A DNA stretch of 58,721 nucleotides, taken from the IMG/VR virus record IMGVR_UViG_3300017986_000023, positions 1-58,721 of that record. The stretch is one strand, 5' to 3'. This document shows, in pieces, positions 1 to 58,721 of the stretch. The notes below the pieces were generated by a model that did no database searches, was not told the origin of the DNA, and worked only from the letters and a program-made list of their open reading frames with translations. The position numbers were made by a program, and so were the translations under genes. Source of the DNA: a virus. Every line of letters begins with the position of its first letter. Within the stretch, counting starts at the first letter, position 1.

Positions 1-109
1 CTCTCCATGCGTTGAAGGCGTCTCTTTGGCGTTCAGTGATAGGATCAATTGTAATGAGATCGTCGATTCGAATGTGCATCGACTCGTTCCGCTGTTTATT
101 TGTCATCAT
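1..109 (-). CDS. PhoH-like protein, N-terminus only
   Basis: The first 36 or so codons of a gene that continues beyond the left edge. ATG-ATG at 104..109 overlaps the TGA of the upstream gene. The peptide after the start (IRIDDLITIDPITERQ) resembles the N-terminus of phage PhoH-like ATPases, where an 'I.PIT..Q' segment precedes the Walker A loop. The P-loop itself lies outside the window, so the assignment rests on this short match and on position. Confidence 0.45.
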   Translation of the reverse strand, partial: MMTNKQRNESMHIRIDDLITIDPITERQRDAFNAWR

Positions 110-342
110 ACTTTTATCGAATTTTCGACACGATTACCTGAGGCTTTTTTGATATTCTTCAGATGACTTTTCCAATCGTCAGACGTTTTGTTGATCATGT
201 TACCTGTATGCGTAACAAGATTGGGCGCACCGATGATCTGTGTCCATTCACCAGTTGCTCTTAGTTCTTCCATCGCAGAGATAGACATCATCATGTCTTT
301 AACTTCTCCGGTGGTTGTGTTCTTCATTGTGTACAGCGGCAT
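106..342 (-). CDS. Conserved T4-like phage protein of 78 residues
   Basis: Begins MPLYTMKN.TTGEVKDM, a pattern I recall from small proteins next to phoH in marine T4-like phages. The beginning looks like an FmdB-type zinc ribbon that has lost its cysteines. The C-terminal half is basic (KSHLKNIKKASGN). Its stop overlaps the PhoH-like start, so the two are probably translationally coupled. Function unknown. Confidence 0.7.
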   Translation of the reverse strand: MPLYTMKNTTTGEVKDMMMSISAMEELRATGEWTQIIGAPNLVTHTGNMINKTSDDWKSHLKNIKKASGNRVENSIKV

Positions 343-408
343 ATGTTTTTCCTAGTAGTCCAATCTAAAGTGATGAGCCCCGTTGCCGAGGCTCACCTTA
401 GATAAGGA

Positions 409-579
409 TCACCCCCTTAAGCGAGTTTCGACTTGTGATATTGCGGCTTCTAGAAACGATTGTTTCTTAGCCATCTTGTAGGCAATATCTGTCTTACCTC
501 TTTTTTGCAATTTATGAATGTAATGTCCAAGTTCTCTTGAGTCTTTCCTCAAGCGTTCAATTTGATTGGATTCTACCAT
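409..579 (-). CDS. Small basic protein, 56 residues
   Basis: Open frame MVESNQIERLRKDSRE...TRLRG, starting at ATG 577..579 and ending at TGA 409..411. It is Lys/Arg-rich and predicted to be almost all helix (SRELGHYIHKLQKRGK). I recall similar helical proteins beside the phoH-region genes of T4-like cyanophages. A short inverted repeat (GAGCC...GGCTC, about 375..397) follows the stop and could be a weak terminator. Function unknown. Confidence 0.6.
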   Translation of the reverse strand: MVESNQIERLRKDSRELGHYIHKLQKRGKTDIAYKMAKKQSFLEAAISQVETRLRG

Positions 580-616
580 AGGCAATGTTCCTTTTTTTAG
601 TTTACTTGGATCATGA

Positions 617-1054
617 TCATGCTGAGATTAACTCTGGAAATGCCTCCTTGACTACAGTTTTAGTTAATCCTTTCACGGGGCTTTTTTTGTTGATCATTGA
701 GACGAGAATTTCTGCGTCTCGTGGGTGTACCGCCTCGAGCATGTCAATAAACATACGCTCGCGACGAATAGGGTTAAGCTTGCTACTTTCGCGCAAACCT
801 TTTACGAAATATTTAAATTGAAGATGCTGTCTGAGTAGAGACGACGGAGGCGACTCTTCAGAGCTAGGAGTGTACGGAGGCGTACCACCAGGAAGATTCC
901 ATTGAATAGCTTCATCGAATGTGCCTCTTAATACATCCAGTAGAGGCATGATTTCATTTTCTTTCAATACTTTTACTCGCTCTTGCTTGTTCTTAGCTTT
1001 TTCGAATCTTTCAAGTATCTCAAATACTTCCATTCTCTTGGTAGAAACTGCCAT
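617..1054 (-). CDS. Conserved phage protein, DUF6433-like
   Basis: 145 residues, predicted mostly helical, with a Pro-rich segment (NLPGGTPPYTPS) about residues 53-66 and a conserved-looking C-terminus (KKSPVKGLTKTVVKEAFPEL). I recall this as DUF6433, common in T4-like marine phages; the family number is from memory and unchecked. It is the first gene after the sigma70-type promoter at 1103..1131, so it probably leads an early unit that includes the next three genes. Confidence 0.65.
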   Translation of the reverse strand: MAVSTKRMEVFEILERFEKAKNKQERVKVLKENEIMPLLDVLRGTFDEAIQWNLPGGTPPYTPSSEESPPSSLLRQHLQFKYFVKGLRESSKLNPIRRERMFIDMLEAVHPRDAEILVSMINKKSPVKGLTKTVVKEAFPELISA

Positions 1055-1102
1055 AATAATTCACCTTATATAGTATATTCTTACCCGGACGCGCACAGAT
1101 TT

Positions 1103-1131
1103 ATTGTACACGTTTAAATCGGTTTTGTCAA
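1103..1131 (-). promoter_or_regulatory. sigma70-type promoter
   Basis: On the minus strand TTGACA (1126..1131) and TACAAT (1103..1108) are 17 bases apart, a near-consensus promoter. It overlaps the last codons of the kinase gene and fires towards 1054, leaving a leader of about 45 bases. Confidence 0.75.
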
Positions 1132-1817
1132 GTTCTTCTTGCTTTTGCCTTTTCGTCTTCGATCCACTTCTTCGCCTTGGCATTCTCCACAGGCTTTTGA
1201 GTGAACTTAGTTGCGTCACGATAAGCGCGTAGCGTTTCTTTCTCGTAGTTTTTACCCTTTGAGTTGTCTACTACAAGAAAGTTTGGCTTACCGAACATAC
1301 GTTGAAACTTGCCCACATTGCGTTGGACAGCTTTCCAGTACTCTTCTACTTCTTTGTCTGGCAGTGACCGCTCGCGTTGACGATTCCGCTCAAGTGCTGT
1401 GTCCATATCAGTGTTGACAAAGATCATCGCCGTGTCATAGCCAAGTGCTTTGAGTTTCTGTGCTTGTGTAGCGATCTTGTCTGGATCTTTACCAGTGCCG
1501 TCAATTACAAGACCAAGACGACCTTTGATGTAACCAGCCTGTCTTGTTGATGTAAGACGCTTTGCTTTACCGCGCAGTTCTTGACCCTTGACAGAAAAGA
1601 TATTGTCAGGACTCATCTCCATGCCAGCTTTCTTCATAGCCGCTTCAAATGCATCGTCAGAGTTTACAACTCTGTATCCCATAGAAGTCAGACCAGTCTT
1701 GCCTACGATAAATGACTTACCAGAGCCAGGACCACCCGCGAGAAAGATAGCTTTGAAGATTGCGGGATCGTTGACGCCTTCGTCGAGTTGTTGAATGAAA
1801 TTAGAAAACTTGAGCAT
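1128..1817 (-). CDS. P-loop kinase of the zeta-toxin/polynucleotide-kinase type
   Basis: 229 residues. A Walker A loop GGPGSGKS lies at residues 28-35, followed by VNSDDAFE (about 51-58) as in zeta-toxin and polynucleotide-kinase-like folds, VIDGTGKD (about 103-110), and a lid-like region with NRQRERSLP. It should phosphorylate a small molecule or nucleic acid end; the substrate cannot be read from sequence. The N-terminus MLKFSNFIQQLDEG is separate from the kinase fold. It resembles the capsid-targeting leader of T4 internal proteins and has an L-x-E site. The C-terminus is Lys-rich. It lies downstream of the second carbamoyltransferase gene. Confidence 0.8.
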   Translation of the reverse strand: MLKFSNFIQQLDEGVNDPAIFKAIFLAGGPGSGKSFIVGKTGLTSMGYRVVNSDDAFEAAMKKAGMEMSPDNIFSVKGQELRGKAKRLTSTRQAGYIKGRLGLVIDGTGKDPDKIATQAQKLKALGYDTAMIFVNTDMDTALERNRQRERSLPDKEVEEYWKAVQRNVGKFQRMFGKPNFLVVDNSKGKNYEKETLRAYRDATKFTQKPVENAKAKKWIEDEKAKARRT

Positions 1818-1846
1818 GAGCTACCACATCGATTGAGTTATTAAGT

Positions 1847-1854
1847 TATTTATG
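1847..1854 (-). promoter_or_regulatory. Possible late-promoter variant
   Basis: CATAAATA on the minus strand, one base from the T4 late box TATAAATA and about 30 bases upstream of the kinase start at 1817. Similar 8-mers arise by chance in AT-rich DNA, so this is weak. Confidence 0.25.
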
Positions 1855-3637
1855 CTTTTTTAGACGTGAACAGCCATAGTTTTTCATCATCATCTAAGTA
1901 TGCCACACCGTCTAAGGCTGTCCTGTCTAGCACAGTAAATGCTTCTTCTAATGTATTTAGTATTGGCTTGCCTTGGACATTAAAAGATGTGTTCAATAAA
2001 ACACCGTCAAACTCTGTTAACAGATCATGTATGAACTTGTTCTGCTCTCGTGTCACCGTTTGCAATCGGGCTGTTCCGTCTGCATGAGTTACAGCCGCTA
2101 GTTGTTCTGTATATTCTGGTCGAGTCATCACAGCAAAATTCATGAAGGCTAAGTTGTTGTAGTCACTAGCCTCAAAATATTTTTCAGCATCTTCTTTGCG
2201 GCACATAGGAGCAAACGGGCGATACGGCTCTCGTTTCTTTACGATATTCACTTTGTCTTTCTTGTCATGACCTTTTGGATCACAGATGATAGAGCGATTT
2301 CCTAAAGCCCTAGCGCCTACTTCACCACCACCTTGTATGAAGCCAATAATGTCATCGTTCTTTAGAATTTTTGCCAAGTCTGAAATAGTAATCTCTTCAT
2401 GGTGATATTTTTCTTTGTATGTGTCGAGTTCGTGCCTGTCATGAAGCCTTGATCCAGAGTATGTAATATCTACTCCTTTCCACGCATCGATGCCAATTTC
2501 TGCGAGATGCTGGACAAGAAATCCAAACGGCAGACCGCAATCATGAACGTTCGGAGGTACAAAGACTTCAAGTCCTAGCTCTTCTTGTATTCTCTTGTTT
2601 ACTAGAACATTCAGTGCACAGCCACCAGACACAATCAGTTTGTCATCGCACTGCCGAATAAATTCACGATTCTTTTTGAGAAAGTTCAGAACTTCGTTTT
2701 CGTGCTGTGTTTGAATTCCTAGTGCAACGTCGGTTTGCTCTTCCCATGTTAAACCGATCGGTGATGTCCACGATTCATATGGATTAAAGCACTCAGGCGT
2801 TTCTGCAAAGACTTTATTGAGATATTCTTTTCCACTCTTGTAGCCACGAATTCCCATTTTCTCTAATCCTTCTTGGGTCATTAAATACCAACTCTTGAAG
2901 AATCTTGCCATTGGGTTGATCCATTCGACGGTCTCAGGATCCTCTTTGTAAAGTCTTTGACCAACGATGTACCATGGAGACCTTTTATCACCATAAGCCG
3001 CCGCGCCCATTACTTTACCTGCAATATCTAAAGACTGCTCTGTTTTAGAGGCAATCGCATGTACACCGTGACACGAAGAGGCTGTATAGTATCGACCGAA
3101 AAATGTTCTATGTTCAGGTATCTGCCACTGCGGGGTTTGTTTTGATACTAATATATTATTGGTAGGCGAGTATTTCCAAAGAAAGGTGTGACCATCATCA
3201 CCACCAGCATCGTGCGTAAACACGGCGCACTTTTCATTAGCCCACTGTGACTGTGCTATTCCGCACCATGCGTGTCCTGCATGATGTCTATAAGCAACTT
3301 TAAATTCCTTTACATTAAAGACTTCTCTAACGTGTTTGGGATGAACCTTTAGTCCAGAATCAATCTGATCATTTTCTGCCCAGGTATCAGCATCGAGATA
3401 TTGCCAATCAGAGCCTATGATAAATGTATCGAAATCATTTTCGATACCAAACTCTTCTTCAACAACCTTTAAAACTTTTTTTAGCCAGTAAACTGTTTGA
3501 TCGTGTCTACCGTGACCACGAAAATGCTTTATGCCTGACAGCTTTTCCATTTCAACTGTGTGAAATGTTTGAGTGTCAGCCTTATAAAAACAAATTGCGG
3601 AATCATGACCCCAGTGTGCCGCCGCTATATTGCCCAT
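1850..3637 (-). CDS. NodU/TobZ-family carbamoyltransferase (copy A)
   Basis: 595 residues, full length for the family, which transfers carbamoyl from carbamoyl phosphate, through carbamoyl-AMP, to a hydroxyl group. Visible motifs: metal-binding HHAGHAWCG (about 117-125), HDAGGDDG, GGCALNVLVN, GARALGNRSI, YRPFAP and NTSFNVQGKPI. The first half is the Kae1-like ASKHA fold and the second the YrdC-like part. All signature motifs look intact. It shares the motif set with the gene at 4049..5647 but is clearly diverged, so the two are paralogues. The start overlaps the GIY-YIG gene by 35 bases. The acceptor is unknown; a modified nucleotide, tRNA or surface sugar are all possible. Confidence 0.9.
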   Translation of the reverse strand: MGNIAAAHWGHDSAICFYKADTQTFHTVEMEKLSGIKHFRGHGRHDQTVYWLKKVLKVVEEEFGIENDFDTFIIGSDWQYLDADTWAENDQIDSGLKVHPKHVREVFNVKEFKVAYRHHAGHAWCGIAQSQWANEKCAVFTHDAGGDDGHTFLWKYSPTNNILVSKQTPQWQIPEHRTFFGRYYTASSCHGVHAIASKTEQSLDIAGKVMGAAAYGDKRSPWYIVGQRLYKEDPETVEWINPMARFFKSWYLMTQEGLEKMGIRGYKSGKEYLNKVFAETPECFNPYESWTSPIGLTWEEQTDVALGIQTQHENEVLNFLKKNREFIRQCDDKLIVSGGCALNVLVNKRIQEELGLEVFVPPNVHDCGLPFGFLVQHLAEIGIDAWKGVDITYSGSRLHDRHELDTYKEKYHHEEITISDLAKILKNDDIIGFIQGGGEVGARALGNRSIICDPKGHDKKDKVNIVKKREPYRPFAPMCRKEDAEKYFEASDYNNLAFMNFAVMTRPEYTEQLAAVTHADGTARLQTVTREQNKFIHDLLTEFDGVLLNTSFNVQGKPILNTLEEAFTVLDRTALDGVAYLDDDEKLWLFTSKKA

Positions 3638-4049
3638 CGTCTCTCTTCAAGTGTTTTGAGTGAATTTTACAACCTATAAACTCATTGTAATAATCGTCAC
3701 GAAGCAATACATCGTATTCGAACTGTAGCTTGGCTTCGTAGTAAGAACATTCGCCCTTAGTCTTACACAGCCGAAGTATTTCTCGGTGGTAAGCATCGTG
3801 ACCTTTCTTTTCTACAAGTTGCTTGAGTTCTTCGGAACTGCCGAAGTAATTTTGCCAGTCTGAAATCGTACGCTTAGTGCGCTTTCGTTTCTGACCTTTC
3901 AGAGGTGGCAACTTTCTTGTTGCCCAGAAAAACTTTTTACCGATATACTTCTTATCGGTATCACGTTCAGTGATTCGATAGACAAAGCCCACATATTCTT
4001 GCAGGTCATCTTCACTTGGATTGTATTCTAGATTTCTATAATACCACAT
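3603..4049 (-). CDS. GIY-YIG-type endonuclease-like protein
   Basis: 148 residues. The N-terminus carries a variant GIY-YIG module, G21-F-V-Y followed by K-Y-I-G (about 34-37), then a basic stretch (LKGQKRKRTKR) and an E-rich helical part with CSYYEAKLQFEYDVL that can supply the catalytic Glu. The length suits a stand-alone phage GIY-YIG protein rather than a large homing enzyme. It sits between the two carbamoyltransferases, overlapping one at each end (35 bases and 1 base). It may be a homing or structure-specific nuclease. Confidence 0.7.
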   Translation of the reverse strand: MWYYRNLEYNPSEDDLQEYVGFVYRITERDTDKKYIGKKFFWATRKLPPLKGQKRKRTKRTISDWQNYFGSSEELKQLVEKKGHDAYHREILRLCKTKGECSYYEAKLQFEYDVLLRDDYYNEFIGCKIHSKHLKRDDGQYSGGTLGS

Positions 4050-5647
4050 TAAAACAGCCAGTAGTCACCTTCATATTCAACAACCACGTGATCGAGTCCT
4101 GTATTGTCAAGTACGTTCATTGCCTCTTTCATACTATTTAGTATGGGCTTGCCTTGAACATTGAATGACGTGTTGATCAAAACTCCATCGAACGCATTTA
4201 AGATATTATATAGTGGTTCGTTGAATTCAGGCGTGACTACTTGTAGTCTGGCTGTATTATCAATGTGTGTAATTGCAGGAAATTCTTTTCGATATTCTGG
4301 CTTCACATCTGCAATAAACTGCATCATTTCCATATTATCGAAAGTAGGTGAATAGAAATATTTGTGTGCGTCTTCTTTCTTGCAGACAGGAGCGAATGGT
4401 CTGAACCATTCTCTAAACTTGACCTTCGCATTCAGAATATCTTTTGCATGTAGATTTGACGCATCACATAAAATAGAACGATTGCCTAATGCGCGAGGTC
4501 CACACTCCATGTTGCCCTGACAGATGCCAATAATCTTTTGCTCTCTGAGCAATTGTGCAATGTCAGATACAGTGATCTGTGTGGCACCTCTCTTCTTAAT
4601 GTACAAAGGAATTTGCTTGTAGTCCCACAGAGTAGGACCCATAAACTCGCATCGAACTTTCTCTTGAAAGATTTCTTCTTCGGTCAGATGCCACATCATA
4701 GCACCAAAACTTTGACCACTGTCGCCACAGTTAGGTGGAACATAGACGTTGATGTCAGGAAACGCTCGCTTGATTCTTTCATTAGCCAGAACGTTCAGTG
4801 CAGTGCCGCCCGTAAGAATCAAGTTGTTGTTGTAGTTGCGAATAGTATGAATATAGTGTTTATCGATCCACTCAACAATATCATCTTCTAGGGCTTTTTG
4901 TGCGGTGTATGCTAGATTAAAGGCTTTGCGATGTTCGTATACCGATTCTACTTTGTACGCAAAATCTTCATTGAATGCAAGATCAATCCCCGCATCCAAT
5001 GCGTTCGTTTTATGATAACCATAGCCTGACCGCATACGCCATCTGAAGTAATCATAGTAGTCTTGATCCATTTCTCCATAGGCGCTCAGTCCCATCAACT
5101 TGCCAGCGATGCTTAGAGTGTCTGTGTCTTTAAATATCTTGCAGAGATGACCAGCACGAGTATACACTTGTGCGTGTTGATAGAATTGGTTACTCGCGTG
5201 TCTTTGATGCCACTTGCTAAACTCACATGTTCGAAACGAGGTGTCATCACCTTTACCGTCCCAAGATATGACTGCACATTTATCAAAGGGTGATTGTGCA
5301 TAGCCGCACCACGCATGAGCATCATGGTGGTGGACTCTATTTAACTTACAATGTTTCCATTTAATCTGATCTCTATCCCAGAAAGACTCATTGTATGCTA
5401 TCGATTTATGATAAAGCCAATGAAAATCATTTTCTATACCATGATTCTGTAGCGCATGATCCATACCAAATCTAACAGCACCGTAGTATTCTTTTTGACG
5501 AGCCGCCGTCACTGGTCTTTTCATATGATAATTCTTGATGCCAAGAATTCGTTCTAACTCATAGATGTAGAACTTTTTAGTGTTGGGATCAAAAATGGTG
5601 AAGTTGGGATCGTGCCCACCTTCAAATATCGAAAAGTGTGGTTTCAT
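4049..5647 (-). CDS. NodU/TobZ-family carbamoyltransferase (copy B)
   Basis: 532 residues. Same motifs as copy A with local changes: HHDAHAWCG, SWDGKGDD, GGTALNVLAN, GPRALGNRSI, FRPFAP and NTSFNVQGKPI. Shorter than copy A mainly in the middle of the Kae1-like half. The metal ligands and carbamoyl-phosphate motifs look intact, so two active enzymes with different acceptors are plausible. The start overlaps the zinc-ribbon gene (ATGA) and the stop touches the GIY-YIG start, so it is part of the nrd operon read-through. Confidence 0.9.
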   Translation of the reverse strand: MKPHFSIFEGGHDPNFTIFDPNTKKFYIYELERILGIKNYHMKRPVTAARQKEYYGAVRFGMDHALQNHGIENDFHWLYHKSIAYNESFWDRDQIKWKHCKLNRVHHHDAHAWCGYAQSPFDKCAVISWDGKGDDTSFRTCEFSKWHQRHASNQFYQHAQVYTRAGHLCKIFKDTDTLSIAGKLMGLSAYGEMDQDYYDYFRWRMRSGYGYHKTNALDAGIDLAFNEDFAYKVESVYEHRKAFNLAYTAQKALEDDIVEWIDKHYIHTIRNYNNNLILTGGTALNVLANERIKRAFPDINVYVPPNCGDSGQSFGAMMWHLTEEEIFQEKVRCEFMGPTLWDYKQIPLYIKKRGATQITVSDIAQLLREQKIIGICQGNMECGPRALGNRSILCDASNLHAKDILNAKVKFREWFRPFAPVCKKEDAHKYFYSPTFDNMEMMQFIADVKPEYRKEFPAITHIDNTARLQVVTPEFNEPLYNILNAFDGVLINTSFNVQGKPILNSMKEAMNVLDNTGLDHVVVEYEGDYWLF

Positions 5648-5778
5648 TCTTCCCAGTCAGTTTCACATTCCGTTCCACACATTGGGCAAGCGCGAGGCTT
5701 TTCTTCGCTGTCACAAACAGTGAGAATCACTTTAGCTTCACAGAAATAACACACCAAATGATACTCGTACTCTTCCAT
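5644..5778 (-). CDS. Zinc-ribbon microprotein, 44 residues
   Basis: MEEYEYHLVCYFCEAKVIL...CPMCGTECETDWEE. Two CxxC pairs (CYFC about 10-13 and CPMC about 31-34) form a rubredoxin-like zinc ribbon. The ATG overlaps the NrdB stop (TAATG), and the TGA overlaps the start of carbamoyltransferase B. Function unknown; it could bind nucleic acid or a partner protein. Confidence 0.75.
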   Translation of the reverse strand: MEEYEYHLVCYFCEAKVILTVCDSEEKPRACPMCGTECETDWEE

Positions 5779-6776
5779 TATGCCGCGCACCCCATGCCGT
5801 CTAGACCACAAACTTCAGGCTCTTCTTCGTCCCAACCCCATTCACCTTCCATGCCAACTACTGAGTACTCAGTGACTCGCTTTTCAAAGAAGTTGTCATG
5901 GCTTGCTCCATTAAGTACCCAGTCAAGCCAAGGAAGAGGATTGTCTTTTTGTCTGAACTTAGGCTTGAGCCCAAGTTGAAGCAAACGACGGTCAGCAATA
6001 TGACGAATATACTTTCGTACTTCGTCTCTCGTAAGACCCTGCACATCGTTTCCACGAAACGCAAGATTGATAAATTTGTCTTCAAGTTCCACTGCATTTT
6101 TAGCCATCTCATAAATTTTTGATTTCAATTCATCGTTGACGATACGAGGATGTTCGTCGCAGAATGTACGGAACAACTTAGCGTTGCCTTGTACGTGTAG
6201 AGTTTCATCACGAATCGACCACTCAACGATAGTGCCCATGCCCTTCATCTTCCCAAAACGTTGAAAGTTTAACAGCATCACGAACGAAGAGAATAGGGAC
6301 ATGCCTTCGTTGAACACGGACTGTGCGAGCGCGAGAGCAAGACCAGTCTGAGTAGACGTGTCGCCTTCTTTCATGAAGTCAACCTTATCCGCCATTTCTT
6401 TATATTCGAGGAACTTATGGTATTCTTCATCTGGAAGGCCAAGCGTGTCATTAAGAAGGGCATACGCACGTTGGTGTACCGCTTCTCGACCCGCAAAAGA
6501 CGAAAGCATATTACGCACCTCGTTATTTTTGAACTTGGGGATGAGAAGTTCGTGATAATTCTCACCCACCTGAACGTCCGATTGAGTAAACAACCGCAAC
6601 ACTTGGGTGATAAATTCTTTTTCGTCAGAGGTGAGTTTAGTTTTCCAGTCTTGGACATCTTCACTCAACTCCGCTTCATCTTCGATCCAATGGATCTCTT
6701 CGTGTTTCTTTGCGAGGTCTACTGCCCATGGGTATTTAAACGGTTTGTAAGTTTTACTAAACTCAAGTAGTGCCAT
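5778..6776 (-). CDS. nrdB: Ribonucleotide reductase class I beta subunit
   Basis: 332 residues. It holds the diiron-tyrosyl radical cofactor that starts reduction of ribonucleotides by NrdA. Metal ligands fit the canonical spacing: D67 (QSDVQ), E98 and H101 (GREAVHQRAY), radical Tyr105 four residues after H101, a Glu in FNEGMSL, and E/H in RDETLH. The C-terminal tail is acidic and ends with CGLDGMGCAA, as expected for the NrdA-binding tail, with two unusual cysteines. The start is preceded by AGGGAC and lies inside the end of iscU (14-base overlap). NrdA is encoded upstream at 7832..9817. Confidence 0.95.
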   Translation of the reverse strand: MALLEFSKTYKPFKYPWAVDLAKKHEEIHWIEDEAELSEDVQDWKTKLTSDEKEFITQVLRLFTQSDVQVGENYHELLIPKFKNNEVRNMLSSFAGREAVHQRAYALLNDTLGLPDEEYHKFLEYKEMADKVDFMKEGDTSTQTGLALALAQSVFNEGMSLFSSFVMLLNFQRFGKMKGMGTIVEWSIRDETLHVQGNAKLFRTFCDEHPRIVNDELKSKIYEMAKNAVELEDKFINLAFRGNDVQGLTRDEVRKYIRHIADRRLLQLGLKPKFRQKDNPLPWLDWVLNGASHDNFFEKRVTEYSVVGMEGEWGWDEEEPEVCGLDGMGCAA

Positions 6777-7152
6777 CTTTTTTGTCCCTATAGTTTTGTA
6801 TTGCGGCTTTGATTGCGTCTTCGGCTAGTACCGAACAATGAATTTTTACTGGCGGTAGTGCCAGTTCTTCAGCGAGGTCTGTATTCTTGATTGCGCCAGC
6901 TTCCTCAAGGTTTTTACCTTTGACCCATTCTGTGAGAAGAGAACTTGATGCAATTGCGGATCCACATCCATAAGTTTTGAATTTAGCGTCTTCAATAACT
7001 CCGTCATCCGATACTTTGATTTGCAACCGCATGACATCTCCGCAAGCAGGAGCGCCAACCATGCCTGTTCCCACGGCTTCATCCTGCTCATCAAGCTTTC
7101 CAACGTTTCTTGGGTTATCATAGTGGTCTAATACCTTTTCTGAATACGCCAT
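6763..7152 (-). CDS. iscU: IscU-type Fe-S cluster scaffold
   Basis: 129 residues, normal IscU length. The three cluster cysteines are present: C37 with D39 (APACGD), C63 (YGCGSA) and C106 after H105 (KIHCS). The motif LPPVK, which in bacterial IscU is the HscA chaperone binding site, is at residues 99-103. The protein should therefore plug into a host ISC system (IscS, HscA/HscB). It lies between nrdA and nrdB and overlaps the nrdB start. It might supply Fe-S clusters or iron during infection. A GGAATAAAT stretch precedes the ATG. Confidence 0.93.
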   Translation of the reverse strand: MAYSEKVLDHYDNPRNVGKLDEQDEAVGTGMVGAPACGDVMRLQIKVSDDGVIEDAKFKTYGCGSAIASSSLLTEWVKGKNLEEAGAIKNTDLAEELALPPVKIHCSVLAEDAIKAAIQNYRDKKDGTT

Positions 7153-7154
7153 AT

Positions 7155-7298
7155 TTATTCCTTATCGCATAGTAGATGCGATGCTTTGTCTTTCCAAACA
7201 TTTGGTAACAGTCCATGCACGATGAGAACAAACGCAACGCCCCACGCAAATCTTAGATGCTCAAAATAAGTTACGTTGTTCTCTTCTAAGTGGTTCAT
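7155..7298 (-). CDS. Small membrane protein, DUF6356-like
   Basis: 47 residues: MNHLEENNVTYFEHLRFAWG followed by one hydrophobic helix (about 19-33) and a polar tail. The NxTYFEHxxFA pattern matches what I recall as DUF6356, a one-helix family seen in marine bacteria and phages (number unchecked). It overlaps the upstream gene's stop by ATGA and ends just before the iscU ATG. Confidence 0.7.
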   Translation of the reverse strand: MNHLEENNVTYFEHLRFAWGVAFVLIVHGLLPNVWKDKASHLLCDKE

Positions 7299-7828
7299 TC
7301 TTCCTCTAGTGGATTTCCGTGTTCGTCACACTCTACAATGGTATAACCATTATATATCACTGAAGAGCAATCGACACTGTTCCAGCCATGCATAACATGA
7401 CCTTCGTCGTATTCTTCCCACAGTGCAGTAGAACCTTCTTCACTTAAATACTCTAGAATTTCGTCTCGCTCATCATCGTCGAGTTCTTTGTCCCAGTTGT
7501 ACGGTGCATAGACATTATAGTCTTCCCAACAGCCATCCCAAGTCGAAAGCATCTCATGCTCCCAGTCTTCTAGTTCAAGCGTGTCATCATCGTCAGGATC
7601 TGGAACAAGAGGATAACAATCAGGATCTTCGTCATACTCTTCTTTGGTGATTCCCCAGCGATTGTCAAGCCAGTACTGCAACTCTTCGTCAGTCTCTGGC
7701 ACGTGAATAACAAATTCACCCCATCGCCAACCAACTTCAACAGATAGTCGAAGACCATCTTCACGCTCATAAACTTCAGTCTCTACGACTGACTTCTTCA
7801 TTGCAGGTTCAACACGATAGTATTTCAT
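7295..7828 (-). CDS. Highly acidic protein of unknown function
   Basis: 177 residues with very many Asp and Glu, including PDPDDDD (about 75-82) and DKELDDDERDE. It also has many Trp and Tyr (WRWGEF, STWDGCWEDY). The composition would suit a DNA mimic or a metal-rich surface, but no known motif is visible. It sits directly downstream of nrdA (3-base gap) and is coupled to the DUF6356-like gene. Its second-half pattern (LSEEGS..LWEEYDEGH) faintly resembles the RLSEDGYMCLYDEGW part of the protein at 36031..36483. Confidence 0.75.
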   Translation of the reverse strand: MKYYRVEPAMKKSVVETEVYEREDGLRLSVEVGWRWGEFVIHVPETDEELQYWLDNRWGITKEEYDEDPDCYPLVPDPDDDDTLELEDWEHEMLSTWDGCWEDYNVYAPYNWDKELDDDERDEILEYLSEEGSTALWEEYDEGHVMHGWNSVDCSSVIYNGYTIVECDEHGNPLEEE

Positions 7829-7831
7829 AAT

Positions 7832-9817
7832 TTAGCCCTCGCAAGCTTTACATTCATCGTCTTCAGTAGTTAGAGGTGCTTTGTCAAAGTGCTTCATGAG
7901 TTCTTCATAGCCACCGACATAGTTGCCCTCGATATAAATTTGTGGTACAGTATTGACTTTACGTCCAGTTACCTCAGCCGCAGTCTTGCCAATCTCTTCA
8001 AGATCGATCTTGTCGAACGGAATGCCTCGCAACTTGAGTTCTTCCATTGCAAGTGCACACCACGGACAATTCTTTTTAGAATAAACAATCGTACGGTTAT
8101 CGTCTTGCAGTGCAACTCGTTCGACTTTTTCAGAAACGTTTTCTGCACGAGACTTCGCTTCAGTGCGCAGATAATACAGACCCTTGAGACCTTCTTTCCA
8201 TGCTTTGATATGCACCTTGTTTACATATGATTTCTGTGCGCCCGCAGGAAAGAACAGATTGACTGATTGACCCTGACAGATATATCTCTGTCGATCAGCG
8301 GCGTGTTGTACAACCCATGTCTGATCTAGTTCTTGTGCAGTCTTAAACACTGCCTTTTCACCTTCAGTAAGAAACGGTAGATGCTGAACAGAGCCTTTCT
8401 GTGTGATGATAGATGTCCACGTCGATTCGTTATTCTCGCCCTTCTCAGTTAGCAACTTGTCAAGATATCGATTCTTTACAAGGAAGCTACCTGCTCGCGT
8501 TCTGTGAGTATAGGCATTTGCTTTTGCGGGTTCAATAGAGGGGCTTGTTGACAAGATAACTCCGGAGGAAGCATTAGGCGCGATTGCCAAGAGATGTGCA
8601 TTCCGTCTTTCAGTTCCAGATCCATCCGCGTACTCACCGCGTTGCTCTGCCAACACTTTTGTTTCTGCATCTGCTTCAGACTTGATGTGTTCAAATACAA
8701 CGTTATTGATTTCACTGGCTTTGTCTGATTCCCATGCGACTCCGTGCTTCTGTAAGAGCGAGTGAAATCCCATTGCTCCCAGCCCGATGGAACGTTCTCG
8801 TTGCGCACTATACTTTGCTCTGGAGATTGTGTCAGGTGCTTCGTTAATAAAGTACTCAAGTACGTTATCGAGCATCCTAATAAGATCCCTAACAATAGGT
8901 GTGTCTTTCCATTCATCGTAGTATTCCAAGTTTAGACTCGACAGACAACAGACCGCAGTACGATCAGCACTTGTCGGTAGGTGAATTTCGTTACAAAGAT
9001 TAGAACCATGAATCTTCAGTCCTAAGTCTTTGAGTGCTTGCGGCAATGCGTTGTTTGCAGTATCGATGAAGTTCAGATACGGCTCGCCAGTTCGAAAACG
9101 AATTTCAAGAATTCGTTCCCACAACTTACGCGCATTAATCGATTCTTTCACAGCACCATCTTTTGGATCACGCAGATCAAACTCAGTGTTGTTGACTACT
9201 GCTTCCATGAATTCGTCTGTGATGTTGATTGCGTTGTGTAGATTGAGCGCCTTGCGCTGTACATCGCCCGTAGGAATACGAATGTTCAAAAACTCGACGA
9301 TATCGGGATGCGACACATCCATGTATGCGGCATAGGAACCCTTGCGAGTCTTGCCCTGCCGATACGCAATCATGTCTGCGTCTACAGTGTGTAAGAACGG
9401 GATAGGACCGGGAGCAATATCTGACACGGTTCGCACGTCTGACCAGTGACCTCCGACCCCACCGCCCAGAACACTAAGCCAACGTAACTCAGAACTATGA
9501 TTAATAAGCCCGTCAAGGGTATCAGGTACATACGTGAGAAAACAAGAGATAGGCATTCCCTTACCCTTGCCATGACCGTTCGGTGCGTTTGAGAGAACGG
9601 GAGACGCAAACATAAACCATTTTTTACTAACATACTCATAGAGTCTCTGAGCGAGTTCTTCATCCATTTCTTCCTTGTAAGTGGACCACGCTTTTGCGGC
9701 GCGCATATAGCCTTCTTGAGGCGATGTTTCATAATCATTAAGATAAAAATCTTTGAGCATCCCGACAGCATAGTCTTCTAGAAGGGCGTCTCGGGACTTG
9801 TCAATTTTTAGCGACAT
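7832..9817 (-). CDS. nrdA: Ribonucleotide reductase class I alpha subunit fused to glutaredoxin
   Basis: 661 residues from the ATG at 9817; an in-frame upstream ATG at 9844 lacks a better ribosome site. It reduces ribonucleoside diphosphates to deoxy forms. Active-site pieces: first redox Cys in MPISCFL (about 92), NLCNEIHLPT with the thiyl Cys and catalytic Asn/Glu, second redox Cys in VCCLSSLN. There is no N-terminal ATP cone. After the barrel, residues about 576-645 are a glutaredoxin (CPWC active site, TVPQIYI, GGYEEL), and the chain then ends with the usual NrdA redox tail CKAC. The electron donor is thus built in just ahead of the swinging tail. Its own promoter is at 9894..9923. Confidence 0.95.
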   Translation of the reverse strand: MSLKIDKSRDALLEDYAVGMLKDFYLNDYETSPQEGYMRAAKAWSTYKEEMDEELAQRLYEYVSKKWFMFASPVLSNAPNGHGKGKGMPISCFLTYVPDTLDGLINHSSELRWLSVLGGGVGGHWSDVRTVSDIAPGPIPFLHTVDADMIAYRQGKTRKGSYAAYMDVSHPDIVEFLNIRIPTGDVQRKALNLHNAINITDEFMEAVVNNTEFDLRDPKDGAVKESINARKLWERILEIRFRTGEPYLNFIDTANNALPQALKDLGLKIHGSNLCNEIHLPTSADRTAVCCLSSLNLEYYDEWKDTPIVRDLIRMLDNVLEYFINEAPDTISRAKYSAQRERSIGLGAMGFHSLLQKHGVAWESDKASEINNVVFEHIKSEADAETKVLAEQRGEYADGSGTERRNAHLLAIAPNASSGVILSTSPSIEPAKANAYTHRTRAGSFLVKNRYLDKLLTEKGENNESTWTSIITQKGSVQHLPFLTEGEKAVFKTAQELDQTWVVQHAADRQRYICQGQSVNLFFPAGAQKSYVNKVHIKAWKEGLKGLYYLRTEAKSRAENVSEKVERVALQDDNRTIVYSKKNCPWCALAMEELKLRGIPFDKIDLEEIGKTAAEVTGRKVNTVPQIYIEGNYVGGYEELMKHFDKAPLTTEDDECKACEG

Positions 9818-9893
9818 TCGTTTTACTCTTTTTAAAGCGTACAAGATTCTAGTGAGTCATTCGTGACCCATTAGACAGCGTTATGATTCATAC

Positions 9894-9923
9894 ATGATAC
9901 ACTATATGTAGTGCGTATGTCAA
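9894..9923 (-). promoter_or_regulatory. sigma70-type promoter for the nrd operon
   Basis: TTGACA (9918..9923) and TATCAT (9894..9899), 18 bases apart, on the minus strand. It gives a leader of about 70 bases before the nrdA ATG at 9817. Confidence 0.7.
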
Positions 9924-10375
9924 TTAGATTGTTGCTGGTCTTCGATAACTTCTTCGTTTTTTTCAAGCCAGTCTTCAGCAGTTGTACCCACCTCTTCTGT
10001 CGTAGCCTCACGATAGTAGATGATGATTTCTTTCTGCTGACGGACATAACGACGAATCTCTTGAAGATTATATGCCATGTTCTCATAGCTTTGCGGAGTC
10101 AAGGCGAAGACAACGAAATCTCCACCTAGAAGCTTTTCAATTTTTTCAATCTGTTCGTCAAGGTTCTTTTTGGTGATGACAAAGAATTTGACATTTTCTA
10201 AAGAGATTTCTTGTGGCATCGGCGGCTGATAAATCTCTAGTGGCACCGTTTCAGTCACAGTAACAATCTTTGGTGGCAGAGGCTCTGGTTCTGCTTTCTT
10301 GCCCCAGCCGAAATTTGAAAGTGTAGAACAGCCCGAGAGTAAGGCTATCAATAGAATACTAGTTAGTGCTTTCAT
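9920..10375 (-). CDS. Lipoprotein, candidate outer-membrane spanin
   Basis: 151 residues. Signal peptide with lipobox LLSGC (Cys16), then a Pro-rich linker (EPEPLPPK; QPPMPQ) and a helical, partly coiled C-terminus. A lipoprotein with a Pro-rich stalk, encoded immediately after and overlapping (17 bases) an inner-membrane coiled-coil protein, is the classic arrangement of a two-component spanin that fuses the membranes at lysis. It is longer than typical Rz1, so this is inference from architecture. The nrd promoter -35 lies in its last codons. Confidence 0.6.
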   Translation of the reverse strand: MKALTSILLIALLSGCSTLSNFGWGKKAEPEPLPPKIVTVTETVPLEIYQPPMPQEISLENVKFFVITKKNLDEQIEKIEKLLGGDFVVFALTPQSYENMAYNLQEIRRYVRQQKEIIIYYREATTEEVGTTAEDWLEKNEEVIEDQQQSN

Positions 10376-10802
10376 CTGTCACCTCATCGTCAAGTTGATC
10401 TACTTCTCGACTATCTGCTTCTACTTGACGGAATACTTGTTCCGTGCCATTATTGATGCGAGGCTCGATTAAGCCAGGCTTAAGACGCGCCAGTTTCGTG
10501 AGGTCATGTCTACGAAACACCGACATGTATTCGTCACGTTCTTTGGCTAATTGTGCGTGTTGAGACGAAAGATTGGTAAACGCTTCGCGTTGCTTTTCAA
10601 GATTCTGTTGCAGGCTCTCCATTGCCGCGCGATTCTTTTCTTCTGCTTCAATCAACTTCTGCTGATTCGTTTCAAGAATAACGATTGCGGCGTCTTTTTG
10701 TGCAATCGTACTTTCTAGTCCATTCACCGTGTACGTATGATAACCATACGCGCCACCTCCTAAGACTAACAGCAGAGGCAGCATTTTAATTAATGCAAAC
10801 AT
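10359..10802 (-). CDS. Membrane-anchored coiled-coil protein, candidate inner-membrane spanin
   Basis: 147 residues. An N-terminal membrane helix (about 7-22, LPLLLVLGGGAYGY) is followed by a long coiled coil rich in Gln/Glu/Lys (about 28-95), then RRHDLTKLARLKPGLIEPRINN and an acidic tail. Phage i-spanins of T4-like marine phages have this layout, including the 'HDL..L...KPGLIE..IN' segment. It overlaps the following lipoprotein gene and directly follows another lipoprotein gene. Confidence 0.7.
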   Translation of the reverse strand: MFALIKMLPLLLVLGGGAYGYHTYTVNGLESTIAQKDAAIVILETNQQKLIEAEEKNRAAMESLQQNLEKQREAFTNLSSQHAQLAKERDEYMSVFRRHDLTKLARLKPGLIEPRINNGTEQVFRQVEADSREVDQLDDEVTDESTN

Positions 10803-11096
10803 TTATTGACACTCCAAATCAGGCGGTACCTGAATCCAACAATTCAGAAGTTCTGTCCAACGCTCTCGATCTTTTTCGCGTTGTTTGTAATACTCCATCA
10901 TTTTATCTTGCGCAAATGGTGGTAGTTCTCTGTATTCGTTCCACTCATCTGCGTTCATGAACTGCACTTTTGGATACGAGCCAGACACACTGACAGTATA
11001 CAGTACAGTCTCGTTTGGCATTTCGTCTCTGATTATACTCGGAGACCAGCCAACTGCACATCCTGACAATAACAGAACGGGCAGTATTCGAATCAT
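10803..11096 (-). CDS. Small lipoprotein
   Basis: 97 residues with lipobox LLLSGC (Cys13). The mature part is mixed and ends with CWIQVPPDLECQ, which has two cysteines that could form a disulfide in the periplasm. It follows the 57-residue gene by an ATGA overlap and abuts the spanin-like gene. It may belong to the lysis group, but function is unknown. Confidence 0.7.
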   Translation of the reverse strand: MIRILPVLLLSGCAVGWSPSIIRDEMPNETVLYTVSVSGSYPKVQFMNADEWNEYRELPPFAQDKMMEYYKQREKDRERWTELLNCWIQVPPDLECQ

Positions 11097-11266
11097 TTTG
11101 ATTGCTTTTTAAACTTACCTGCGATCTCTACATAATGACGAGTCAATGGTCGACGCTTCTTTTTCTTGCCGTGCATCCAGTCTGCTGGATCTCCTGGCGA
11201 AGTGCCTGCGATTTTAGGACCAGTGGTCATTGTGGGCTCTTCGTTGAATTGTTTGAACGTCTTCAC
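11093..11266 (-). CDS. Small basic protein with capsid-targeting-like leader
   Basis: 57 residues, GTG start overlapping the upstream TGA (GTGA) and stop overlapping the next ATG (ATGA). It begins MKTFKQFNEEP, very like the T4 internal-protein leader MKTYQEFIAEA. It contains HGKKKKRRP and ends with a basic GKFKKQSK. Such a small, very basic protein is what would be expected of a head-packaged, DNA-associated protein. A TATAAATA box lies 41 bases upstream inside the previous gene. Function is inferred only. Confidence 0.75.
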   Translation of the reverse strand: MKTFKQFNEEPTMTTGPKIAGTSPGDPADWMHGKKKKRRPLTRHYVEIAGKFKKQSK

Positions 11267-11844
11267 TTGTATAGTTCTCCGACTGTCACATATAGAGGCT
11301 GATTAGTATTTATATGAATCGCTTCGTAGACATGCAAGCCAAGCATGTCACCAACAGGATATGCCTCGGGCAAAACACGAACGGTGTCTTTTGCGTTAAC
11401 GTCGAGGTCTTGTGAAGTTACTCGATCTTCGCGTAATCGATACACTCCGGGTGACAGTTGCCCGTCATCTAACACGTACCATGTAGAAGACTCAGCCATT
11501 AAGTCTAGCGGATCTATTTTACACTGTTTTAGAATTTTGTCAATACTTTTATCTGACAACTGATACTTTTCTCTCAAAAGAAAAAGAGCCGCGGCGTATG
11601 ATGCGACAGTATTTCTGCCGCCAGGAATTTTTTCTAGTAATCTTTTGATATTAAACACAAGACGAATGAACGTAGAATATGCGGTCTTCTTTTCGTCGTT
11701 GTCTAACTTGACGGACTTATCGCGCTTGCCGTTCTCATCAATGATGCCTAGTTTGTAGGCGTCTGTCTCTGACCATGGAGTGGTCAGCAGTTTTACAAAT
11801 CGAAACGAATAATAAATATCGCCTGCTCGTGTTGCTAGTGACAC
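11263..11844 (-). CDS. Conserved T4-like phage protein, 193 residues
   Basis: Begins MSLATRAGDIYYSFRFVKLL followed by TPW..TDAYKLGIID, a pattern I recall from a conserved but uncharacterised protein of T4-like cyanophages. Mixed alpha/beta, no signal peptide or membrane helix. It touches the preceding gene by one base. Probably a structural or assembly protein given its place between head-associated and lysis genes; not established. Confidence 0.75.
   Translation of the reverse strand: MSLATRAGDIYYSFRFVKLLTTPWSETDAYKLGIIDENGKRDKSVKLDNDEKKTAYSTFIRLVFNIKRLLEKIPGGRNTVASYAAALFLLREKYQLSDKSIDKILKQCKIDPLDLMAESSTWYVLDDGQLSPGVYRLREDRVTSQDLDVNAKDTVRVLPEAYPVGDMLGLHVYEAIHINTNQPLYVTVGELYK
11307..11314 (-). 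promoter_or_regulatory. T4-type late promoter box
   Basis: TATAAATA on the minus strand inside the 193-residue gene, 41 bases upstream of the GTG start of the 57-residue leader-bearing protein. Exact match to the T4 late consensus read by gp55-type sigma factors. Confidence 0.5.
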
Positions 11845-12215
11845 TATATTTTCCTCAGTTCTTCAATGACATGATTGTCCATTGGTATGCCAGTATATTT
11901 ATCATTTGTTATGGCGTTCAAATAAATCAAAAACGGCTTGACTACAACTAAATCGTCTGTGCTAGTCAATTTAAATTCAAGCATTTTCAGACCAGCTTCA
12001 ACACCGAACACATTAAAAATGACCACAAGATGATTCATGATCAAGTTTACAGCCAACTTGCCGCCATCTTGATATCTTTTGATCAGACGTTTCAGATACT
12101 TGAATCTCTTAAGGTCTTCGTAGAGTTCTTCTGCGTCGATGCATCTAGGATTATAATAGTTTTTTGCCGCAAATAGAAGAAAGTTGTCTTCATTGATCTC
12201 ATTAAATAGTTGCAT
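11844..12215 (-). CDS. Conserved phage protein, 123 residues
   Basis: Helical protein beginning MQLFNEINEDNFLLFAAKNYYNP. The pattern RFKYLKRLIKRYQ..G.L...LIMNHLVVIFNVFG is one I associate with a conserved small protein of T4-like marine phages, always next to the 193-residue protein. No catalytic motif. It is the first gene after the terminator at 12261..12284. Confidence 0.75.
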   Translation of the reverse strand: MQLFNEINEDNFLLFAAKNYYNPRCIDAEELYEDLKRFKYLKRLIKRYQDGGKLAVNLIMNHLVVIFNVFGVEAGLKMLEFKLTSTDDLVVVKPFLIYLNAITNDKYTGIPMDNHVIEELRKI

Positions 12216-12260
12216 TTTTACCTTGTAAATTCGTAGTGAGAGTCTGTTTTATCTATGTAT

Positions 12261-12284
12261 AAAAAAGCCCGCGAAAATGCGGGC
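12261..12284 (-). terminator. Rho-independent terminator
   Basis: Minus-strand hairpin GCCCGC-ATTTTC-GCGGGC followed by six T. It ends the unit containing 12310..12642. The other strand also reads a hairpin followed by TTCTTTT, so it may work both ways. Confidence 0.8.
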
Positions 12285-12309
12285 TTCTTTTAGTTAATGA
12301 AAGTTACGA

Positions 12310-12642
12310 TCATTTCTTAGCAGAGTACGCTTGACCCCCAAAGAATGCCGCTACGATAGCCGCAACAGATACGAAGTATGTAGCCGCCATATCACCTAGA
12401 ATTTTAGACGCTTGATCAAGACCAATCCAGTCTGCGAGGACTACTGCAAACGGATAAAGCAGTAGACCAAACAGAGCGAACCATGTCATGCTTCGTTGCG
12501 CATCTCGCATTGCGTCAGCATCTTCTAGTTCCTTTCGCTTAAACTCCATATACATTGCATGTTCTTCTTCAGAAACATGTCCGTCGCCGTTTGTGTCTGC
12601 GGGGTGATAGCCTGATTTCTTTTCTTCTTTTTCTTCGGCCAT
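12310..12642 (-). CDS. EF-hand protein with two membrane helices
   Basis: 110 residues. A full EF-hand loop DTNGDGHVSEEE is at 16-27, then a charged helix, then two hydrophobic helices (about 51-68 and 84-103). A calcium-binding N-domain on a hairpin membrane anchor is unusual; I recall similar proteins in T4-like cyanophages. The two-helix membrane part could suit a holin, but that is speculation. It is the last gene before the terminator. Confidence 0.75.
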   Translation of the reverse strand: MAEEKEEKKSGYHPADTNGDGHVSEEEHAMYMEFKRKELEDADAMRDAQRSMTWFALFGLLLYPFAVVLADWIGLDQASKILGDMAATYFVSVAAIVAAFFGGQAYSAKK

Positions 12643-12647
12643 TTAAA

Positions 12648-12917
12648 TCACTCCTCTACAGTTTCAGTATCGTCGTCTCCATAATGAAATTCTTCAGTAG
12701 CTTCGTCAATGACGGTTTCAACAACAGGCGCTTCATGCAACGTCTGCTTCTTTGGCTTAGGAGCTGGCTTAGATGCCATTGCTTGCTCACCGTGCCACTC
12801 AGCGATTTGATCAGCAGTAAATTTCTGCTTCTTTACAACCTCACCGCTAGGAGCCATCCAGCCCTTCGCAGTTGGTTCAGTGCCCTTGGGAGCCCAAGGT
12901 GGGGTTTTGATAGCCAT
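12648..12917 (-). CDS. Small Pro/Lys-rich probable structural protein
   Basis: 89 residues: MAIKTPPWAPKGTEPTAKGW, then a basic Pro-rich linker (SKPAPKPKKQ) and an acidic end (EEFHYGDDDTETVEE). Low complexity and largely disordered. The beginning 'P.W.....PT.KGW' recurs, as far as I recall, in virion-associated proteins of marine T4-like phages. It abuts its neighbours with almost no gap. Confidence 0.65.
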   Translation of the reverse strand: MAIKTPPWAPKGTEPTAKGWMAPSGEVVKKQKFTADQIAEWHGEQAMASKPAPKPKKQTLHEAPVVETVIDEATEEFHYGDDDTETVEE

Positions 12918-13622
12918 TTAGCCCTCCTTACCAGTAGTAGTTGTTACTGCACCCTTGACAGGATTAACAATCTTTGTGTCGCCCATGCGCTTTTCGCCAG
13001 GACGTGCAGGTGCTTGACCCTTTACAGCACGACCAGCTTTAGTCGCATCTTCGTGACCTTGCGCATCATCTTTTTCAAGATTAGGATTATCTGCATCATG
13101 GTCTTTTGCCATATCGTCAGCCGCTTTGCCCTTGCGCTTGTCTTTCATAGTCTCAGCTTTAGCACCAGACTGATTGGGTTGCTTCGACTCTTTCATTTTT
13201 TTCTTAGCAGTGTGCTTGTGAGACTCAGACACAAGAATGTCAAGGTCTTCGACAGGAACGTCAAACTCGACGCCATGCTCAAACATCACGTCATAGTGAG
13301 TGACAGTAGCAGTGCCGTCTTCGTTTTCAACGAGCGTATGTTGTCCAGAGATACACTCTCCGAAACCCCATTGCTCTGAAGTTACGTGCTTGGCGCAATC
13401 GTGACTGAGTGCTTTATCGACTTCTTTCGTGTCCATGTCAGCAGACTCATCTTTCATGGCCTTTTTAATAGCCTTTCGGCGCTTGTGCAAATACTCGTCC
13501 GAAGAATCAACATCACCATCGTTGTCGATGTCAGCATCAGCTTTACCGACAGGATCCATCTTTTTCTTTTCTGTTACTTCGGCCCACAGTTCTGCCATTT
13601 TTCTGATATACGAGGGATTCAT
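12918..13622 (-). CDS. Calcium-loop protein, probably head-associated
   Basis: 234 residues. A dockerin/EF-type loop DADIDNDGDVDSSD (about 29-42) is followed by a basic helix (LHKRRKAIKKAM), a small domain with two cysteines and several His (about 75-130), and a long charged, disordered tail rich in Lys, Asp, Gly and Ala. The N-terminus includes MAELWAEVTE. It lies among genes with capsid-targeting-like leaders, and its composition suits a core or internal head protein. No enzyme motif. Confidence 0.7.
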   Translation of the reverse strand: MNPSYIRKMAELWAEVTEKKKMDPVGKADADIDNDGDVDSSDEYLHKRRKAIKKAMKDESADMDTKEVDKALSHDCAKHVTSEQWGFGECISGQHTLVENEDGTATVTHYDVMFEHGVEFDVPVEDLDILVSESHKHTAKKKMKESKQPNQSGAKAETMKDKRKGKAADDMAKDHDADNPNLEKDDAQGHEDATKAGRAVKGQAPARPGEKRMGDTKIVNPVKGAVTTTTGKEG

Positions 13623-13634
13623 TGCTTTCTCCGT

Positions 13635-13979
13635 TTAAGTGGGTAGACCTATTTGTGTGGCAATCGCAGTAATAAAGACTGCAATAACTAGCCAGCTTAC
13701 TTTCATACCCAAGTTGACTTTCTCAACTAAGGATGAAATATCTTTTGACATATCGTCGGTTTTCAACGATATTCTATTTATTCTTTCGTGTTGCTCTTCA
13801 CGGCGCTCTTCTAGCACATTGATCTTTTCTTCAACCTTCGCAATCATGACAACTGCCTCGGTGAGTTTCTCCATGTGCCTTTCAATAGCCGCCATTCGCG
13901 CTTCATGATCCGCAGTATCAATGATGTGCTTATCAATTTTGTTATCGAGTCCTTCGATAAGCTCCTTTGTAGTAGCCAT
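13635..13979 (-). CDS. Coiled-coil protein with C-terminal membrane anchor
   Basis: 114 residues: a long heptad-bearing helix (about 5-90) with many Glu/Lys and one C-terminal hydrophobic helix (about 92-108, VSWLVIAVFITAIATQIG). It may be tail-anchored. It resembles the protein at 26966..27511 in architecture (membrane helix plus coiled coil) but with the order reversed. Function unknown; envelope attachment or lysis control are possible. Confidence 0.7.
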   Translation of the reverse strand: MATTKELIEGLDNKIDKHIIDTADHEARMAAIERHMEKLTEAVVMIAKVEEKINVLEERREEQHERINRISLKTDDMSKDISSLVEKVNLGMKVSWLVIAVFITAIATQIGLPT

Positions 13980-14020
13980 TTTAGTTCAGTGCTCCCATTC
14001 GATTTATTACCGCAGTAGAC

Positions 14021-14368
14021 TTAATTGTCTACCTTTGCTCCCCCACGCCATTGATAGCAAGACCAGTATCTTGCTTTCCATTTTGGACCAGGATTATCGC
14101 AGTTATGCCTAGCCCTAAAACTTTTTCTTCGCCCGGGATCGTCACGCTTAATCTCCATTTTAGGATCACCGAAGTTAACTTTCACTACATTACCTTTTTC
14201 GTTTTTAACGTAGACAGAGAACTTTCTAGGACCACCAGGCGTACGAAATGGATCGTTCAGCTTCACTTTCTTGCCTTGGTACTCAGCGGCTTCCTGCACG
14301 AGGTCTTCGTACATTGACTCACAAGTACAATCGATTTCGTCTGCTCGATGATCTTTAAACTTCTTCAT
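14021..14368 (-). CDS. Conserved protein of the internal-protein cluster (DUF6321-like)
   Basis: 115 residues from ATG 14368, chosen because GGGGACGA precedes it; an ATG at 14380 is also possible. It starts MKKFKDHRADEIDCTCESM, a leader-like segment, followed by LVQEAAEYQGKKVKL with an L-x-E site. The rest (RTPGGPRKFSVYVKN; DPGRRKSFRARHNCDNPGPK; RYWSCYQWRGG) is a basic domain I recall as DUF6321 in cyanophage proteins (number unchecked). Four cysteines could bind a metal. Confidence 0.75.
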   Translation of the reverse strand: MKKFKDHRADEIDCTCESMYEDLVQEAAEYQGKKVKLNDPFRTPGGPRKFSVYVKNEKGNVVKVNFGDPKMEIKRDDPGRRKSFRARHNCDNPGPKWKARYWSCYQWRGGAKVDN

Positions 14369-14600
14369 CTTCGTCCCCATTCGACTTTAGATAGTCAGTT
14401 GCGCTATCAAGGTAGTCGTTCGCTTTCGTAATTTTGTTTTGAACCCATTCTGGAAGATTGTCATCGTCGCCCAACATCTTCATCAAGTCTTGCGCATTTC
14501 GCACGATAGTCTTGAGTTGAGTCTTCGCCATTTCCCCTTCTTGATCATACTCATTGGGGTCTTTATCTTCTTTCAGCCTTAGGTTCTTAAACGTTTTCAT
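14355..14600 (-). CDS. Acidic helical protein with capsid-targeting-like leader
   Basis: 81 residues. It begins MKTFKNLRLKEDKD, close to the T4 leader MKTYQEFIAEA and with an L-K-E site. The remainder is an acidic helical hairpin (LPEWVQNKITKANDYLDSATDYL) known to me as a recurrent module in marine T4-like phages. The start overlaps the stop of the 581-residue gene by four bases. It could be a core/scaffold or packaged protein. Confidence 0.75.
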   Translation of the reverse strand: MKTFKNLRLKEDKDPNEYDQEGEMAKTQLKTIVRNAQDLMKMLGDDDNLPEWVQNKITKANDYLDSATDYLKSNGDEDEEV

Positions 14601-16342
14601 TTCGATTCCATATACTCGCTTGCTTTCAACTTGACGCCTTTAGCGGCGAGTTCACGTGCCGCAATCTGAGACACGAATCTAACCTTTGCACGAGCGACTT
14701 TTTCAAGTGCGGCTTTGTCCATACGTGCAATCATAGCCTTCAGCTTTTTGTAAGTAGGCGATGTCACGTTGATCTTTTCAAGATCAGCGTATGCCTTCTT
14801 GAGTTGTTGCAACTGGGCATCAGAGAATTCAGCTAGTTCGGTCGACTCTTTGACCTTTGACATACCGCCACGATCATTTCTGACCCAGCCCTTAGCTCTC
14901 AGTCGCTTCTCTCTTTCAGCTTTTTCACGTTCTGCTTCTTTCTTTCTGAACGCGGCTTTAAACATGGTGTTATGTGCTTTGTTGACTTCATCAACTTTGT
15001 CGGGCAGACCTTTGTGCTTGGTCTTCGCAAAATCTTTTACGTCTTTCTTTGACATAGACTTAGCGGCTTTTGCTACTTCAGGAGATGCATCGTCCATCTC
15101 GCCCTTCTGCTTTGCTCGCACCATGCCAAAAAACTTCTGCTGTGCTTTTGATACAGCCTTTTCTTCAAGACCTTCGCGCACTAAACGGTTGTTCTTAACC
15201 ATTCCGTTCTTTTTGAATATAGTAATTACACCGTCACGAGGGTCTGTATCCATTTTGTCAATAAAGTGTTTCATTTGAATGAACGTCTTGTCTTGCTTGT
15301 TTACGTCAGACTCTCTACCAAGTTGACGAACAAACGCACCGACCTTCATAAAGTCTTTCTTGTCGATACCACCATGTTTTCTTGCGTACTGTTCAAATTC
15401 TTTTGCGACCTTGAAGAAATCAATTGCTTCATCTAAATCTTCTTTAACACTCACTTCTTTCTTTGAAAGCTTAGTCAGAACATTAGCAATTTGCGGTGGT
15501 CTCATACCTACAGACATTAATGCTTGATTAATATCACCCCATTGATACATTTCTTTGTCGCCGCGTCTACTGTATTTGCCCGGCGCTTCGTTGATGCCTA
15601 CTTCTTTCTTTGAAAGCTTAGTCAGAACATTAGCAATTTGTGCTGTCCTTATACCTACAGCCATTAATGCTTGATTAATATCACCCCATTGATATAGCTC
15701 TTTGTCTCCGCGGCGCGAATACTTACCTGGTGCTTCATTAACTTCTACTTCTTCTTTCTTAAGACCACCCATCATGTTACCGTAGACTTTACGATTCATT
15801 CTTTGTGATCGAGTTTCGTCACCATGATCGCGCTTGCGTCTGTCTTCGCGTTCTTTCTTACGGCGAATGTCACCTAATGGATCATAACGCTTTTTGCCAT
15901 CTCTTTCTCTACGCTCTTCGCGTTCTTTCTTACGGCGAATGTCAGCCAATGACATCGCTTCGTCAACCGACTCCTTTTGCATGTCTTTCATGCGTTGCAT
16001 CGATACGGGTTGACCTTTCTTAGAGATAATACCGTTAAAGCCTTGCTTTCTCATACTATCAAGAAACTTCTTAGCATCATTTGCAGAATCGAATGAGCGA
16101 ACACTGATAGGTCCGCGCTTGGACTTAGCATACTTAACATCGAACTTTTCGTTCGTGCTTTCTTTAGGCACACAGTTAGGCACCATCTTGTCGCCTTTCT
16201 TCTTCATGCCCACTTGTTTGTGAGTATCCCAGCAAGGGTCTTTTTCATTCAAAGGCTTTTCGCCTTTCTTTTTCTTCGCAATAGCGATAGCGGCTTGCTG
16301 TGCAGGCGATACTGCTTCTCTTAGGTCTTTTAATGATTTCAC
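14597..16342 (-). CDS. Large charged multi-repeat protein, candidate internal head or core protein
   Basis: 581 residues, begins MKSLKDLREAV. It has no enzyme motif and is unusually rich in Lys, Arg and Glu. Two kinds of tandem repeat are visible: a 24-residue unit with DIRRKKERE.RR.RD (twice, about 138-185) and a 49-residue unit VEVNEAPGKYSRRGDKE...LSKKE (twice, about 199-296). Each 49-residue unit starts with [VI]NEAP, and many [LVI]xE sites occur elsewhere (LNEK, VDEA, LDEA, LVRE). T4 prohead protease gp21 cuts after [LI]xE, so this could be a precursor cut in the head. Inference only. Confidence 0.75.
   Translation of the reverse strand: MKSLKDLREAVSPAQQAAIAIAKKKKGEKPLNEKDPCWDTHKQVGMKKKGDKMVPNCVPKESTNEKFDVKYAKSKRGPISVRSFDSANDAKKFLDSMRKQGFNGIISKKGQPVSMQRMKDMQKESVDEAMSLADIRRKKEREERRERDGKKRYDPLGDIRRKKEREDRRKRDHGDETRSQRMNRKVYGNMMGGLKKEEVEVNEAPGKYSRRGDKELYQWGDINQALMAVGIRTAQIANVLTKLSKKEVGINEAPGKYSRRGDKEMYQWGDINQALMSVGMRPPQIANVLTKLSKKEVSVKEDLDEAIDFFKVAKEFEQYARKHGGIDKKDFMKVGAFVRQLGRESDVNKQDKTFIQMKHFIDKMDTDPRDGVITIFKKNGMVKNNRLVREGLEEKAVSKAQQKFFGMVRAKQKGEMDDASPEVAKAAKSMSKKDVKDFAKTKHKGLPDKVDEVNKAHNTMFKAAFRKKEAEREKAEREKRLRAKGWVRNDRGGMSKVKESTELAEFSDAQLQQLKKAYADLEKINVTSPTYKKLKAMIARMDKAALEKVARAKVRFVSQIAARELAAKGVKLKASEYMESK
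15453..15746 (-). repeat. 147-bp in-frame tandem repeat
   Basis: Two adjacent copies (15453..15599 and 15600..15746) with a period of exactly 147 bases, or 49 codons, inside the 581-residue gene. Most differences between copies are silent or conservative, and a long stretch beginning ACTTCTTTCTTTGAAAGC is identical in both. It points to a fairly recent duplication of one protein module. Confidence 0.85.
15843..15943 (-). repeat. 72-bp spaced in-frame repeat
   Basis: The run TCTTCGCGTTCTTTCTTACG (plus strand) and the following CGAATGTCA occur at 15843 and again at 15915, a 72-base (24-codon) period. It encodes the repeated IRRKKERE.RR.RD segment. Confidence 0.75.
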
Positions 16343-16797
16343 GCTAAGTCCTTATCGTGGTTTAATCCACCCTTTTTCTTTTTAACAATAAAAGCGTTGA
16401 CTCTAGCGTGTCCCCATTGCTGAGGAGTAGTACCAGGTCGATGACCTGTACGCCATGCCGCAACACCTCGGTCGTAAACTTTTTTGAGAACAGAACGTGA
16501 GATGCCCGACTTCTTTGCTTTGTCAGTCAGTGCGTCTTCGTTGATCACATGATTTTTAAATTTCATTTGTTCTCCGTACATCTTTTTTATAGCTTTCGTA
16601 TACTTCGAAGGCTTTGTTTTTGCGTCCGCATCGCCAGGCGCTGGCTTATAAGCCGCTGGGTTATCATCGTCCATCTTCGCACCCTTTTTGAAGTGACGAT
16701 CCCTCGCAACCTTTGTCGCCTTAGACAGACCCTTATGATAGTGCTTGGGCTGTGTACCTTTACGATCTTTAATGTCTTTGTCTTGAGGCGTTTTCAT
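16339..16797 (-). CDS. Basic protein with DUF5824-like C-terminal domain
   Basis: 152 residues. The first half is Lys-rich and disordered (KHYHKGLSKATK; PGDADAKTKPSKY). Then an internal MKFKNHVINEDAL looks like a second start with a leader, followed by a domain with SRSVLKKVYDRGVAAWRTGH and GTTPQQWGHARVNAF. I recall that pattern as DUF5824 of cyanophages (number unchecked). It may be a fusion of two formerly separate proteins. Its start lies 3 bases after the nucleotidyltransferase stop and its stop overlaps the next gene by four bases. Confidence 0.75.
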   Translation of the reverse strand: MKTPQDKDIKDRKGTQPKHYHKGLSKATKVARDRHFKKGAKMDDDNPAAYKPAPGDADAKTKPSKYTKAIKKMYGEQMKFKNHVINEDALTDKAKKSGISRSVLKKVYDRGVAAWRTGHRPGTTPQQWGHARVNAFIVKKKKGGLNHDKDLA

Positions 16798-16800
16798 TAT

Positions 16801-18186
16801 TTATACAACTCGGGTTGTTTGGCGATTTTTGCGTCGAGCCCTAGCAAGTCGCGCACGATCAAGCACCTTATCGTACTCACGCTCTTTGCGATCTCGCTCT
16901 CGGCGATCTTGTTGTCGATCTTGTCTTTTGTCGAATGAGATACGTTGCTTTGCCGCATCTACTTCGTCGCCGCGTATTTCTTTTACGTCAGCTTTTTCTT
17001 GACCAGCGATATTCTTCTTTGCTTTCTTAGTAGCGGCGGGTGTTCCCCATTCGGGCTGATCTTTGTACCAGTTGTCTGTCTTACCCTCAGCGAACGTTGG
17101 CTGATAGTTGACTAGGTGCTTAGGCATGATGCCCTTCTTGACCATCTGACGAAACATTTTGTCAAGTGTACGAACGTCAGTATCCGTCATCTTAGCGGTC
17201 TTGATAAGATTGTTTCTAGCATCGCCTGGATTCTTTTTGCGTAGGTCTAGAAACGTACGTATCGCAAACTTGTACTTCTTTTTGTTGATTGTGCGATCAA
17301 GAAAGGCATCAACTTGAGGCATGAGATCCCGCATGAGACCACTTCCGCCCCAACCTGCTTCATCGATTAGTTCAACGTCCGTAATCCATCTGCGAGAGAA
17401 ACTGCCATCAGCCATATCGAGAATAAGATAATTGGTACCAAGGCGTGAGACACGACCCATTTCACCAGTTTCTTTGACCATAACTTGATCGCCTTCATTA
17501 AACAATACTCCTTCAATAAATTTTTCTCGCATGTCAGATACGGGCTCAAGTTCAACGTGATTCTTGAACTGAGTCATTTCTTTTAAGCCCATACCAGAGC
17601 GTACATCATTAAACAGTTTTTTCGCATCACGGCTACTCATTGTAGATGGCACACCTTGTGCGAACGTTGTGAAATCATTATTCTTAGCATTTTCACGTTG
17701 CTTTGATGCAGACATGCCTGTCACGTCATCGGCATCTGGATCTCGCTCACCAGCAGAGACTACAGTGATGCGCTCAAAGTTATAGAAACCATGTCGCGCT
17801 TTCTCACCGTTGTACTTTTCTAGAAGCGTTTTGAATTCGGTAATACGATCAGCACCGACAACCATGGTAATGCGATTAAAGCCTTGATCGTAGAGACTAG
17901 TCGCGACTTCGAATACGTTTCGAAGTTTCTTATCCATGATTACGTTACGTGCCTGTTTTGGGAACATCTTACGAACGTGCTTAATTTTCTGTTCGTAAGT
18001 GAGAGGATTCTTTTTGGCATCACTTGACTGTGACAAGTAAACTTTATAGGGATTCTTGCCTGCCTTTGTAGCCATGACCTTTAACAGTTTGCCATGTCCG
18101 ATTGTCGGCGGATTCATCCTACCGAATGTGAAAAATACCTCGCGTTGCTCTTCAACGAGATAATCTTTAAAAGACGGAAAACTCAT
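16801..18186 (-). CDS. Cytidylyltransferase-fold protein with leader and C-terminal basic tail
   Basis: 461 residues. After a leader MSFPSFKDYLVEEQ comes a HxGH-type nucleotidylyltransferase domain: FTFGRMNPPTIGHGKLL (about 20-36, the HxGH motif in TxGH form) and GMSASKQRE (about 157-165), equivalent to the ISSTxxR loop. It should transfer AMP or CMP from NTP to a phosphate or nucleotide; NMN adenylyltransferase-like activity is possible. A second module starts at MTQFKNHVELE (about 205) with an SH3-like KETGEMGRVSRLG. The tail (about 415-461) is extremely Arg/Lys-rich. It could be packaged with DNA. Confidence 0.82.
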   Translation of the reverse strand: MSFPSFKDYLVEEQREVFFTFGRMNPPTIGHGKLLKVMATKAGKNPYKVYLSQSSDAKKNPLTYEQKIKHVRKMFPKQARNVIMDKKLRNVFEVATSLYDQGFNRITMVVGADRITEFKTLLEKYNGEKARHGFYNFERITVVSAGERDPDADDVTGMSASKQRENAKNNDFTTFAQGVPSTMSSRDAKKLFNDVRSGMGLKEMTQFKNHVELEPVSDMREKFIEGVLFNEGDQVMVKETGEMGRVSRLGTNYLILDMADGSFSRRWITDVELIDEAGWGGSGLMRDLMPQVDAFLDRTINKKKYKFAIRTFLDLRKKNPGDARNNLIKTAKMTDTDVRTLDKMFRQMVKKGIMPKHLVNYQPTFAEGKTDNWYKDQPEWGTPAATKKAKKNIAGQEKADVKEIRGDEVDAAKQRISFDKRQDRQQDRRERDRKEREYDKVLDRARLARARRKNRQTTRVV

Positions 18187-18623
18187 TTCTTATCTGAACC
18201 ACCCATTCTACGTTCTTTTTCCATTTTACGAATTTGAGGCAACATCTTGCGAGCAATCTTATCGACTCTCGGCTTCATCTTTTCGATGCGCTTTTCAATT
18301 TCTTGGCGACGACCAGCAGGTAAATCAGATCGAGTCTGACCCTTTGCTAGTTTCTTGAACAGGGTGTTGATTGCGGCTTTGCGGGCGCGTTTCATAAGAC
18401 GTTTAGGATCTGCCGCTTTTCTAGCCGCTCTCCTTCTGCCCATGGCAATCTTTGCTTTATTCTTCTTCATCGCTCTGGCACGTGCGCGGCGCTGTTGAAA
18501 GTTCAACGCTTCGTCTACGTCTTCGCCAATACGTCCTCTCTTACGCTTCATAGCGGCGTATGAGATTTCTTCTGGCATGCCAGGCGTGTAGTCAACTGTT
18601 AGAAAATCTTTAAAACTTAACAT
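18183..18623 (-). CDS. Very basic DNA-binding-like protein with leader
   Basis: 146 residues. It begins MLSFKDFLTVDYTPG and then becomes strongly basic (QQRRARARAMKKNKAKIAMG, KRLMKRARKAA, RRQEIEKRIEKMKPR). It contains DVDEALNF, an acidic linker with a V-D-E site. No enzyme motif. Composition and leader resemble packaged internal proteins of T4 (IP family). The start overlaps the next upstream gene region by two bases and the stop overlaps the cytidylyltransferase start by four. Confidence 0.78.
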   Translation of the reverse strand: MLSFKDFLTVDYTPGMPEEISYAAMKRKRGRIGEDVDEALNFQQRRARARAMKKNKAKIAMGRRRAARKAADPKRLMKRARKAAINTLFKKLAKGQTRSDLPAGRRQEIEKRIEKMKPRVDKIARKMLPQIRKMEKERRMGGSDKK

Positions 18624-18624
18624 A

Positions 18625-19845
18625 CTAGTTTCTCGTTGGTTTGTCCCATCCCTTTAATATATCGGGTGAAAAGTTGTTATAGCTAAACTCTAGCCTATCA
18701 ACCAATTTCACTGCGTCACCACCAAGTGTGTCAATTGCTACATAACCTTCTTGACCAGTAGTCTTGAACCCGTTGCGAGTTTTCACAAAAGTTTCAAGAC
18801 TACTGAGTCTGTTTAACTTATTTATAAGTTTTAGTTTGACAACTACAATTAATTTTTGTAGTTCAAACATCTTAACTAAGTTTGCTTTGTTTTTGTTGCT
18901 GAAGAACTTGAGGAGGTCGTCGCGCTTCGCTTTTTGCGTGGCTTTGCCGCGCGGGGTTTTGCGGCTGTCGATTTCTTTTTGGTACTTGTTTTTGATCCAG
19001 CGGATGAGCTTTTCCGTGTGGGCGCGGGTGTCTTTGATTTGACTTCCGGCTCGGACGTAGGTGTTGTTGAACTGCTCGATGTGCTGGGCGAGGGACTGGT
19101 TGGCTTCGAGGGCTCTGAGGGTTGTGCCCGAGATCCCGTTAAACAATTTACCAATTTGCGAAAGATATTCATTTATTTGCTCCGTTTCTCGTTTAGTCAG
19201 AGTCGCATTGCGAACGTCACGTAGCATTGCATCCTGTGACCATACTTTAGTGGATGGATTCAATTTACTTACATCAACTCCGTACGATGCTCGCATCGTT
19301 TCGAAGCTATTGCCTGTATATGTAGTATGCCATACAATCCCGATTTTAGCGTTCAGAACAGCAGAAGCCATTTTAACGGGAATAGCATATACAAGAGTAT
19401 TAGGGTGAAACGTAACATAGGATTCTCCATCGATTGTTTCTCGTTGAACATCACCTTGCCCAAAGAGAAAGTCTCCTTGGATCACGCCTTCAATCCCTAA
19501 TGCGGGTAAATACCGTAGTGCATCCTTTAGTTTAGTTGCAAGGTCGCCTGAAGTGTCTGCATCAACATCAGCCTCAGTCTTGTAGACCTTCGGATTTTTA
19601 TTGAAGATTCCTTTCTTCGCTACAAAGAATTTACCATCACGTGGATCAGTGCCAGCAAAGATAGCTGGCGCGCCGTCCCACTTCATGGACACTCGACCCT
19701 CTTTCTTACCGCCAAGCATGTTCCGAAGATCACGCAGAGCGAAGATTGCTTGCCGAGTCCCATCGACACCACCGTACAGCACCTTATCCTCAATGTGAGT
19801 CATGTGAGTGTTTTTCTGCTCAGTAATAAATTCTAGAAAGTTCAT
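18625..19845 (-). CDS. Nucleotidyltransferase/ligase-like protein (DUF6267-like)
   Basis: 406 residues. After the leader MNFLEFITEQ comes MKWDGAPAIFAG with K55-x-D-G, the signature of motif I in covalent nucleotidyltransferases (ATP-dependent DNA/RNA ligases), then FFVAKKGIFNKNP and VIQGDFLFGQG, which could be motifs III-like. It may form an enzyme-AMP intermediate and act in RNA or DNA repair; I recall the family as DUF6267 in cyanophages (unchecked). Residues about 235-320 are encoded by a GC-rich patch (see findings). The start touches the fibre gene stop by one base. Confidence 0.72.
   Translation of the reverse strand: MNFLEFITEQKNTHMTHIEDKVLYGGVDGTRQAIFALRDLRNMLGGKKEGRVSMKWDGAPAIFAGTDPRDGKFFVAKKGIFNKNPKVYKTEADVDADTSGDLATKLKDALRYLPALGIEGVIQGDFLFGQGDVQRETIDGESYVTFHPNTLVYAIPVKMASAVLNAKIGIVWHTTYTGNSFETMRASYGVDVSKLNPSTKVWSQDAMLRDVRNATLTKRETEQINEYLSQIGKLFNGISGTTLRALEANQSLAQHIEQFNNTYVRAGSQIKDTRAHTEKLIRWIKNKYQKEIDSRKTPRGKATQKAKRDDLLKFFSNKNKANLVKMFELQKLIVVVKLKLINKLNRLSSLETFVKTRNGFKTTGQEGYVAIDTLGGDAVKLVDRLEFSYNNFSPDILKGWDKPTRN
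18819..18826 (-). promoter_or_regulatory. Intragenic TATAAATA box
   Basis: Exact late-promoter octamer on the minus strand inside the C-terminal part of the ligase-like gene, within the near-palindrome AACTTATTTATAAGTT. About 195 bases upstream of the start at 18623, so it could serve the basic-protein genes downstream. It may equally be chance. Confidence 0.3.
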
Positions 19846-21287
19846 TATAGTGCCGCCTGAGTAACGTCTATCTTAACCGATGGCGATGACGGTGCGAATG
19901 CTGTTGCAGGTACCGCCTGTAAAGTGACCGTTGCGTCTGTACTTGCCCACATATGTCTTATCGTGTCGTTTGCGTCCAGAGAAACTGTGTTTGTCGAAGC
20001 AAATGTTGTGAAAACAGCATTTCCCACAATAGTGACAAGACGTGTTGTACCAGTCAAATCGGAGTCGTTTTTACGTAGCCAAAAGTAAACATTTTTAGAT
20101 GAACTGTTAGTTGAAGTTACCTGTGCATTTACCGTAACTGCATAGAGACCAGATTGAAATACTTGAATTTTTGATCTATCACTGTCTAGATACTGCATCT
20201 GTTGCGCACGTAAATCTGTTGACAATCTTATAGGTTGGGCTGTGTTAGCCAACAGCATATTTTGATCAGAGTCACTAACAAAGTTGCCATAGTTCTTTTG
20301 TTGTTCATAGTTAGGGCGAACAAAGATTTCGCCTTGCGACGAGTCAACACGAAGAACAGACCCCATTGGATTTACATTGTCAGGTGCTGTTGGCTTGACA
20401 TTTGTTAAACCGCCCGACACTGTTGGGCTTACATACAGAATATCACCGACATTAAATGCAGAGGTGTTTACATCACGGACTTTACCCCATACTGTTATTC
20501 GACCATCAGCACTGTCAGCGATATCTTCTGTAGCAATGCCTAATCCATAAAAACTAGGAAACTCGTTGTTGGCTTGAAAAGGTTCGACAAGTAATCGTGC
20601 AGTGCCGTTTTGTTCTGCGCCTGCAAATCGAACAGCAGTGCCGTTTAGAATCGTCGAGCCAGTTTTATTGCGAACATATGCATACGACTCTTGACCAATT
20701 TGCTGAGTCACACCGTTGGGATGTTGCAGATTCAAAGTCTGATCTTGTTCACTCCAGCTCAATTGCCCCACTTCAGGGAATTCTTCTTGTGTGTGATTGC
20801 GATCAAACTTAAGTGTGTTGACAGGACCAGGATCAGTTGTGAACTGAACTGTCTGAGTGTTCGCATCGTATTCAAGCAACCAGTTATTGTTGTTGCCTGT
20901 CATTGTGTTACGATTCACATCATCAAGATAACGAAACTCTTTTTCACCACCACCGCCAAGCGAAGTCAGTTGCTTCTGCACTCGCTCAACAAAAGTCTTG
21001 TAATGACTATTCAAGTCTTCTTGTGTGACATAGTTACTGCGAAGATCGACCTTGTTTAGATAATCTTCTTGCTCTTTGATTGGCTTCTGGACAGGAGCGA
21101 CAGGCGACTCAGGTAACATTTCAGGAATAAACGATCTATCACCTTTCAGTGCAGAAAGATAATCGTTCATACCAGCTGGCGTGTCATCGACAATTTTTTC
21201 TTCAACGATAGGTGCTGTGCCGCTTTTCTTTTTCTCTTCGGCAATCGCTTTGAAAAAATCTGTTAGTGTTGTCTTTTCATCTGACAT
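19845..21287 (-). CDS. Virion structural protein, fibre or decoration type
   Basis: 480 residues. It begins MSDEKTTLTDFFKAIAEEKKK, a charged N-terminus I know from several structural proteins of marine T4-like phages. The middle (about 195-325) is beta-rich, with ILNGTAVRFAG, GLGIATEDIADSADG, VWGKVRDVN and ILYVSP, typical of phage coat or fibre decoration domains. The C-terminus (about 355-480, IQVFQSGLYAVTVNAQV) resembles the jelly-roll heads of C1q-like fibre tips. Probably a trimeric head or tail fibre. It follows a 22-base gap and precedes the ligase-like gene. Confidence 0.75.
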   Translation of the reverse strand: MSDEKTTLTDFFKAIAEEKKKSGTAPIVEEKIVDDTPAGMNDYLSALKGDRSFIPEMLPESPVAPVQKPIKEQEDYLNKVDLRSNYVTQEDLNSHYKTFVERVQKQLTSLGGGGEKEFRYLDDVNRNTMTGNNNNWLLEYDANTQTVQFTTDPGPVNTLKFDRNHTQEEFPEVGQLSWSEQDQTLNLQHPNGVTQQIGQESYAYVRNKTGSTILNGTAVRFAGAEQNGTARLLVEPFQANNEFPSFYGLGIATEDIADSADGRITVWGKVRDVNTSAFNVGDILYVSPTVSGGLTNVKPTAPDNVNPMGSVLRVDSSQGEIFVRPNYEQQKNYGNFVSDSDQNMLLANTAQPIRLSTDLRAQQMQYLDSDRSKIQVFQSGLYAVTVNAQVTSTNSSSKNVYFWLRKNDSDLTGTTRLVTIVGNAVFTTFASTNTVSLDANDTIRHMWASTDATVTLQAVPATAFAPSSPSVKIDVTQAAL

Positions 21288-21309
21288 TAAATTTCGACCT
21301 TTTTCCTCT

Positions 21310-21672
21310 CTAGACTAATTGCCAAGACAAATCACTTTCGTTCCACAAGTACATGGTGCCGTCTTCTGACGAAGGTCTTGGTGTAGGCGCCTCCCATTGA
21401 TAAGTATCGGTATTCAGTGTCCACGATGAAAACGGTTGTTGTGGTATAAACGCATCTAGATCCGAATCATAAGTATAACCGATTCCAGCATAGTTTCCTC
21501 TAAAGTTATTGTTGTAACTAGTTTGTTTCCAAGTGCCGCCAAACAACTGACTACAAAAAGCCACGCCCAATGATTCTTGTTCATCACCATTTCCATCAAG
21601 AAGTTCTTCATTAGCAACAACAATTACTCTAATAACTTCGTTGTTTTCGTTAATTTCTGCAAAATGTGCCAT
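21310..21672 (-). CDS. Conserved phage tail-associated protein
   Basis: 120 residues. It begins MAHFAEINENNEVIRVIVV and contains FGGTWKQTSYNNNFRGNYAG, YDSDLDAFIPQQP and SWTLNTDTYQWEAP. This pattern is widespread in marine phage tail and fibre regions, where it is thought to be a virion component. It ends with W-rich repeats (YLWNESDLSW). The start touches the adhesin stop. Confidence 0.8.
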   Translation of the reverse strand: MAHFAEINENNEVIRVIVVANEELLDGNGDEQESLGVAFCSQLFGGTWKQTSYNNNFRGNYAGIGYTYDSDLDAFIPQQPFSSWTLNTDTYQWEAPTPRPSSEDGTMYLWNESDLSWQLV

Positions 21673-23093
21673 TAAAATGTAATACTCCCTGATCCGGTAA
21701 ATTTATAAATATTATAACCGCCGAAAATAGTTGTAGTTGGTGAACCTGTTGTAGCAGTCGCTGTTTCTAAGGTCTTGATAATTACAATCCCCGAACCTCC
21801 AGCGCCTCCAGTCGCACCTACATGAGATCGAGCCCCGCCACCACCGCCTCCGGTGTTAACTGTGCCAGCAAAGCCATTTCCAGTAGTACCGCCTGCACCA
21901 CCGACGCCGCTTCCTCCTGAGCCTCCAGAGGTGTCAAAGGCTCCACCTCCACCGCCTCCAGCATAAGTTACAGCTGGCCCTTCTATGTTTGATGTAACGC
22001 CGTCACCGCCATTACCCTGTGTACCGCCACCACCGTTTGAGCCTGCAGAACCTGCTCCTCCACCCCCACCAGACCGATAATAAAGTGGAGCGTCTTGACC
22101 AATTCCTCCATCATTTCCTTCAGAAGGAGAATATCCACCATCATTTCCAAGACCCGGATCGCCAACACCTCCACCCGTAGAACGAGATGATCCACCGCCT
22201 GATCCACCGTCTTTTCCGTTACCAAACTTTGTGCTAGTGTCATTAGTTAAATAGGCGCTGTAATTACCACCACCACCGCCACCAGATGAAGTTATTGATA
22301 CACCTGTGCCAGATATTAATGAATTAGAACCATTAGCCCCTGCATCTCCCTCTGCTGTCGCTGAAGCCCCAGCGCCTATAGTAACTGTGTAAGTAACCCC
22401 AAAAGACAACTCAAATGCGCTGCCTGTTCTATAGCCTCCAGCACCGCCTCCTGCTCCGTGATAAGTGCCGCCGCCACCCGCGCCGCCTCCTGCAACAACC
22501 AAGTAATCTATTTCTACAGTTGGTACAGAAGTATCGTTGATTGTGAACGTGTCTGTTGCGACAATTGTACCTGATATGCTTCCTGTTCGTATTTCAATTG
22601 TTCCTGTTTCACTTCCTTCAGTTGTTGAATCAGCATCTGGCGTTACTGTAAATGACCCTGCATTACTATTGATTGTAAAGTTACCTGAAGCTGTAGAGAA
22701 ATCACCGCCTGAAGGTGTTGTTACAGTCCAATACAATGTCGTACCATTAGAAACATTAGTTGTAGATACATTCATAGTTCCAGCAGAACCTTCATCAATA
22801 GAAGCTGGAGCTGTTACACTATAGGTTGGTTCAGCCGGTCCGGAAACTGGCTGACTTAAATAAAACGAAGACTGCTGAACACCAATAACACCGGCTTTTG
22901 CATTGTGAAATGTAGCCGCAATCTCACCAATATTCGAATCACTTGAATCCCCAACGCGGCGAACACGTGCGTAAACCTGATTAATTCCATCAGTTCTAAT
23001 GCCCGCAACGACATTCATATTCCCATATTTGCCATTGGCACTATCGTCGTTAAATTCCCAATGTGGATTTCCGGGTATTCTTCTCCAAGTCAT
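21672..23093 (-). CDS. Tail-tip adhesin with glycine-rich domain
   Basis: 473 residues. N-terminal attachment region (about 1-90), a beta-sandwich similar to Calx-beta/Ig domains (about 91-192, SIDEGSAGTMNVSTTN; ADSTTEGSETGTIEI), then IDYLVVAGGGAGGGG opening a glycine-rich region (about 198-450) of many GGGGG runs. It closes with GGSGIVIIKT and a C-terminal YKFTGSGSITF. This 'YLVVAGGG...GIVII' frame is typical of phage receptor-binding proteins, in which polyglycine helices may pack as in gp38-type adhesins. It probably binds the host receptor. Confidence 0.82.
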   Translation of the reverse strand: MTWRRIPGNPHWEFNDDSANGKYGNMNVVAGIRTDGINQVYARVRRVGDSSDSNIGEIAATFHNAKAGVIGVQQSSFYLSQPVSGPAEPTYSVTAPASIDEGSAGTMNVSTTNVSNGTTLYWTVTTPSGGDFSTASGNFTINSNAGSFTVTPDADSTTEGSETGTIEIRTGSISGTIVATDTFTINDTSVPTVEIDYLVVAGGGAGGGGTYHGAGGGAGGYRTGSAFELSFGVTYTVTIGAGASATAEGDAGANGSNSLISGTGVSITSSGGGGGGNYSAYLTNDTSTKFGNGKDGGSGGGSSRSTGGGVGDPGLGNDGGYSPSEGNDGGIGQDAPLYYRSGGGGGAGSAGSNGGGGTQGNGGDGVTSNIEGPAVTYAGGGGGGAFDTSGGSGGSGVGGAGGTTGNGFAGTVNTGGGGGGARSHVGATGGAGGSGIVIIKTLETATATTGSPTTTIFGGYNIYKFTGSGSITF

Positions 23094-23124
23094 GGTTATC
23101 GATATCCTTCGTTGTTGTTATTTA

Positions 23125-24090
23125 TTATATCTCTATCTTATTTCTTGATTTGATGAAGTCATAAGGATAGATACCGCCTCGTACGTCTAGAAGTGTGACA
23201 TCACCATTTTCAACCTTTCGACCTGCACGATACGTTACAGCAAGCACGGCTTTGTAGTCGCCTTGAAACGCCCAGCCATATTCGTTAGCGTAATGAGTAG
23301 ACTCAGAAAATGTTAACGTATATGAGCCGTTAGGTTGTCTGGTAAGAATAGGTGTGCCTTGTCCGATGCAGTGTACGCTTTGTCGATTGAATTTGCGCCC
23401 TTCTGCCCAGTCAGGACCATAAACCGAGCGAGACACTAACTGCTGTCCCGCACGTGTATTTGGAACATATCGAAACGCACTAAAGCCAGACTTCGCTCGA
23501 TTATCACCAAACGTTGTCTGCATAGTTTTTTCTAGGTCTGTTACAAAGTCTTTTACGATCTTATCGTTGTAGATGTTACTACCTGCAGTGCTAGAAATAC
23601 CACCGTACTGCTGAAACGCTTTCGCACCACCTTCTTTCTTGTGCGAGATAAATCCTACTTCGACGCCTTTGTCATTGATGATGGCAATGTCAGCCTTAGG
23701 ATCACCCTTGATCTGATCTGCTCCTGCGTTATCACAGCTTGCTATTTTATAGCGACCGATGTTAATGTCAATCGCTTTACCTTCTTGATCACATGCGTCT
23801 CTAATCAACTTGATCAGAGTCTCGGTCGCTTCTTGTTCTGCTTTCAAAACATTCTTTGAAGCAGGCTTTGCGATGACTTGAAAACGATCTATCTTAACAA
23901 CACCCAGTGACGATATGCGCAGAGCAGGGGCGTCTTTTACAACCTCCGGTCTGTTGTTTTTGAATATCTCCATGACGTGATCGATAGCGGCTTGTCGCTT
24001 ATCGGTGACAATAGCAACACGAGAACCGGTCACTCGCTTCAGCGTGTAACCGACTCCCTTTAGCGTGTTTTCAATATCGTTTAGCGTCAT
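23125..24090 (-). CDS. Nuclease-like protein (candidate PD-(D/E)xK fold)
   Basis: 321 residues. The central segment GDPKADIAIINDKGVEVGFISHKK (about 128-151) has the layout D...(beta)...ExxxxxxHKK found in restriction-endonuclease-like folds, followed by the QQYGGIS loop. I recall related hypothetical proteins in T4-like cyanophages. The C-terminal part is beta-rich. A TATAAATA box at 24117..24124 lies 27 bases upstream, suggesting late expression. Catalytic assignment is inference. Confidence 0.55.
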   Translation of the reverse strand: MTLNDIENTLKGVGYTLKRVTGSRVAIVTDKRQAAIDHVMEIFKNNRPEVVKDAPALRISSLGVVKIDRFQVIAKPASKNVLKAEQEATETLIKLIRDACDQEGKAIDINIGRYKIASCDNAGADQIKGDPKADIAIINDKGVEVGFISHKKEGGAKAFQQYGGISSTAGSNIYNDKIVKDFVTDLEKTMQTTFGDNRAKSGFSAFRYVPNTRAGQQLVSRSVYGPDWAEGRKFNRQSVHCIGQGTPILTRQPNGSYTLTFSESTHYANEYGWAFQGDYKAVLAVTYRAGRKVENGDVTLLDVRGGIYPYDFIKSRNKIEI

Positions 24091-24116
24091 GAATGCAAAC
24101 TCAAGTAATTTGCATT

Positions 24117-24124
24117 TATTTATA
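24117..24124 (-). promoter_or_regulatory. T4-type late promoter box
   Basis: Exact TATAAATA on the minus strand between tRNA-Arg and the nuclease-like gene, 27 bases upstream of its ATG. The position is ideal for a late promoter driving 24090 and the tail-fibre genes beyond. Confidence 0.7.
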
Positions 24125-24129
24125 ACAAT

Positions 24130-24205
24130 TGGTCTCCCGAGTAGGATTCGAACCTACAACCTACAGCTTAGAAGGCTGTTGCACTATCCGTTGTGCTATC
24201 GGGAG
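24130..24205 (-). tRNA. tRNA-Arg (anticodon UCU)
   Basis: Cloverleaf with acceptor CTCCCGA/TCGGGAG, D-arm GCAC..GTGC, anticodon stem ACAGC/GCTGT with loop CTTCTAA, T-arm GTAGG-TTCGAAT-CCTAC, discriminator A, and an encoded CCA (24130..24132). It reads AGA codons. Lies 3 bases from the tRNA-Pro. Confidence 0.95.
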
Positions 24206-24208
24206 AAT

Positions 24209-24285
24209 TGGTCTCTGAGGTAGGATTCGAACCTACGACCCCTCGCTCCCAAAGCGAGTGCACTACCAGACTGTGCTACTCAGAG
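24209..24285 (-). tRNA. tRNA-Pro (anticodon UGG)
   Basis: Acceptor CTCTGAG/CTCAGAG, D-arm GCAC..GTGC, anticodon stem CTCGC/GCGAG with loop TTTGGGA (anticodon TGG), T-arm identical to that of the adjacent tRNA-Arg, discriminator A, encoded CCA (24209..24211). It reads CCA codons. Its 5' end overlaps the last codons of the gene at 24276..24491 by 10 bases. Confidence 0.95.
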
Positions 24286-24491
24286 ATTTGAATGATGCCG
24301 TTTTCCCAGTTCTCAGCAACATCTTTTGCATAGTAAGAATTCTTACCGGGCAGTTCTCTTGCTTCGACAAGGGTATCGCCTTCCCAGAGATCGACCACGT
24401 ATATCGTATCGGGTCCTTCGTGATCTCTGTTCTTGCCCATCACTGTCTTTCGACGAATGACACTAGTTCTTTTTTTCGGATTTTTTTGCAT
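24276..24491 (-). CDS. Small protein of unknown function, 71 residues
   Basis: Start ATG 24491 chosen because GCGGAG lies five bases upstream. Basic N-terminus (QKNPKKRTSVIRRKT), then a compact beta-rich part (TIYVVDLWEGDTLVEARELP). The last 10 bases run into the tRNA-Pro gene, so the tRNA is probably cut from this mRNA. No recognisable family. Confidence 0.6.
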   Translation of the reverse strand: MQKNPKKRTSVIRRKTVMGKNRDHEGPDTIYVVDLWEGDTLVEARELPGKNSYYAKDVAENWENGIIQISE

Positions 24492-24597
24492 GTTTCTCCG
24501 CACACTCGTATGAACAATAAACTACAGAGTCGAATGTGAGTACTACTCGGAATTTTTTACCGCAGTTGGTACAATTCCTATAGTTGCACTCTTTCAT
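24463..24597 (-). CDS. Zinc-ribbon microprotein, 44 residues
   Basis: MKECNYRNCTNCGKKFRVVL...VYCSYECAEKHAKK. NCTNC and YCSYEC provide four cysteines in a treble-clef/zinc-ribbon arrangement (CxxC plus CxxxC), and the tail is Lys-rich. It overlaps the downstream gene by 29 bases in another frame. ATG at 24595..24597. It may bind nucleic acid. Confidence 0.7.
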   Translation of the reverse strand: MKECNYRNCTNCGKKFRVVLTFDSVVYCSYECAEKHAKKSEKKN

Positions 24598-24599
24598 TT

Positions 24600-24842
24600 C
24601 TACTCTCCAAATTCACAAACGAATTGGTGAATGATTTTGTCGTTGACGTACACCGATGCGTGAGGAAAATCGTACTGCTCGCCCATTTCAACAAGCGCAC
24701 GAGGATACTCTTCTGCGATTGACCTCGCTTGAATCTTTATAAATTTGTAGAGAAGACGAATATTGATTCGATCATCGAAAGATCCGATGCACGAAATAGA
24801 AACATCGTCGGGTAGAGCATCCATTCTAAAAACATTCAACAT
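24600..24842 (-). CDS. Uncharacterised protein, 80 residues
   Basis: Start ATG 24842 is favoured because GGAGACC of the upstream gene's end serves as ribosome site and the TGA is two bases away; the frame is open further upstream but inside the HD gene. Mixed alpha/beta with IRLLYKFIKIQARSIAEEYPRA. No known family seen. Confidence 0.55.
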   Translation of the reverse strand: MLNVFRMDALPDDVSISCIGSFDDRINIRLLYKFIKIQARSIAEEYPRALVEMGEQYDFPHASVYVNDKIIHQFVCEFGE

Positions 24843-24843
24843 A

Positions 24844-25383
24844 TCAAAGGTCTCCAAACCAAGGTAAAAATTCATCGTTCGTAAAATCGTCGCCCGCAAA
24901 CTTTCTCACAACAATCAGTGCGTTCATAATATATAGCAGGTCACGCACTTCTTCGCGAAACGTCTCATAGAACTTCTGATCAAACTCGCGAATACTGCCA
25001 GAGTTGTGCCAGATGTCCATTACTTTGATGAAGCGGACAATCTCAGGTGCTTCTTTCAGTCGCGCTCGATCAAGAGCCTTTCGCTTCGCTCGATTGCCTA
25101 CAAAAACAGGTGGCTTAGTCAAGTACCAAACGTACTCAGCAACTCGATCACCGAACTCTGCTTGAATCTCATCGATAGTGACATCGCAGTCTTCAACAGT
25201 ATCGTGAAGAATGGCGGCGATGATTGCGGCATCGTCAGTCACGTGAGTCGCCACCATATCAGCGACAGCAAGCACGTGTTCAACGTAAGGCTCGCCTGTG
25301 TACTTTCGAACTTGACCCTCATGAGCGGCAGTAGCAAACGCTATTGCTTTCTCAAAAACGGTCGTAAATGCTGTAACTTCCAT
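24844..25383 (-). CDS. HD-domain (p)ppGpp hydrolase-like protein
   Basis: 179 residues, the size of small alarmone hydrolases (Mesh1/SAH). Metal and catalytic residues fit that family: H36 (PYVEHV), H60-D61 (ILHDTVED), E64-D65 and D123 (KVMDIWHN). RKYTGEPY (26-33) matches the substrate loop. It could remove the host stringent-response alarmone and keep transcription and translation running. Some phage HD proteins of this shape act on other nucleotides, so substrate is inferred. Preceded by AAAGGAAAG; overlaps the upstream gene by 32 bases. Confidence 0.8.
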   Translation of the reverse strand: MEVTAFTTVFEKAIAFATAAHEGQVRKYTGEPYVEHVLAVADMVATHVTDDAAIIAAILHDTVEDCDVTIDEIQAEFGDRVAEYVWYLTKPPVFVGNRAKRKALDRARLKEAPEIVRFIKVMDIWHNSGSIREFDQKFYETFREEVRDLLYIMNALIVVRKFAGDDFTNDEFLPWFGDL

Positions 25384-25717
25384 TGATATACTTTCCTTTC
25401 ACATAAGCCTTGATAACTCGATCGGCTTGCTTTAATACAGCGACAACTCCTTTGTCATGTATATCATAACCTATTTCGCGATCTAATGCAACAAAAGCCG
25501 ACTCAACATCTTTAAAATTTTGCACTCGTTGAGCACCATTCTTAGACACAACCACTTCAAAATCTTTCAGCGATTCCATCTCTTCTTCTTCACGAAGATA
25601 CTCGGCGATGATTTCATTACATGTAGCGAGCGGCACCTTGGCTACTCGTTTTTCAAGAACTTCGTCAAGAATGACTCGACGATACTTGGCTGGAATTTCT
25701 TTGTGGGTTTTATACAT
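25352..25717 (-). CDS. Uncharacterised protein, 121 residues
   Basis: Two parts: a helical N-terminus (YRRVILDEVLEKRVAKVPLATCNEIIAEYLREEEE) and a beta-rich C-terminus (FEVVVSKNGAQRVQNFKDVESA). It shares one base with the upstream gene and 32 bases with the HD gene, all in one accessory operon started by the promoter at 26258..26285. No family recognised. Confidence 0.6.
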   Translation of the reverse strand: MYKTHKEIPAKYRRVILDEVLEKRVAKVPLATCNEIIAEYLREEEEMESLKDFEVVVSKNGAQRVQNFKDVESAFVALDREIGYDIHDKGVVAVLKQADRVIKAYVKGKYINGSYSIYDRF

Positions 25718-26007
25718 TACGCCGCCTCCTGTCGCTCACGAATCTCAAACACCATCTCACGGACATACTCGCGGTCGACAGTATCGCCGTCAAAGTCAAG
25801 ACTAGGGCGATATTCGAATCGCTTGATCAAACCTTGACAAACTTCTTCGAAAGAAAACCCGTAGTCGTAAATACCACCGTAGCCATAGAACTCAAGGCAG
25901 TACTGAACAAAATCGATAACTTCTTGCCTAGACAACTCAGGGTCGTTCGGACGGAAAGATTGACGATAAACGTTTTGAACCTGCTCAACTAAAAATGCTT
26001 GACTCAT
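25717..26007 (-). CDS. Uncharacterised protein, 96 residues
   Basis: Helical and acidic, with aromatic residues in IDFVQYCLEFYGYGGIYDYGF. It touches both neighbours by one base. No known family. Confidence 0.6.
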   Translation of the reverse strand: MSQAFLVEQVQNVYRQSFRPNDPELSRQEVIDFVQYCLEFYGYGGIYDYGFSFEEVCQGLIKRFEYRPSLDFDGDTVDREYVREMVFEIRERQEAA

Positions 26008-26228
26008 TATACAGCCTCCTGAATTAAGTAAACACCGATCGGTGCATTGATCACATCAATCTCACTGCGCTCATTGCAGAGCAACCGCCACTTGGCGAAG
26101 AACTGTTTAGAACCATCTTCAAAACGAACCCAAACAGACTCAGGCTTGTCAGCGTAGACAACGCCCTCTTCGATAGGGAACATAGCCCCGGAAACCATCT
26201 GAACTCGACGACCAATCAAACGAACCAT
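26007..26228 (-). CDS. Small SH3-like protein, 73 residues
   Basis: MVRLIGRRVQMVSGAMFPIEEGVVYADKPESVWVRFEDGSKQFF: an N-terminal beta-barrel pattern similar to KOW/SH3 folds. It is the first gene behind the early promoter at 26258..26285 (leader about 25 bases), so it is probably among the earliest products of this unit. Function unknown. Confidence 0.6.
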   Translation of the reverse strand: MVRLIGRRVQMVSGAMFPIEEGVVYADKPESVWVRFEDGSKQFFAKWRLLCNERSEIDVINAPIGVYLIQEAV

Positions 26229-26257
26229 AACAACACCTCATCTCAAATTACAGAGTA

Positions 26258-26340
26258 ATTATCGCAGGATCTGGAGATTTGTCAACACTTTTCTTAGATT
26301 ATTTTGTGTGAATTTTGCACTTTTTTGAACTTTTGGTTAT
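26258..26340 (-). promoter_or_regulatory. Early sigma70-type promoter with dyad and A-tracts
   Basis: TTGACA (26280..26285), 16-base spacer, GATAAT (26258..26263), then ACTCTGTAATTTGAGATGAGG. AATTAC/GTAATT forms an inverted repeat across the -10 and start site (26247..26261). Upstream are several A-runs (to 26340). Same design as at 31898, 43281 and others. Confidence 0.8.
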
Positions 26341-26591
26341 AAGCGACCAGTGCCTTGACAGTGTGGGCAGGCTTCAGCATTCTCGTCATCCTTTTCCTCG
26401 TATTTGCTCCAGTCATGAACAGTCCAAATACACCTACCGATTTTGACAGTGTTGCCTTCGCTTACCTCTTGAGTATGGGAAGTAGCGAGAACTCCGTCTA
26501 CCCATACGTTCTCGCCTTCGATATGATTTTTAAATCTCATCTCATTAATGTATTGGCCTATCATAGGCTTCATCGCATACCACAATTTCAT
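26337..26591 (-). CDS. Small protein with CxxCxGxG zinc-type end
   Basis: 84 residues. The middle (MRFKNHIEGENVWVDGVL..., NTVKIGRCIWTVHDWSKY) is a beta-rich domain, and the C-terminus ACPHCQGTGRL is half of a DnaJ-type zinc-finger repeat. The MRFKNHIE segment echoes leader-like motifs in the 14-18 kb cluster. ATG lies one base after the upstream stop. Confidence 0.6.
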   Translation of the reverse strand: MKLWYAMKPMIGQYINEMRFKNHIEGENVWVDGVLATSHTQEVSEGNTVKIGRCIWTVHDWSKYEEKDDENAEACPHCQGTGRL

Positions 26592-26592
26592 A

Positions 26593-26973
26593 CTAAAATG
26601 CTACCTGCCAACTGACACCAAGCGAGTCGTTGTGCATGACCACACCCCATCGAGCAATATTGCCACCTAGCAATACGCCATTAAAATCGTCTGGTTCGAA
26701 AGTTCCTACCAAGTAATATGTTCCGCTTAGAATCAAACTATTGACGATGATCGATTTGTCTTTATGAGGATTCGATCCATAGATTAATGAGTTACTTTCA
26801 GAATACCCGTTGCGAAGACCCACACGTGTTTGTCTGTGATCGATATAAGATGCAACGGCGTATGAAGTAAACAGAGTTTTTTCTCTATTAGTCCACTCGT
26901 TAAAGTGTCTGAATTCAGCCTGTGCGGGTGATGACAGGCTGATCAGAAATGCTGTTAGAAGTATTTTAACCAT
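26593..26973 (-). CDS. Exported protein, 126 residues
   Basis: Start ATG 26973 gives MVKILLTAFLISLSSPAQA-EF, a clean Sec signal peptide. The mature part (NEWTNREKTLFTSYAVASYIDHRQTR; NSLIYG; SGTYYLVG) looks like a small periplasmic or outer-membrane protein, with hydrophobic beta-like stretches and a C-terminal aromatic residue (WQVAF) like outer-membrane proteins. I know similar proteins in marine phages without function. Confidence 0.65.
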   Translation of the reverse strand: MVKILLTAFLISLSSPAQAEFRHFNEWTNREKTLFTSYAVASYIDHRQTRVGLRNGYSESNSLIYGSNPHKDKSIIVNSLILSGTYYLVGTFEPDDFNGVLLGGNIARWGVVMHNDSLGVSWQVAF

Positions 26974-27511
26974 CTGAGAGAGGATTGTCAAGTGCTTTTT
27001 GCAATGTGTCTCTCAAATCTTCATCAAGTTTGTCCATCTTATCATCGATGCGGTCTTCAAGGTTTCGCATCGTGTCACGCACATCTTTCTCGGTCTCTCG
27101 GCTTAGATCAGAGACCTGACGCAAGCGAGTGTCAATTTCATCTTGAACGTTTTTCATTCGATTACTAGTTCGATCAGTGACAGTTTCGATTCGAATGATA
27201 TCGTCTTTGAGACTATTCTTGATGTCGCGGGTGTACTCGATAGCATCGTCCAGCTTTCGTTCGATGGCTACGTTTCGGGCTTCGACAGCCTCGAGGTCAA
27301 GCACCTCTAATTTCTCTGCCATTTCTTGAAACGCTTTGTACGTCTCAAAGCCACCGTAGAGAGAACCAAGCACAGCAGTCACGAGTGCAAATGCCGCACT
27401 GATCGTTGTCGGCGTCATGGTGATGCCAAACAACTTCATCTTAGTGTTCTTAAGATTCTCTACGCCTTCTTCTATATTGTCTAGGGCATCTTCTAAATCT
27501 TTATCTGCCAT
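26966..27511 (-). CDS. Membrane protein with long coiled coil
   Basis: 181 residues. One membrane helix (about 33-52, TISAAFALVTAVLGSLYGGF) followed by a coiled coil from about 60 to 175 (KLDDAIEYTRDIKNSLKDD; ETEKDVRDTMRNLEDRIDDKMDK). T4-like cyanophages encode the same architecture. A membrane-anchored coiled coil could be a spanin-like or envelope scaffold protein. Preceded by GAAGGAATTC. Confidence 0.7.
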   Translation of the reverse strand: MADKDLEDALDNIEEGVENLKNTKMKLFGITMTPTTISAAFALVTAVLGSLYGGFETYKAFQEMAEKLEVLDLEAVEARNVAIERKLDDAIEYTRDIKNSLKDDIIRIETVTDRTSNRMKNVQDEIDTRLRQVSDLSRETEKDVRDTMRNLEDRIDDKMDKLDEDLRDTLQKALDNPLSDG

Positions 27512-27626
27512 TTAGAATTCCTTCTGCCACTTTTTTGCAAGTGGTTCTGATTATAATTTTGTTGTTCTCATCATATATCGTATATGTTTTCACACCAAGA
27601 TCGTTACAACTTACGGTAGTCTTCAT
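27501..27626 (-). CDS. Microprotein, 41 residues
   Basis: MKTTVSCNDLGVKTYTIYDENNK...KVAEGILNGR, ATG 27624..27626, stop 27501..27503. Overlaps the upstream gene by 23 bases and the downstream start by 11 bases. GGAG lies 10 bases before the ATG. Beta-rich. Found by reading the gap between neighbours; plausible but short. Confidence 0.5.
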   Translation of the reverse strand: MKTTVSCNDLGVKTYTIYDENNKIIIRTTCKKVAEGILNGR

Positions 27627-27804
27627 CTGTGATGTGCTCCATGTAGCAATTGTGATCTTGTGATCTAACCCAACTCAACTCCTGAATTATGCGATTGTAC
27701 CATTGCTTGTCGTATGCGTCTTTGGCTTTGTCCATGTCCGTCGAAAGTTGAGATATTCGAATATCAATATACTCTCTGAAATCATGTTTCTTTCCTCTTC
27801 TCAT
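27604..27804 (-). CDS. Small charged protein, 66 residues
   Basis: MRRGKKHDFREYIDIRISQL... basic start and a helical, charged body (DMDKAKDAYDKQWYNRIIQEL). Its ATG overlaps the stop of the membrane protein at 27801..28277. Unknown function. Confidence 0.6.
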   Translation of the reverse strand: MRRGKKHDFREYIDIRISQLSTDMDKAKDAYDKQWYNRIIQELSWVRSQDHNCYMEHITDEDYRKL

Positions 27805-28277
27805 CCTCGTGCACCTGCTATGATTGAAATGGTGCCGATGATAATTGTCAAGCTAACTACTGTGGCTACTGCAATCATACCGAAGTCTATCCAGAATGCT
27901 CTTTTTTCTGCGGCGGCTTGAGCGGCTTTAATTCGTGCGGCGCGAATAACTCTGCGTTCGCGCATCATGTCTTCGTAGAATTGCATTTGACCAGTGTAGA
28001 TTAGGAACTCACGGAGTTCCTTCTCTAACTGCATCATCTTATGCTTTGCGGCAGTTACTTGAAGTGCCTGTGCTTCGACACTTTTGCCTGAGAATAGTTT
28101 ACCCAACATCGATGGGTTGGATGCGGCTATGTTAGCCTCTGCGATTTGTTCCTTTGCGTCAAAAAATGATGAAAATGTTTGTGCTAGGTCTTGTACTTCA
28201 CGACCTTGCTCAATCGCTCCTTTGATCATGTTGAAGGCAGAGCCAGCCATGCTGAGGGCGGCGGCGATTTCTACCAT
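27801..28277 (-). CDS. Membrane-associated helical protein
   Basis: 158 residues. Ala-rich N-terminus (MVEIAAALSMAGSAFNMIKGAI), a central helix with FSSFFDAKEQIAEANIAA, a basic stretch (RERRVIRAARIKAAQAAAEKR) and a C-terminal membrane helix (about 131-153). I recall this protein as conserved in T4-like cyanophages beside the exported-protein genes, function unknown. The C-terminal anchor suggests attachment to the inner membrane. Confidence 0.7.
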   Translation of the reverse strand: MVEIAAALSMAGSAFNMIKGAIEQGREVQDLAQTFSSFFDAKEQIAEANIAASNPSMLGKLFSGKSVEAQALQVTAAKHKMMQLEKELREFLIYTGQMQFYEDMMRERRVIRAARIKAAQAAAEKRAFWIDFGMIAVATVVSLTIIIGTISIIAGARG

Positions 28278-28289
28278 TACTACACTCCA

Positions 28290-28739
28290 TTATTCGTTTT
28301 CGAATTTTAATGCCCTCAAATTCTCAATCTCTTGTCGGAGTCTCATAACTTCTAAACGCTTCTTTTCAAGTTCTAGCTGGTATAAAGTATTACAATTAAG
28401 GCGTTCTTTGGGGGCGCCAATTGGTATGGTTATTCTTCCATACACACCAACATCCCGAATGAACCGATCGTTATTATATCGAAACGCACTACCAGGATCT
28501 ACTTGCGCTAGGTTGTAAACTGGATCATCTTGATTCAGTATTCCAACTACGCCGAACTCGACGTTAGTTGACGACCCTATCGCCATAGAGCATTCAATAT
28601 CACCCGCTCTAATCCTGTCATTTTGAAAATTTGGTGATGTCTGTGGTATGGCTAGATTCAGCGATGAAGATTGACCCCATGCCGCACCTGACCAACATCC
28701 CACAATAAAGAACGTCACCAATAATAATAATCTTGTCAT
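28290..28739 (-). CDS. Exported protein with C-terminal coiled coil
   Basis: 149 residues. Signal peptide MTRLLLLVTFFIVGCWSGAAWG; the Cys15 is not in a clear lipobox. The mature part contains DIECSMAIGSS and FGVVG, with RDVGVYGRITIPIG resembling a beta strand pair, and a coiled coil at the end (LELEKKRLEVMRLRQEIENL). The ATG overlaps the stop of the chaperone-like gene. Likely a periplasmic part of the exported group at 28.3-31.0 kb. Confidence 0.7.
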   Translation of the reverse strand: MTRLLLLVTFFIVGCWSGAAWGQSSSLNLAIPQTSPNFQNDRIRAGDIECSMAIGSSTNVEFGVVGILNQDDPVYNLAQVDPGSAFRYNNDRFIRDVGVYGRITIPIGAPKERLNCNTLYQLELEKKRLEVMRLRQEIENLRALKFENE

Positions 28740-29113
28740 TTTATTTTAGAACATATTTTAGACGATACCATCGTCAAACTGGTACCACTGCCTATTAATT
28801 TAGATTCAGAACAAATATACACTGCTCGCGTTTTATCTTTCTCGCGTATATGTATGTTCACCTTCTTTCGCTGTAAATGCTTCAACCTCACTATTTTCGA
28901 TTCAGTGGCAAATGGAATTGCATTCCATTCGCGATCAAATACGCTAAACTCATAATACTCTACATCTGACCTCGCATTGAATAACACCATCTCCGTTGTC
29001 AGTATGCCCGGCACTGCATAGAAGGGCTTGAGACTTGGGTATGTAGGCGTTAGCTGGTGGGCACTCGCGTACCCACCTAGCGTCATTAGTAAAGCACAAA
29101 GTATTAAACGCAC
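28736..29113 (-). CDS. Exported Ig-like protein, pilus-chaperone-like
   Basis: 125 residues with GTG start and signal peptide MRLILCALLMTLGGYASA. The mature domain (EMVLFNARSDVEYYEFSVFD; FATESKIVRLKHLQRKKVNI; REKDKTRAVYICS) has the strand order and 'R..L..LQ.KKVNI.IREKDKT..YICS' look of the N-terminal domain of periplasmic pilus chaperones, but there is no C-terminal second domain. T4-like cyanophages carry relatives of unknown function. Two Cys near the end. It lies directly after the pilin-like gene. Confidence 0.65.
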   Translation of the reverse strand: MRLILCALLMTLGGYASAHQLTPTYPSLKPFYAVPGILTTEMVLFNARSDVEYYEFSVFDREWNAIPFATESKIVRLKHLQRKKVNIHIREKDKTRAVYICSESKLIGSGTSLTMVSSKICSKIK

Positions 29114-29116
29114 GTT

Positions 29117-29124
29117 TATTTATA
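29117..29124 (-). promoter_or_regulatory. TATAAATA box at the chaperone-like gene
   Basis: Exact late octamer on the minus strand, but only 3 bases before the GTG start and inside the upstream stop region. Transcription from it would begin inside the coding sequence, so it may be chance or may give a shortened product from a later ATG. Confidence 0.3.
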
Positions 29125-29617
29125 TGGCAATGCACTCCGCACTTACAACAGTTCTGTAAGTTCCTGCGGGAAATGCTTTGTCATAGCCATAGTCTGCTTC
29201 AGATGCAACTTTGAACCAAGTGCTACCTGCGATTGACAGATCAACCTCGGTTACGTTGTTGTACTCAATCTTGTCGGTGTCATATGCAGACATGCCTGCG
29301 TCTGACACTTCCGCGACTGAAGTGCTACCAGTCCAAGTCACTACATCATTCAAAGAAGGACTTTCTGAAAACGAATTTGGATGAGTGATTCTTGCTTTGT
29401 AGTAGTCAGCGATGATTACATCATAGCGCACAATTGGCTCAACACCGCCATCGGCTCCGTCTGTAGACAGAATGTTTGGCGTTGGGTTACCGTAGATGCC
29501 CACAGTGTCAGTTGTCACGAGACACTTAGACTCCACAGTTCCAGTGATGTTCACATCTTCAGCGATTGCTACAGATGAAAAAACGGCAAGTACTGCCGCA
29601 CTGATTTGCTTGATCAT
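29120..29617 (-). CDS. Exported pilin-like protein
   Basis: 165 residues. Signal peptide MIKQISAAVLAVFSSVAIA, then VNITGTVESKCLVTTD, a beta-rich body, and a C-terminal strand YRTVVSAECIAI. The N-terminal TGTVxxKC and the C-terminal Cys are as in type 1/spore-coat-U-type pilin subunits, whose two cysteines close the sheet. AGAAGGAGA precedes the ATG. With the next gene (chaperone-like) it looks like a pilin/chaperone pair, though no usher is in the window. Confidence 0.65.
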   Translation of the reverse strand: MIKQISAAVLAVFSSVAIAEDVNITGTVESKCLVTTDTVGIYGNPTPNILSTDGADGGVEPIVRYDVIIADYYKARITHPNSFSESPSLNDVVTWTGSTSVAEVSDAGMSAYDTDKIEYNNVTEVDLSIAGSTWFKVASEADYGYDKAFPAGTYRTVVSAECIAI

Positions 29618-29644
29618 TGAATGATCTCCTTCTGCTTTACTTAT

Positions 29645-30517
29645 TTACTTATTCTCATACTGTTGATTCACCATTTTCTCATGAAGTATCTGTTGGGCAA
29701 ACTCATTCCGTTTGCTGTTCTTATTGTCTGGCAAAGTACCACCGTCCAGTACAATTGTCTCTTCGTATACCCCTCCGGGTATGTTCTCATAATAGGTCTG
29801 AGGCATAAACTGCATTGCCATCAGTTCTGCGTGTTTGGTTTGATCGAGAACCGACATCACCGTAGTGTTGACTGCGCCGAGCAACTTCTCTAGGCGCTCA
29901 TCGATCTTCTTTTTACTAGCTACTTTTTTACGATCACGATCTTCTTGATCTTCTTCGTCCATGACTGCTTTACGATCCAACTCGTCCTGCACGAACGTGT
30001 CATCTAATGGATCGACAACTTCGGGAGTTTCTAAAGAAGCGACGAAGGGATCTTTGTAGCCAGGACACGAAGGGTTTGTTTGCGGATCGAAACAAGGGTC
30101 GTATTGATACGTGTAGATCACGGAGGGATCAGTGACTTTGCCTTCGCCCTCTACTTCGATAGAGCCAGGACCCCATCGACTGATCGGAATGCCACCTACT
30201 GATACTGCTTTGTTGATAGTGTTGCCAGGAATGCCAGACCAATCGTCTGTCTCACGAAAGATGTAACCCGGACCTTGTGCATCTTCGTTCTGCACGTGCA
30301 CCAACATATCGTCTTCGGGATTCTTTATTGTGGTGTACTGATAGATTACGTTACCCACAGTCAAGCCTGCCTGCTGAGGCAGAACATTGGTCATCACCCA
30401 ACTGAGACCATTGTTCGCGGCGTTCTGAGTTACACCGTAAACAACTTCATTAGAGTAAGAGTAAGAGGGCAAGCAAGCCAACAAGCCCAGCACCGCCCAA
30501 CATCGTCTTCGTATCAT
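29645..30517 (-). CDS. Exported protein, 290 residues
   Basis: Signal peptide MIRRRCWAVLGLLACLPSYSYS. The mature part contains ILDQ-poor, Pro/Asp-rich stretches (DPCFDPQTNPSCPGYKDPF), beta-rich VYGVTQNAANNGLSW, a charged coiled section (RDRKKVASKKKIDERLEKLL) and a tail rich in Met/Tyr. It overlaps the preceding gene by 68 bases. No known domain; its place suggests one exported complex with its neighbours. Confidence 0.65.
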   Translation of the reverse strand: MIRRRCWAVLGLLACLPSYSYSNEVVYGVTQNAANNGLSWVMTNVLPQQAGLTVGNVIYQYTTIKNPEDDMLVHVQNEDAQGPGYIFRETDDWSGIPGNTINKAVSVGGIPISRWGPGSIEVEGEGKVTDPSVIYTYQYDPCFDPQTNPSCPGYKDPFVASLETPEVVDPLDDTFVQDELDRKAVMDEEDQEDRDRKKVASKKKIDERLEKLLGAVNTTVMSVLDQTKHAELMAMQFMPQTYYENIPGGVYEETIVLDGGTLPDNKNSKRNEFAQQILHEKMVNQQYENK

Positions 30518-31010
30518 TCGTCATCCCTTCTTTATTCTCTTCACCCGGTTTTGACTCCGGGTTTACTTCCCATGCCGCTTTCGCTTCAGGACCTATAAGA
30601 CCGTCATAAGGACACGGTGTGCCCGCATTCATCATGGCGTCAAAAACACGTCGGTCTTGACACATAACAGATACGGCTGCAACTTTCATACCCATGTCGT
30701 ACAAGGTCTTAGCATTTTTTAATCTTTCACAATTATCGTCCGTGATTTGTGTGCCTGTAGAGATACCCAAGATTTGAGTCTGTACAGCACCCGCAACACC
30801 AAACGTACATAGATCAGAGTTTGAAGTATTTATGGTAGGCGAGATCGCACTAGCAGGTGGTGACTTAAGTGTTGTCTCAGTTTTTCCCTCCGTTATTACC
30901 GTACTCGTTGTTACTGCTTCAGTTCGAATCACGTCATCTACTGGATCCTCTTGTGCAAAAATACTTGCAGAAAAAGTCAGTAAAAGACTAAAGAAAATTC
31001 CATAACGCAT
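30450..31010 (-). CDS. Exported protein with C-terminal membrane helix
   Basis: 186 residues. Signal peptide MRYGIFFSLLLTFSASIFA, a Thr/Ser-rich stretch (TEAVTTSTVITEGKTETTLK), a domain with four Cys (DLCTFGVAG, DDNCERL, VMCQD, TPCPYDG) and a hydrophobic C-terminus (LGGAGLVGLLALLLLL). GGGAG precedes the ATG, and a TATAAATA box lies 39 bases upstream, so this is the first gene of the late exported-protein operon. Confidence 0.7.
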   Translation of the reverse strand: MRYGIFFSLLLTFSASIFAQEDPVDDVIRTEAVTTSTVITEGKTETTLKSPPASAISPTINTSNSDLCTFGVAGAVQTQILGISTGTQITDDNCERLKNAKTLYDMGMKVAAVSVMCQDRRVFDAMMNAGTPCPYDGLIGPEAKAAWEVNPESKPGEENKEGMTNDTKTMLGGAGLVGLLALLLLL

Positions 31011-31048
31011 ATAAATATACTCCCGAAAATAATAATATATTACGAGAG

Positions 31049-31056
31049 TATTTATA
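31049..31056 (-). promoter_or_regulatory. T4-type late promoter box for the exported-protein operon
   Basis: TATAAATA on the minus strand, 39 bases before the ATG at 31010 and after the hairpin at 31075..31096. Ideal spacing for a late promoter. Confidence 0.7.
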
Positions 31057-31074
31057 CTAAATTAGATTGGAACT

Positions 31075-31096
31075 AAATACGCAAAAATGCGTATTT
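31075..31096 (-). terminator. Hairpin at the end of the accessory unit
   Basis: AAATACGCA-AAAA-TGCGTATTT, a 9-bp perfect stem at the stop codon of the 49-residue gene. The following minus-strand sequence (AGTTCC) lacks a T-run, so it is a weak terminator or an mRNA-end protector. Confidence 0.45.
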
Positions 31097-31245
31097 CAGA
31101 ACTCGGCGTAAGCCTCGTCCTCAGGATAGATGCGCAGATTGTCTGCGCGACCCATCTCTTCCAACACCATGAGAGTTTCGGCAAGATTGCCGATGTCGCC
31201 AGTAGCGACGAACTCACCAGTTTTTACGTTAACGATAATACCCAT
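31096..31245 (-). CDS. Microprotein, 49 residues
   Basis: MGIIVNVKTGEFVATGDIGN...YPEDEAYAEF, ATG 31243..31245 overlapping the stop of the HNH gene (TAATG). Acidic and compact, with a beta-hairpin followed by a helix (LAETLMVLEEMG). Unknown function. Confidence 0.65.
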   Translation of the reverse strand: MGIIVNVKTGEFVATGDIGNLAETLMVLEEMGRADNLRIYPEDEAYAEF

Positions 31246-31685
31246 TAAGCAACTCCTAAAGTTTTACGACCTGCGGTAGCGTAGTCACGTGAATCACGAG
31301 TCTTGATGGCGTGACAGCACTTACACAAGGTTTGAATATTGTCAGCAGTGTTGACAGACGGATCACCGTTGATGTGGTCAGCGTCTAACTGCCATTCGGG
31401 ATCGACGATGTTAGTGGTGCAAGTAAAGCCGAGTCGACCATCGACATTCTCACAGTAATCTTTACGGTGGATCTTGTATTCCCAGCCACCGAGACCGTGC
31501 TTGATTGAGTGGTGCTTGTTACAAGCGTAGCCTTCAGACTCAGGAAACTGTTCTTTCATCCACTTGGGACGCCGCCAGCGAATCTCGCCTCGCTTACCTG
31601 ACGGTTGAGCAGTACGACCACAACCAGGGACCGAGCAGATAGGACGCTCGCTCATGGGGGGAAGAGTTACAACGTTATCACACAT
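31245..31685 (-). CDS. HNH endonuclease
   Basis: 146 residues. N-terminal zinc site (CSVPGCGR; a second pair from CKCCH), then the HNH core DADHINGDPSVNTADNIQTL. The His-Asn-His layout (DH..N...N.Q.LC..CH..KT) is complete. Such stand-alone HNH proteins can be homing nucleases or packaging-associated; no mobile-element boundary is visible. Start ATG 31685 is chosen because GAGG is 7 bases upstream. Confidence 0.85.
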   Translation of the reverse strand: MCDNVVTLPPMSERPICSVPGCGRTAQPSGKRGEIRWRRPKWMKEQFPESEGYACNKHHSIKHGLGGWEYKIHRKDYCENVDGRLGFTCTTNIVDPEWQLDADHINGDPSVNTADNIQTLCKCCHAIKTRDSRDYATAGRKTLGVA

Positions 31686-31687
31686 AA

Positions 31688-31864
31688 TCAAACCTCAACA
31701 AAGGCGTAAGCAGGAACATCAAACTCAGCTTCGAACATACCGATTTCGTCGAAACCGTAAAGAACGTATCCTTTCATGGGATCACCACCTTTCTCAAAAA
31801 CAACCAACTCGTGACCGTCAGGAATACGAGCGATGGGACCAGGACCAATCTCAACCATAATCAT
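31688..31864 (-). CDS. Small protein, 58 residues
   Basis: MIMVEIGPGPIARIPDGHEL... beta-rich, with DEIGMFEAEFDVPAYAF near the end. It is first behind the early promoter at 31898..31926 with GGAGAG as ribosome site. Function unknown. Confidence 0.65.
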   Translation of the reverse strand: MIMVEIGPGPIARIPDGHELVVFEKGGDPMKGYVLYGFDEIGMFEAEFDVPAYAFVEV

Positions 31865-31897
31865 AACAACTCTCCTCTCTCTCTCAATTACAGGGTA

Positions 31898-31965
31898 ATT
31901 GTCTCATGATTTCGGAACATCGTCAACACTTTTTTGAGGTTTTTTTAGACTTTTTTGTTATAAGA
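31898..31965 (-). promoter_or_regulatory. Early sigma70-type promoter with dyad and A-tracts
   Basis: TTGACG (31921..31926), 17 bases, GACAAT (31898..31903). AATTAC/GTAATT (31887..31901) again overlaps the -10 and start. Runs of A (AAAAAAGTCTAAAAAAACC) lie upstream. Confidence 0.78.
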
Positions 31966-31982
31966 ACATAACGGAAAAGCAT

Positions 31983-32007
31983 AAAAAAAGGGAGCCTTGC
32001 GGCTCCC
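31983..32007 (-). terminator. Rho-independent terminator
   Basis: GGGAGCC-GCAA-GGCTCCC followed by seven T on the minus strand. It ends the DUF932 gene and insulates it from the promoter at 31898. Confidence 0.92.
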
Positions 32008-32016
32008 GATCGGACC

Positions 32017-32964
32017 TTATGCCGCCATTTCGACGGCTAGATTCATGGCTTTGACCTTCTTAGCCTGATTTGACCCGAACCAAGCGGACTGCATACGAGT
32101 GTCAGCAGATCGACCCAGCTTGTGGTCAGTCAGGTAGGTCACCGCATTCACGGCATTCCACCAAGTACCCATCGCCATGTCAGCACCAGGCTGAGTCTCA
32201 AGCACGTCGAAGGCTTGCTTCGCGGTACGGCTCAGATCAGCGTACTGGTCAACACCACGATTCTTAGAGTTAGCAACAGGGAAGACTTCGTTGAGGTAGA
32301 TAACAACGTCCTCAGTCTTCGCAGGTCGCTTAGCCAAGAAGCGAGCCATCTCTTTGTACTGAGCGAACTTCTCGTGGGCGATACCCAGTTGCTCTTTCAC
32401 CATGTCAGGATTGAACGCTCGACGGTGGTTCAGAGAAACTTCGTTCTTCGCCGTCTGGCTCAGTGACAAAGTGAGCGTGTTGTTGCACACCACACGGATG
32501 GGAGTGAAACGCACGTTCAGCGACTTGCCGTATTGATGCGGGTTAGAGAACAGCAGGTACGAATCGACCTGGTCGTCACCCAACACGTCAAACGACTCGT
32601 TGACTTTCGCTAGAGCCCAGACGATCTTGCCGTCAGCCAGCGAGCCAGCGGTGTGCATCTCCATGTCACCAGCCGCGCAGTACTCATTGAAGAAATCAAA
32701 CGCTTCAACGTTCTGCACAGGCTCCCAGTTGTCACCAACAAAGGGCGCGAGTACACGATTATCAGTAGAGCGAATCAGCGCAGAAGCACCAGTTTCGACC
32801 TCTTCACCATTGACAGTTGCAAACGTGGGAGCTTTCTTGACTTCCCAGTCACAGCCAGCCTTTTGCATCATCTGACGCGGAGACAGATCAGCGGGGACTT
32901 TCGTACCAAGACCGTGCCAAGGGACTTCGCCCGCGTATGCCATCGTTTCTACCATATGTGCCAT
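32017..32964 (-). CDS. DUF932 family protein
   Basis: 315 residues. It begins MAHMVETMAYAGEVPWHGLG, and the patterns CDWEVKKAP, LIRSTDNRVLA, FNEYCAAGDMEMHTAGSLADG, FTPIRVVCNNTL and LNEVFP are those of DUF932 (phage/plasmid TIGR03299-type proteins). The biochemical role is unknown; family members are common on phages and plasmids. It is a one-gene unit: early promoter at 33002..33030 and its own terminator. Confidence 0.9.
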   Translation of the reverse strand: MAHMVETMAYAGEVPWHGLGTKVPADLSPRQMMQKAGCDWEVKKAPTFATVNGEEVETGASALIRSTDNRVLAPFVGDNWEPVQNVEAFDFFNEYCAAGDMEMHTAGSLADGKIVWALAKVNESFDVLGDDQVDSYLLFSNPHQYGKSLNVRFTPIRVVCNNTLTLSLSQTAKNEVSLNHRRAFNPDMVKEQLGIAHEKFAQYKEMARFLAKRPAKTEDVVIYLNEVFPVANSKNRGVDQYADLSRTAKQAFDVLETQPGADMAMGTWWNAVNAVTYLTDHKLGRSADTRMQSAWFGSNQAKKVKAMNLAVEMAA

Positions 32965-33001
32965 AATGTTTTCCTCACAGTTAATCTCAAACTACTTAAG
33001 T

Positions 33002-33050
33002 AGTATACGATATTTTTAAAACGAATTCAACCTTTTTTTAGAACATTTTG
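33002..33050 (-). promoter_or_regulatory. Early sigma70-type promoter with perfect palindrome
   Basis: TTGAAT (33025..33030), 17 bases, TATACT (33002..33007). The start region is a perfect 14-base palindrome ACTACTTAAGTAGT (32991..33004) that overlaps the -10. A-runs lie upstream. Confidence 0.75.
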
Positions 33051-34412
33051 CTATATTGCAAGCAGTTCCTTATACTTCTCAAGCGACATCGATCCCATCT
33101 TGCGATTATGCTCGGTGCTAATCATCGCCAGATTATCATAGGTCGTAAGACCGCCATTGGCATGAGAGATGATGTGCCCGCCTTGAGCATCATGCATGGT
33201 CAGAGGCTTACCGTCAACTGCACACTTGAAGCCTTGTTCAGCAAGTCGAGCCTCACGCCACTCGCGAGGAAAGAGTCGCTTCGGATCTTTCAGAGTGACA
33301 AGCGAGGTCATATCGATTCGCTCGATTAACCACATCAACGTGGTGAAGATTGCTTCACGATTTCGCTGTGACTTGCCATGCTCGCCGAGAGAATCATTGA
33401 ACTGCTGACCTCTAGTTTTATTTGCATCAAACGGCGAGGCTTCTTGCAGTGCTGGCTCTTGACTGTCATAGGGCTTGAAGAACTCAGCGGCTTGTTGAGC
33501 AACTGTCAGATAGAACTGCTCATTGTCATTGATTTTGAACGTGCCATACTCTTGCTCCATGTACATCCAAATACGAGTGAAGAGTGAAAACTCTTTCCCA
33601 CTGAGTGCTGAGGTGTTATAACGCTTTCGGATAACAGCCATGTCTTCAAGAAAGTTAAGACACTTGGTGACCTTAGCAGTCAACTTCTTAACTTCTTCTT
33701 GACTCAGATTTGACTCGTACATTTCTTCAAGGGCTAGATCGTCAGACCGTCCCAGACCACCACCATCATAGTAGCGATAGTAGATGCGGGCTACAATCTC
33801 ATCGATTCGAAGCCGCTTGTTGTCGAACTGCAAGTTGATAAAGTTGCGAGGCTTGCCCTCACGTTGCGTGTACTCAAAGAGGCTGTGATACTTATTGTTG
33901 ACACGAGCAACTGGACGCACCATCTCACGAATCGCATTCGCAATCGGAATGTTGCCGTACGAGTTAAGCATCTCTTGATGGTTCACGTCGGTCGTCTTAT
34001 TGAGCGAACGGAAGATATAGCCAATGTCCCACACTTTCAGACTCGTGTAAATGCAGAAAGTAAGCTCCGTGTTCAGAAACATTTTTTTCTCTTCTTGAGT
34101 CAAGTCACGATAGAACTTGCCATCCACACGAAACTCGTCATTATAAAAAGCCTTGATATAACGCTTACGATGACCACCATCGATGCTCTCGTACTTAAAG
34201 TCATCGCGCCAGACTTCGTGCAGGGTGATCTGACCGAGATCAATGCCTCGCAGTATCGAGCCAATGATTCCTTGGGCTTTCGTTTCGCGACTACCACTCT
34301 CAAGCGTCAGTTCGGTATCAAGACGTTGACCCACGGGCTGAACGTCGATGTTACGATAATACTCCTCGAGAAAATCGCGGATCGTCATTTGTTGCTTGTA
34401 ATACTTGTACAC
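33051..34412 (-). CDS. DUF262 (ParB/GmrS-like) protein with C-terminal HNH
   Basis: 453 residues. N-terminal DUF262 region with ESIDGGHRKRYIKAF (about 73-87), the DGxxR motif of the ParB/sulfiredoxin-like nuclease fold. A long helical middle follows, then a C-terminal HNH nuclease: FKCAVDGKPL, GGHIISHANGGLTTYDNLAMIS, EHNRKMGS (about 405-442). This is the layout of GmrSD-type type IV restriction enzymes, which cut modified DNA, here on a phage. It might attack host or rival-phage DNA. It lies behind the membrane-protein gene (one-base overlap). Confidence 0.8.
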   Translation of the reverse strand: MYKYYKQQMTIRDFLEEYYRNIDVQPVGQRLDTELTLESGSRETKAQGIIGSILRGIDLGQITLHEVWRDDFKYESIDGGHRKRYIKAFYNDEFRVDGKFYRDLTQEEKKMFLNTELTFCIYTSLKVWDIGYIFRSLNKTTDVNHQEMLNSYGNIPIANAIREMVRPVARVNNKYHSLFEYTQREGKPRNFINLQFDNKRLRIDEIVARIYYRYYDGGGLGRSDDLALEEMYESNLSQEEVKKLTAKVTKCLNFLEDMAVIRKRYNTSALSGKEFSLFTRIWMYMEQEYGTFKINDNEQFYLTVAQQAAEFFKPYDSQEPALQEASPFDANKTRGQQFNDSLGEHGKSQRNREAIFTTLMWLIERIDMTSLVTLKDPKRLFPREWREARLAEQGFKCAVDGKPLTMHDAQGGHIISHANGGLTTYDNLAMISTEHNRKMGSMSLEKYKELLAI

Positions 34413-34714
34413 TACATTTCCCTCAGTAAGGTTACTGCTAACATGAAACCAGATATTGCATTCAACATGATCAACGCTCGATCACGCCAGATGATCGACA
34501 CCCATGTCCACAACAGAATGCCTAAGAAGCCGAACATCAAATCATACATTCGATACTCGACACCTGCGGATCGCATTGCAAGTGAAATTAAAATTAAAAA
34601 CGATGCTACCCACTTGAGATACCAATCGAAGTTATCAGGATACCAGTTGCGATCTGGTTTCGTGCGTCCTTCTGCACGAACCATAGGATCACCTTTTGCT
34701 TTGGGAGGAGTCAT
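34412..34714 (-). CDS. Three-helix membrane protein
   Basis: 100 residues. A basic N-terminus (RAEGRTKPDRNWYPDN), then three hydrophobic segments (about 30-46, 56-73, 80-96). The pattern NWYPDNFDWYLKW followed by YDL.FG..GI.LW.WVSI.W.DRALI recurs in T4-like cyanophages as an unknown (I recall DUF6552, unchecked). Overlaps its upstream neighbour by ATGA. Confidence 0.65.
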   Translation of the reverse strand: MTPPKAKGDPMVRAEGRTKPDRNWYPDNFDWYLKWVASFLILISLAMRSAGVEYRMYDLMFGFLGILLWTWVSIIWRDRALIMLNAISGFMLAVTLLREM

Positions 34715-35310
34715 AGCTTGTCTCGCATTTTACTCATGCGGTCACGAGCCGCTTTCCATTGTTCGAACGTGAGTGGCTTACGTGCTTCGCCACATGCTAA
34801 TTTAGCTTTCTTGAATTCTGCTTTCAGAATAGAAGCCGCCTCACGACCCATGAATCGGGACACCATCTTCAGCAAGCACTGACGGAACGAACGACCGTGG
34901 TGCATATGACCCAGACAGTGAGTCAACTCGTGAAGAAGAGTGTAGACGTTGAGACCGACTTTCAAATCGAGAGTGACGGTATGACCGTTAGTATGACCAG
35001 CAGTCCCTCGACCAGACGACCGTTGCTTGGCGATAATCGCAGGGTTAGAGGCAAAGATGCGAGTCACATCTCGATTGAAGCCTTCTGCCCACAGCTTTGA
35101 CCAAGTCTTAGATTTGTAGATTCTCTTGGCGAACTTTTGAGCCTCAGCCAAGTCTTTGAATTCAGGCGTATCAAACTGACTCAGAAATGCCCACTCAGCG
35201 CGGTACGTTTTCAGGCGCTCGCTGTCTTGAGAACGATTCGCACCACGGTTCTGCTTCTTCTCGTGCTTCAGCAGATAGGTCTTATATTCGATTTCGTCAT
35301 ATGTACTCAT
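34711..35310 (-). CDS. Putative metallopeptidase (SprT-like HExxH)
   Basis: 199 residues, start ATG 35310 because GAGGAG sits 6 bases upstream. HELTHCLGHMHHGRSF (about 131-146) has the zinc HExxH with a third His/Asp ten or so residues on. Could be a SprT/WLM-like protease or a structural relic; substrate unknown. First gene behind the early promoter at 35339..35367. Confidence 0.65.
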   Translation of the reverse strand: MSTYDEIEYKTYLLKHEKKQNRGANRSQDSERLKTYRAEWAFLSQFDTPEFKDLAEAQKFAKRIYKSKTWSKLWAEGFNRDVTRIFASNPAIIAKQRSSGRGTAGHTNGHTVTLDLKVGLNVYTLLHELTHCLGHMHHGRSFRQCLLKMVSRFMGREAASILKAEFKKAKLACGEARKPLTFEQWKAARDRMSKMRDKL

Positions 35311-35338
35311 AAAAAACTCCTCTCTCAACTACAATACT

Positions 35339-35420
35339 ATCCTATCATAGTCGGAAGAGGAGTTCAAGCGTTTTTTGCGATGTTCTTAGAATATTTTGTT
35401 ATATGCTTAGAACATTCCGG
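35339..35420 (-). promoter_or_regulatory. Early sigma70-type promoter
   Basis: TTGAAC (35362..35367), 17 bases, TAGGAT (35339..35344), then AGTATTGTAGTTGAGAGAGGAG. Related to the other early promoters, but the inverted repeat is imperfect (ACTAC.ATACTAT). Confidence 0.68.
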
Positions 35421-35424
35421 AATA

Positions 35425-35847
35425 TCAGTCGCACCAAGACTCTTTGGTGCCACCGTCATAAGGCTTCGCTAGTCCACGGTCGATCTGCATCTGAGCGAAG
35501 TTCTCGCCATTTACCATCACAATACCGTTGAAGCGACCGCCGTATTTGTCCCACTGAACGACTTCGATCTGGACCGTGTCGCCAACTGAGATGACAGACT
35601 TAGCGAATTCAGTCGCCTTAGCACCCAGTTCAGCCTCAACCTCACACTGCGCACGACCACCTTTCTCGGGCGTATCGATGCCCATAATTCGAACGCCCAT
35701 GGTGTCACCAAGTTCAGGCAGAACCCAGTCGCTCACATCTACGCGAATCGTGTCGCCATCCGTGACCTTCGTGACCACCATGTCATAGGGTTCTGCTTGT
35801 GCAGATACAGCACCCGTCAAAAGTAGTGCGCCAATAATCCTTTTCAT
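35425..35847 (-). CDS. Exported staphylococcal-nuclease-like protein
   Basis: 140 residues. Signal peptide MKRIIGALLLTGAVSAQA, then the thermonuclease fold: VTDGDTIRV (D30, D32), VRIMGIDTPE (R53, D58, E61) and KYGGRF (R105), matching the catalytic Arg-Glu-Arg of SNase. It should act in the periplasm or outside, degrading DNA or RNA that enters or leaves the cell. Ends with SWCD plus an earlier QCEVE Cys, a possible disulfide. Confidence 0.88.
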   Translation of the reverse strand: MKRIIGALLLTGAVSAQAEPYDMVVTKVTDGDTIRVDVSDWVLPELGDTMGVRIMGIDTPEKGGRAQCEVEAELGAKATEFAKSVISVGDTVQIEVVQWDKYGGRFNGIVMVNGENFAQMQIDRGLAKPYDGGTKESWCD

Positions 35848-36062
35848 ACGTTGTTTTCCTTAATTGCTTGAAGTTCTTTTTTGGTTAGATCGCGGAACTT
35901 TCTACGAGACGGAGACCAACACTTGCTGGGCGTTTTGAACCGATGCTCTTTCATTGAACCGCGGGGAACATAGCCGAGTAACGTTCGACCATTGGTAATA
36001 TATATGTGATTCGGAGTATTGTCCGACCACTCAGTTATCTCTTGCCGATATCTCTCTGCCAT
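35844..36062 (-). CDS. Small basic protein, 72 residues
   Basis: MAERYRQEITEWSDNTPNHIY..., basic C-terminus (CWSPSRRKFRDLTKKELQ). It overlaps the exported nuclease by four bases and the upstream gene by 32. Unknown function. Confidence 0.6.
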   Translation of the reverse strand: MAERYRQEITEWSDNTPNHIYITNGRTLLGYVPRGSMKEHRFKTPSKCWSPSRRKFRDLTKKELQAIKENNV

Positions 36063-36483
36063 AATCTACTTCCTCAATCAACACACGACCTTCGATGTAA
36101 TACTTCGGATACAGTTCGTCCCAACCTTCATCGTACAGACACATGTACCCATCTTCACTCAGACGTTCATCAAGTTCTTCCTCTTCATGAACGTTGTTAA
36201 AGCCCTCGTAAGTAAAGCCTTGATAGCCTTCTTCGATATCATCAGTTGGCTCGACGTTGGTGAAGTATGAAAAGTCGAGCAGTCTGTTAGGACTTTCAGA
36301 TTTCAAATGAGACTCAAGCAAATTTACTTCAGACTCATTATCGATTCTAACACAAACGCCACCCGCTTGCAATACGTTCTCGATCAGAACGTATCGGTTT
36401 TCTTTATTAAAACAAAGAAACTCTGCAAGCGACTTTTTATAAATCGGCCGAATCTCATACTTCTTACCAACTTCGATCTTCAC
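36031..36483 (-). CDS. Uncharacterised protein, 150 residues
   Basis: The likely start is GTG 36483, overlapping the upstream TGA (GTGA); the open frame extends to 36540 without an ATG. KIEVGKKYEIRPIY begins a beta-rich half; the second half is acidic (RLSEDGYMCLYDEGWDELYP). Some resemblance in the acidic part to the 177-residue protein at 7295..7828. No known family. Confidence 0.6.
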   Translation of the reverse strand: MKIEVGKKYEIRPIYKKSLAEFLCFNKENRYVLIENVLQAGGVCVRIDNESEVNLLESHLKSESPNRLLDFSYFTNVEPTDDIEEGYQGFTYEGFNNVHEEEELDERLSEDGYMCLYDEGWDELYPKYYIEGRVLIEEVDYGREISARDN

Positions 36484-36632
36484 AGCATCGACACCCTTTT
36501 CTCTAGAATTTTGATCTCGCGATCTTTCCGCTTTTGCCACGCTTCTTGAGTGCGACCATTCTTCTCAAAGAACTTAGACTCTTTGAGACGAGCAAGAGCG
36601 CCTTCGCGCCTATTCCGAAGATTCTTCTTCAT
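36480..36632 (-). CDS. Small basic protein, 50 residues
   Basis: MKKNLRNRREGALARLKESK..., ATG 36630..36632, stop 36480..36482. Strongly basic and helical; could bind nucleic acid. GGAGAAATGTGAGT precedes it. Coupled to both neighbours. Confidence 0.6.
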   Translation of the reverse strand: MKKNLRNRREGALARLKESKFFEKNGRTQEAWQKRKDREIKILEKRVSML

Positions 36633-36735
36633 ACTCACATTTCTCCTTTACGTAAGGACATTCGTTGGTACGGTTTGGCATTTCTACCTCAACGTACGTC
36701 ATCCATCCAGCCAAAACAATCACTGCTACCCACAT
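36610..36735 (-). CDS. Membrane microprotein, 41 residues
   Basis: MWVAVIVLAGWMTYVEVEMP..., one hydrophobic helix then an acidic tail with two Cys (NECPYVKEKCEYEEE). ATG 36733..36735 overlaps the upstream TAA (TAATG). Confidence 0.6.
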   Translation of the reverse strand: MWVAVIVLAGWMTYVEVEMPNRTNECPYVKEKCEYEEESSE

Positions 36736-37067
36736 TACTTACCCATCTCCGAAATTTCAGTTGCGTGTTTGGGATTGGTCACGGGTACCGCGTTAGACTT
36801 GTGCATCGTTGCGATGCCGATTACGTAGTCTCCCGTGTACTTTTGACTCTCGACCTTGTTGCCACTTCCAAGCGAGCGTCCAGCAGTGTCAGTCCGACTT
36901 GGGTATTGCTTTGCTTCTGCACGGCGAACATCTGCGTACGTCGGTTGCTTTGCTGTTGGCATCTCTGTAAATTTCGGTGGCGTGTATTTGCCATAGACTT
37001 CTCCCTTCGGTTTAGATTTTTTTCTTCGACGACCAGCATAGTCGTGGTTTAACGAATAGTATCGCAT
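36735..37067 (-). CDS. Conserved T4-like phage protein, 110 residues
   Basis: ATG 37067 with AAGGATAAG upstream. MRYYSLNHDYAGRRRKKSKP followed by KGEVYGKYTPPKF is a beginning I recall from many T4-like cyanophages. Basic and likely disordered. The conserved 'YGxYTPPKF' suggests a binding peptide. Confidence 0.65.
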   Translation of the reverse strand: MRYYSLNHDYAGRRRKKSKPKGEVYGKYTPPKFTEMPTAKQPTYADVRRAEAKQYPSRTDTAGRSLGSGNKVESQKYTGDYVIGIATMHKSNAVPVTNPKHATEISEMGK

Positions 37068-37071
37068 CAAC

Positions 37072-37206
37072 TTATCCTTCGTTTTCTAAATCCCACACAC
37101 AGCGAACGGGCTCTCTAGATTTTGACTGAGTAAATCTAGTAGGCTCGTCCTCTGAATTAGAACCCCGCAAGACGGTGATTAACTTTAGAATGCTTTTCTT
37201 CATCAT
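37072..37206 (-). CDS. Microprotein, 44 residues
   Basis: MMKKSILKLITVLRGSNSED... ending REPVRCVWDLENEG. ATG 37204..37206 lies inside the end of the oxidase gene in another frame; stop at 37072..37074. The Arg-Cys-Val-Trp ending looks conserved, but function is unknown. Confidence 0.55.
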   Translation of the reverse strand: MMKKSILKLITVLRGSNSEDEPTRFTQSKSREPVRCVWDLENEG

Positions 37207-37723
37207 TTCGTACATGATAGATCATATCTCTGAGAGTCGCTCCCTCTGGCATATCGTAGTAATCTATTGCCAGTTGCGGAGCAGGTACATTTTCTATCGT
37301 CCCCGCATCGATAAGTTCAAGGTATTCAGTGTAAGACCTGACGGCTTCTTCTTCGAAGTAAGCGATCATTTTGTGTGCTGTATTAGGAGTTATTAGATAC
37401 AGCACCAGATAAAAATGCCAAAAGATAAACTGTGCGAGCAAAACCAATCCTCGCTCAAACGCATTTGGCTTTGCTATCTCGATAAAGAACATCAAGTGCA
37501 TTCGTTCATTTTCAGCCTCGGCTAGCAGTTCTCGTATCGTGGGACCGTAGCCAGTTTTCATTTTACGCAAACTGCGTAAGTGAATCATCATGCCAGCAAC
37601 CATCCCCGGCACACCTGCAATTGTTTCAAGAACAACAGCACGATGACCATACCTTTTGGCAAAGAATGTATCCGCAATGAAGCGAAAGAACTTGGTCATC
37701 GATTTTGCAAAAGCATTTCTCAT
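37157..37723 (-). CDS. aox: Alternative oxidase (ubiquinol terminal oxidase)
   Basis: 188 residues. Diiron ligands present: E33 (LETIAGVPG), E73 and H76 (NERMH), a Glu in FEEEA (124-126), E175 and H178 (DEEKH). Two helices (about 94-112 and the MVAGMMIH region) can lie in the membrane face. Motifs NVPAPQLAIDYY and GATLRDMIYHVRNDE are of the mitochondrial/proteobacterial AOX type, not the cyanobacterial PTOX type. It passes electrons from ubiquinol to oxygen without proton pumping. It lacks the long N-terminal extension of eukaryotic AOX. A phage-encoded AOX could ease respiratory over-reduction during infection. Confidence 0.92.
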   Translation of the reverse strand: MRNAFAKSMTKFFRFIADTFFAKRYGHRAVVLETIAGVPGMVAGMMIHLRSLRKMKTGYGPTIRELLAEAENERMHLMFFIEIAKPNAFERGLVLLAQFIFWHFYLVLYLITPNTAHKMIAYFEEEAVRSYTEYLELIDAGTIENVPAPQLAIDYYDMPEGATLRDMIYHVRNDEEKHSKVNHRLAGF

Positions 37724-37735
37724 TCAGCCATTATC

Positions 37736-38197
37736 TCATATTTTCCAGCTGATTTCAATACGTGTGTTGCCAGTCTCGTCCCAGTGATAGTCGCACCCAC
37801 ACTCTTTGATAATAGGCAGAATGGCTTTCAGATTTTCGACGCCCTCTTTGTCGCCAGCAAAACAGAAGTAGCTGGAGAATTGTTGCTTAGGCGTATTGCA
37901 GATGAAACCAGAAACCGAAGTGTCATACTCAGAAATATCGAATCCTTCTTCGATTTCACCAGAGCCGAAACATTCCATGCATTCATCATCGGTGTCGTGG
38001 TCGTAACCCTCGCCTTGGCAAGTTGGGCATTCTTCGCCTTCCATGTAGACTTCACAGTCTTGCGAGTGATTGAACAGCACCCTCGACAGATCATCATGCT
38101 CGACTTCAGCCCATGCGCAGGACTGACAACACGGCAGATTCCAACCGACAAACCAGCCCTCTTCACTCAACCGCTCTTGCAATACTTCAAACGACAT
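37736..38197 (-). CDS. Cysteine-rich protein with DnaJ-type CxxCxGxG
   Basis: 153 residues. Start has LPCCQSCAWAE, then CPTCQGEGYDHDTDDECMECFGSGE, a near-complete pair of DnaJ-type zinc repeats, and an alpha/beta C-terminus (YFCFAGDKEGVENLKAIL). It may be a zinc-bound regulator or chaperone-like protein. It ends 12 bases before the oxidase ATG and starts 8 bases after the SprT-like gene. Confidence 0.65.
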   Translation of the reverse strand: MSFEVLQERLSEEGWFVGWNLPCCQSCAWAEVEHDDLSRVLFNHSQDCEVYMEGEECPTCQGEGYDHDTDDECMECFGSGEIEEGFDISEYDTSVSGFICNTPKQQFSSYFCFAGDKEGVENLKAILPIIKECGCDYHWDETGNTRIEISWKI

Positions 38198-38205
38198 AAC
38201 TTCTC

Positions 38206-38637
38206 CTAGTTGTTAAACGGCAAGTGAAAGGGGAAACAAGTGTGAAACAATTCTGTCTCAAGGCGATACGCTTCTTTCTCCCAAGGCTGATTGTCATACT
38301 CATAGCCATCAGCGTTGCGACCCTTCCACTTCCAAGCGCCTTCTGCAACCAACTCACCACGCAAAAACTGGCGAGCATGAACCATCTCATGAGCCAGAGT
38401 GTGCATCATTTCTGTAAAGCCAAGTTTGCGACCAGTGACTGGACACTTCTTGGCGATAGTGATCTTGGCATAGTCGCGATCACCCTCGCAGAGACCGTAA
38501 GCGTCAAGCTTGTTAGCGAAATCGATCTCTAGCAGAGGCTTGCGCAACCGACTCAGCCCTAGGGCTTTGATCAAAGCAGGCACATAGTAATCAAGCACCG
38601 CTTCGTTTCTGACACGACCACCAATGGCATAAATCAT
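38206..38637 (-). CDS. SprT-like metallopeptidase candidate
   Basis: 143 residues. HTLAHEMVHARQF (about 79-91) gives zinc HExxH, and PWEKEAYRLE (about 117-126) can supply the third Glu ligand. SprT-like domains cut DNA-protein crosslinks in eukaryotes; the phage role is unknown. First gene behind the promoter at 38662..38690. Confidence 0.72.
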   Translation of the reverse strand: MIYAIGGRVRNEAVLDYYVPALIKALGLSRLRKPLLEIDFANKLDAYGLCEGDRDYAKITIAKKCPVTGRKLGFTEMMHTLAHEMVHARQFLRGELVAEGAWKWKGRNADGYEYDNQPWEKEAYRLETELFHTCFPFHLPFNN

Positions 38638-38661
38638 AGGAATCCTCTCACTGAAAATGCT

Positions 38662-38740
38662 ATCCTACCATAGAACAGCATCAGAGTCAACCACTTTTTT
38701 CATGAATTTTTTCTATTGTTTTCGGAACATTGATCGATTT
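38662..38740 (-). promoter_or_regulatory. Early sigma70-type promoter
   Basis: TTGACT (38685..38690), 17 bases, TAGGAT (38662..38667), then AGCATTTTCAGTGAGAGG. A-runs upstream (to about 38740). Confidence 0.72.
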
Positions 38741-38758
38741 TATCAATAATGAATAAAA

Positions 38759-39172
38759 TCAACCACTTACGTTCACTACTCGCTGGCGGAGATCACTGGA
38801 GCTAAACCGATGATCCCGCTTGTTAAAGTACAATTGTATGTCGCGGCGACGGCAGATATCTTTGCCCGTAAACTCACGGTCTCGATACTCATCGCCTAAA
38901 ATTCGAACGTCGAGGTGATACAGTTCAAGGATGTCTTTGAGGTCTTCTTCTGTCTGGTACGGAATGATTTCGTCTACGTAACTGACAGCCTTGAGTTGTG
39001 TGTATCGCTCGACTAGGGTTTGAACGGGCGAGTTCTTTTCAGAACGATCCAGTGAAGGATCGACCTGAAGCCCGCAGATAAGATAGTCGCAATGCTGTTT
39101 AGCATCACGAAGCATTTGAACATGACCCGCGTGTAACAGGTCAAAAGTTGAACAGGTGAAACCGATCTTCAT
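38759..39172 (-). CDS. TagD/RfaE-type nucleotidylyltransferase
   Basis: 137 residues from ATG 39172 (overlaps the deaminase stop by ATGA). TFDLLHAGHVQML (about 9-21) is the HxGH motif, FSSSDLRQR (about 122-130) the ISSTxxR-type loop. The length matches glycerol-3-phosphate cytidylyltransferases and RfaE/HldE C-domains. It activates a sugar- or polyol-phosphate with CTP or ATP. Together with the cupin and UDP-glucose-dehydrogenase-like genes nearby it suggests a sugar-nucleotide theme, perhaps surface or DNA glycan modification. Confidence 0.82.
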   Translation of the reverse strand: MKIGFTCSTFDLLHAGHVQMLRDAKQHCDYLICGLQVDPSLDRSEKNSPVQTLVERYTQLKAVSYVDEIIPYQTEEDLKDILELYHLDVRILGDEYRDREFTGKDICRRRDIQLYFNKRDHRFSSSDLRQRVVNVSG

Positions 39173-39636
39173 AATTTGATTACCGCCACTCCACATTGTT
39201 TCAAAAACTCTTTACCGCATCCTTTCGCGGCTTCATACTCTACATCATAATAGAGATGGGATATGCCACTTTGATAGATCAGTTTGGCACACTCGATACA
39301 TGGCAGGTGTGTGCAGAACATTGTTGCGCCTTCGCACGACTCAGCACTTCTTGCCATCTTTGCAATGGCATTTGATTCTGCGTGTAACACTTCGGGCTTC
39401 GTTTTATATGCTCCATAAATCTCACGATCACCTTCGTGAACTTCGAAGTTAATACCGTCTAAAGGTTCCCATTCTTCGCACTCGTTATTCCATCCGGCGG
39501 GCATGCCGTTGTATCCAATAGAAACGATACGATTGTCCTTCACGATGATCGCGCCGACTTTTGCTCGACGGGCTGTACTGAGTTCTGCGAATCGCTTCGC
39601 GGTGTCCATATACGCATCTAGAAATTTTTTCTTCAC
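39169..39636 (-). CDS. dCMP deaminase
   Basis: 155 residues, GTG start overlapping the upstream TGA. Zinc and catalytic motif HAESNAI (about 85-91) and PCIECAKLI (about 111-119), with SIGYNGMP near the N-terminus as in dCMP deaminases. It converts dCMP to dUMP for dTMP synthesis. Extra Cys residues (NNECEEW) fit the second zinc site of T4-type dCMP deaminases. Confidence 0.93.
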   Translation of the reverse strand: MKKKFLDAYMDTAKRFAELSTARRAKVGAIIVKDNRIVSIGYNGMPAGWNNECEEWEPLDGINFEVHEGDREIYGAYKTKPEVLHAESNAIAKMARSAESCEGATMFCTHLPCIECAKLIYQSGISHLYYDVEYEAAKGCGKEFLKQCGVAVIKL

Positions 39637-39710
39637 GAGTCATCTTCACCTTTTACGACCAGCCAAGTCACGATAACAAGGCTAGCGAATAATACAGTTA
39701 CTAACAACAT
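39633..39710 (-). CDS. Membrane microprotein, 25 residues
   Basis: MLLVTVLFASLVIVTWLVVK followed by GEDDS: one membrane helix plus a short acidic tail. ATG 39708..39710 overlaps the upstream TGA (TGATG) and its TGA overlaps the deaminase GTG (GTGA). Double coupling and the clear helix make translation plausible despite the size. Confidence 0.5.
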   Translation of the reverse strand: MLLVTVLFASLVIVTWLVVKGEDDS

Positions 39711-39922
39711 CACTTAAACGCCATAACAAAAAGAATGAGTAGCAGTAGAACATTAGTGAAGAACAGTTCCACCGCCAGTAACGTGTGATACCACACCCAA
39801 CGTGCTTGATAGACTTTTTCTACTTCACCCTCTTGAGGCAGATTTTCAACAATCGCTTTGTCAATAGGATTTTCTTCGATAGGTCTCTCAAACACTTTTA
39901 CAATTCGACTGAATACGCTCAA
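39710..39922 (-). CDS. Small membrane protein, 70 residues
   Basis: MSVFSRIVKVFERPIEENPI..., then YQARWVWYHTLLAVELFF and one long hydrophobic helix (about 47-69). I know very similar proteins in T4-like cyanophages, function unknown. ATGA overlap with the upstream gene. Confidence 0.72.
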   Translation of the reverse strand: MSVFSRIVKVFERPIEENPIDKAIVENLPQEGEVEKVYQARWVWYHTLLAVELFFTNVLLLLILFVMAFK

Positions 39923-40131
39923 TGAATTTTTCGCACCTGATAGTTAAAAGCATCTTGAGTCTGCATCGTAAATTTTTCGCCAGTGACCAAGATACCCACT
40001 AGATTGTTTTGATTGATCTTCTGAATTGATTTCATGTTGTATACCTGCCTTTTAGCAGGATCATGCCATACAATTACTTCATACTCTTCAGTGAAAAGAG
40101 TTTTGAGCCAGCTCTTAATCTTTTGCATCAT
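39919..40131 (-). CDS. Small protein, 70 residues
   Basis: Start ATG 40131 with GAGGACTTGG immediately upstream, inside the end of the preceding gene; the frame is open to 40218. MMQKIKSWLKTLFTEEYEVI..., beta-rich second half (YNMKSIQKINQNNLVGILVTG). Unknown. Confidence 0.6.
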   Translation of the reverse strand: MMQKIKSWLKTLFTEEYEVIVWHDPAKRQVYNMKSIQKINQNNLVGILVTGEKFTMQTQDAFNYQVRKIH

Positions 40132-40381
40132 CCAAGTCCTCACGCTCTTTACGGAGGCTATGATATTCTTCGCAAACGTCATCAAACGAAGCCCATAATT
40201 TTTTAAACTTGACATCATAAACCTCCTTTAGTCCCAGGTATTTATTCATAATTGAATCTGCAATATCAGGAGGCAAATGCGCAAAATTTGGACTGTCAAT
40301 GAAATGCGCAGTGATCATATCGAGATCCTCCGTGACATTCCAACAGGCTAAGATTTCTTGCTCAAGATCAAAAATTTTCAT
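40115..40381 (-). CDS. Conserved T4-like phage protein, 88 residues
   Basis: MKIFDLEQEILACWNVTEDL... is a beginning I recall from a helical protein found in most T4-like cyanophages, with a C-terminal charged helix (EEYHSLRKEREDLDDAKD). Role unknown. Overlaps the cupin gene by four bases. Confidence 0.78.
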   Translation of the reverse strand: MKIFDLEQEILACWNVTEDLDMITAHFIDSPNFAHLPPDIADSIMNKYLGLKEVYDVKFKKLWASFDDVCEEYHSLRKEREDLDDAKD

Positions 40382-40743
40382 AACTTGTGCCCTTGCGTAC
40401 GTCGAACAATATCATCACCATCAAACTCAGCCCAGTATAACTCAAAAGCCACACCGTCTTCAATACCTACGAATTGATGCCACTTGCCCGGCTCGACTTT
40501 GTAGTATTCACCCGCACGTAGAATCGTCTGATCACAAACAGTCGGACGAGAATCATTTGGTTGAGTACCATCAGGCCAAGTACGCACCATCAGAACACCA
40601 GACTCGACATAGAAACCATTCCACTTGGTCTTATGATAGTGTTCGCTACAGCAATGGTTTGCCATAAACTCGATTCGGTGAAACTCAAACGTGCTATTGT
40701 GTTCGATGAGTTCCGTGTTACCCCATACCTTACCTGCTTTCAC
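40378..40743 (-). CDS. Cupin protein, sugar-isomerase-like
   Basis: 121 residues, one cupin barrel: SEHYHKTKWNGFYVESG (about 33-49) and KVEPGKWHQF (about 81-90) match the two cupin motifs with His ligands. It resembles the C-terminal domain of mannose-6-phosphate isomerase/GDP-mannose pyrophosphorylase. It may act with the neighbouring sugar-nucleotide genes. Confidence 0.8.
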   Translation of the reverse strand: MKAGKVWGNTELIEHNSTFEFHRIEFMANHCCSEHYHKTKWNGFYVESGVLMVRTWPDGTQPNDSRPTVCDQTILRAGEYYKVEPGKWHQFVGIEDGVAFELYWAEFDGDDIVRRTQGHKL

Positions 40744-40934
40744 TACAATTCTCCTTCTACTAAAATCGCATCGTCTTTTGAGACGAAATTGATAAATCGC
40801 TTACCATAGACCTCATCTGGATCTTGTAGTGATTTATATTCTTTTTCTTCAACGGCTAGAAGCGGGACGCACTGACCAACTTTGTTGGCGTACCACTTTC
40901 GAGGATCGCTACACTTCTGGATCAAAATCTTCAT
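40743..40934 (-). CDS. Small conserved protein, 63 residues
   Basis: ATG 40934: MKILIQKCSDPRKWYANKVG..., a beginning I recall in T4-like phage small proteins ('WYANK.GQ'). Overlaps the AbrB-like fusion gene by 26 bases. Ends with FVSKDDAILVEGEL. Unknown. Confidence 0.65.
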   Translation of the reverse strand: MKILIQKCSDPRKWYANKVGQCVPLLAVEEKEYKSLQDPDEVYGKRFINFVSKDDAILVEGEL

Positions 40935-41322
40935 TAGGCACTCCATAGTATTCAAGTACTGTCGTAAACGCACGAACATGTTCAACAAGATAGTTTACAT
41001 CTTTAACCGGATCACTGTCAAAGAAAGAAAGACCTTCACCGTTACTGCGCTCTTCAATGCTTTGCTCAAATCCAGCAATAGCATTTTTCAATTCTTGAAT
41101 AACGATGGCATCGACCTGTTCGTCTACCATCTCGATCACCACTTTACTCATTTCTTTTTTCCTCAGAGTCCAAGACCCATTACCATTGTCTATCCATTCA
41201 ATATCGTCGCCTTCTTTCCAGCCAAGCAACTCCATCTCTTCGTCAGGAAAGATCAGATATTGACCATCTGAATCTTCTTGCACATCAAGCGTATACCTAC
41301 GAGCGGTATCTGGTATTTGCAT
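40909..41322 (-). CDS. Two-part protein with AbrB/MazE-like N-terminus
   Basis: 137 residues. First half (about 1-57) has LIFPDEEMELLGWKEGDDIEWIDNGNGSWTL, the swapped-hairpin pattern of AbrB/SpoVT proteins. The second half starts at an internal MSKVVIEMVDEQ and is a helical module (LVEHVRAFTTVLEYYG) that in T4-like cyanophages I remember as a separate protein. Probably a fusion of two small phage genes. Confidence 0.65.
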   Translation of the reverse strand: MQIPDTARRYTLDVQEDSDGQYLIFPDEEMELLGWKEGDDIEWIDNGNGSWTLRKKEMSKVVIEMVDEQVDAIVIQELKNAIAGFEQSIEERSNGEGLSFFDSDPVKDVNYLVEHVRAFTTVLEYYGVPNEDFDPEV

Positions 41323-42070
41323 CGATAGTATCCTTTAAGAACTGCACGTCGGCACCAGCCTCTTCGCCAAACTTAGCAAAGGCTGCCATGTCTTTCGGAA
41401 AACAGTGCCCACCATAACCGAACGAGCCATCAGGACCTGGCACTTGCGTATGCGAGCGACCGATGCGAGGATCAAGACAGAGACCATCGATCACAACGTC
41501 AAAGTCTTGACCACCACAGGCTTGAAAAATCTCGTGGGCTTGATTAAAGAATGTCACTTTGGTTGCAAGAAAACAGTTCAGCAAATACTTAGCGAACGAG
41601 GCTTGCTCGGCTGTCATATAGCGAACTTGCTTCAGATTAGGCAAGACAGGTGCGAATATCTCGTGCCACCAGCGCATCGAACCACCACCATAAATCGCAA
41701 ACTCTGAGTCAAGAAACTCTTGAGTTGGATTCGATCCAGTGGTGCCCTTCAGATACTCAGGGCTGAACGTAATGTCCAGATGATCAAACTCACGCAGAAA
41801 TATAGGGTTTGTGGTCGACTTGATCAGATACTTGGTGTCTCGGAACTTATTGAAAACATCTCGCACGTTATCAGTAAAACACGAGCCATCATCACCCATA
41901 GGCGTAGCGACACAGACAACGACTCCATCAACAGAGTCAGTCAGATTGTCTGGATAATTTGAGCCCTTGGCAGGATCATCAAAGAACAGATCAATGTCTG
42001 GATGCTTTTCAAGTGCGGTACCTACAGCAGTACCAACGGGACCAAGACCCGCAACAACAATGCGTGGCAT
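41297..42070 (-). CDS. UDP-glucose/GDP-mannose dehydrogenase-like, short form
   Basis: 257 residues against about 390-450 in full-length enzymes. The NAD-binding Rossmann start (VVAGLGPVGTAVG), K161 in SFAKYLLN, catalytic C223 in GGHCFPKD and D227 are all present, so the chemistry that oxidises a sugar nucleotide to its uronic acid may be possible, but the C-terminal nucleotide-binding domain is missing. It ends with DANTRYRS. A degenerate relative sits at 48442..49398. Confidence 0.85.
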   Translation of the reverse strand: MPRIVVAGLGPVGTAVGTALEKHPDIDLFFDDPAKGSNYPDNLTDSVDGVVVCVATPMGDDGSCFTDNVRDVFNKFRDTKYLIKSTTNPIFLREFDHLDITFSPEYLKGTTGSNPTQEFLDSEFAIYGGGSMRWWHEIFAPVLPNLKQVRYMTAEQASFAKYLLNCFLATKVTFFNQAHEIFQACGGQDFDVVIDGLCLDPRIGRSHTQVPGPDGSFGYGGHCFPKDMAAFAKFGEEAGADVQFLKDTIDANTRYRS

Positions 42071-42280
42071 TCACTTCTCCATAAATTTTTCAAGATAACT
42101 GCCGCCCACATCGTCAATGTAAGTGCAGAGGTCATAGAACTTTTCTACGACCAAATAAAAAATGTCCCAGATCAAAACTGGAACAACAATCAATGATAAC
42201 TTAAACGCACGTCGATAGTCAATATCCGACAGCGCGTCCGTTAATCTCTCCCCAAGTTTCGCTATCCACCCTTTCTTCAT
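42071..42280 (-). CDS. Small membrane protein, 69 residues
   Basis: MKKGWIAKLGERLTDALSDI..., one hydrophobic helix (about 29-45, SLIVVPVLIWDIFYLVV) and a charged end. It overlaps the upstream gene by 62 bases in another frame and touches the dehydrogenase start. Confidence 0.6.
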   Translation of the reverse strand: MKKGWIAKLGERLTDALSDIDYRRAFKLSLIVVPVLIWDIFYLVVEKFYDLCTYIDDVGGSYLEKFMEK

Positions 42281-42431
42281 ATTCTGGATACTCCTCGCAC
42301 AGATCGGATAAACGTTCGCAGATTTCTAACGACTGCTTTGAATAAATCATTTTCGGAACTTTTGGACTGGTGTCAGTCAACAGTTCTGTCACTAGCTTTT
42401 TATATAGCGACTTAAATTCCTCGTAACTCAT
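42219..42431 (-). CDS. Small helical protein, 70 residues
   Basis: MSYEEFKSLYKKLVTELLTD..., acidic, helical, likely cytoplasmic. Start overlaps the upstream TGA. Long overlap (62 bases) with the downstream membrane protein gene. Unknown. Confidence 0.6.
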   Translation of the reverse strand: MSYEEFKSLYKKLVTELLTDTSPKVPKMIYSKQSLEICERLSDLCEEYPEYEERVDSETWGEINGRAVGY

Positions 42432-42589
42432 GACACGTCCTTTTCAACGATAGACCAAACACGATCAGGGTACTCGGCTTGAAGCTCCTTCAGCGTGTAC
42501 TCTGCCATAAAATACGAAGTCTCAGACCAAGTGTAAACAGACTCGGTCTGACCTTCGTAAGTAATCAAAAAAATGTAGCAGTCTTCCAT
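42428..42589 (-). CDS. Microprotein, 53 residues
   Basis: MEDCYIFLITYEGQTESVYT... ending VWSIVEKDVS. Start at ATG 42587..42589, overlapping the upstream TAA (TAATG); stop overlaps the next ATG. Compact alpha/beta. Unknown. Confidence 0.65.
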   Translation of the reverse strand: MEDCYIFLITYEGQTESVYTWSETSYFMAEYTLKELQAEYPDRVWSIVEKDVS

Positions 42590-42861
42590 TACGAAATCAC
42601 CTGAACACGACCATCGTAGTCGAAAGTAGTTTCGAAGGGAACGTAGCCGATGTCACCGATTCGCGAATCATCGTCCGTGTCAGCGCCAGTGATCTCGATG
42701 TGAAATCCTTCGAACATCGGAAACTTATGGAGAGGGTGAATCACAGTACCCTTCTTGATGACACGACCAACAATAAAGTGCTCGTGACGACCCTCGATAG
42801 GTTCAAAGTCAAATGCTTTGATAACGTCACCGATCTCAGCAGTGTTTTCATACTTCAACAT
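42589..42861 (-). CDS. Conserved phage protein, 90 residues
   Basis: Beta-rich: EIGDVIKAFDFEPIEGRHEHFIVG, IGYVPFETTFDYDGRVQVI. Matches a pattern I recall in T4-like phages (a small protein with 'G..IKAYDF....GR'). Function unknown. Second gene of the unit behind the promoter at 43281. Confidence 0.7.
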   Translation of the reverse strand: MLKYENTAEIGDVIKAFDFEPIEGRHEHFIVGRVIKKGTVIHPLHKFPMFEGFHIEITGADTDDDSRIGDIGYVPFETTFDYDGRVQVIS

Positions 42862-42863
42862 AA

Positions 42864-43247
42864 TTAAGCCTCCAGAACGTAAGGTTTGCCAAACTGACCA
42901 ACGTTGATGTAGACATAGTGACTTCTGTGAAAGTAGTCAGTCATAATGTCATCGTTGCAGAAAAAGTCAGGACCCTCAAGAGCGGCTTTGAGTTCGCTCA
43001 AAAACGCAACAACTTTAGGACAGTTGTAGTTCTCTTCGATCCAGTAAGGGTTGACCTGAATGTAGTCTCGATCAAACTCGTTACCACCTTCAAGGGCACC
43101 AAGAACATCAAGCTTACCGCTCTTGATGTTGCAGACTAAGCCGCTGTGATGCTGAACCGCAAGAGTTCCCTTCATGCCGTACTTCTTGAGTACAGCCTTG
43201 ATGCCGGGAGCTAACTTCTTCTTCATTTCTTGACTAACATACGCCAT
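42864..43247 (-). CDS. LPD29-like protein
   Basis: 127 residues, start ATG 43247 preceded by GAGG; the frame extends three codons to a TTG. MAYVSQEMKKKLAPGIKAVL, KYGMKGTLAVQHHSGLVCNI, DYIQVNPYWIEENY and DYFHRSHYVYINVGQFGKPY match a widespread phage domain I know as LPD29 (from large polyvalent proteins). The role is not known. First gene behind the early promoter. Confidence 0.78.
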   Translation of the reverse strand: MAYVSQEMKKKLAPGIKAVLKKYGMKGTLAVQHHSGLVCNIKSGKLDVLGALEGGNEFDRDYIQVNPYWIEENYNCPKVVAFLSELKAALEGPDFFCNDDIMTDYFHRSHYVYINVGQFGKPYVLEA

Positions 43248-43280
43248 AACAAACAACCTCTCATCTCAAATTACATAGTA

Positions 43281-43350
43281 ATTATCGCAGGAATCCAAGA
43301 GGTCGTCAACACTTTTTTAAACTTTTTTTAGACTTTTTTGTTATAAGCTT
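43281..43350 (-). promoter_or_regulatory. Early sigma70-type promoter with dyad and A-tracts
   Basis: TTGACG (43304..43309), 17 bases, GATAAT (43281..43286). AATTAC/GTAATT (43270..43284) overlaps the -10 and start. Upstream phased runs: AAAAAAGTCTAAAAAAAGTTTAAAAAAGTG. Confidence 0.8.
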
Positions 43351-43363
43351 ATAAATCAACGAC

Positions 43364-43573
43364 TTAGGAGGGTGGACGAAAACTGCGTTGACCAGTTTCT
43401 TCGTCTTCTTCAGCGGCTGGTGGAGGGCAGATTTGACCACGCGCATTACCGCTTGCTACGCCAGGAACGCCGCCATTGACAGAGACATTCCAGCAAGGGA
43501 GATTGGCGCACCCACTAACCGTGAGTAGCGCCAAGACACTAAAAGTAAGTTTCAAGCATTTCCAATCGATCAT
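43364..43573 (-). CDS. Small lipoprotein
   Basis: 69 residues. Lipobox LLTVSGC (Cys22) after a signal sequence; mature part Gly-rich and Pro-rich (SVNGGVPGVASGNARG; CPPPAAEEDEE). Similar small lipoproteins exist in marine phages. Overlaps the upstream gene by 35 bases. Confidence 0.65.
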   Translation of the reverse strand: MIDWKCLKLTFSVLALLTVSGCANLPCWNVSVNGGVPGVASGNARGQICPPPAAEEDEETGQRSFRPPS

Positions 43574-43754
43574 GATATTCAGCCATCTTGCTCAGTTCAG
43601 TTTCAAGAGTTTCCATCATATCTGGGTGTTCTGCGACAGCCACAGAATGTTCCAGAATGAGTTCTGCATTCATTCGATGTCTGTGAATGCTTGCTTCAAA
43701 ATGCGCTTTCGCGGCTTCAATAATCTGTTCTCTAAATTCTCTTACGGGTTTCAT
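43539..43754 (-). CDS. Small helical protein, 71 residues
   Basis: MKPVREFREQIIEAAKAHFE..., all helical, His-rich (ASIHRHRMNAELILEHSV), likely a small bundle. Function unknown. Confidence 0.62.
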   Translation of the reverse strand: MKPVREFREQIIEAAKAHFEASIHRHRMNAELILEHSVAVAEHPDMMETLETELSKMAEYHDRLEMLETYF

Positions 43755-43769
43755 GCAACGACCTCTTCT

Positions 43770-44039
43770 TTATACGCGATGAGCAATCGCTGACGGATAA
43801 CCTTCGTACCACTCAACGACGGTGTTTGTGCGGAAAGAGCGCCACGCATCTTTGTCGAGACACCAGACAGCAAAGTGTTCGCTGTTTGCGTCCATGTCTT
43901 GAACTGTGATGCTGGTGCCAGCAATCTCAGCGTTAAGGGTGCAAGGCATAACACGGATCTCGTCCGTATTAATCTTTTTGAAAACAACAGTAGCAACGCC
44001 TTTCTTTACTGCGTCGATAAATTGTTGTGGATTCTGCAT
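43770..44039 (-). CDS. SH3-like small protein (DUF2693-like)
   Basis: 89 residues: VATVVFKKINTDEIRVMPCTLN then AVWCLDKDAWRSFRTNTVVEW. This 'V.FKK..G..R.M.CTL ... VWD....WRSFR...V' pattern is a known phage SH3-like fold (I recall DUF2693, unchecked). Role unknown. Confidence 0.75.
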   Translation of the reverse strand: MQNPQQFIDAVKKGVATVVFKKINTDEIRVMPCTLNAEIAGTSITVQDMDANSEHFAVWCLDKDAWRSFRTNTVVEWYEGYPSAIAHRV

Positions 44040-44042
44040 TGG

Positions 44043-44570
44043 TTATCCTCCGAAGTAAGACAGAATGTTTTCAGGTGAAGTTACTTCGTAAGGGTCAGTC
44101 TCGCAGTTGTCCTCGCGACCTGGCTCTTCGAAGATTTTCATGATTACGCCATCGACAACGTGCATCGCATAACGCCACGAACGCATACCAAAACCAAGAT
44201 TGTCTTTAGCGACAAGCATTCCCATTTGCTCAGTGAAATCACCAGAGCCGTCAGGAATCACTTTGACGTTGACTAATTTCTGATCTCTAGCCCACGCATT
44301 CATTACAAACGCATCGTTGACCGAAACACAGTAGATGTCATCGACGCCATAACTTTTAAACTGACCGTACAACTTCTCAAAGTTGGGCAGTTGGTACGTA
44401 GAGCAAGTCGGTGTAAAAGCACCGGGAAGAGAAAAGACAATCACAGACTTGCCCATAAACAAGTCTTCGGTAGTTACGTCTTCCCATCGATACGGATTTG
44501 CACCGGGGATTGAATTATCACGGACCCGAGTTTTGAACACAACGTCAGGCACTTTCACAGGGCTAGTCAT
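44043..44570 (-). CDS. Peroxiredoxin (Prx5-like)
   Basis: 175 residues. LPGAFTPTCS holds peroxidatic C56 with T53 and P54, as in peroxiredoxin 5/AhpE-type proteins. GMRSWRYAMHVVDG supplies the active-site Arg region. It reduces peroxides. A second Cys (DNCETD) might resolve the reaction. With the alternative oxidase it suggests control of redox stress in the infected cell. GGAGAAACAA precedes the ATG. Confidence 0.9.
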   Translation of the reverse strand: MTSPVKVPDVVFKTRVRDNSIPGANPYRWEDVTTEDLFMGKSVIVFSLPGAFTPTCSTYQLPNFEKLYGQFKSYGVDDIYCVSVNDAFVMNAWARDQKLVNVKVIPDGSGDFTEQMGMLVAKDNLGFGMRSWRYAMHVVDGVIMKIFEEPGREDNCETDPYEVTSPENILSYFGG

Positions 44571-44782
44571 TTGTTTCTCCTATTAAAGAATGATATCACA
44601 AAATATTTTCGAACGCAAGCGACGACGAAAAATATGGAAGTAAAAAGTAAAGTCATCAACTCCGCAGTCAAACTAAGCGGTAAGAACATTTTGAGAAGAA
44701 TGTAGTTGAGAACTAAATTAATTGGTGTTGCTACGATTGTATCACTTACAGCCGTCTTAGCGGCCTTCATGTTAAATGTCAT
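44567..44782 (-). CDS. Two-helix membrane protein, 71 residues
   Basis: Two hydrophobic stretches (about 19-34 NLVLNYILLKMFLPL and 41-60 LMTLLFTSIFFVVAC) with a basic end (FFNRRNK). Short repeated theme 'AVSDTIVATPINLVLNY' similar to small bacterial membrane proteins. Overlaps the peroxiredoxin start by four bases. Confidence 0.65.
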   Translation of the reverse strand: MTFNMKAAKTAVSDTIVATPINLVLNYILLKMFLPLSLTAELMTLLFTSIFFVVACVRKYFVISFFNRRNK

Positions 44783-45028
44783 TCACTTTCCAGTATAGAT
44801 GTCGTCGATATAGTCCCTAAACTGATCAACTTTATCCAGACGATTGGGCCAATAGATATAGTCCTTCTCTGGATTCTTTCTCAGATTATCCAACAATGGT
44901 TGAATAGCATTATACAACTTATCGAGCCGACTTTCAACCGCATCTTTTTCAGTCGAAGATTTCTGAACAACCTCCAACTCTTCTTCAGTTACGGCTGTAA
45001 AGCCAAAATCGAAAATGTCTTCTGTCAT
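44783..45028 (-). CDS. Conserved T4-like phage protein, 81 residues
   Basis: IFDFGFTAVTEEELEVVQ then RLDKLYNAIQPLLDNLRKNPEKDYIYWPNR. I recall this protein, with 'FDFGFT' and 'KDYIYWPNR', in nearly all T4-like cyanophages. Function unknown; helical with a conserved C-terminus. ATGA overlap with the DUF3310-like gene. Confidence 0.8.
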   Translation of the reverse strand: MTEDIFDFGFTAVTEEELEVVQKSSTEKDAVESRLDKLYNAIQPLLDNLRKNPEKDYIYWPNRLDKVDQFRDYIDDIYTGK

Positions 45029-45489
45029 ACCTTGAGTCCGTCTACGTTAAATTTGACATCATACTCAGGATAATCAGTGAGGTCCACTTTCACGTCACTT
45101 TCAACGTTGATTGATGGATACGAAATTGTATCTACTGTGAGTGGACCTAGACCAAGTTCTTCCTTTGAAGGCGCATGTCTCCAATCGATATCTGGAACGT
45201 TGATAGTCACCGTAGGATTCAGTCGGTCGTGTTCGTACAATGCAAGCAGTGCATAGTGCAGAATCTTCATCAGGTCTTTGCGGTGGTCGTCAGCAGAACC
45301 TTTCTTGCCATATCGACCGTTGTATTTATCAACATTACCAAGAAAGAAGCCGAGACCATGCCCTCGATCAACAATCACTTCACTCGATTGAAATCCACCG
45401 TGACCATAGTGACCGCTGTACGTAGCGTCAATGTAGTCTTTGAATTCTTGGATCAATTCGTCTTCACGAAACTTATATTCAATAGCCAT
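45025..45489 (-). CDS. DUF3310-like protein
   Basis: 154 residues; start ATG 45489 (the preceding TTG is inferior). GFFLGNVDKYNGRYGKKGSADDHRKDLMKILHYALLAL (about 52-88) matches DUF3310, a helical phage family sometimes called nucleotide-kinase-like without proof. TGATG overlap with the upstream gene. Confidence 0.78.
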   Translation of the reverse strand: MAIEYKFREDELIQEFKDYIDATYSGHYGHGGFQSSEVIVDRGHGLGFFLGNVDKYNGRYGKKGSADDHRKDLMKILHYALLALYEHDRLNPTVTINVPDIDWRHAPSKEELGLGPLTVDTISYPSINVESDVKVDLTDYPEYDVKFNVDGLKV

Positions 45490-45692
45490 CAATTCACCTT
45501 TCGTTCGGCACCGCTTTTATCGGTGACAATCATTTCTTCATCTTCATTAATAACGATAGACTTAGCATCAAAGACTGTAAGCAAAGCAGACCATACATCG
45601 ATCAAGCCATCTTTGTAACCATAATGTCTACCAGCCCAATACGAGCCAAACATCAGCCCTACTGCAATAAGAGTATGAGTGTAGGGATCCAT
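45489..45692 (-). CDS. Small membrane protein, 67 residues
   Basis: MDPYTHTLIAVGLMFGSYWAGRHYG: an N-terminal membrane helix (about 8-23), then a soluble part ending TDKSGAERKVN. T4-like cyanophages have the same 'MDP.THTL' protein beside gp41. Function unknown. Confidence 0.75.
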   Translation of the reverse strand: MDPYTHTLIAVGLMFGSYWAGRHYGYKDGLIDVWSALLTVFDAKSIVINEDEEMIVTDKSGAERKVN

Positions 45693-45702
45693 AACGCACC
45701 TC

Positions 45703-47082
45703 CTAGAAGATTTTTATGTTTTTGAGTTTTTCGCCCGAAGCCGATTTGTCAAAAACGGGTATATCATCATCAACAAGGTCTTGTTGTGTCTCATCTACAT
45801 CATATAGTTTCATCTTACTTCGATCCACGCCAATCACAAATCTCTTATCGACGTTAGGATCGTTGTAACGATTCTTTAACTGCTTCACCATTATCTGTCC
45901 AAGACTATTTAGCTCATCATTGGACACAAGAGCGAACATTAGGTCAGCCGTTGCAGGAAGACCGAAAGACTCAGATGTGTCTTCTAGTCCAGGATCAGAA
46001 TTGCCATACCCCGACCGAGTCGTTTGTGTTGCTGACACAATGGGCACATCAAACTCTACAGCAAGCCCGCGTATTTCTTCAGCGATGGCTTTGACATAGG
46101 TGTAAGAGTTGATTGCACCGCCCATGGCTTTCATTCTAGACGATGCACATATATTCAAATAGTCAATGAATATAATCTCAGGAACAAACTTCTTCTTCAG
46201 TTTGAGTTCCATCAGCAACGCCCGGAAGTGACTGCTATGAGCCTGTCCAGTCGGGTACTCCTTGATGATCAGCTTACCGTTTGTGCTATCCGCAATTTGA
46301 CGCACACGGTCAGTGAACATATTCTGTGACATGTTCTCTAACTGATCGATTGGCACATTCAGCAGATTTGCGTCAATGCGTTCAGCAATGCGCTCCTCTG
46401 CCATCTCCATCGTAATGTACAAGACATTACGACCCTGCGAAAGGGCACTAGCCGCAACGTGACACATGAACAATGACTTACCAACACCTGTGCCTGCCAA
46501 GGCGATGTTTAGCGTCTTATTTGGCAGTCCACCCTTTGTGATCCGATTGAAGTAGTCAAGATCAAAGGGGATGCGCTCTTCTTGCTCATGATAAAAGGCG
46601 TATCGTTCATCTACGTTTTCAAGGTAATCATGACCTACGTTCGTGTCAAACGATACGGCTAGTGCATTCTGTAGGATGTCAGGCAGTGCGTTCTTAGAAA
46701 GTTTCTCGTGCTTGCCGTCGATGATTGTAATCGACTCCATAATAGCACGATAGACCGCACGATCTTGACACCACTTTTCTGTTGTATCTAACAGCCACGT
46801 ATCATTCTCTTCTTTCACCTCAAAGATGTTGGGAAGAATGTCCATGGCATGAGTGTACATCTGATCAGTCAACTTGTCGGACTGATCCAATTCAATCTTA
46901 AAAGATTCTAGCGTCGGCAACTTGTTATACTTGCCAACAAACTTCGTCACCTCAGTGAACAGATGTTGGTACACACCTTCGAAGTATTCTTTCTTAATGA
47001 AAGGAATGACCTTACGCATGTAAGGCTCATTTGTCAAAATGTTTCGAATGATTGTTTGTTCTAAATCAATCTTCACTGTCAT
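45703..47082 (-). CDS. gp41: Replicative DNA helicase, DnaB family
   Basis: 459 residues. Helicase core with Walker A LAGTGVGKSL (about 196-205) and Walker B IIFIDYLNI (about 300-308), plus SATQTTRSGYG and LKNRYNDP motifs. It is the T4 gp41-type 5'-3' hexameric helicase that unwinds DNA ahead of the fork and pairs with primase. Overlaps the 108-residue gene by 17 bases. Confidence 0.96.
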   Translation of the reverse strand: MTVKIDLEQTIIRNILTNEPYMRKVIPFIKKEYFEGVYQHLFTEVTKFVGKYNKLPTLESFKIELDQSDKLTDQMYTHAMDILPNIFEVKEENDTWLLDTTEKWCQDRAVYRAIMESITIIDGKHEKLSKNALPDILQNALAVSFDTNVGHDYLENVDERYAFYHEQEERIPFDLDYFNRITKGGLPNKTLNIALAGTGVGKSLFMCHVAASALSQGRNVLYITMEMAEERIAERIDANLLNVPIDQLENMSQNMFTDRVRQIADSTNGKLIIKEYPTGQAHSSHFRALLMELKLKKKFVPEIIFIDYLNICASSRMKAMGGAINSYTYVKAIAEEIRGLAVEFDVPIVSATQTTRSGYGNSDPGLEDTSESFGLPATADLMFALVSNDELNSLGQIMVKQLKNRYNDPNVDKRFVIGVDRSKMKLYDVDETQQDLVDDDIPVFDKSASGEKLKNIKIF

Positions 47083-47392
47083 CTTCAGGATTGCCTAATT
47101 GTAAACTACCAGTGTGTGCCGCTTCTTCAAGAACAGACGCAAGAACTTCTGCGGCTCTGTCTTGAAGGGCAACGTTGTCTTCTGTCAATTCAGTATCAGG
47201 TGTTGATACTAACATAAAATTAAAGTTTAAGCAATCATTTTCTCCATCAAAGGCGATGTTACCGAACCGTAAAACAGATTCAGTAAACTCGCCCTTAAGA
47301 ATGCGAATGTCCCATGACTGATCATTCTCGTTGTCAGTGGCGGGAATCAACTCGTAGTCAACTCCCTCTTTCGCAGTGCCGATACCCATCAT
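47066..47392 (-). CDS. Conserved protein between uvsX and gp41
   Basis: 108 residues, acidic (ends NPEDDSED). LRFGNIAFDGENDCLNFNFMLVS is a core I recall from the small gene found at this spot in many T4-like marine phages. It may assist recombination or helicase loading, but no function is known. It overlaps uvsX (ATGA) and gp41. Confidence 0.8.
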   Translation of the reverse strand: MMGIGTAKEGVDYELIPATDNENDQSWDIRILKGEFTESVLRFGNIAFDGENDCLNFNFMLVSTPDTELTEDNVALQDRAAEVLASVLEEAAHTGSLQLGNPEDDSED

Positions 47393-48438
47393 TCAACTTC
47401 CATTTCTAAGTCAAGATCAATCGATGCGCCAGCACCAATCTTGTACTGCTTTTCAATGAACGACTGGAAGTCTTCATCTTCTAGTAGTCCTTCCCAGAAA
47501 GAATACGCGAGCGTGTCTTTCTCTCTGACCTTTCCACCAACCAGTTGTCCATTAGATTTATCAACCAGTTGATACCAGCCGTTACTAGGCTTAATAACAA
47601 AACCACCAGCAAGAGCAACATCCAAAAGCCCACTATAAGACTCAATCCCACCTTCCCAAGAAACTCGGATAGGAATCTTCGACTTCTCTTTAACAAATCG
47701 AGACTTTTCGACGTTGATGATGAAGTCATAACCAGTTACCTCAGTGCCAGTTTTGTTCTGCCGACGACCGAGAATCCAGATGTTATCAGCAGAGTAGTAG
47801 ATACCAGTACCACCGCCAACAATATCTTTCGGGAACAAGCCAATCTCTTTGTACGTATGATTGATCGCAAGAAGAGGAATGTTCTTCATCGTCAGATAAG
47901 GTGTTGTCATTCTGAACAAGCCCTTGAGTGCTTTTGCACGTGACATATCAGCCACAGACTTTTCGTTGATAGCGTCTTCAAGTTCTTTCTTAGACGCTAG
48001 ATTACCAATAGAGTCAATCACTACGATAACTTTATCGGCTTTGTCCAGATTCTCAAGCTGGTTGATCAAATCAAACTTCAGTTCTTCGACATTAGTGATA
48101 GGCGTGTGGAGCACACGATTCACATCAATACCAAACGTTTCGAAGTAAGACTGTGGCGAACCAAACTCAGAATCATAGAACAGCATTACTGCGTCTGGGT
48201 CAGACTTCAGAAACTCAGCCGCCATTTTCAGTGCGAACGAAGTCTTGAAGTGCTTAGATGGACCAGCGAGAACAGTAAGTCCTGACGCCAGTCCACCCTT
48301 CAGACTACCAGACAGTGCGACATTCAACATAGGAACGTCAAGGGTTGTAATCTCACGCTCTTGAAAAAACTCTGACTCGGACAGCACAGAGGTGTGTGCC
48401 ACTTTAGAGTTTTTCTTCAGCTTGTTCATTACTGACAT
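47389..48438 (-). CDS. uvsX: UvsX RecA-like recombinase
   Basis: 349 residues. RecA core with Walker A variant AGPSKHFKTS (about 58-67) and Walker B VIVVIDSIGN (about 134-143). In T4, UvsX forms the presynaptic filament for strand exchange and recombination-dependent replication. DLDLEMEVE ends the acidic tail. Follows the UDP-glucose-dehydrogenase-like gene by 3 bases. Confidence 0.96.
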   Translation of the reverse strand: MSVMNKLKKNSKVAHTSVLSESEFFQEREITTLDVPMLNVALSGSLKGGLASGLTVLAGPSKHFKTSFALKMAAEFLKSDPDAVMLFYDSEFGSPQSYFETFGIDVNRVLHTPITNVEELKFDLINQLENLDKADKVIVVIDSIGNLASKKELEDAINEKSVADMSRAKALKGLFRMTTPYLTMKNIPLLAINHTYKEIGLFPKDIVGGGTGIYYSADNIWILGRRQNKTGTEVTGYDFIINVEKSRFVKEKSKIPIRVSWEGGIESYSGLLDVALAGGFVIKPSNGWYQLVDKSNGQLVGGKVREKDTLAYSFWEGLLEDEDFQSFIEKQYKIGAGASIDLDLEMEVE

Positions 48439-48441
48439 ATA

Positions 48442-49398
48442 TTAGTCCTTCAGATTTTTAAAGTTAATGCACTCATCAATCAGTGGTAGTTTATCAGACA
48501 GACCCGCAAGTGCGCGTACATCGTGATTCAAAAACTCGCCAGCATATCCACGCGCTTCTTTGTAACTGACAGAATCGTCAGTCTTCGCACGAACAAATGT
48601 AGGAACCATGACACTCTTGTCTGCAATGTCAGGCGCTTGCTCCATCATGCGACGAACAATTGTTGGATTTGCATTCTTGACATCAAGAATCGTATCATAC
48701 AACTGATTGAAAAAAGTTTGCTTGACTGCTTTAAAGCCAGCAAGACCTAGTTTAGCATAAATTACTTCCCAAATGCTACCAGTGGTAACAGCCGACGCAG
48801 AAAAGTGGCTCGCGTGTTGCAGAAGTTGCAATAGCGATTGTCGTGGCTTTTCTTCACCACCAATCATATGGTAGTCACTGATAAGAATGTCAGCCATGCT
48901 AGTGCAATCAGACAACTCAGGGAAGTAACAAAGCTTCGCTTGAAACACATCATAACCAAGAGTCGCAATCAAGCGATTGGTCGTTTCAATGTTCAGCGTT
49001 GATCGAATACAGATTGCGCACTCGGTCTGCTTGAACAGTTTATTAACTGCATTCAAAAAGTCTGCGTCATCGAACGTGTCGTTCTTCAACAAAGGAATCT
49101 CTTCACAGACAAACACGATGGTTGGCTTTGATTCAATCAACGCATCAACATCTGCGAACGATTCACATCGAACAAATTCGGCCGCTTTCGTATTAAACGC
49201 AACCGCTGTTGCATCTGCAAGGGTGTTCTTACCAATGACGCCTACACGAAGCGTCTGCAACATAGACTCTTCTTGACCAGTGGGCGGTGCTTGAATAACT
49301 TCACAACCCTCTTCGTCTACTCGTACGGTAGTTCCATCGGCTGCCATTTGAGGTTCGCTCAGTTTTGGCGCGATATCAGTTACATTATCACTCATCAT
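48442..49398 (-). CDS. Degenerate UDP-glucose-dehydrogenase-like protein
   Basis: 318 residues. After a 45-residue extension, VGVIGKNTLADATAV takes the place of the Rossmann loop, lacking the GxGxxG. KLCYFPE, AVKQTFFNQ and YAK align well with the active paralogue at 41297..42070 (TFSPE, ATKVTFFNQ, FAKYLLN). Where the paralogue has GGHCFPKD this one has AGEFLNHD, so the catalytic Cys is gone. It is probably not an oxidoreductase. Its place between uvsX and the primase suggests a replication role; this is inference. AGGAG precedes the ATG. Confidence 0.78.
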   Translation of the reverse strand: MMSDNVTDIAPKLSEPQMAADGTTVRVDEEGCEVIQAPPTGQEESMLQTLRVGVIGKNTLADATAVAFNTKAAEFVRCESFADVDALIESKPTIVFVCEEIPLLKNDTFDDADFLNAVNKLFKQTECAICIRSTLNIETTNRLIATLGYDVFQAKLCYFPELSDCTSMADILISDYHMIGGEEKPRQSLLQLLQHASHFSASAVTTGSIWEVIYAKLGLAGFKAVKQTFFNQLYDTILDVKNANPTIVRRMMEQAPDIADKSVMVPTFVRAKTDDSVSYKEARGYAGEFLNHDVRALAGLSDKLPLIDECINFKNLKD

Positions 49399-49404
49399 TT
49401 GCTC

Positions 49405-50328
49405 CTAGTTATTGCGATAGGCATATTCGACTGCCCTATCAGCTTCTTTCTCTAGTGGTCGATTAGTATACCACATTCCATTTTCATTGTCAAATTGTCT
49501 ACACAACTCTGCGATTTGTTTCGCAGTGATGGGATAGCCGTTCTTAATGGCATTACCCGCGGTAGCAACCATAATACGATACATCGTGTGATACCATCCG
49601 GTATTCGTTATTGTTTGGTACTGCATAGAAAGTTTCTTTGGCCAAAACGGGCAATCACGATAGCTGGACCAAGAAACGTTGGTGTTATCTAGTGCTTGCT
49701 TACGATGCTCAAGCACTGCTTTCTGTAACTCGGGCGGCAGACGATCTAAAAAGTTTTTACCCTCTTTCTCTTTGTAGGGATGTTTAGCCTTTAGATAGTC
49801 TGGATCAATAGGATCGCCGTGATTAGAAAACATAAAATTATGAGCGTCGAAATACTGAGCAGGAACGTAGTACATACGACTAAGATCCTTTGTCTGAGCA
49901 TCGCCGATTTCACCAAGTTCTGTGTTGAGGGCATGCCAGAAGTGTCGAATTTCGTCTCGCTCGACGTTTCGTGTAAGTTCAAATACAAGTCGGAATTTAG
50001 GTGTATCGACTGTGCTACTTGCAGTAGAATAACACACAAAGTTCCAATGCCCATACCTACTATGAAGCTCATTTGTTAGTGGCTCCTCAAAAGTGACATC
50101 ATCAACATCGACAGCCGCCCATCGACCCCAATACTCAACGTTGTCATTTGATCTTGTTGTACCTTCAGTATAAATTGCAGGACTAATTAGCGAAGCAGTT
50201 TTCTTCGACTCGGGTATACTAGACAAACCAGACAGCAACTCAGTAAACTCTAACCAATTATTCATGGTCATTCGTTTATGAGTCTTGTTGTCATAACGAT
50301 TTTTGAACAGCGTCAGTTCTAGTTTCAT
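49405..50328 (-). CDS. Candidate AEP-type (PrimPol-like) DNA primase
   Basis: 307 residues. It starts MKLELTLFKNRYD, then AAVDVDDVTFE (about 70-80, acidic DxD motif), FVCYSTASSTVDTPKFRLVFEL (strand with Arg) and DLSRMYYVPAQYF (about 144-156). This D.DD ... S ... RLVF ... D.SR..YVP order is that of archaeo-eukaryotic primase-polymerase folds in phage and plasmid replication proteins. The C-terminal helical part (KQIAELCRQFDNE) may be the PriCT-like accessory domain. It could replace or supplement T4 gp61; I see no DnaG-type primase in this window. Confidence 0.65.
   Translation of the reverse strand: MKLELTLFKNRYDNKTHKRMTMNNWLEFTELLSGLSSIPESKKTASLISPAIYTEGTTRSNDNVEYWGRWAAVDVDDVTFEEPLTNELHSRYGHWNFVCYSTASSTVDTPKFRLVFELTRNVERDEIRHFWHALNTELGEIGDAQTKDLSRMYYVPAQYFDAHNFMFSNHGDPIDPDYLKAKHPYKEKEGKNFLDRLPPELQKAVLEHRKQALDNTNVSWSSYRDCPFWPKKLSMQYQTITNTGWYHTMYRIMVATAGNAIKNGYPITAKQIAELCRQFDNENGMWYTNRPLEKEADRAVEYAYRNN
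49465..49493 (-). promoter_or_regulatory. Internal sigma70-type promoter
   Basis: TTGACA (49488..49493), 17 bases, TATACT (49465..49470), inside the last codons of the primase-like gene. It leaves a leader of about 60 bases before the ATG at 49398, followed by uvsX and gp41. Confidence 0.72.
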
Positions 50329-50334
50329 TCAGAA

Positions 50335-50364
50335 ATTATAACAAATTAAGTTGTGGGCTGTCAA
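50335..50364 (-). promoter_or_regulatory. sigma70-type promoter at the primase start
   Basis: TTGACA (50359..50364), 18 bases, TATAAT (50335..50340). The -10 ends only 6 bases before the ATG (50328), so the transcript would begin at or almost at the start codon. Confidence 0.72.
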
Positions 50365-50941
50365 CCTTTACCAGTGCTAATTGATTTGTCTTACGTCTAC
50401 CTTTGAACGTTTGCTCGTAGTAGAACTTTTTTATCAACTTTAGTTCGTGATGGTCTGCGAATGCATCGCGAACAGGAACCAACTCAAAGTTATCGATCAG
50501 CATAGCCTTGATGCCAAGATCGATACACATAGTCATATCATGTGATGCGGCATTATAAGTGTGTCCGCCATCTATCAGTGCGAAGTCATAATCGTAGATA
50601 GAAATTTCGTCTATCATTTGATGTGCTTTGCCAGGAATCCATCGCCACTTATTTCGATACATCTTCGATAGTTTTATAGCGGCAAGCCATCGTGCCGCAG
50701 GATTGATTCTATCGTCTGCTTTGCCGTTTCGATCTTCGTAAGGCGAGCAAGAAATCATCTTTTCAAGGTCTTTGTATATCTCAAGTTGATATGTGGTCGA
50801 ATGACCAAGATGAAAACCGATCTCTAAAACTCGCTTTGGCTTGTAGAGTTTTTGTGCCCACTCAAACGCTCTAAAAACTTCTTCAGTCGGTGGCATGTAG
50901 CCCCACCCAATATCAGGAAAATCTAAGTGGTCTGTGTTCAT
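50336..50941 (-). CDS. Class I SAM-dependent methyltransferase-like
   Basis: 201 residues. [14 protein letters not shown] (about 38-51) is the SAM-binding motif I, and [17 protein letters not shown] (about 120-136) the acidic strand of the Methyltransf_24-type family, which often methylates sugars or small molecules. LIDNFELVP follows. The start overlaps the polymerase stop by ATGA. Substrate unknown. Confidence 0.75.
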
Positions 50942-53373
50942 CCAAAAAAGTCCTCAAGCGTTGCCCTTGGCTCTGCTGACCAGCCCACGGCGGCGAGAAT
51001 TGGCTCAAGCGGATCAAGGAATGTTTTAACGAACATCATATCATAATCTACTGATACGTGCAAGCCAAGTTCTTTTGGCAACTGCATTGGAAAAGATATC
51101 ACGTTCTCTTTAATTTTGTTCGGCTGGCGGAGGTACAGAAACTTAATTTTTTCGCCATCTTGAATCATCTCGTACTTGTCTTTCAAGCCGGCTTGATTCA
51201 CATAATGATTATATAGCAGAGAGCCACGAACATGGATCGGTGTGCCTTTGCCGTAGATAGTCTGTCGATCTTTCCACTTGGTCACTTCAGAGACTCCGCG
51301 TGGAAACGCAATCGCTTCGGGCTCTAGGTTCTTAAACTCAGCCTTGAAGTTGGCAATAAATCGTTGCGTGTCAGACTCAGTGCCTTCGATGATTACTTTG
51401 AACGTCTCTTTCATTTTGTCACGGACAATCTGTGGCGTACTGGACTTGATCGCTTCGATGCCCATCATCTTAAGTTTCGGTTGAGCGTATCGCACACCCT
51501 CGTTGTCGTGGACGTTTAGAATGTATCGCTTCTTAGCCATCCAGATACCGCGATCAGCAATCGCCTCACGCTTCATCACCATACGATTTTCGTACGCGCT
51601 CGTTTCTTCAGCTAGTTTCGCATAGGCTTCTGCAATTTTAGTTTCGAAATGTTCTGCGACTTTACTACAGAAGTTGACGGGATTGACAGGCTTATGTAAC
51701 TCGACCAGCGGCGCGAAGTTGATATACACAGAGTCGGTGTCGATTGCAATCACGTAGTCATCTTTGGTGCCAAGAATCTCTTGCATTTCATCGTTCACTG
51801 CTTTCTCGGCACACTTGATCGCTCGCTGACCATTTGTGGTCACACCCTCAGCAATCTTCTGATCGAAGTAGCGGAAGTATTTGTTGGCGAGTGCACCATA
51901 GAGAGAGTTCATTAGAATCTTGATCGCCATCTGCTGATTGTCCATCGTAGCAATTTCGTTTTCAAGCTTCTTGGTGGGTGCTTCTTCGTACTTCTGTTTG
52001 GCTTTGAGCATGTTGCCCTTGATCGACACACGGTCGTCGTAGAACTTACGAATCACATTAGGAATGATGCCCTCAAAATCTTTTCGGAACATGGCTCCAT
52101 TCGCGCACTTCGTAGTGTCAACTTTCTCATCGTAGCACATAGTCTCGGGCGACATGTTATACTGCACAATGATGTTCGGATACAGAGAGTTAAGATCGAA
52201 CGACACAACCCAGTCATGTGCACCGACAAATGGATCTTTTACATAGCCGCCGACGATCTTACCAGCGTCATGGTCGATGGGTGGCTTACCAGGAATTACC
52301 ACGTTCTTGTGTAGCAACTGATTGTAGATAATCGAATCCCAGATTGCAGTGGTGCCAAACGTATCTTGATAGTTAGTCTTGGCTTGATATGCCATCGTCA
52401 TAGCCAGCGAGATCAAGCCCATCTTTTCTTCGAACCGATCAACCAACTCAACGTCTTTGATGTTGTAGTCGATAAACTTTTGGTAGTCGTACTTGTACAG
52501 CGAGTGAAGCGAACCGTATTCTTCGTACGACAGTTTACGCTCGCCAAGCACCACGTGAGCCACATGATCAAGCTTGTATGATTCTTGCTCGCCCCACGTT
52601 TGCTTACCGAACTTCTTAAACAGATCAAGGTAGTCCATCTGAGACACACCCTCGATCTCGTATGCAATCTCGACTGTGTTCATCATGCGAATCTCACGCT
52701 CGCGTACGAGACCCCATGGCGAGAACTTCTTTACAGCCTCAGCATGGAGAACTTGTTGAGTGCGGCGCACCAGATATGGAATATCAAAGAGTTTGGAGTT
52801 CCAGCCAGTCAGCACGTCTGGGCAGTTGCCCTGCCACCAGCCAAGAAACGCAGTGAGTAGATTGTATTCATTCTCACAACGAAAGTAGGTGACATCGCAA
52901 TCGTTTAGCGATTCGTCGTAATCGTCCATGCCCCACACGTAATAGGTGTTGGATTGATTTGACTTGGCGGCAATAGAGATGATCGGATGCGCGGCTTCTC
53001 TGGGGTGAGGAAAGCCTTGATCAGACGCGACCTCGATGTCGATGGTCAGTACGTTGATCAGATCACGATCAAACTTGATGTCGTTAGGGAAAGTGTCGCC
53101 GATGAATTGAGTGACGTAGTTCGTCTGTCCGTGTACGGAGAAGTTGGGCACGTTCTCGTACTGCTTCATAAAGTCAGAGGCTTCTGACATACTGCCGAAC
53201 TGCATAGGCTCGACGGCTTTACCGTACAACGTTTTGAACTTACCAGAGGCGCGATTGCTTTCGACAAACAACGTAGGAGTGTAAGGGATTCTGCGCTCGA
53301 CGCGAGAACCACTTTCGTAACCACGATAAAGTATTTTGTTGCCCGCGCGGACAACATTCGTATAAAATTTCAT
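50938..53373 (-). CDS. gp43: DNA polymerase, family B
   Basis: 811 residues. Exonuclease motifs: DIEVASDQ (Exo I, about 114), [12 protein letters not shown] (Exo II), [10 protein letters not shown] (Exo III). Polymerase motifs: [10 protein letters not shown] (A), [10 protein letters not shown] (B), [11 protein letters not shown] (C, with DTD), and MAKKRYIL. All catalytic Asp are present. It is the T4 gp43-type replicative enzyme and works with the gp44/62/45 clamp system encoded upstream. Its promoter sits directly at the start codon (53380..53409). Confidence 0.98.
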
Positions 53374-53379
53374 GTATGT

Positions 53380-53409
53380 ATTATACTAAAGTTATGTCGG
53401 GGTTGTCAA
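53380..53409 (-). promoter_or_regulatory. sigma70-type promoter at the gp43 start
   Basis: TTGACA (53404..53409), 18 bases, TATAAT (53380..53385). The -10 ends 6 bases before the gp43 ATG (53373), so a transcript from it would have essentially no leader. Confidence 0.75.
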
Positions 53410-54145
53410 CCTCTGCCGACAAATCAACGAAATGAAAATTAGGATGCGTGTCCTGATTGTAAAAGTTTTTTACTTGAGACTCTGGTCTGTCGATCACTGT
53501 TGTTCCTAGACTTGTATCGATCAATTGAGTAACTGGTGCTTCTATAACAACTTGAGGCTTTCTATGTGCTTTGGTTACATTGTTCGAAATGCCAGTTTTG
53601 TTGTCTTTGCCTAACTTCGGCCAATACACAGCACGAACTTGAAGATTGTTCTTTTTTACCCAAAAATCTGTGACAGTATGTAGAATACCCATAGGACCAG
53701 TCATTTTGGTATTCTTGTCGTTTTCTACAGCCTCACAGAATAGCTTTGAAATCTGGCGCTTACACGTATAGCATTCCATAGCAATGCCAATGTTGAGAGT
53801 AATCATCTGCTCCCACTTAGACATGATCATGCGAAACAGTTCTTGTTGATCGGGTCTTAGATATGCATCATGCTCCATGATGAAGAAACGATCCATCGGT
53901 TTTTCGTCAGACGTTTGAGACATGCGCTTGTGCATTCTGTATTGAGAACACAAGGAAGCTTTTTCTTGAGGGGATCTTCTTTTGTCTTCCGAGAAAGGAA
54001 GATCGAGAAGCGTATCAGGTGTGACACACTGCACTACATTTATTTTGAAAATGTCTGATACGCACTCAAAAGATTTTAATGCGACTTCATGATATTTAAC
54101 TGCAAGCGGATCGTTCAGATCAACCTGCATGTACCCTTCAATCAT
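53381..54145 (-). CDS. Putative glycosyltransferase-like protein
   Basis: 254 residues. [22 protein letters not shown] (about 84-105) has the 'D.F.IMEHD' look of a GT-A type acidic motif, and two Cys (CYTCKRQ) follow. Similar short proteins of phages are annotated as glycosyltransferases of families 25 or 2 without proof. Low confidence in the enzyme name. The ATG is preceded by TATAGGATTTTAAT; the stop lies in front of the gp43 promoter. Confidence 0.45.
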
Positions 54146-54154
54146 ATTAAAATC

Positions 54155-54271
54155 CTATACAATAGCTAGAAGTACGATAACGCCGAGAACTCCGATGGTA
54201 GTCCATCCTGCTTGCGCGTGGGTAAGACCCATAAAGAAATCTTTCACCCAGTCTCCAATTGCCCTAATCAT
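54155..54271 (-). CDS. Membrane microprotein, 38 residues
   Basis: MIRAIGDWVKDFFMGLTHAQ followed by AGWTTIGVLGVIVLLAIV: amphipathic start and one membrane helix at the end. AAGGAG sits 5 bases before ATG 54269..54271, a strong ribosome site. A TATAAATA box and a hairpin (54291..54318) lie upstream. Could be a small lysis-type or envelope protein; unknown. Confidence 0.65.
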   Translation of the reverse strand: MIRAIGDWVKDFFMGLTHAQAGWTTIGVLGVIVLLAIV

Positions 54272-54290
54272 AATTAGCTCCTTATATAAG

Positions 54291-54318
54291 GCGGAGTTTT
54301 ATTTAAACGGAACTCCGC
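54291..54318 (-). promoter_or_regulatory. Leader hairpin before the 38-residue gene
   Basis: GCGGAGTT/AACTCCGC, a perfect 8-bp stem with a 12-base AT-rich loop, between the late box (54329..54336) and the AAGGAG ribosome site. It is followed by TTATATAAGG. No T-run, so not a classic terminator; it may shape the leader. Confidence 0.5.
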
Positions 54319-54328
54319 AAACCGTTAT

Positions 54329-54336
54329 TATTTATA
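54329..54336 (-). promoter_or_regulatory. T4-type late promoter box
   Basis: TATAAATA on the minus strand, about 57 bases upstream of the 38-residue gene and just after the stop of 54344..54631. Fits a late promoter for the microprotein and possibly the glycosyltransferase-like gene. Confidence 0.6.
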
Positions 54337-54343
54337 CATCGAG

Positions 54344-54631
54344 TTAATCGACACTGAAGAATGTTTTCACGGCGTCTGCAATAGCTTCGTTGATAGATTT
54401 ATCAACATCAACTTTTACAGTTTGACCGTATTCATCAGTATAGCCAATGTAGTGCCAAGTGTCAAGTCTTTCGTCGTATTCGTGCAACAACGCAACATTT
54501 GTCAGACCGGCTCTCATAGTATAGCCTGAGTTGTCGATCTTTGTTGCATACACTTTTACTTCTTCGATATCATTGGCGCTAACACTAGCAGATAAACCCA
54601 ATGCAAGTACGAGGGCTAAAATTCTTTTCAT
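54344..54631 (-). CDS. Exported protein, 95 residues
   Basis: Signal peptide MKRILALVLALGLSASVSA. The mature part has VYATKIDNSGYTMRAGL and YDERLDTWHYIGYTDEYGQT, beta-rich with an acidic helix at the end. Overlaps the upstream exported-protein gene by four bases. No family recognised. Confidence 0.68.
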   Translation of the reverse strand: MKRILALVLALGLSASVSANDIEEVKVYATKIDNSGYTMRAGLTNVALLHEYDERLDTWHYIGYTDEYGQTVKVDVDKSINEAIADAVKTFFSVD

Positions 54632-54897
54632 GCCTCTCCTTCTTTGGAACCAACCTGAGCAAGCATCTGCTTGTCAAGTGGCTCAAGAGTGACAGGGTCA
54701 GAAACTTCATACCCACGCTCACGCCACTCCTCGAGTGTACGGCACTTGGTACGCCAAGTAACGCCAACTCCAACAGCCTGTTGCTTGATACGTGCGCAGA
54801 ATTTGCCTTCGTCGTTTGCCTTTGCAGTGTAAGACTCATCAGCAATAGTGTTTTGTGCGGCAGCCAGGAGACCTGCCAACAGTAGTACCTTTTTCAT
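54628..54897 (-). CDS. Exported protein, 89 residues
   Basis: Signal peptide MKKVLLLAGLLAAAQNTIA, then ESYTAKANDEGKFCARIK with Cys and a second Cys in TKCRTLEEWRERGYEV, likely a disulfide. The 'TWRTKCRTLEEW' pattern resembles small secreted proteins of marine phages and proteobacteria. Ends QVGSKEGEA. Confidence 0.68.
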   Translation of the reverse strand: MKKVLLLAGLLAAAQNTIADESYTAKANDEGKFCARIKQQAVGVGVTWRTKCRTLEEWRERGYEVSDPVTLEPLDKQMLAQVGSKEGEA

Positions 54898-54910
54898 TGT
54901 ATTACGTCCT

Positions 54911-55339
54911 TTAAGAAGAGATTGAGATTTTTCTTGGACGCTTCTCTTCTGGAACCTCTACCCTCAAGTTAATGACGAGTAATCCGTCCACGAAGTCTGC
55001 TCCATCAACAACAACATGTTCTGACAGTCTAAAGGTGCGAGTAAACTTCTTACCGGAGATTCCACGATGCAGGTACTCTCTATCTTCGTCTTCGCTAACT
55101 CGGTTGTCGCCAGAAATCACAAGAAGAGCGTTGCCTTCTTTCACTTCAATTTCTAGGTTGTCTCTGCTATAACCAGCCAGTGCAAGTTCAATTGAAAACG
55201 TCGATTCGTCATGCTTGACTACGTTGTGAGGCGGATAGAGTTTGTTGTCAGACATTTCTGAAAGACGCTCAATCTCAGACCAAACGTGATCAAAGCCAAT
55301 AAAATGCGAACGCGGAAAGGTAAATGCTTTAGTTACCAT
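54911..55339 (-). CDS. hsp20: Small heat shock protein Hsp20
   Basis: 142 residues. Alpha-crystallin domain about 40-130: VVKHDESTFSIELALAGYSRDNLEIEV, LHRGISGKKFTRTFRLSEHV and DGLLVINLRVEVPEE, with a C-terminal I-S-I (RKISISS) anchoring motif. It is the phage Hsp20 found beside the gp43/regA genes in T4-like marine phages, likely a chaperone during infection or assembly. A TATAAATA box lies 70 bases upstream. Confidence 0.93.
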   Translation of the reverse strand: MVTKAFTFPRSHFIGFDHVWSEIERLSEMSDNKLYPPHNVVKHDESTFSIELALAGYSRDNLEIEVKEGNALLVISGDNRVSEDEDREYLHRGISGKKFTRTFRLSEHVVVDGADFVDGLLVINLRVEVPEEKRPRKISISS

Positions 55340-55408
55340 AAACGGTACCTCCTAATTAATTAAGCAAGGTTGTGTTGTATATGTGACCCTATAAAGGCAT
55401 CACGCGGT

Positions 55409-55416
55409 TATTTATA
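55409..55416 (-). promoter_or_regulatory. T4-type late promoter box for hsp20
   Basis: Exact TATAAATA (flanked by CGCG) on the minus strand, 70 bases before the hsp20 ATG and overlapping the stop of the RHH gene. Confidence 0.7.
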
Positions 55417-55570
55417 CGCGAGAAGTTTGCTTTTGGTTCTCTTGTATAAAATTTTTTATGAAGTGTCTAACTTCACGAGATGCGCTTGTATCCAATTCTT
55501 TACACAGCGCGATAAATTCTTTCTTATCTTCCTTGTTGATTTTCACAAGAAGATTGTCATCTTTTTTCAT
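55412..55570 (-). CDS. Ribbon-helix-helix-like protein, 52 residues
   Basis: MKKDDNLLVKINKEDKKEFI then ELDTSASREVRHFIKNFIQ: a beta strand followed by two helices with conserved-looking S/T-A-S at the helix turn, the pattern of Arc/MetJ-type (RHH) DNA-binding proteins. ATG 55568..55570. It may repress a promoter near it, possibly in the plus-strand gene's control region. No partner toxin seen. Confidence 0.65.
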   Translation of the reverse strand: MKKDDNLLVKINKEDKKEFIALCKELDTSASREVRHFIKNFIQENQKQTSRV

Positions 55571-55658
55571 GGTCTAAGTCCAAAAACCTATATATAAGGT
55601 ATATACAGTGTAATAAAAATGTAACAATACCTACGCCGTGAGGCGACTGGAGGCAAAT

Positions 55659-55943
55659 ATGAAAAACATCATCCTCGTACTACTTATGTTACCGCTAATC
55701 TCATTCGCTAATGAGAGTGTTGTCACTGCCAATCTTACTCCGATTGTTAAGTTTGATACGTCTCAAGACACAATTCAGATCAAAGACAAGCAAGGTAATA
55801 AGTACACTATCAAAACAGACTGCAAGTATGACGTTGAAGAAATTACTGAGTTTCGAATTCGTTCGCGTCAAGTCAGAGAAGGAACACCAATCAAGTTTTC
55901 ACGCAAGAAGACTTGTCAGGTCGAGTCTATTGCTCGGAGCTAG
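55659..55943 (+). CDS. Exported protein, 94 residues (only supported plus-strand gene)
   Basis: Start ATG 55659 with a near-perfect GGAGG seven bases upstream; the frame extends to 55638 but without this site. Signal peptide MKNIILVLLMLPLISFA, then a small beta-rich domain with two Cys (TDCKYDVEE; KTCQVES), likely a disulfide. It runs opposite to everything else and its last codons overlap by 17 bases the end of the minus-strand exported gene at 55927..56280. The AT-rich region 55571..55630 should hold its promoter. Confidence 0.82.
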   Translation: MKNIILVLLMLPLISFANESVVTANLTPIVKFDTSQDTIQIKDKQGNKYTIKTDCKYDVEEITEFRIRSRQVREGTPIKFSRKKTCQVESIARS

Positions 55944-56280
55944 GTGATTCCCAGCCCACATCTCTGTAATCTGATAAGACAGGCTCTTCTCCATCTTTGA
56001 TGCTACACCACATGTTAGTAATCTTGGTGGAGAAAGCATTGTCTTTCACATCGTATCCAAACCAAGAAAACGGTTTTGCACAAGCAGGTGGTTCACATCT
56101 TAAAGCCACAAGCCGGCTAGTCTTAGAAGTCTTTTCTACCTCTGACAATTGTATTCGTTTTGTATACCACTCGCTCTCAATAGTTTCAAGACACAAATCC
56201 ATGTGCTGTTGAAAGATACTGGGTTTTGCCGCATAAGCATTTGCCCCCAGCAAAAGGGTTAGTATAATGATACGCTTCAT
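55927..56280 (-). CDS. Exported protein, 117 residues
   Basis: Signal peptide MKRIIILTLLLGANAYA-AK. Mature part has four Cys (DLCLE, RCEPPACAKPF, MWCSIK) and FGYDVKDNAFSTKI. Convergent with the plus-strand gene. Its ATG overlaps the 41-residue gene's stop (TAATG). Unknown role; with 54344, 54628 and 55659 it makes four small exported proteins around hsp20. Confidence 0.72.
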   Translation of the reverse strand: MKRIIILTLLLGANAYAAKPSIFQQHMDLCLETIESEWYTKRIQLSEVEKTSKTSRLVALRCEPPACAKPFSWFGYDVKDNAFSTKITNMWCSIKDGEEPVLSDYRDVGWESPSSEQ

Positions 56281-56405
56281 TAGGCAACCCAGTGATTCTT
56301 ACCATCTCTACTAAAATGGTAGTATCGATACATCTTCACGTAAAACTCAAACTTCTTTGGTTCGTTGTGTGGATTGGGTAGTCTGTCGCCGAAAATTTTT
56401 TTCAT
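56280..56405 (-). CDS. Microprotein, 41 residues
   Basis: MKKIFGDRLPNPHNEPKKFE...HFSRDGKNHWVA, ATG 56403..56405, TAA overlapping the next ATG. Basic and aromatic, ending in NHWVA. GAAGAG precedes the ATG. Lies directly after regA. Unknown. Confidence 0.6.
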   Translation of the reverse strand: MKKIFGDRLPNPHNEPKKFEFYVKMYRYYHFSRDGKNHWVA

Positions 56406-56428
56406 TCTATAATAATGCTCTTCGGGCG

Positions 56429-56803
56429 TCAAGCCTTATTGCCGATGTTATACTTTGGACACAACTCCCACTGGTCTTTATCCTTGTGAGAAATGATCTT
56501 CACTTGTCGCAGTGGCGCACACTCTGCTACCTGAGCCTTATCGACAATCTGCACGAGTCCCCAATCCGCTAGTAACGTAGCGATGGTGTTTCGTCTCAGA
56601 ACATCAGCCTCTTCTAGATTAGACTTCTTGCCGTCAAGCAGAAACAACTCTTTGAAGTGCACGATAAAGTATCGACCTTGCTTGTGCAAGATATGGCATG
56701 ACTGAAACAGTTTGTTTTCACGTCGAGATGCTACACCCATTCTTGTCAGAGTCTCGCGAACCTTGAGAAAATCGTCAGGTTCGTTCAACGTCACTTCCAG
56801 CAT
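56429..56803 (-). CDS. regA: RegA translational repressor
   Basis: 124 residues from ATG 56803 (MLEVTLNEPDDFLKVRETLTRMGVA), which aligns with the start of T4 RegA; a GTG at 56836 would add 11 residues. QSCHILHKQGRYFIVHFKELF is the conserved core. RegA binds ribosome sites of many early phage mRNAs, including the clamp-loader genes it follows here. Slightly extended C-terminus (EYNIGNKA-like) of unknown role. Confidence 0.95.
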   Translation of the reverse strand: MLEVTLNEPDDFLKVRETLTRMGVASRRENKLFQSCHILHKQGRYFIVHFKELFLLDGKKSNLEEADVLRRNTIATLLADWGLVQIVDKAQVAECAPLRQVKIISHKDKDQWELCPKYNIGNKA

Positions 56804-56822
56804 ATCTGCTGGTTTCCAAATT

Positions 56823-57200
56823 CTATTTTCTTCCACCTTTGTAGATCCTTGTTCTTATTTCATTAATTTGATCAGGTGAAAGGAGGGATAAAGCCGAACG
56901 TGCTTTTTCGTTGCTGTATCCATAATACTCCTTTACCGCTTCCACGTCATCGAAAGTCTCTTGTTTCTCCCACTTAGAGAATCGCTTTCGCTTTCTTACT
57001 ATATTTAGTAAAAAATGAAATTGTAACTTGTTATCCAAGTGGTGAAACTGATTCATAACGTTAGCCGCGGCAACGGTATCAGGAAAATAACTCAGTGATC
57101 GATTCGTCAGAAAAGAGTTATAGGCTTTCTCTTTCAAATCATCGTCCATGATGTCTTGCTTGCCATGATTAATAGCAGTCACATAGTCAAACGGATTCAT
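56823..57200 (-). CDS. gp62: Clamp loader small subunit
   Basis: 125 residues starting at ATG 57200, overlapping the gp44 TGA (ATGA); a GTG is one codon upstream. MNPFDYVTAINHGKQDIM, AYNSFLTNRSLSYFPDTVAAANVMN and FHLLNIVRKRKRFSKW match T4-like gp62, although it is shorter than T4's 187 residues. It forms the clamp loader with four gp44 subunits. Confidence 0.92.
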   Translation of the reverse strand: MNPFDYVTAINHGKQDIMDDDLKEKAYNSFLTNRSLSYFPDTVAAANVMNQFHHLDNKLQFHFLLNIVRKRKRFSKWEKQETFDDVEAVKEYYGYSNEKARSALSLLSPDQINEIRTRIYKGGRK

Positions 57201-58138
57201 CACTTAAACTCCACGTTTGCCATGATCTCAGTCATACATGCAACGATGTTCAACTCGTGGTCAGCAACGAAGGCATTCTTGTACTGGTAGTCAGCAAGAA
57301 TCAACACCAGTTGTGGAATCGAAGATGCGTCCACTTTCTCGTACATGTTGTCATAGATTTGACGAAAGATTGCAGACACATCAACGTCTACGTTCTGAGC
57401 GACCCAACTACGCATCTTTTTAAAGTCTTTGTCTTTGAGAGACTTGAAAAGAGAATCGTAGTTGCCACTTGCGTCATTGTTGAGAACTGTAGATTCTAGT
57501 TGACCACCAATCGAGTATCGCTGGCACTCGTTGATCACACGCCGCCAGTCAGGGGCGTACTTCATAATCAGTTGCGCAAGTAGGTCTTTGTTAAATGCGA
57601 CTTGCTCAGACTCAAGGATGTGAATCAATCGCACAAAGAAATCAGCACAAAGAGTCTGCATTTCTTTCTTAGTCGTATTAAATTCATACACGCCACACCG
57701 AGAGTGTAGCGGCTCGATGATTCGATTCTTGAAGTTGCAAGTCAGAATGAATCGACAGTTATCAGAAAACTCTTCGATGAATCCACGAAGAGCGGGCTGT
57801 GTCGATTGAGGATTTAGATAATCAGCCTCATCTAGAATGACGACCTTAACATCGCCACCTAGAGAGACGGAGGATGCAAAACGCTTGATTTTGCCACGTA
57901 GCGTATCGATGTTGCCCTCTTCAGAACCATTGATGACAATGTAGTCATAGCCAAGTTCGTCACAGATTGCTCGTGCTACGGTAGTCTTACCAAGACCAGC
58001 AGTGCCGGTGAAAAGCATGTTGGGCAATTCACCAGACTGCACGATCTTTGTAAAAACATCTTTCAGTTTTTTTGGTAGAATAGAATCTTCTACCTTGCGA
58101 GGACGATACTTCTCAACCCAGAGAAAATCTTTAGACAT
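57200..58138 (-). CDS. gp44: Clamp loader AAA+ ATPase
   Basis: 312 residues. YRPRKVEDSILP near the start, Walker A GTAGLGKTT (about 45-53), Walker B VVILDEADYL (about 99-108), sensor FILTCNFKNRI, and the Arg-finger HSRC (about 145-148). It loads sliding clamp gp45 onto DNA using ATP. GGAG sits 10 bases upstream of the ATG. Confidence 0.97.
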   Translation of the reverse strand: MSKDFLWVEKYRPRKVEDSILPKKLKDVFTKIVQSGELPNMLFTGTAGLGKTTVARAICDELGYDYIVINGSEEGNIDTLRGKIKRFASSVSLGGDVKVVILDEADYLNPQSTQPALRGFIEEFSDNCRFILTCNFKNRIIEPLHSRCGVYEFNTTKKEMQTLCADFFVRLIHILESEQVAFNKDLLAQLIMKYAPDWRRVINECQRYSIGGQLESTVLNNDASGNYDSLFKSLKDKDFKKMRSWVAQNVDVDVSAIFRQIYDNMYEKVDASSIPQLVLILADYQYKNAFVADHELNIVACMTEIMANVEFK

Positions 58139-58162
58139 AAATTACTCCGCACCATAATAAAG

Positions 58163-58324
58163 TTACCAATTGTGAACGATGTTTGCCATAATCATACAGG
58201 CACATACCACATTAATTACAACAACAAGCGTTCGGATGACCGCGACATGATTATCATAGTCAGCAGTCTTGTCATCACTGAAACTACCGATTGCATACTT
58301 CCAGATAGTCCACAGCTTTTTCAT
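58163..58324 (-). CDS. Small membrane protein, 53 residues
   Basis: MKKLWTIWKYAIGSFSDDKT..., then a long hydrophobic helix (about 28-50). I recall a nearly identical 'MKKLWTIWKYAIGSFSD' protein in T4-like cyanophages, next to the clamp genes. Function unknown. TATAATGCTCC precedes the ATG. Confidence 0.8.
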   Translation of the reverse strand: MKKLWTIWKYAIGSFSDDKTADYDNHVAVIRTLVVVINVVCACMIMANIVHNW

Positions 58325-58342
58325 AGGAGCATTATATCAGAT

Positions 58343-58549
58343 TTATTCGCCAGATTCACCTTGCATTTGTTCAACAAGCTGGATCAGTTGAATAGATTGA
58401 TCTCGCAACTGACCAATCGTCGAGAGTTCTTCACCGCGAAAACCACCACGTCCGGTCACGGTATCAATTACAGCGACAGTACTGCGGGTCACGCGATTAG
58501 CGAGTTCCATCAGTTGCTCGACGCTTTCGTTCGTTTCATTCTTAGCCAT
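58343..58549 (-). CDS. Small helical protein, 68 residues
   Basis: Start ATG 58549 (GGAG upstream), 5 bases after the gp45 stop; a TTG at 58582 is less likely. LMELANRVTRSTVAVIDTVT then STIGQLRDQSIQLIQLVEQ: two helices around a Gly-rich loop. Unknown, placed between gp45 and gp44. Confidence 0.68.
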   Translation of the reverse strand: MAKNETNESVEQLMELANRVTRSTVAVIDTVTGRGGFRGEELSTIGQLRDQSIQLIQLVEQMQGESGE

Positions 58550-58553
58550 AGCA

Positions 58554-58721
58554 TTATTCTCCGTAAGTGCTAGTTTTTTCAAGTGCTACCCAGTATTGGA
58601 TACCGCTAATCTCATTGACAAAATGAGAAATCAATTTAGATGAGATATCGACGCGATAATCATCATCAACCATCTTCAAGTTCGCAATGTTGAATACGAA
58701 GTTGAAATTAGGATCTTTGTA
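58554..58721 (-). CDS. gp45: Sliding clamp, C-terminus only
   Basis: The last 55 residues before the TAA at 58554..58556; the gene begins beyond the right edge. KDPNFNFVFNIANLKM, DYRVDISSKLISHFVN and GIQYWVALE match the C-terminal beta-strand region of T4 gp45-type clamps. Partial gene. Followed by the 68-residue gene. Confidence 0.88.
   Translation of the reverse strand, partial: YKDPNFNFVFNIANLKMVDDDYRVDISSKLISHFVNEISGIQYWVALEKTSTYGE

Follow-up and report, generated by a model that had tools for sequence, protein, structure and literature searches.

The window analysed here is a 58,721-nt stretch of viral DNA (IMG/VR record IMGVR_UViG_3300017986_000023, positions 1 to 58,721). It carries on its minus strand a cluster of genes whose otherwise dissimilar products begin with similar short leaders, and one further gene of this kind outside the cluster. 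An earlier note, made from the sequence, had likened eight such N-termini to the leader that targets T4 internal proteins to the capsid. All of the quoted N-termini are present, on the minus strand, and the coordinates used for them, which we keep as gene names, are the low (3') gene ends; the genes start at 11266, 14600, 14368, 16342, 18623, 18186, 19845 and 1817. The starts at 11266 and 16342 are GTG codons, and 14368 is an internal ATG within a slightly longer ORF.

The gene at 18625..19845 encodes a 406-residue DUF6267 protein (Pfam PF19782, E=1.2e-105) beginning with the capsid-targeting-like leader MNFLEFITE/Q (19819..19845; the slash marks the predicted cut), which satisfies our strict motif. 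The pattern phi-xx-phi-[IL]xE or a close variant is kept in all 80 IMG/VR DUF6267 orthologues. In a homology-based alignment of 59 homologues (45-81% identity), the P1 residue Glu9 is invariant and Phe3 is kept in at least 90%. Among 160 distinct DUF6267 leaders, collected with a regular expression that itself fixes P1 and P3, the first hydrophobic position is F in 149 and the second F or Y in 134. The AF2 model (pLDDT 86.8) falls below 50 only at residues 1-14, 373-375 and 403-406, and the leader is accordingly modelled as a short N-terminal extension outside the folded domain. An earlier AF2 model, made with close homologues, did not have the quality needed for fold comparison; a deeper alignment remedied this.

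The body of the protein is, putatively, a divergent nucleic-acid-ligase-like nucleotidyltransferase. KxDG and EGYVA..K are invariant in the 59 homologues, and we would assign the invariant residues K55, D57, G58, E366, G367 and K380 to ligase motif I (KxDG), motif IV (EG-hydrophobic) and the motif V Lys. The best Foldseek match was DNA ligase 6wbo (prob 0.54, E=0.11), with other ligases among the weak matches and none significant. An hhalign comparison with T4 Rnl2 was negative, so that the 'ligase' label rests on motifs.

Two further leaders head enzymes of other families. The gene at 16801..18186 encodes a nucleotidylyltransferase (CTP_transf_like/NMNAT-like; Pfam PF01467, E=1e-5, 26.2 bits against a cut-off of 21; PHROG 395, E=7.6e-67) followed by an SH3-like module. 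Its leader MSFPSFKDYLVE/E (18151..18186) is identified by the strict motif and by the leaders of its orthologues, and the protein is 40% identical to ORF91 of cyanophage S-SCSM1. Outside the cluster, the gene at 1128..1817 encodes a P-loop kinase (Zeta_toxin/AAA_33; Pfam PF06414, E=7.9e-12, 45.5 bits against a cut-off of 22.3), with GGPGSGKS in all listed variants. A phmmer search of both proteins against PDB returned nothing, whereas Pfam does place both. The kinase leader, MLKFSNFIQQLDE/G (1779..1817), was delimited by its Glu and a conservation boundary: across 80 loci with 31 distinct leader variants, Glu always directly precedes GV/INDP. The leaders differ both in length and in sequence, the body is invariant starting with the first residue past P1, and the boundary is sharp at the predicted cleavage bond.

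The remaining cluster genes encode mainly basic or multi-module proteins. A very basic small protein (18183..18623) has the leader MLSFKDFLTVD (18591..18623), which keeps the hydrophobic pair and has no P1 Glu; its FKDF[LI]xVDY subclade is conserved, and the orthologue in C48C1 starts MLSFKQFVSE. The gene at 16339..16797 joins a DUF5824 module (Pfam PF19141, E=3.5e-27) and a second basic module, and contains the leader-like sequence MKFKNHVINE internally at 16537..16566; in the relative C48C1 the second module is encoded separately, under its own leader MITFKKYLEE. The gene at 14597..16342 encodes a multi-module basic protein, recognised by its module-start sites and orthologue leaders, whose own leader MKSLKDLRE/A (16316..16342) begins at the GTG start. 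Its duplicated module starts carry [LIV]xE/A sites, VNE/A at 15734-15742 and INE/A at 15587-15595, and LEE/K at 15161-15169 precedes a DUF3008 module (14993..15157) that shares 72% identity with ORF93 of S-SCSM1, a virion protein encoded on its own. We regard the product as a candidate polyprotein.

Partial leaders head three more proteins. MKTFKNLRLKE/D (14568-14600) at the start of the gene 14355..14600 is a weak case, judged from the sequence. MKKFKDHRADE (14336-14368) begins an EYQG-module protein (14021..14368) that is 70% identical to the C48C1 protein starting MKKFKQYIDE; VQE/A at 14291-14299 precedes the EYQG module, and the boundary of this module carries [LIVM]xE in 29 of 29 contexts, free-standing or fused, against a background of 0.8%. 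A 57-aa basic protein (11093..11266) has a GTG start and the partial leader MKTFKQFNEE (11237-11266), with MKTFQEFMKQFEEE at the syntenic position in C48C1. The protein at 12918..13622 has no clear leader; over 38 aa it shares 66% identity with S-SCSM1 ORF92, which is marked as a virion protein.

In the window, the claimed T4-like leaders stand in part: three of the eight have a complete targeting and cleavage motif, and five are partial. The strict full pattern, phi-x-x-phi-[LIVMF]-x-E, is met by the leaders of 16801 (MSFPSFKDYLVEE) and 18625 (MNFLEFITEQ), and by the kinase leader with a 3-residue insertion ahead of LDE. MKSLKDLREA (14597) has a compressed register ending in LRE/A; 18183 (FLTVD), 14021 (FKDHRADE), 14355 (FKNLRLKE) and 11093 (FKQFNEE) show a partial hydrophobic pair or no clean [LI]xE. 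A hydrophobic or aromatic pair occupies the equivalents of IPIII positions 4 and 7 in seven of the eight leaders, whereas the second residue of the pair is His in 14021; the [LI]xE site is absent or displaced in 18183, 14021 and 11093. Within the window only, the strict motif is found in 2/12 cluster ORFs and 1/74 other minus-strand ORFs, a borderline difference (Fisher p=0.05). A relaxed, extended motif was at chance level within the window (p=0.13) and was dropped; only the strict and profile tests were therefore used.

This case, thin from the window alone, is made strong by comparison, and the N-terminal sequences confirm the leaders as real. Orthologues of the partial leaders are often perfect (MLSFKQFVSE, MKKFKQYIDE and MITFKKYLEE in C48C1; MKNFKQFIEA in L203). 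Comparison of N-termini across 80 related contigs, the check proposed in the earlier note, places the motif far above chance: 29% of the genes downstream of DUF6267 carry it, against 1.7% of opposite-strand ORFs, and these genes encode nucleotidylyltransferases, kinases, HAD-like proteins and other unrelated families. Conserved leader positions match the residues shown to matter in T4 IPIII, 4 and 7 for targeting and 8 and 10 for processing (PMC9026906). The relatives' capsid proteins share an [LIM]xE site (FLTE, FMTE, MLNE, LLSE, LLTE, FLAE). The phage's own gp21, gp22 and gp23 lie outside the 58.7-kb fragment; scaffold and capsid protein are present in C48C1 and the near-complete relatives G001, G002, G003 and G005, and a prohead protease was found in C48C1 and G007. 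A 1274-aa nucleotidylyltransferase polyprotein (L223) starts without a leader, and the same phage has the protease.

Published mass spectrometry of related phages bears on packaging. Nucleotidylyltransferase orthologues have been detected in cyanophage virions (PMC3037559, PMC9602691, PMC10665884). We trained a leader profile with environmental leaders of DUF6267 and the nucleotidylyltransferase and no others. In T4, it places ipI, ipII and ipIII all in the top 4 of 47. In S-CREM2, to whose N-termini the profile was not fitted, the top 5 of 219 are all virion proteins detected by mass spectrometry, the capsid protein among them scoring on HLTEK without the hydrophobic pair and ORF15 having no cut site. 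The SAM lyase, kinase, nucleotidylyltransferase and ORF13 of S-CREM2, all in virions, start MKDFDSFLEE, MKRFDAFLTE, MKNFSSFLTE and MKDLHSFLTE, and most non-structural enzymes detected in these virions carry a leader. By the strict regular expression, composed after the S-CREM2 N-termini had been seen, 4/9 motif-bearing proteins were undetected in virions. A rank test that took in every non-structural virion protein gave only p=0.03.

In S-SCSM1, the syntenic block before primase/nrdA encodes seven virion proteins, some of them homologous to products of window genes; ORF90 and ORF92 of this block have no leader. The leader ranking puts NMNAT first and the protease third, and it also places high a clamp-loader gene with a misplaced start and an undetected MKTFKQFMSE protein. 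We therefore rejected S-SCSM1 as a full second replicate and count its support as partial. phAPEC6, considered as a possible E. coli model, has a nucleotidylyltransferase that lacks a leader and is missing from its 62-protein virion list, and so serves as a negative control.

The proposal that these proteins are packaged in the head is well supported by homologues: the IPIII residues and the capsid cut site match, and homologues of the nucleotidylyltransferase and of two other cluster modules are in cyanophage virions. Several proteins bearing the tag have been found by published mass spectrometry within purified virions of related phages, and on this ground the tag very probably serves to bring a set of enzymes into the head. 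With good confidence, we read the leaders as capsid-targeting sequences of the T4 internal-protein type that free exchangeable cargo inside the head, the mass spectrometric support coming from homologues in other phages. This reading builds on motif conservation, modular attachment to unrelated bodies, the relatives' capsid cut site and the homologues in virions; from these we infer core docking, leader cleavage, injection and enzyme roles in the host. A pair of hydrophobic residues at a spacing of three (usually F-x-x-F/Y) would dock the cargo on the prohead core before shell closure, and a gp21-type prohead protease would then cut after the adjoining [LIV]-x-E, leaving the cargo free inside the head and able to exit with the DNA at infection. 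The same tag would serve a common, exchangeable set comprising an NMNAT/cytidylyltransferase-like enzyme, the DUF6267 ligase-like enzyme and a P-loop kinase, as well as basic proteins of nucleic-acid-binding type, and some cargo may be made as polyproteins of several modules, with that cut site at the junctions. Chances look about even for a broader version, in which one interchangeable address-and-cut tag loads any protein, including polyproteins chopped inside the prohead, and a pre-made enzyme kit (NAD or nucleic-acid repair, nucleases, kinases, SAM lyase) arrives together with the DNA and works ahead of phage gene expression.

The leaders might instead bring to the head proteins that form part of its internal structure or core and remain in the capsid, or that keep their leader uncut, and no enzyme payload would be injected. 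Several cluster proteins are small and very basic with no recognised fold, the FKDFLTVDY subfamily has no P1 Glu, and small virion proteins of the block bear a copy of the capsid-protein N-arm. We nevertheless hold this unlikely, since the nucleotidylyltransferase, kinase, SAM-lyase and DUF6267 keep catalytic motifs that a structural role would not maintain, and, leaving that one subfamily aside, conservation in the leader is highest at P1 Glu and P3. More doubtful still is the view that the leaders are just amphipathic N-termini of an ordinary kind, or direct proteins elsewhere, such as to the tail or the replication complex, and that the mass spectrometric matches are co-purifying late proteins of high abundance. 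The authors of those studies could not themselves exclude co-purification (PMC3037559, PMC9602691, PMC10665884), and a few proteins not found in virions (4/167) have the strict motif as well. Against this, the pattern combines T4 targeting and processing residues with the relatives' own capsid cut site, detections were independent in S-SM1, S-SCSM1 and S-CREM2, and the same phages' replication enzymes have no leader and mostly went undetected. A shared N-terminal cassette, spread by duplication or recombination and now without function, deserves hardly any weight: the genes adjoin, and from one relative to another their modules occur in changed order, fused or separate, but the leaders differ everywhere except at functional positions, those residues use alternative codons (GAA/GAG, TTT/TTC), and the cut site stays while leader length varies.

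Taken as capsid-targeting sequences, the leaders would be a variant of the T4 system that is new for these phages in the literature open to search. As on Alt and the internal proteins IPI/IPII/IPIII of T4 (Mullaney and Black 1996; PMC9026906), a short N-terminal element has hydrophobic positions 4 and 7 and an [LI]xE, which in T4 is the gp21 cut site, with neighbouring positions free. Unlike the T4 set of three small basic proteins and one ADP-ribosyltransferase, the marine cargo, common to a very large phage group, is mainly enzymes and multi-module proteins, the tag recurs in hundreds of relatives, the targeting element and cut site may be 1-4 residues apart, and cut sites also occur between modules of fused cargo. 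Cyanophages S-SM1, S-SCSM1 and S-CREM2 have homologous proteins of the same syntenic block in purified virions; their NMNAT/cytidylyltransferase, kinases and SAM hydrolase were reported there without a packaging signal (PMC3037559, PMC9602691, PMC10665884), and the leader offers the missing mechanism. SPN3US and phiKZ have ejected internal proteins processed by a gp21-family protease, the fate proposed for the marine cargo, although their propeptides mostly exceed 100 residues and have a different motif (PMC5694885, PMC7411985). P1 Dar proteins have neither a shared consensus nor a T4-type scaffold, unlike the marine leaders, yet DarB too has an N-terminal signal, which suffices to package a reporter (PMC9024508).

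Cyanophage virion studies have repeatedly found enzymes and left unexplained how or whether they are packaged. With a readable tag, cargo can be listed from sequence for each genome, including proteins annotated without function, and existing proteomics can be searched again for N-termini at the predicted cuts; the tag also suggests natural, exchangeable delivery signals for loading chosen proteins into phage heads. The tagged T4-like phages belong to the most common marine phages, and a scan of IMG/VR for DUF6267 gave at least 600 matches.

The window is a 58.7-kb fragment of a T4-like virus, with NrdA/NrdB, gp41-, gp43-, gp44/62- and UvsX-like genes, and its nearest annotated relative is Phage C48C1 (OQ984149), assigned to Kyanoviridae. 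All eight leaders that an earlier note had likened to the T4 capsid-targeting sequence are present on the minus strand, the coordinates used there being the 3' ends of the genes. The likeness itself holds in part: the full motif, phi-x-x-phi-[LIVMF]-x-E (phi1 and phi2 being a hydrophobic pair), is found in the leaders of the nucleotidylyltransferase (NTase, 16801) and the DUF6267 protein (18625), the P-loop kinase (1128) has the full pattern plus three extra residues, the multi-module basic protein (14597) shows it in compressed form as LRE/A (with a slash for the predicted bond), and the other four are partial. Within the window, the strict motif occurs in 2 of 12 cluster genes versus 1 of 74 other minus-strand ORFs, a borderline enrichment (p=0.05), and a relaxed motif gives p=0.13. 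Judged from the window alone, the leaders are suggestive at best of capsid targeting.

Comparison of N-termini across relatives, a check proposed in the earlier note, bore the leaders out in two families. An IMG/VR scan with the DUF6267 protein returned at least 600 matches, and the leaders of the best 80 loci follow phi-x-x-phi-[IL]-x-E, the second phi being weaker in a few, and the letters vary freely (MNFLEFITEQ, MLRFTNFITEQ, MISFKQTITEQ, MKTFSNFLSEQ, MDFKEFLSEQ). In an alignment of 59 DUF6267 proteins (45–81% identical to that of the window), Glu9, the P1 residue directly before the predicted cut, is invariant and Phe3 is at least 90% conserved. Two more scans, with distant homologues as queries, gave 160 further loci. 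Of 160 different DNA sequences that encode leaders, 149 have F at phi1 and 134 have F or Y at phi2; the expression used to collect them required P1 and P3, which leaves phi1, phi2 and codon choice as the informative features of that set. P1 is written both GAA (123) and GAG (37), which argues for selection on residues. For the kinase, 80 loci yielded 31 distinct N-termini, and in each of them G-V/I-N/D-D-P directly follows a Glu. Downstream of the predicted bond the entropy is close to zero, upstream it is 0.7–3.4 bits, and phi1 lies 6 to 10 residues from the bond. In T4 IPIII, targeting was shown to depend on residues 4 and 7 and processing on 8 and 10; the protease gp21 cleaves after L/I-x-E (PMC9026906). 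As in IPIII, the targeting and processing positions are the ones kept in the marine leaders, in which targeting element and cut site can stand apart.

That unrelated bodies share such a start, as had been proposed, is confirmed over several families: across 80 loci, the strict leader is carried by 124 of 424 genes downstream of DUF6267 (29%) versus 3 of 172 opposite-strand ORFs (1.7%), and by 44 of 373 upstream genes (11.8%), several of which are extra cargo. Tagged bodies comprise the nucleotidylyltransferase, Zeta-toxin-type kinases, a HAD-like phosphatase and basic proteins, and several tagged families have E-x-K motifs that may be akin to those of restriction-type nucleases. Between 2 and 7 tagged genes were counted in each of four near-complete relatives; in one of them (G002) six of the seven lie within 13 kb. 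Upstream of DUF6267 in loci L023, L038 and L070, a nuclease-like family of 433–460 aa, whose members in environmental relatives bear the tag, appears homologous to the untagged virion protein ORF90 of cyanophage S-SCSM1 (common FHRGS, NKW[ST]PADI and GVSLK). The UvsW-type helicase of C48C1 (OQ984149 19419-20918), a protein not expected in the head, also starts with a strict match, MKDYSHFMVEA.

Published virion proteomes connect the leader with the particle. A cytidylyltransferase/NMNAT homologue was found by mass spectrometry (MS) in purified cyanophages S-SM1, S-SCSM1 and S-CREM2 (PMC3037559, PMC9602691, PMC10665884), and the authors of the latter two studies left undecided whether the protein had been packaged or had co-purified (PMC9602691, PMC10665884). 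Using the S-CREM2 genome and its published virion list (Table 3), we found the strict motif in 5 of 26 non-structural virion proteins versus 4 of 167 undetected proteins (p=0.003). N-termini in this phage include those of a SAM lyase (MKDFDSFLEE), a kinase (MKRFDAFLTE), the NTase (MKNFSSFLTE), ORF13 (MKDLHSFLTE) and ORF136 (MQTFSMFFSE). Since the strict expression was composed after these N-termini had been seen, a profile was trained on environmental DUF6267 and NTase leaders only. Its top five of 219 S-CREM2 proteins were all MS-detected, among them a capsid protein matching on LTE alone and ORF15, which is without a cut site; in T4 it placed ipIII, ipII and ipI at ranks 2–4 of 47 genes tested. 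From ORF89 to ORF97 of S-SCSM1 (MK867354), seven of nine genes are flagged as virion proteins, including NMNAT (MKSFLQFLKEA); a virion protein of this block shares a module with window gene 12918, and a free DUF3008 virion protein matches a module of window gene 14597 with 72% identity. As a negative control, E. coli phage phAPEC6, which encodes a gp21-type protease, has an NTase without a leader (MKETCVLTFGR) that is absent from its 62-protein virion list.

The best-supported account of these comparisons is that a T4-type capsid-targeting sequence serves as a general cargo tag: tagged cargo would dock on the core, be enclosed in the head, be cleaved after [LIV]xE and leave with the DNA. Exceptions are the leaderless virion proteins of S-SCSM1, the FKDFLTVDY subfamily, the partial leaders of the window and tagged proteins undetected by MS. 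Capsid-targeting sequences are already known from T4 and its T-even relatives (PMC9026906); a full-text search of openly licensed papers found no such signal described for cyanophages or related marine phages.

Several virion proteins carry related features elsewhere. The DUF3008 protein ORF93 of S-SCSM1 (MK867354 91626-91835) ends in KKKRTFKEFLEYIE, which resembles a leader and hints that the tag may also occur at the C-terminus. In the same block, S-SCSM1 ORF97 (MK867354 93121-93306) and S-CREM2 ORF160 (OR473000 128342-129235) have a stretch almost identical to the mature N-arm of the capsid protein (GGFTGSSAAEGPTAGYDPLM, compared with GFTGAAAPGGPNAGFDPVM in the S-CREM2 capsid), as though they imitated that arm. 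S-CREM2 ORF12 (OR473000 7704-10313), annotated as Cas9 and with no Pfam match, has a leader-like LRFASFMAEAA from residue 17 (CTG codon), which would mean either an incorrectly placed start or an internal tag.

Cut sites of leaders and capsid proteins are alike. Capsid maturation sites, inferred by alignment, are FLTE/T (C48C1, G002), FMTE/A (G005), MLNE/T (G003), LLSE/A (G001), LLTE/A (S-CREM2) and FLAE/A (S-SCSM1), and leader sites in these genomes are FITE, FLDE, YLVE, YLEE, FVSE and FLTE. The EYQG module, found in window gene 14021, directly follows [LIVM]xE, a pattern with a background rate of 0.8%, in all 29 of the distinct contexts examined; these include modules that come after a leader (MKTFKQYITE/AEYQG), modules that come after a spacer and modules embedded in a fusion of 1274 aa. 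In window gene 14597, a duplicated module begins precisely at VNE/A and INE/A, and DUF3008 comes after LEE/K. One relative encodes the window's NTase, DUF5824, DUF3008 and EYQG modules as individual tagged genes, and others encode them in fused form; from these findings we infer polyprotein cargo that would be cut in the prohead. ORFs of 1274–1366 aa in loci L223 (826-4650) and L224 (667-4767) fuse NTase, basic, DUF5824, second basic and EYQG modules, which are separate genes in the window, and start without a leader.

On possible cargo functions, the assignments of NTase and kinase in the earlier note both stand above Pfam cut-offs. DUF6267 shows the motif order of covalent nucleotidyltransferases, with KxDG, EGYVA and a downstream Lys all invariant; in a Foldseek search with the predicted model (pLDDT 86.8, pTM 0.82, the leader being the only N-terminal stretch below 50), ligases recurred among the matches, none significantly. 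S-CREM2 virions further contain a Pol-beta-type NTase and the SAM lyase. Roles in NAD or RNA repair and in blocking restriction as the phage enters would be consistent with such cargo, and T4 IPI and IPIII are precedents for injected anti-defence proteins (PMC9391042). The start annotated for the C48C1 NTase (OQ984149 63514-64857) is probably incorrect; with the in-frame GTG near 63448 the protein gains MIKNFSQYLLEEEREVYFTFGR. In the window, a tail-fibre-like protein (19845-21287) has MSDEKTTLTDFFKAIAEEKKK at its start and also contains MNDYLSALKG, which is similar to MNNYLDALRKTSKK at the C-terminus of the C48C1 scaffold.

Follow-up and report, generated by a model that had tools for sequence, protein, structure and literature searches.

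A conserved late cassette of exported proteins with a pilus-chaperone-fold member in a T4-like marine phage

A 58.7-kb IMG/VR record of a T4-like marine phage (IMGVR_UViG_3300017986_000023; hereafter the window, meaning all 58,721 nucleotides (nt) of the stretch analysed) carries a conserved cassette of exported, late proteins, one of which has a pilus-chaperone fold. The cassette is not a chaperone–usher pilus, and we tentatively read it as a phage-specific late set of Sec-exported proteins arranged around an usher-less pair that resembles a chaperone and its subunit. It is common, being present in at least 597 IMG/VR stretches, and the chaperone-like and pilin-like genes at the core of its trio g3-g2-g1 each have counterparts in 179 cultured Vibrio phage records; the genes carry no assigned function. 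No earlier description of the cassette was found in the openly accessible literature, outside which most subscription papers lie. The DNA polymerase of the window shares 57% identity with its counterpart in phage C48C1 and approximately 49% with those of cyanophages such as P-SSM2.

The cassette lies on the minus strand, where the order of transcription is g5, g4, g3, g2, g1, two more open reading frames (ORFs) and g7. The product of g5 (30450..31010, 186 amino acids (aa); phrog_20531) has a signal peptide, a conserved four-Cys domain and a hydrophobic C-terminus, and that of g4 (29645..30517, 290 aa) combines a signal peptide with a beta-rich N-terminal half and a charged, coiled C-terminal half. 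These are followed by g3 (29120..29617, 165 aa), which encodes a pilin-like Ig-fold protein with a signal peptide, g2 (28736..29113, 125 aa), which encodes a single-domain pilus-chaperone-like protein with a signal peptide, and g1 (28290..28739, 149 aa; phrog_37374), whose product has a signal peptide, conserved Cys residues and a C-terminal coil. The last gene, g7 (26966..27511, 181 aa), encodes one membrane segment, a long coil and a C-terminal NPL. The first-pass annotation had described five consecutive signal-peptide genes at 28290-31010, and all five ORFs were found there on the minus strand. Signal peptides were called by a simple n-h-c rule, which fired on 5/5 of these ORFs, against 9 of the 77 other window ORFs checked, and on the orthologues of g5 (75/79), g4 (76/76), g3 (75/75), g2 (69/69) and g1 (65/65). 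The signal peptide of g1 (28290-28739) contains IVGC, which could act as a lipobox in the window phage; the family consensus has no conserved Cys at that place.

An IMG/VR search with g5 gave at least 597 relatives, confirmed among the 599 matched stretches listed, and the conservation counts given here refer to the best 80 loci, the nearest of these relatives. The order g5-g4-g3-g2-g1-g7 was kept throughout these 80 loci, and wherever the contig had room the next gene was present (g4 75/75, g3 72/72, g2 67/67, g1 64/64 and g7 55/55). Gaps between the genes were mostly close to zero, and the flanks of the cassette differed between loci. The overlap of g5 and g4, 68 nt in the window (30450-30517) and 62–92 nt in all 76 loci with both genes, encodes in its two frames the hydrophobic C-terminus of g5, a segment found in 78 of 79 g5 orthologues, and the signal peptide of g4. 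The C-terminal NPL of g7 was conserved in 58/58, and g7 is 30% identical to HTVC115P gp49. The overlap, the membership of g7 in the unit and the recurrence of the trio g3-g2-g1 in cultured Vibrio phages all go beyond the first-pass annotation. Neither the five proteins nor any member of the g3 and g2 alignments could be placed in a credible family by Pfam scans, and profile searches of PDB sequences with g1 to g5 gave nothing meaningful. PHROG matches were obtained for g5 (20531), g1 (37374), the Vibrio pilin-like gene (25895) and the g2 family, of which 31 of 60 members hit PHROG 25455 (best E 9.9e-9), linking that family to the Vibrio chaperone-like gene; none of the four PHROG families has an assigned function.

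The first-pass annotation had also placed an exact box ahead of the operon, and a T4-type late promoter box, TATAAATA, is indeed present on the operon strand at 31049..31056 (minus strand), an exact match that precedes the start of g5 by 38 nt. The window contains 10 copies of TATAAATA, 8 of them on the minus strand, against 1.65 expected, and 0/100 shuffles reached 10. Of the related loci, 29/79 had the box no more than 120 nt upstream of g5 (approximately 1.1 expected), and 0, 0, 3, 0 and 0 had it upstream of g4, g3, g2, g1 and g7, respectively; the looser NATAAATA was found before g5 in 36/79 loci and before g3 in 11/75. T4 and KVP40 use TATAAATA as their late promoter, and cyanophage S-PM2 uses NATAAATA (PMC2984593). 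Because a T4-type late promoter is present, the predicted late expression of the cassette is supported. A second TATAAATA at 29117-29124 is probably no promoter, because only 3 nt separate it from the start of g2 and it overlaps the stop codon of g3.

Modelled singly with AF2 from 60 sequences, g2 (mean pLDDT 93.4) adopts a predicted fold of the N-terminal domain of PapD-type pilus chaperones, as had been proposed from its sequence, and chaperones dominate its PDB matches. Foldseek placed FaeE, PapD, SafB, Caf1M and FimC among the top matches, at E values from 1.6e-4 to approximately 1e-3, interspersed with MSP domains. In VIA-align, pilus chaperones, headed by FimC, Caf1M and SafB, filled ranks 1–30 (Z 9.8–11.1), and residues 18-125 of g2 superimposed on FimC 1-114 with Z 11.1 and an rmsd of 2.8 over 100 residues. 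The protein ends where domain 1 of FimC ends and has no second chaperone domain, and its orthologues are 122–138 aa long. Every sequence (60/60) has K or R at position 123, which corresponds to FimC K112 or R110, depending on the register; alignment comparison gave no counterpart of FimC Arg8 in g2. The last strand reads CAK(L/V)RLYWP in the T5-like and siphophage Vibrio relatives, as compared with SRIKLYYRP in FimC. In 12 records the PapD_N profile PF00345 found nothing at E 0.001, and hhalign of g2 against eight K-12 chaperones gave 1.2%, which is not significant. Because sequence comparison alone is not significant, the relation of g2 to the chaperones rests on its fold.

The neighbouring g3 had been described as a two-Cys protein resembling pilins, with the motif TGTVxxKC; the motif is as described, and exactly two Cys residues are present in 63/63 relatives. 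The pilin reading is moderately supported. The N-terminus, h-x-G-x-h-x3-C, resembles the pilin pattern h-x-G-x-h-x4-C, and a Gly at position -14 from the C-terminus occurs in 63/63 orthologues, 7/8 Vibrio relatives and 16/17 E. coli K-12 pilins; because the orthologues share ancestry, the 63 count as one event. The two Cys residues lie at 32 and 162 (the second at -4), whereas those of K-12 pilins are typically 32–47 residues apart, so that g3 lacks the pilin arrangement of an A–B strand disulfide with Cys approximately 40 residues apart. The AF2 model of g3, again run singly (pLDDT 90.3), is an Ig-like sandwich that leaves out residues 20-31, and its matches to pilins are weak: the top Foldseek matches were CfaB and the PapG pilin domain, with E 1.2e-3 or worse and TM approximately 0.4, and VIA-align ranked MSCRAMM and integrin Ig domains first, at Z 7.6 or below, a level that the VIA-align notes call common. 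Foldseek against viral models gave no match to g3 at E 0.001 or better. The hhalign score of g3 against 17 K-12 pilins, 52%, hardly exceeds that of the g1 control (41%) and is not significant, and we therefore did not use it as evidence.

These weak points bear on the idea that the pilus likeness reflects a shared Ig-like fold and nothing more, g2 and g3 being unrelated periplasmic Ig-like proteins such as an exclusion factor or a regulator of the holin. The matches of g2 also include Ig domains of the MSP and FixG types, those of g3 include many Ig-like adhesin domains, and neither protein is significantly related in sequence to the chaperones or pilins of K-12. However, pilus chaperones occupy the entire top of the g2 VIA-align ranking, g3 has pilin-type motifs at both ends, and it would have to be coincidence that several phage groups keep a chaperone-like gene next to a pilin-like one. 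We consider this explanation unlikely, and g2 and g3 are likely to pair.

If they do, their partnership would differ from that in known pili. In type 1 pili the G1 strand of FimC completes the Ig fold of the subunit, and Arg8 and Lys112 of FimC bind the C-terminus of the subunit (PMC10673952). Between them, g2 and g3 possess the components that a reduced form of this mechanism would need. The cassette resembles the chaperone–usher systems (Fim, Pap, Caf1, Saf and the archaic Csu) in the predicted chaperone N-domain fold of g2, in the conserved basic residue of its last strand and in having as its neighbour an exported Ig-like protein with the pilin-type N-terminal motif and Gly at -14. It differs from them in lacking an usher, in its one-domain chaperone without Arg8, in the position of the second Cys of g3 near the C-terminus, and in being virus-borne and late and including g1, g4, g5 and g7, which pili lack. 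The usher profile PF00577 was absent from the window, which is a fragment, and from 11 relatives, among them the complete genomes of pVp-1 and Achelous, and the E. coli control was positive; the earlier remark that no usher is visible thus extends to 12 records, two of them complete genomes. Because no usher is present in the window or the 11 relatives, the cassette is not a chaperone–usher pilus. A relation to curli was rejected, since CsgG (PF03783) was absent from the same 12 records while the controls were positive. The curli modules (type VIII secretion) of pelagiphages are likewise conserved, exported multi-gene envelope cassettes of marine phages (PMC9599517, PMC7029224, PMC9004378), but they consist of other proteins.

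That g3 might nevertheless form a true surface fibre or pilus, passing the outer membrane through a host or phage channel and, for example, holding cells together or catching virions, draws on its pilin-type termini, including a possible N-terminal donor segment of 12 residues outside the modelled fold, on its good conservation, and on the phage curli modules as a precedent (PMC9599517, PMC7029224). With neither usher nor CsgG in the 12 phage records and no second domain in the chaperone, we regard such a fibre as very improbable. Since both the usher and the second chaperone domain are missing, g3 is probably not assembled into a pilus, and since there is no pilus-building pore, what infected cells acquire instead is probably a viral envelope device of an unrecognised kind.

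The trio g3-g2-g1 is adjacent in Vibrio phages of several groups, including T5-like phages, a Queuovirinae siphophage and others of approximately 60 and 83 kb. Homologues of g1 were found in 183 Vibrio phage records, and the chaperone-like and pilin-like proteins of pVp-1 in 179 records each, with the same host counts. The neighbours of g1 in pVp-1 are the pilin-like gene (hhalign, 95.8%) and the chaperone-like gene (hhalign, 93.4%), and g1 matches g1 of D479 with hhalign at 97.9%. The case for the jumbo-phage proteins 2.275.O_141 and D479_231 as homologues of g3 is one of position and features; the pooled Vibrio profile gave 32%. In pelagiphages and roseophages, g5 occurs with g4-like and g7-like genes, and no trio was recognised near it. 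The window cassette therefore looks like a combination of two modules. The g3 or the chaperone family was found in 1/398 Pseudomonadota genomes, a metagenome-assembled genome (MAG), and a bacterial origin of the cassette was rejected. The MAG, from Rhodobacteraceae, has g3 in five copies, each on a contig of its own (L112-L115), and these contigs probably belong to phages and were binned with it.

The surroundings of the genes point in two directions. In the five Vibrio phages compared, the trio comes after two large genes for fibre-like proteins (phrog_22875/32509 and phrog_10818), as would be expected if the trio concerns receptors; these genes were located in phages of different groups at L087:21-5127, L107:499-4513, L108:93-4489 and L109:1531-4890, and in vB_VhaS-tm they lie between capsid and neck genes. 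A small lipoprotein gene follows the trio in several of the Vibrio phages. The large fibre genes are not part of the cassette, because neither the window nor the window-type loci contain a homologue.

Linked holins and endolysins, by contrast, favour a role in lysis, in which g7 (a membrane anchor with a periplasmic coil), g5, g4 and the trio would together form an envelope complex that times the holin or helps to break the outer membrane. In pVp-1 and Achelous the trio lies just upstream of a T-type holin and an M15 peptidase, HTVC023P carries g5, a g4-like and a g7-like gene and then an M15 peptidase, and Mosig has a 3TM holin upstream of g5. An endolysin-like gene lies within 6 kb in 17/79 loci and a two-TM EF-hand protein in 29/79, raw counts without a background rate. 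However, the trio is placed among head and neck genes in K251 g3 and vB_VhaS-tm, which weakens the case for a lysis module as an obligatory partner, and the window has its own Rz-like spanin pair (9920-10802), 17 kb from the cassette. On balance, a part in the lysis machinery appears unlikely. The g7-like proteins at L084:7219-7641 and L091:3292-3873, in roseophages CRP-810 and CRP-207, are annotated as lysozyme; this annotation is doubtful, because their sequences look like a membrane anchor and a coil ending in NPL.

As possible roles the first-pass annotation had proposed a change of the envelope, a block to superinfection and a part in release. We infer that the cassette acts in the envelope, possibly through receptor masking, release or a fibre, and tentatively favour a virus-specific, usher-less pair of the donor-strand type that acts there late in infection. 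Late transcription from TATAAATA, for which the promoter and the gene order are the evidence, would yield g5-g4-g3-g2-g1-g7. To judge from their sequences, the products of g5 to g1 would reach the periplasm by Sec, and g7 would stay in the inner membrane. There g2 may lend its last strand to the incomplete Ig fold of g3, and g1 together with the g4 and g7 coils may hold the g2–g3 complex in the envelope. Rather than being built into a pilus, g3 would probably remain capped, in a complex located in the periplasm or in the outer membrane. This complex may alter the cell surface at the end of infection, most likely by masking a surface structure, so that released virions would not attach again to the cell or to debris from it. 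The fate of g3 and this effect on the surface are the least certain part of the proposal.

In favour of this donor-strand pair we counted the invariant cassette with its kept signal peptides and late promoter, the fold and basic residue of g2, the termini of g3, the adjacency of the trio in unrelated Vibrio phages with hhalign homology, the lack of an usher and the near-absence from bacterial genomes. Against it we counted the non-significant sequence comparison with K-12 chaperones and pilins, the weak fold match and misplaced second Cys of g3, the missing Arg8, and a window without fibre genes of the Vibrio type. Masking at release is favoured by the linked Vibrio fibre genes and by the precedent of T5 Llp, a phage envelope protein that blocks a phage receptor (PMC9586334). 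Llp is, like the proteins proposed here, encoded by T5-like phages and acts in the envelope, and the effect proposed here would be similar; but it is a single early lipoprotein that binds FhuA, whereas the cassette is a multi-protein set, apparently late, with a putative target, and this difference in timing was also counted against masking. In addition, conservation is higher in g3 than in g2 and g4, which is not the pattern of a host-specific receptor blocker.

The wider proposal is that tailed phages have a donor-strand system of their own that works independently of an usher, in which a one-domain chaperone and a pilin-like subunit, with g1 and g5-g4-g7, build a dedicated late envelope structure. 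We consider it possible, though less likely than not; if true, neither bacteria nor phages are known to have such a device. Should the chaperone–subunit relation be real, phages would have adopted the donor-strand principle and would be using it, without an usher, to remodel the envelope of their host at a late stage of infection. Because the core trio is present in culturable Vibrio phages, the question can be tested directly.

Two further regions of the window deserve mention. The ORF at 12310-12642 encodes an EF-hand-like motif and two membrane segments, without a family match, and is a possible holin; its relatives are the EF-hand proteins that 29/79 loci have at a distance of less than 6 kb from the cassette, and one stands beside g7 in CRP-207. 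The region 1850-5647 contains a large Nol-like carbamoyltransferase (1850-3637) and a similar-looking ORF at 4049-5647.
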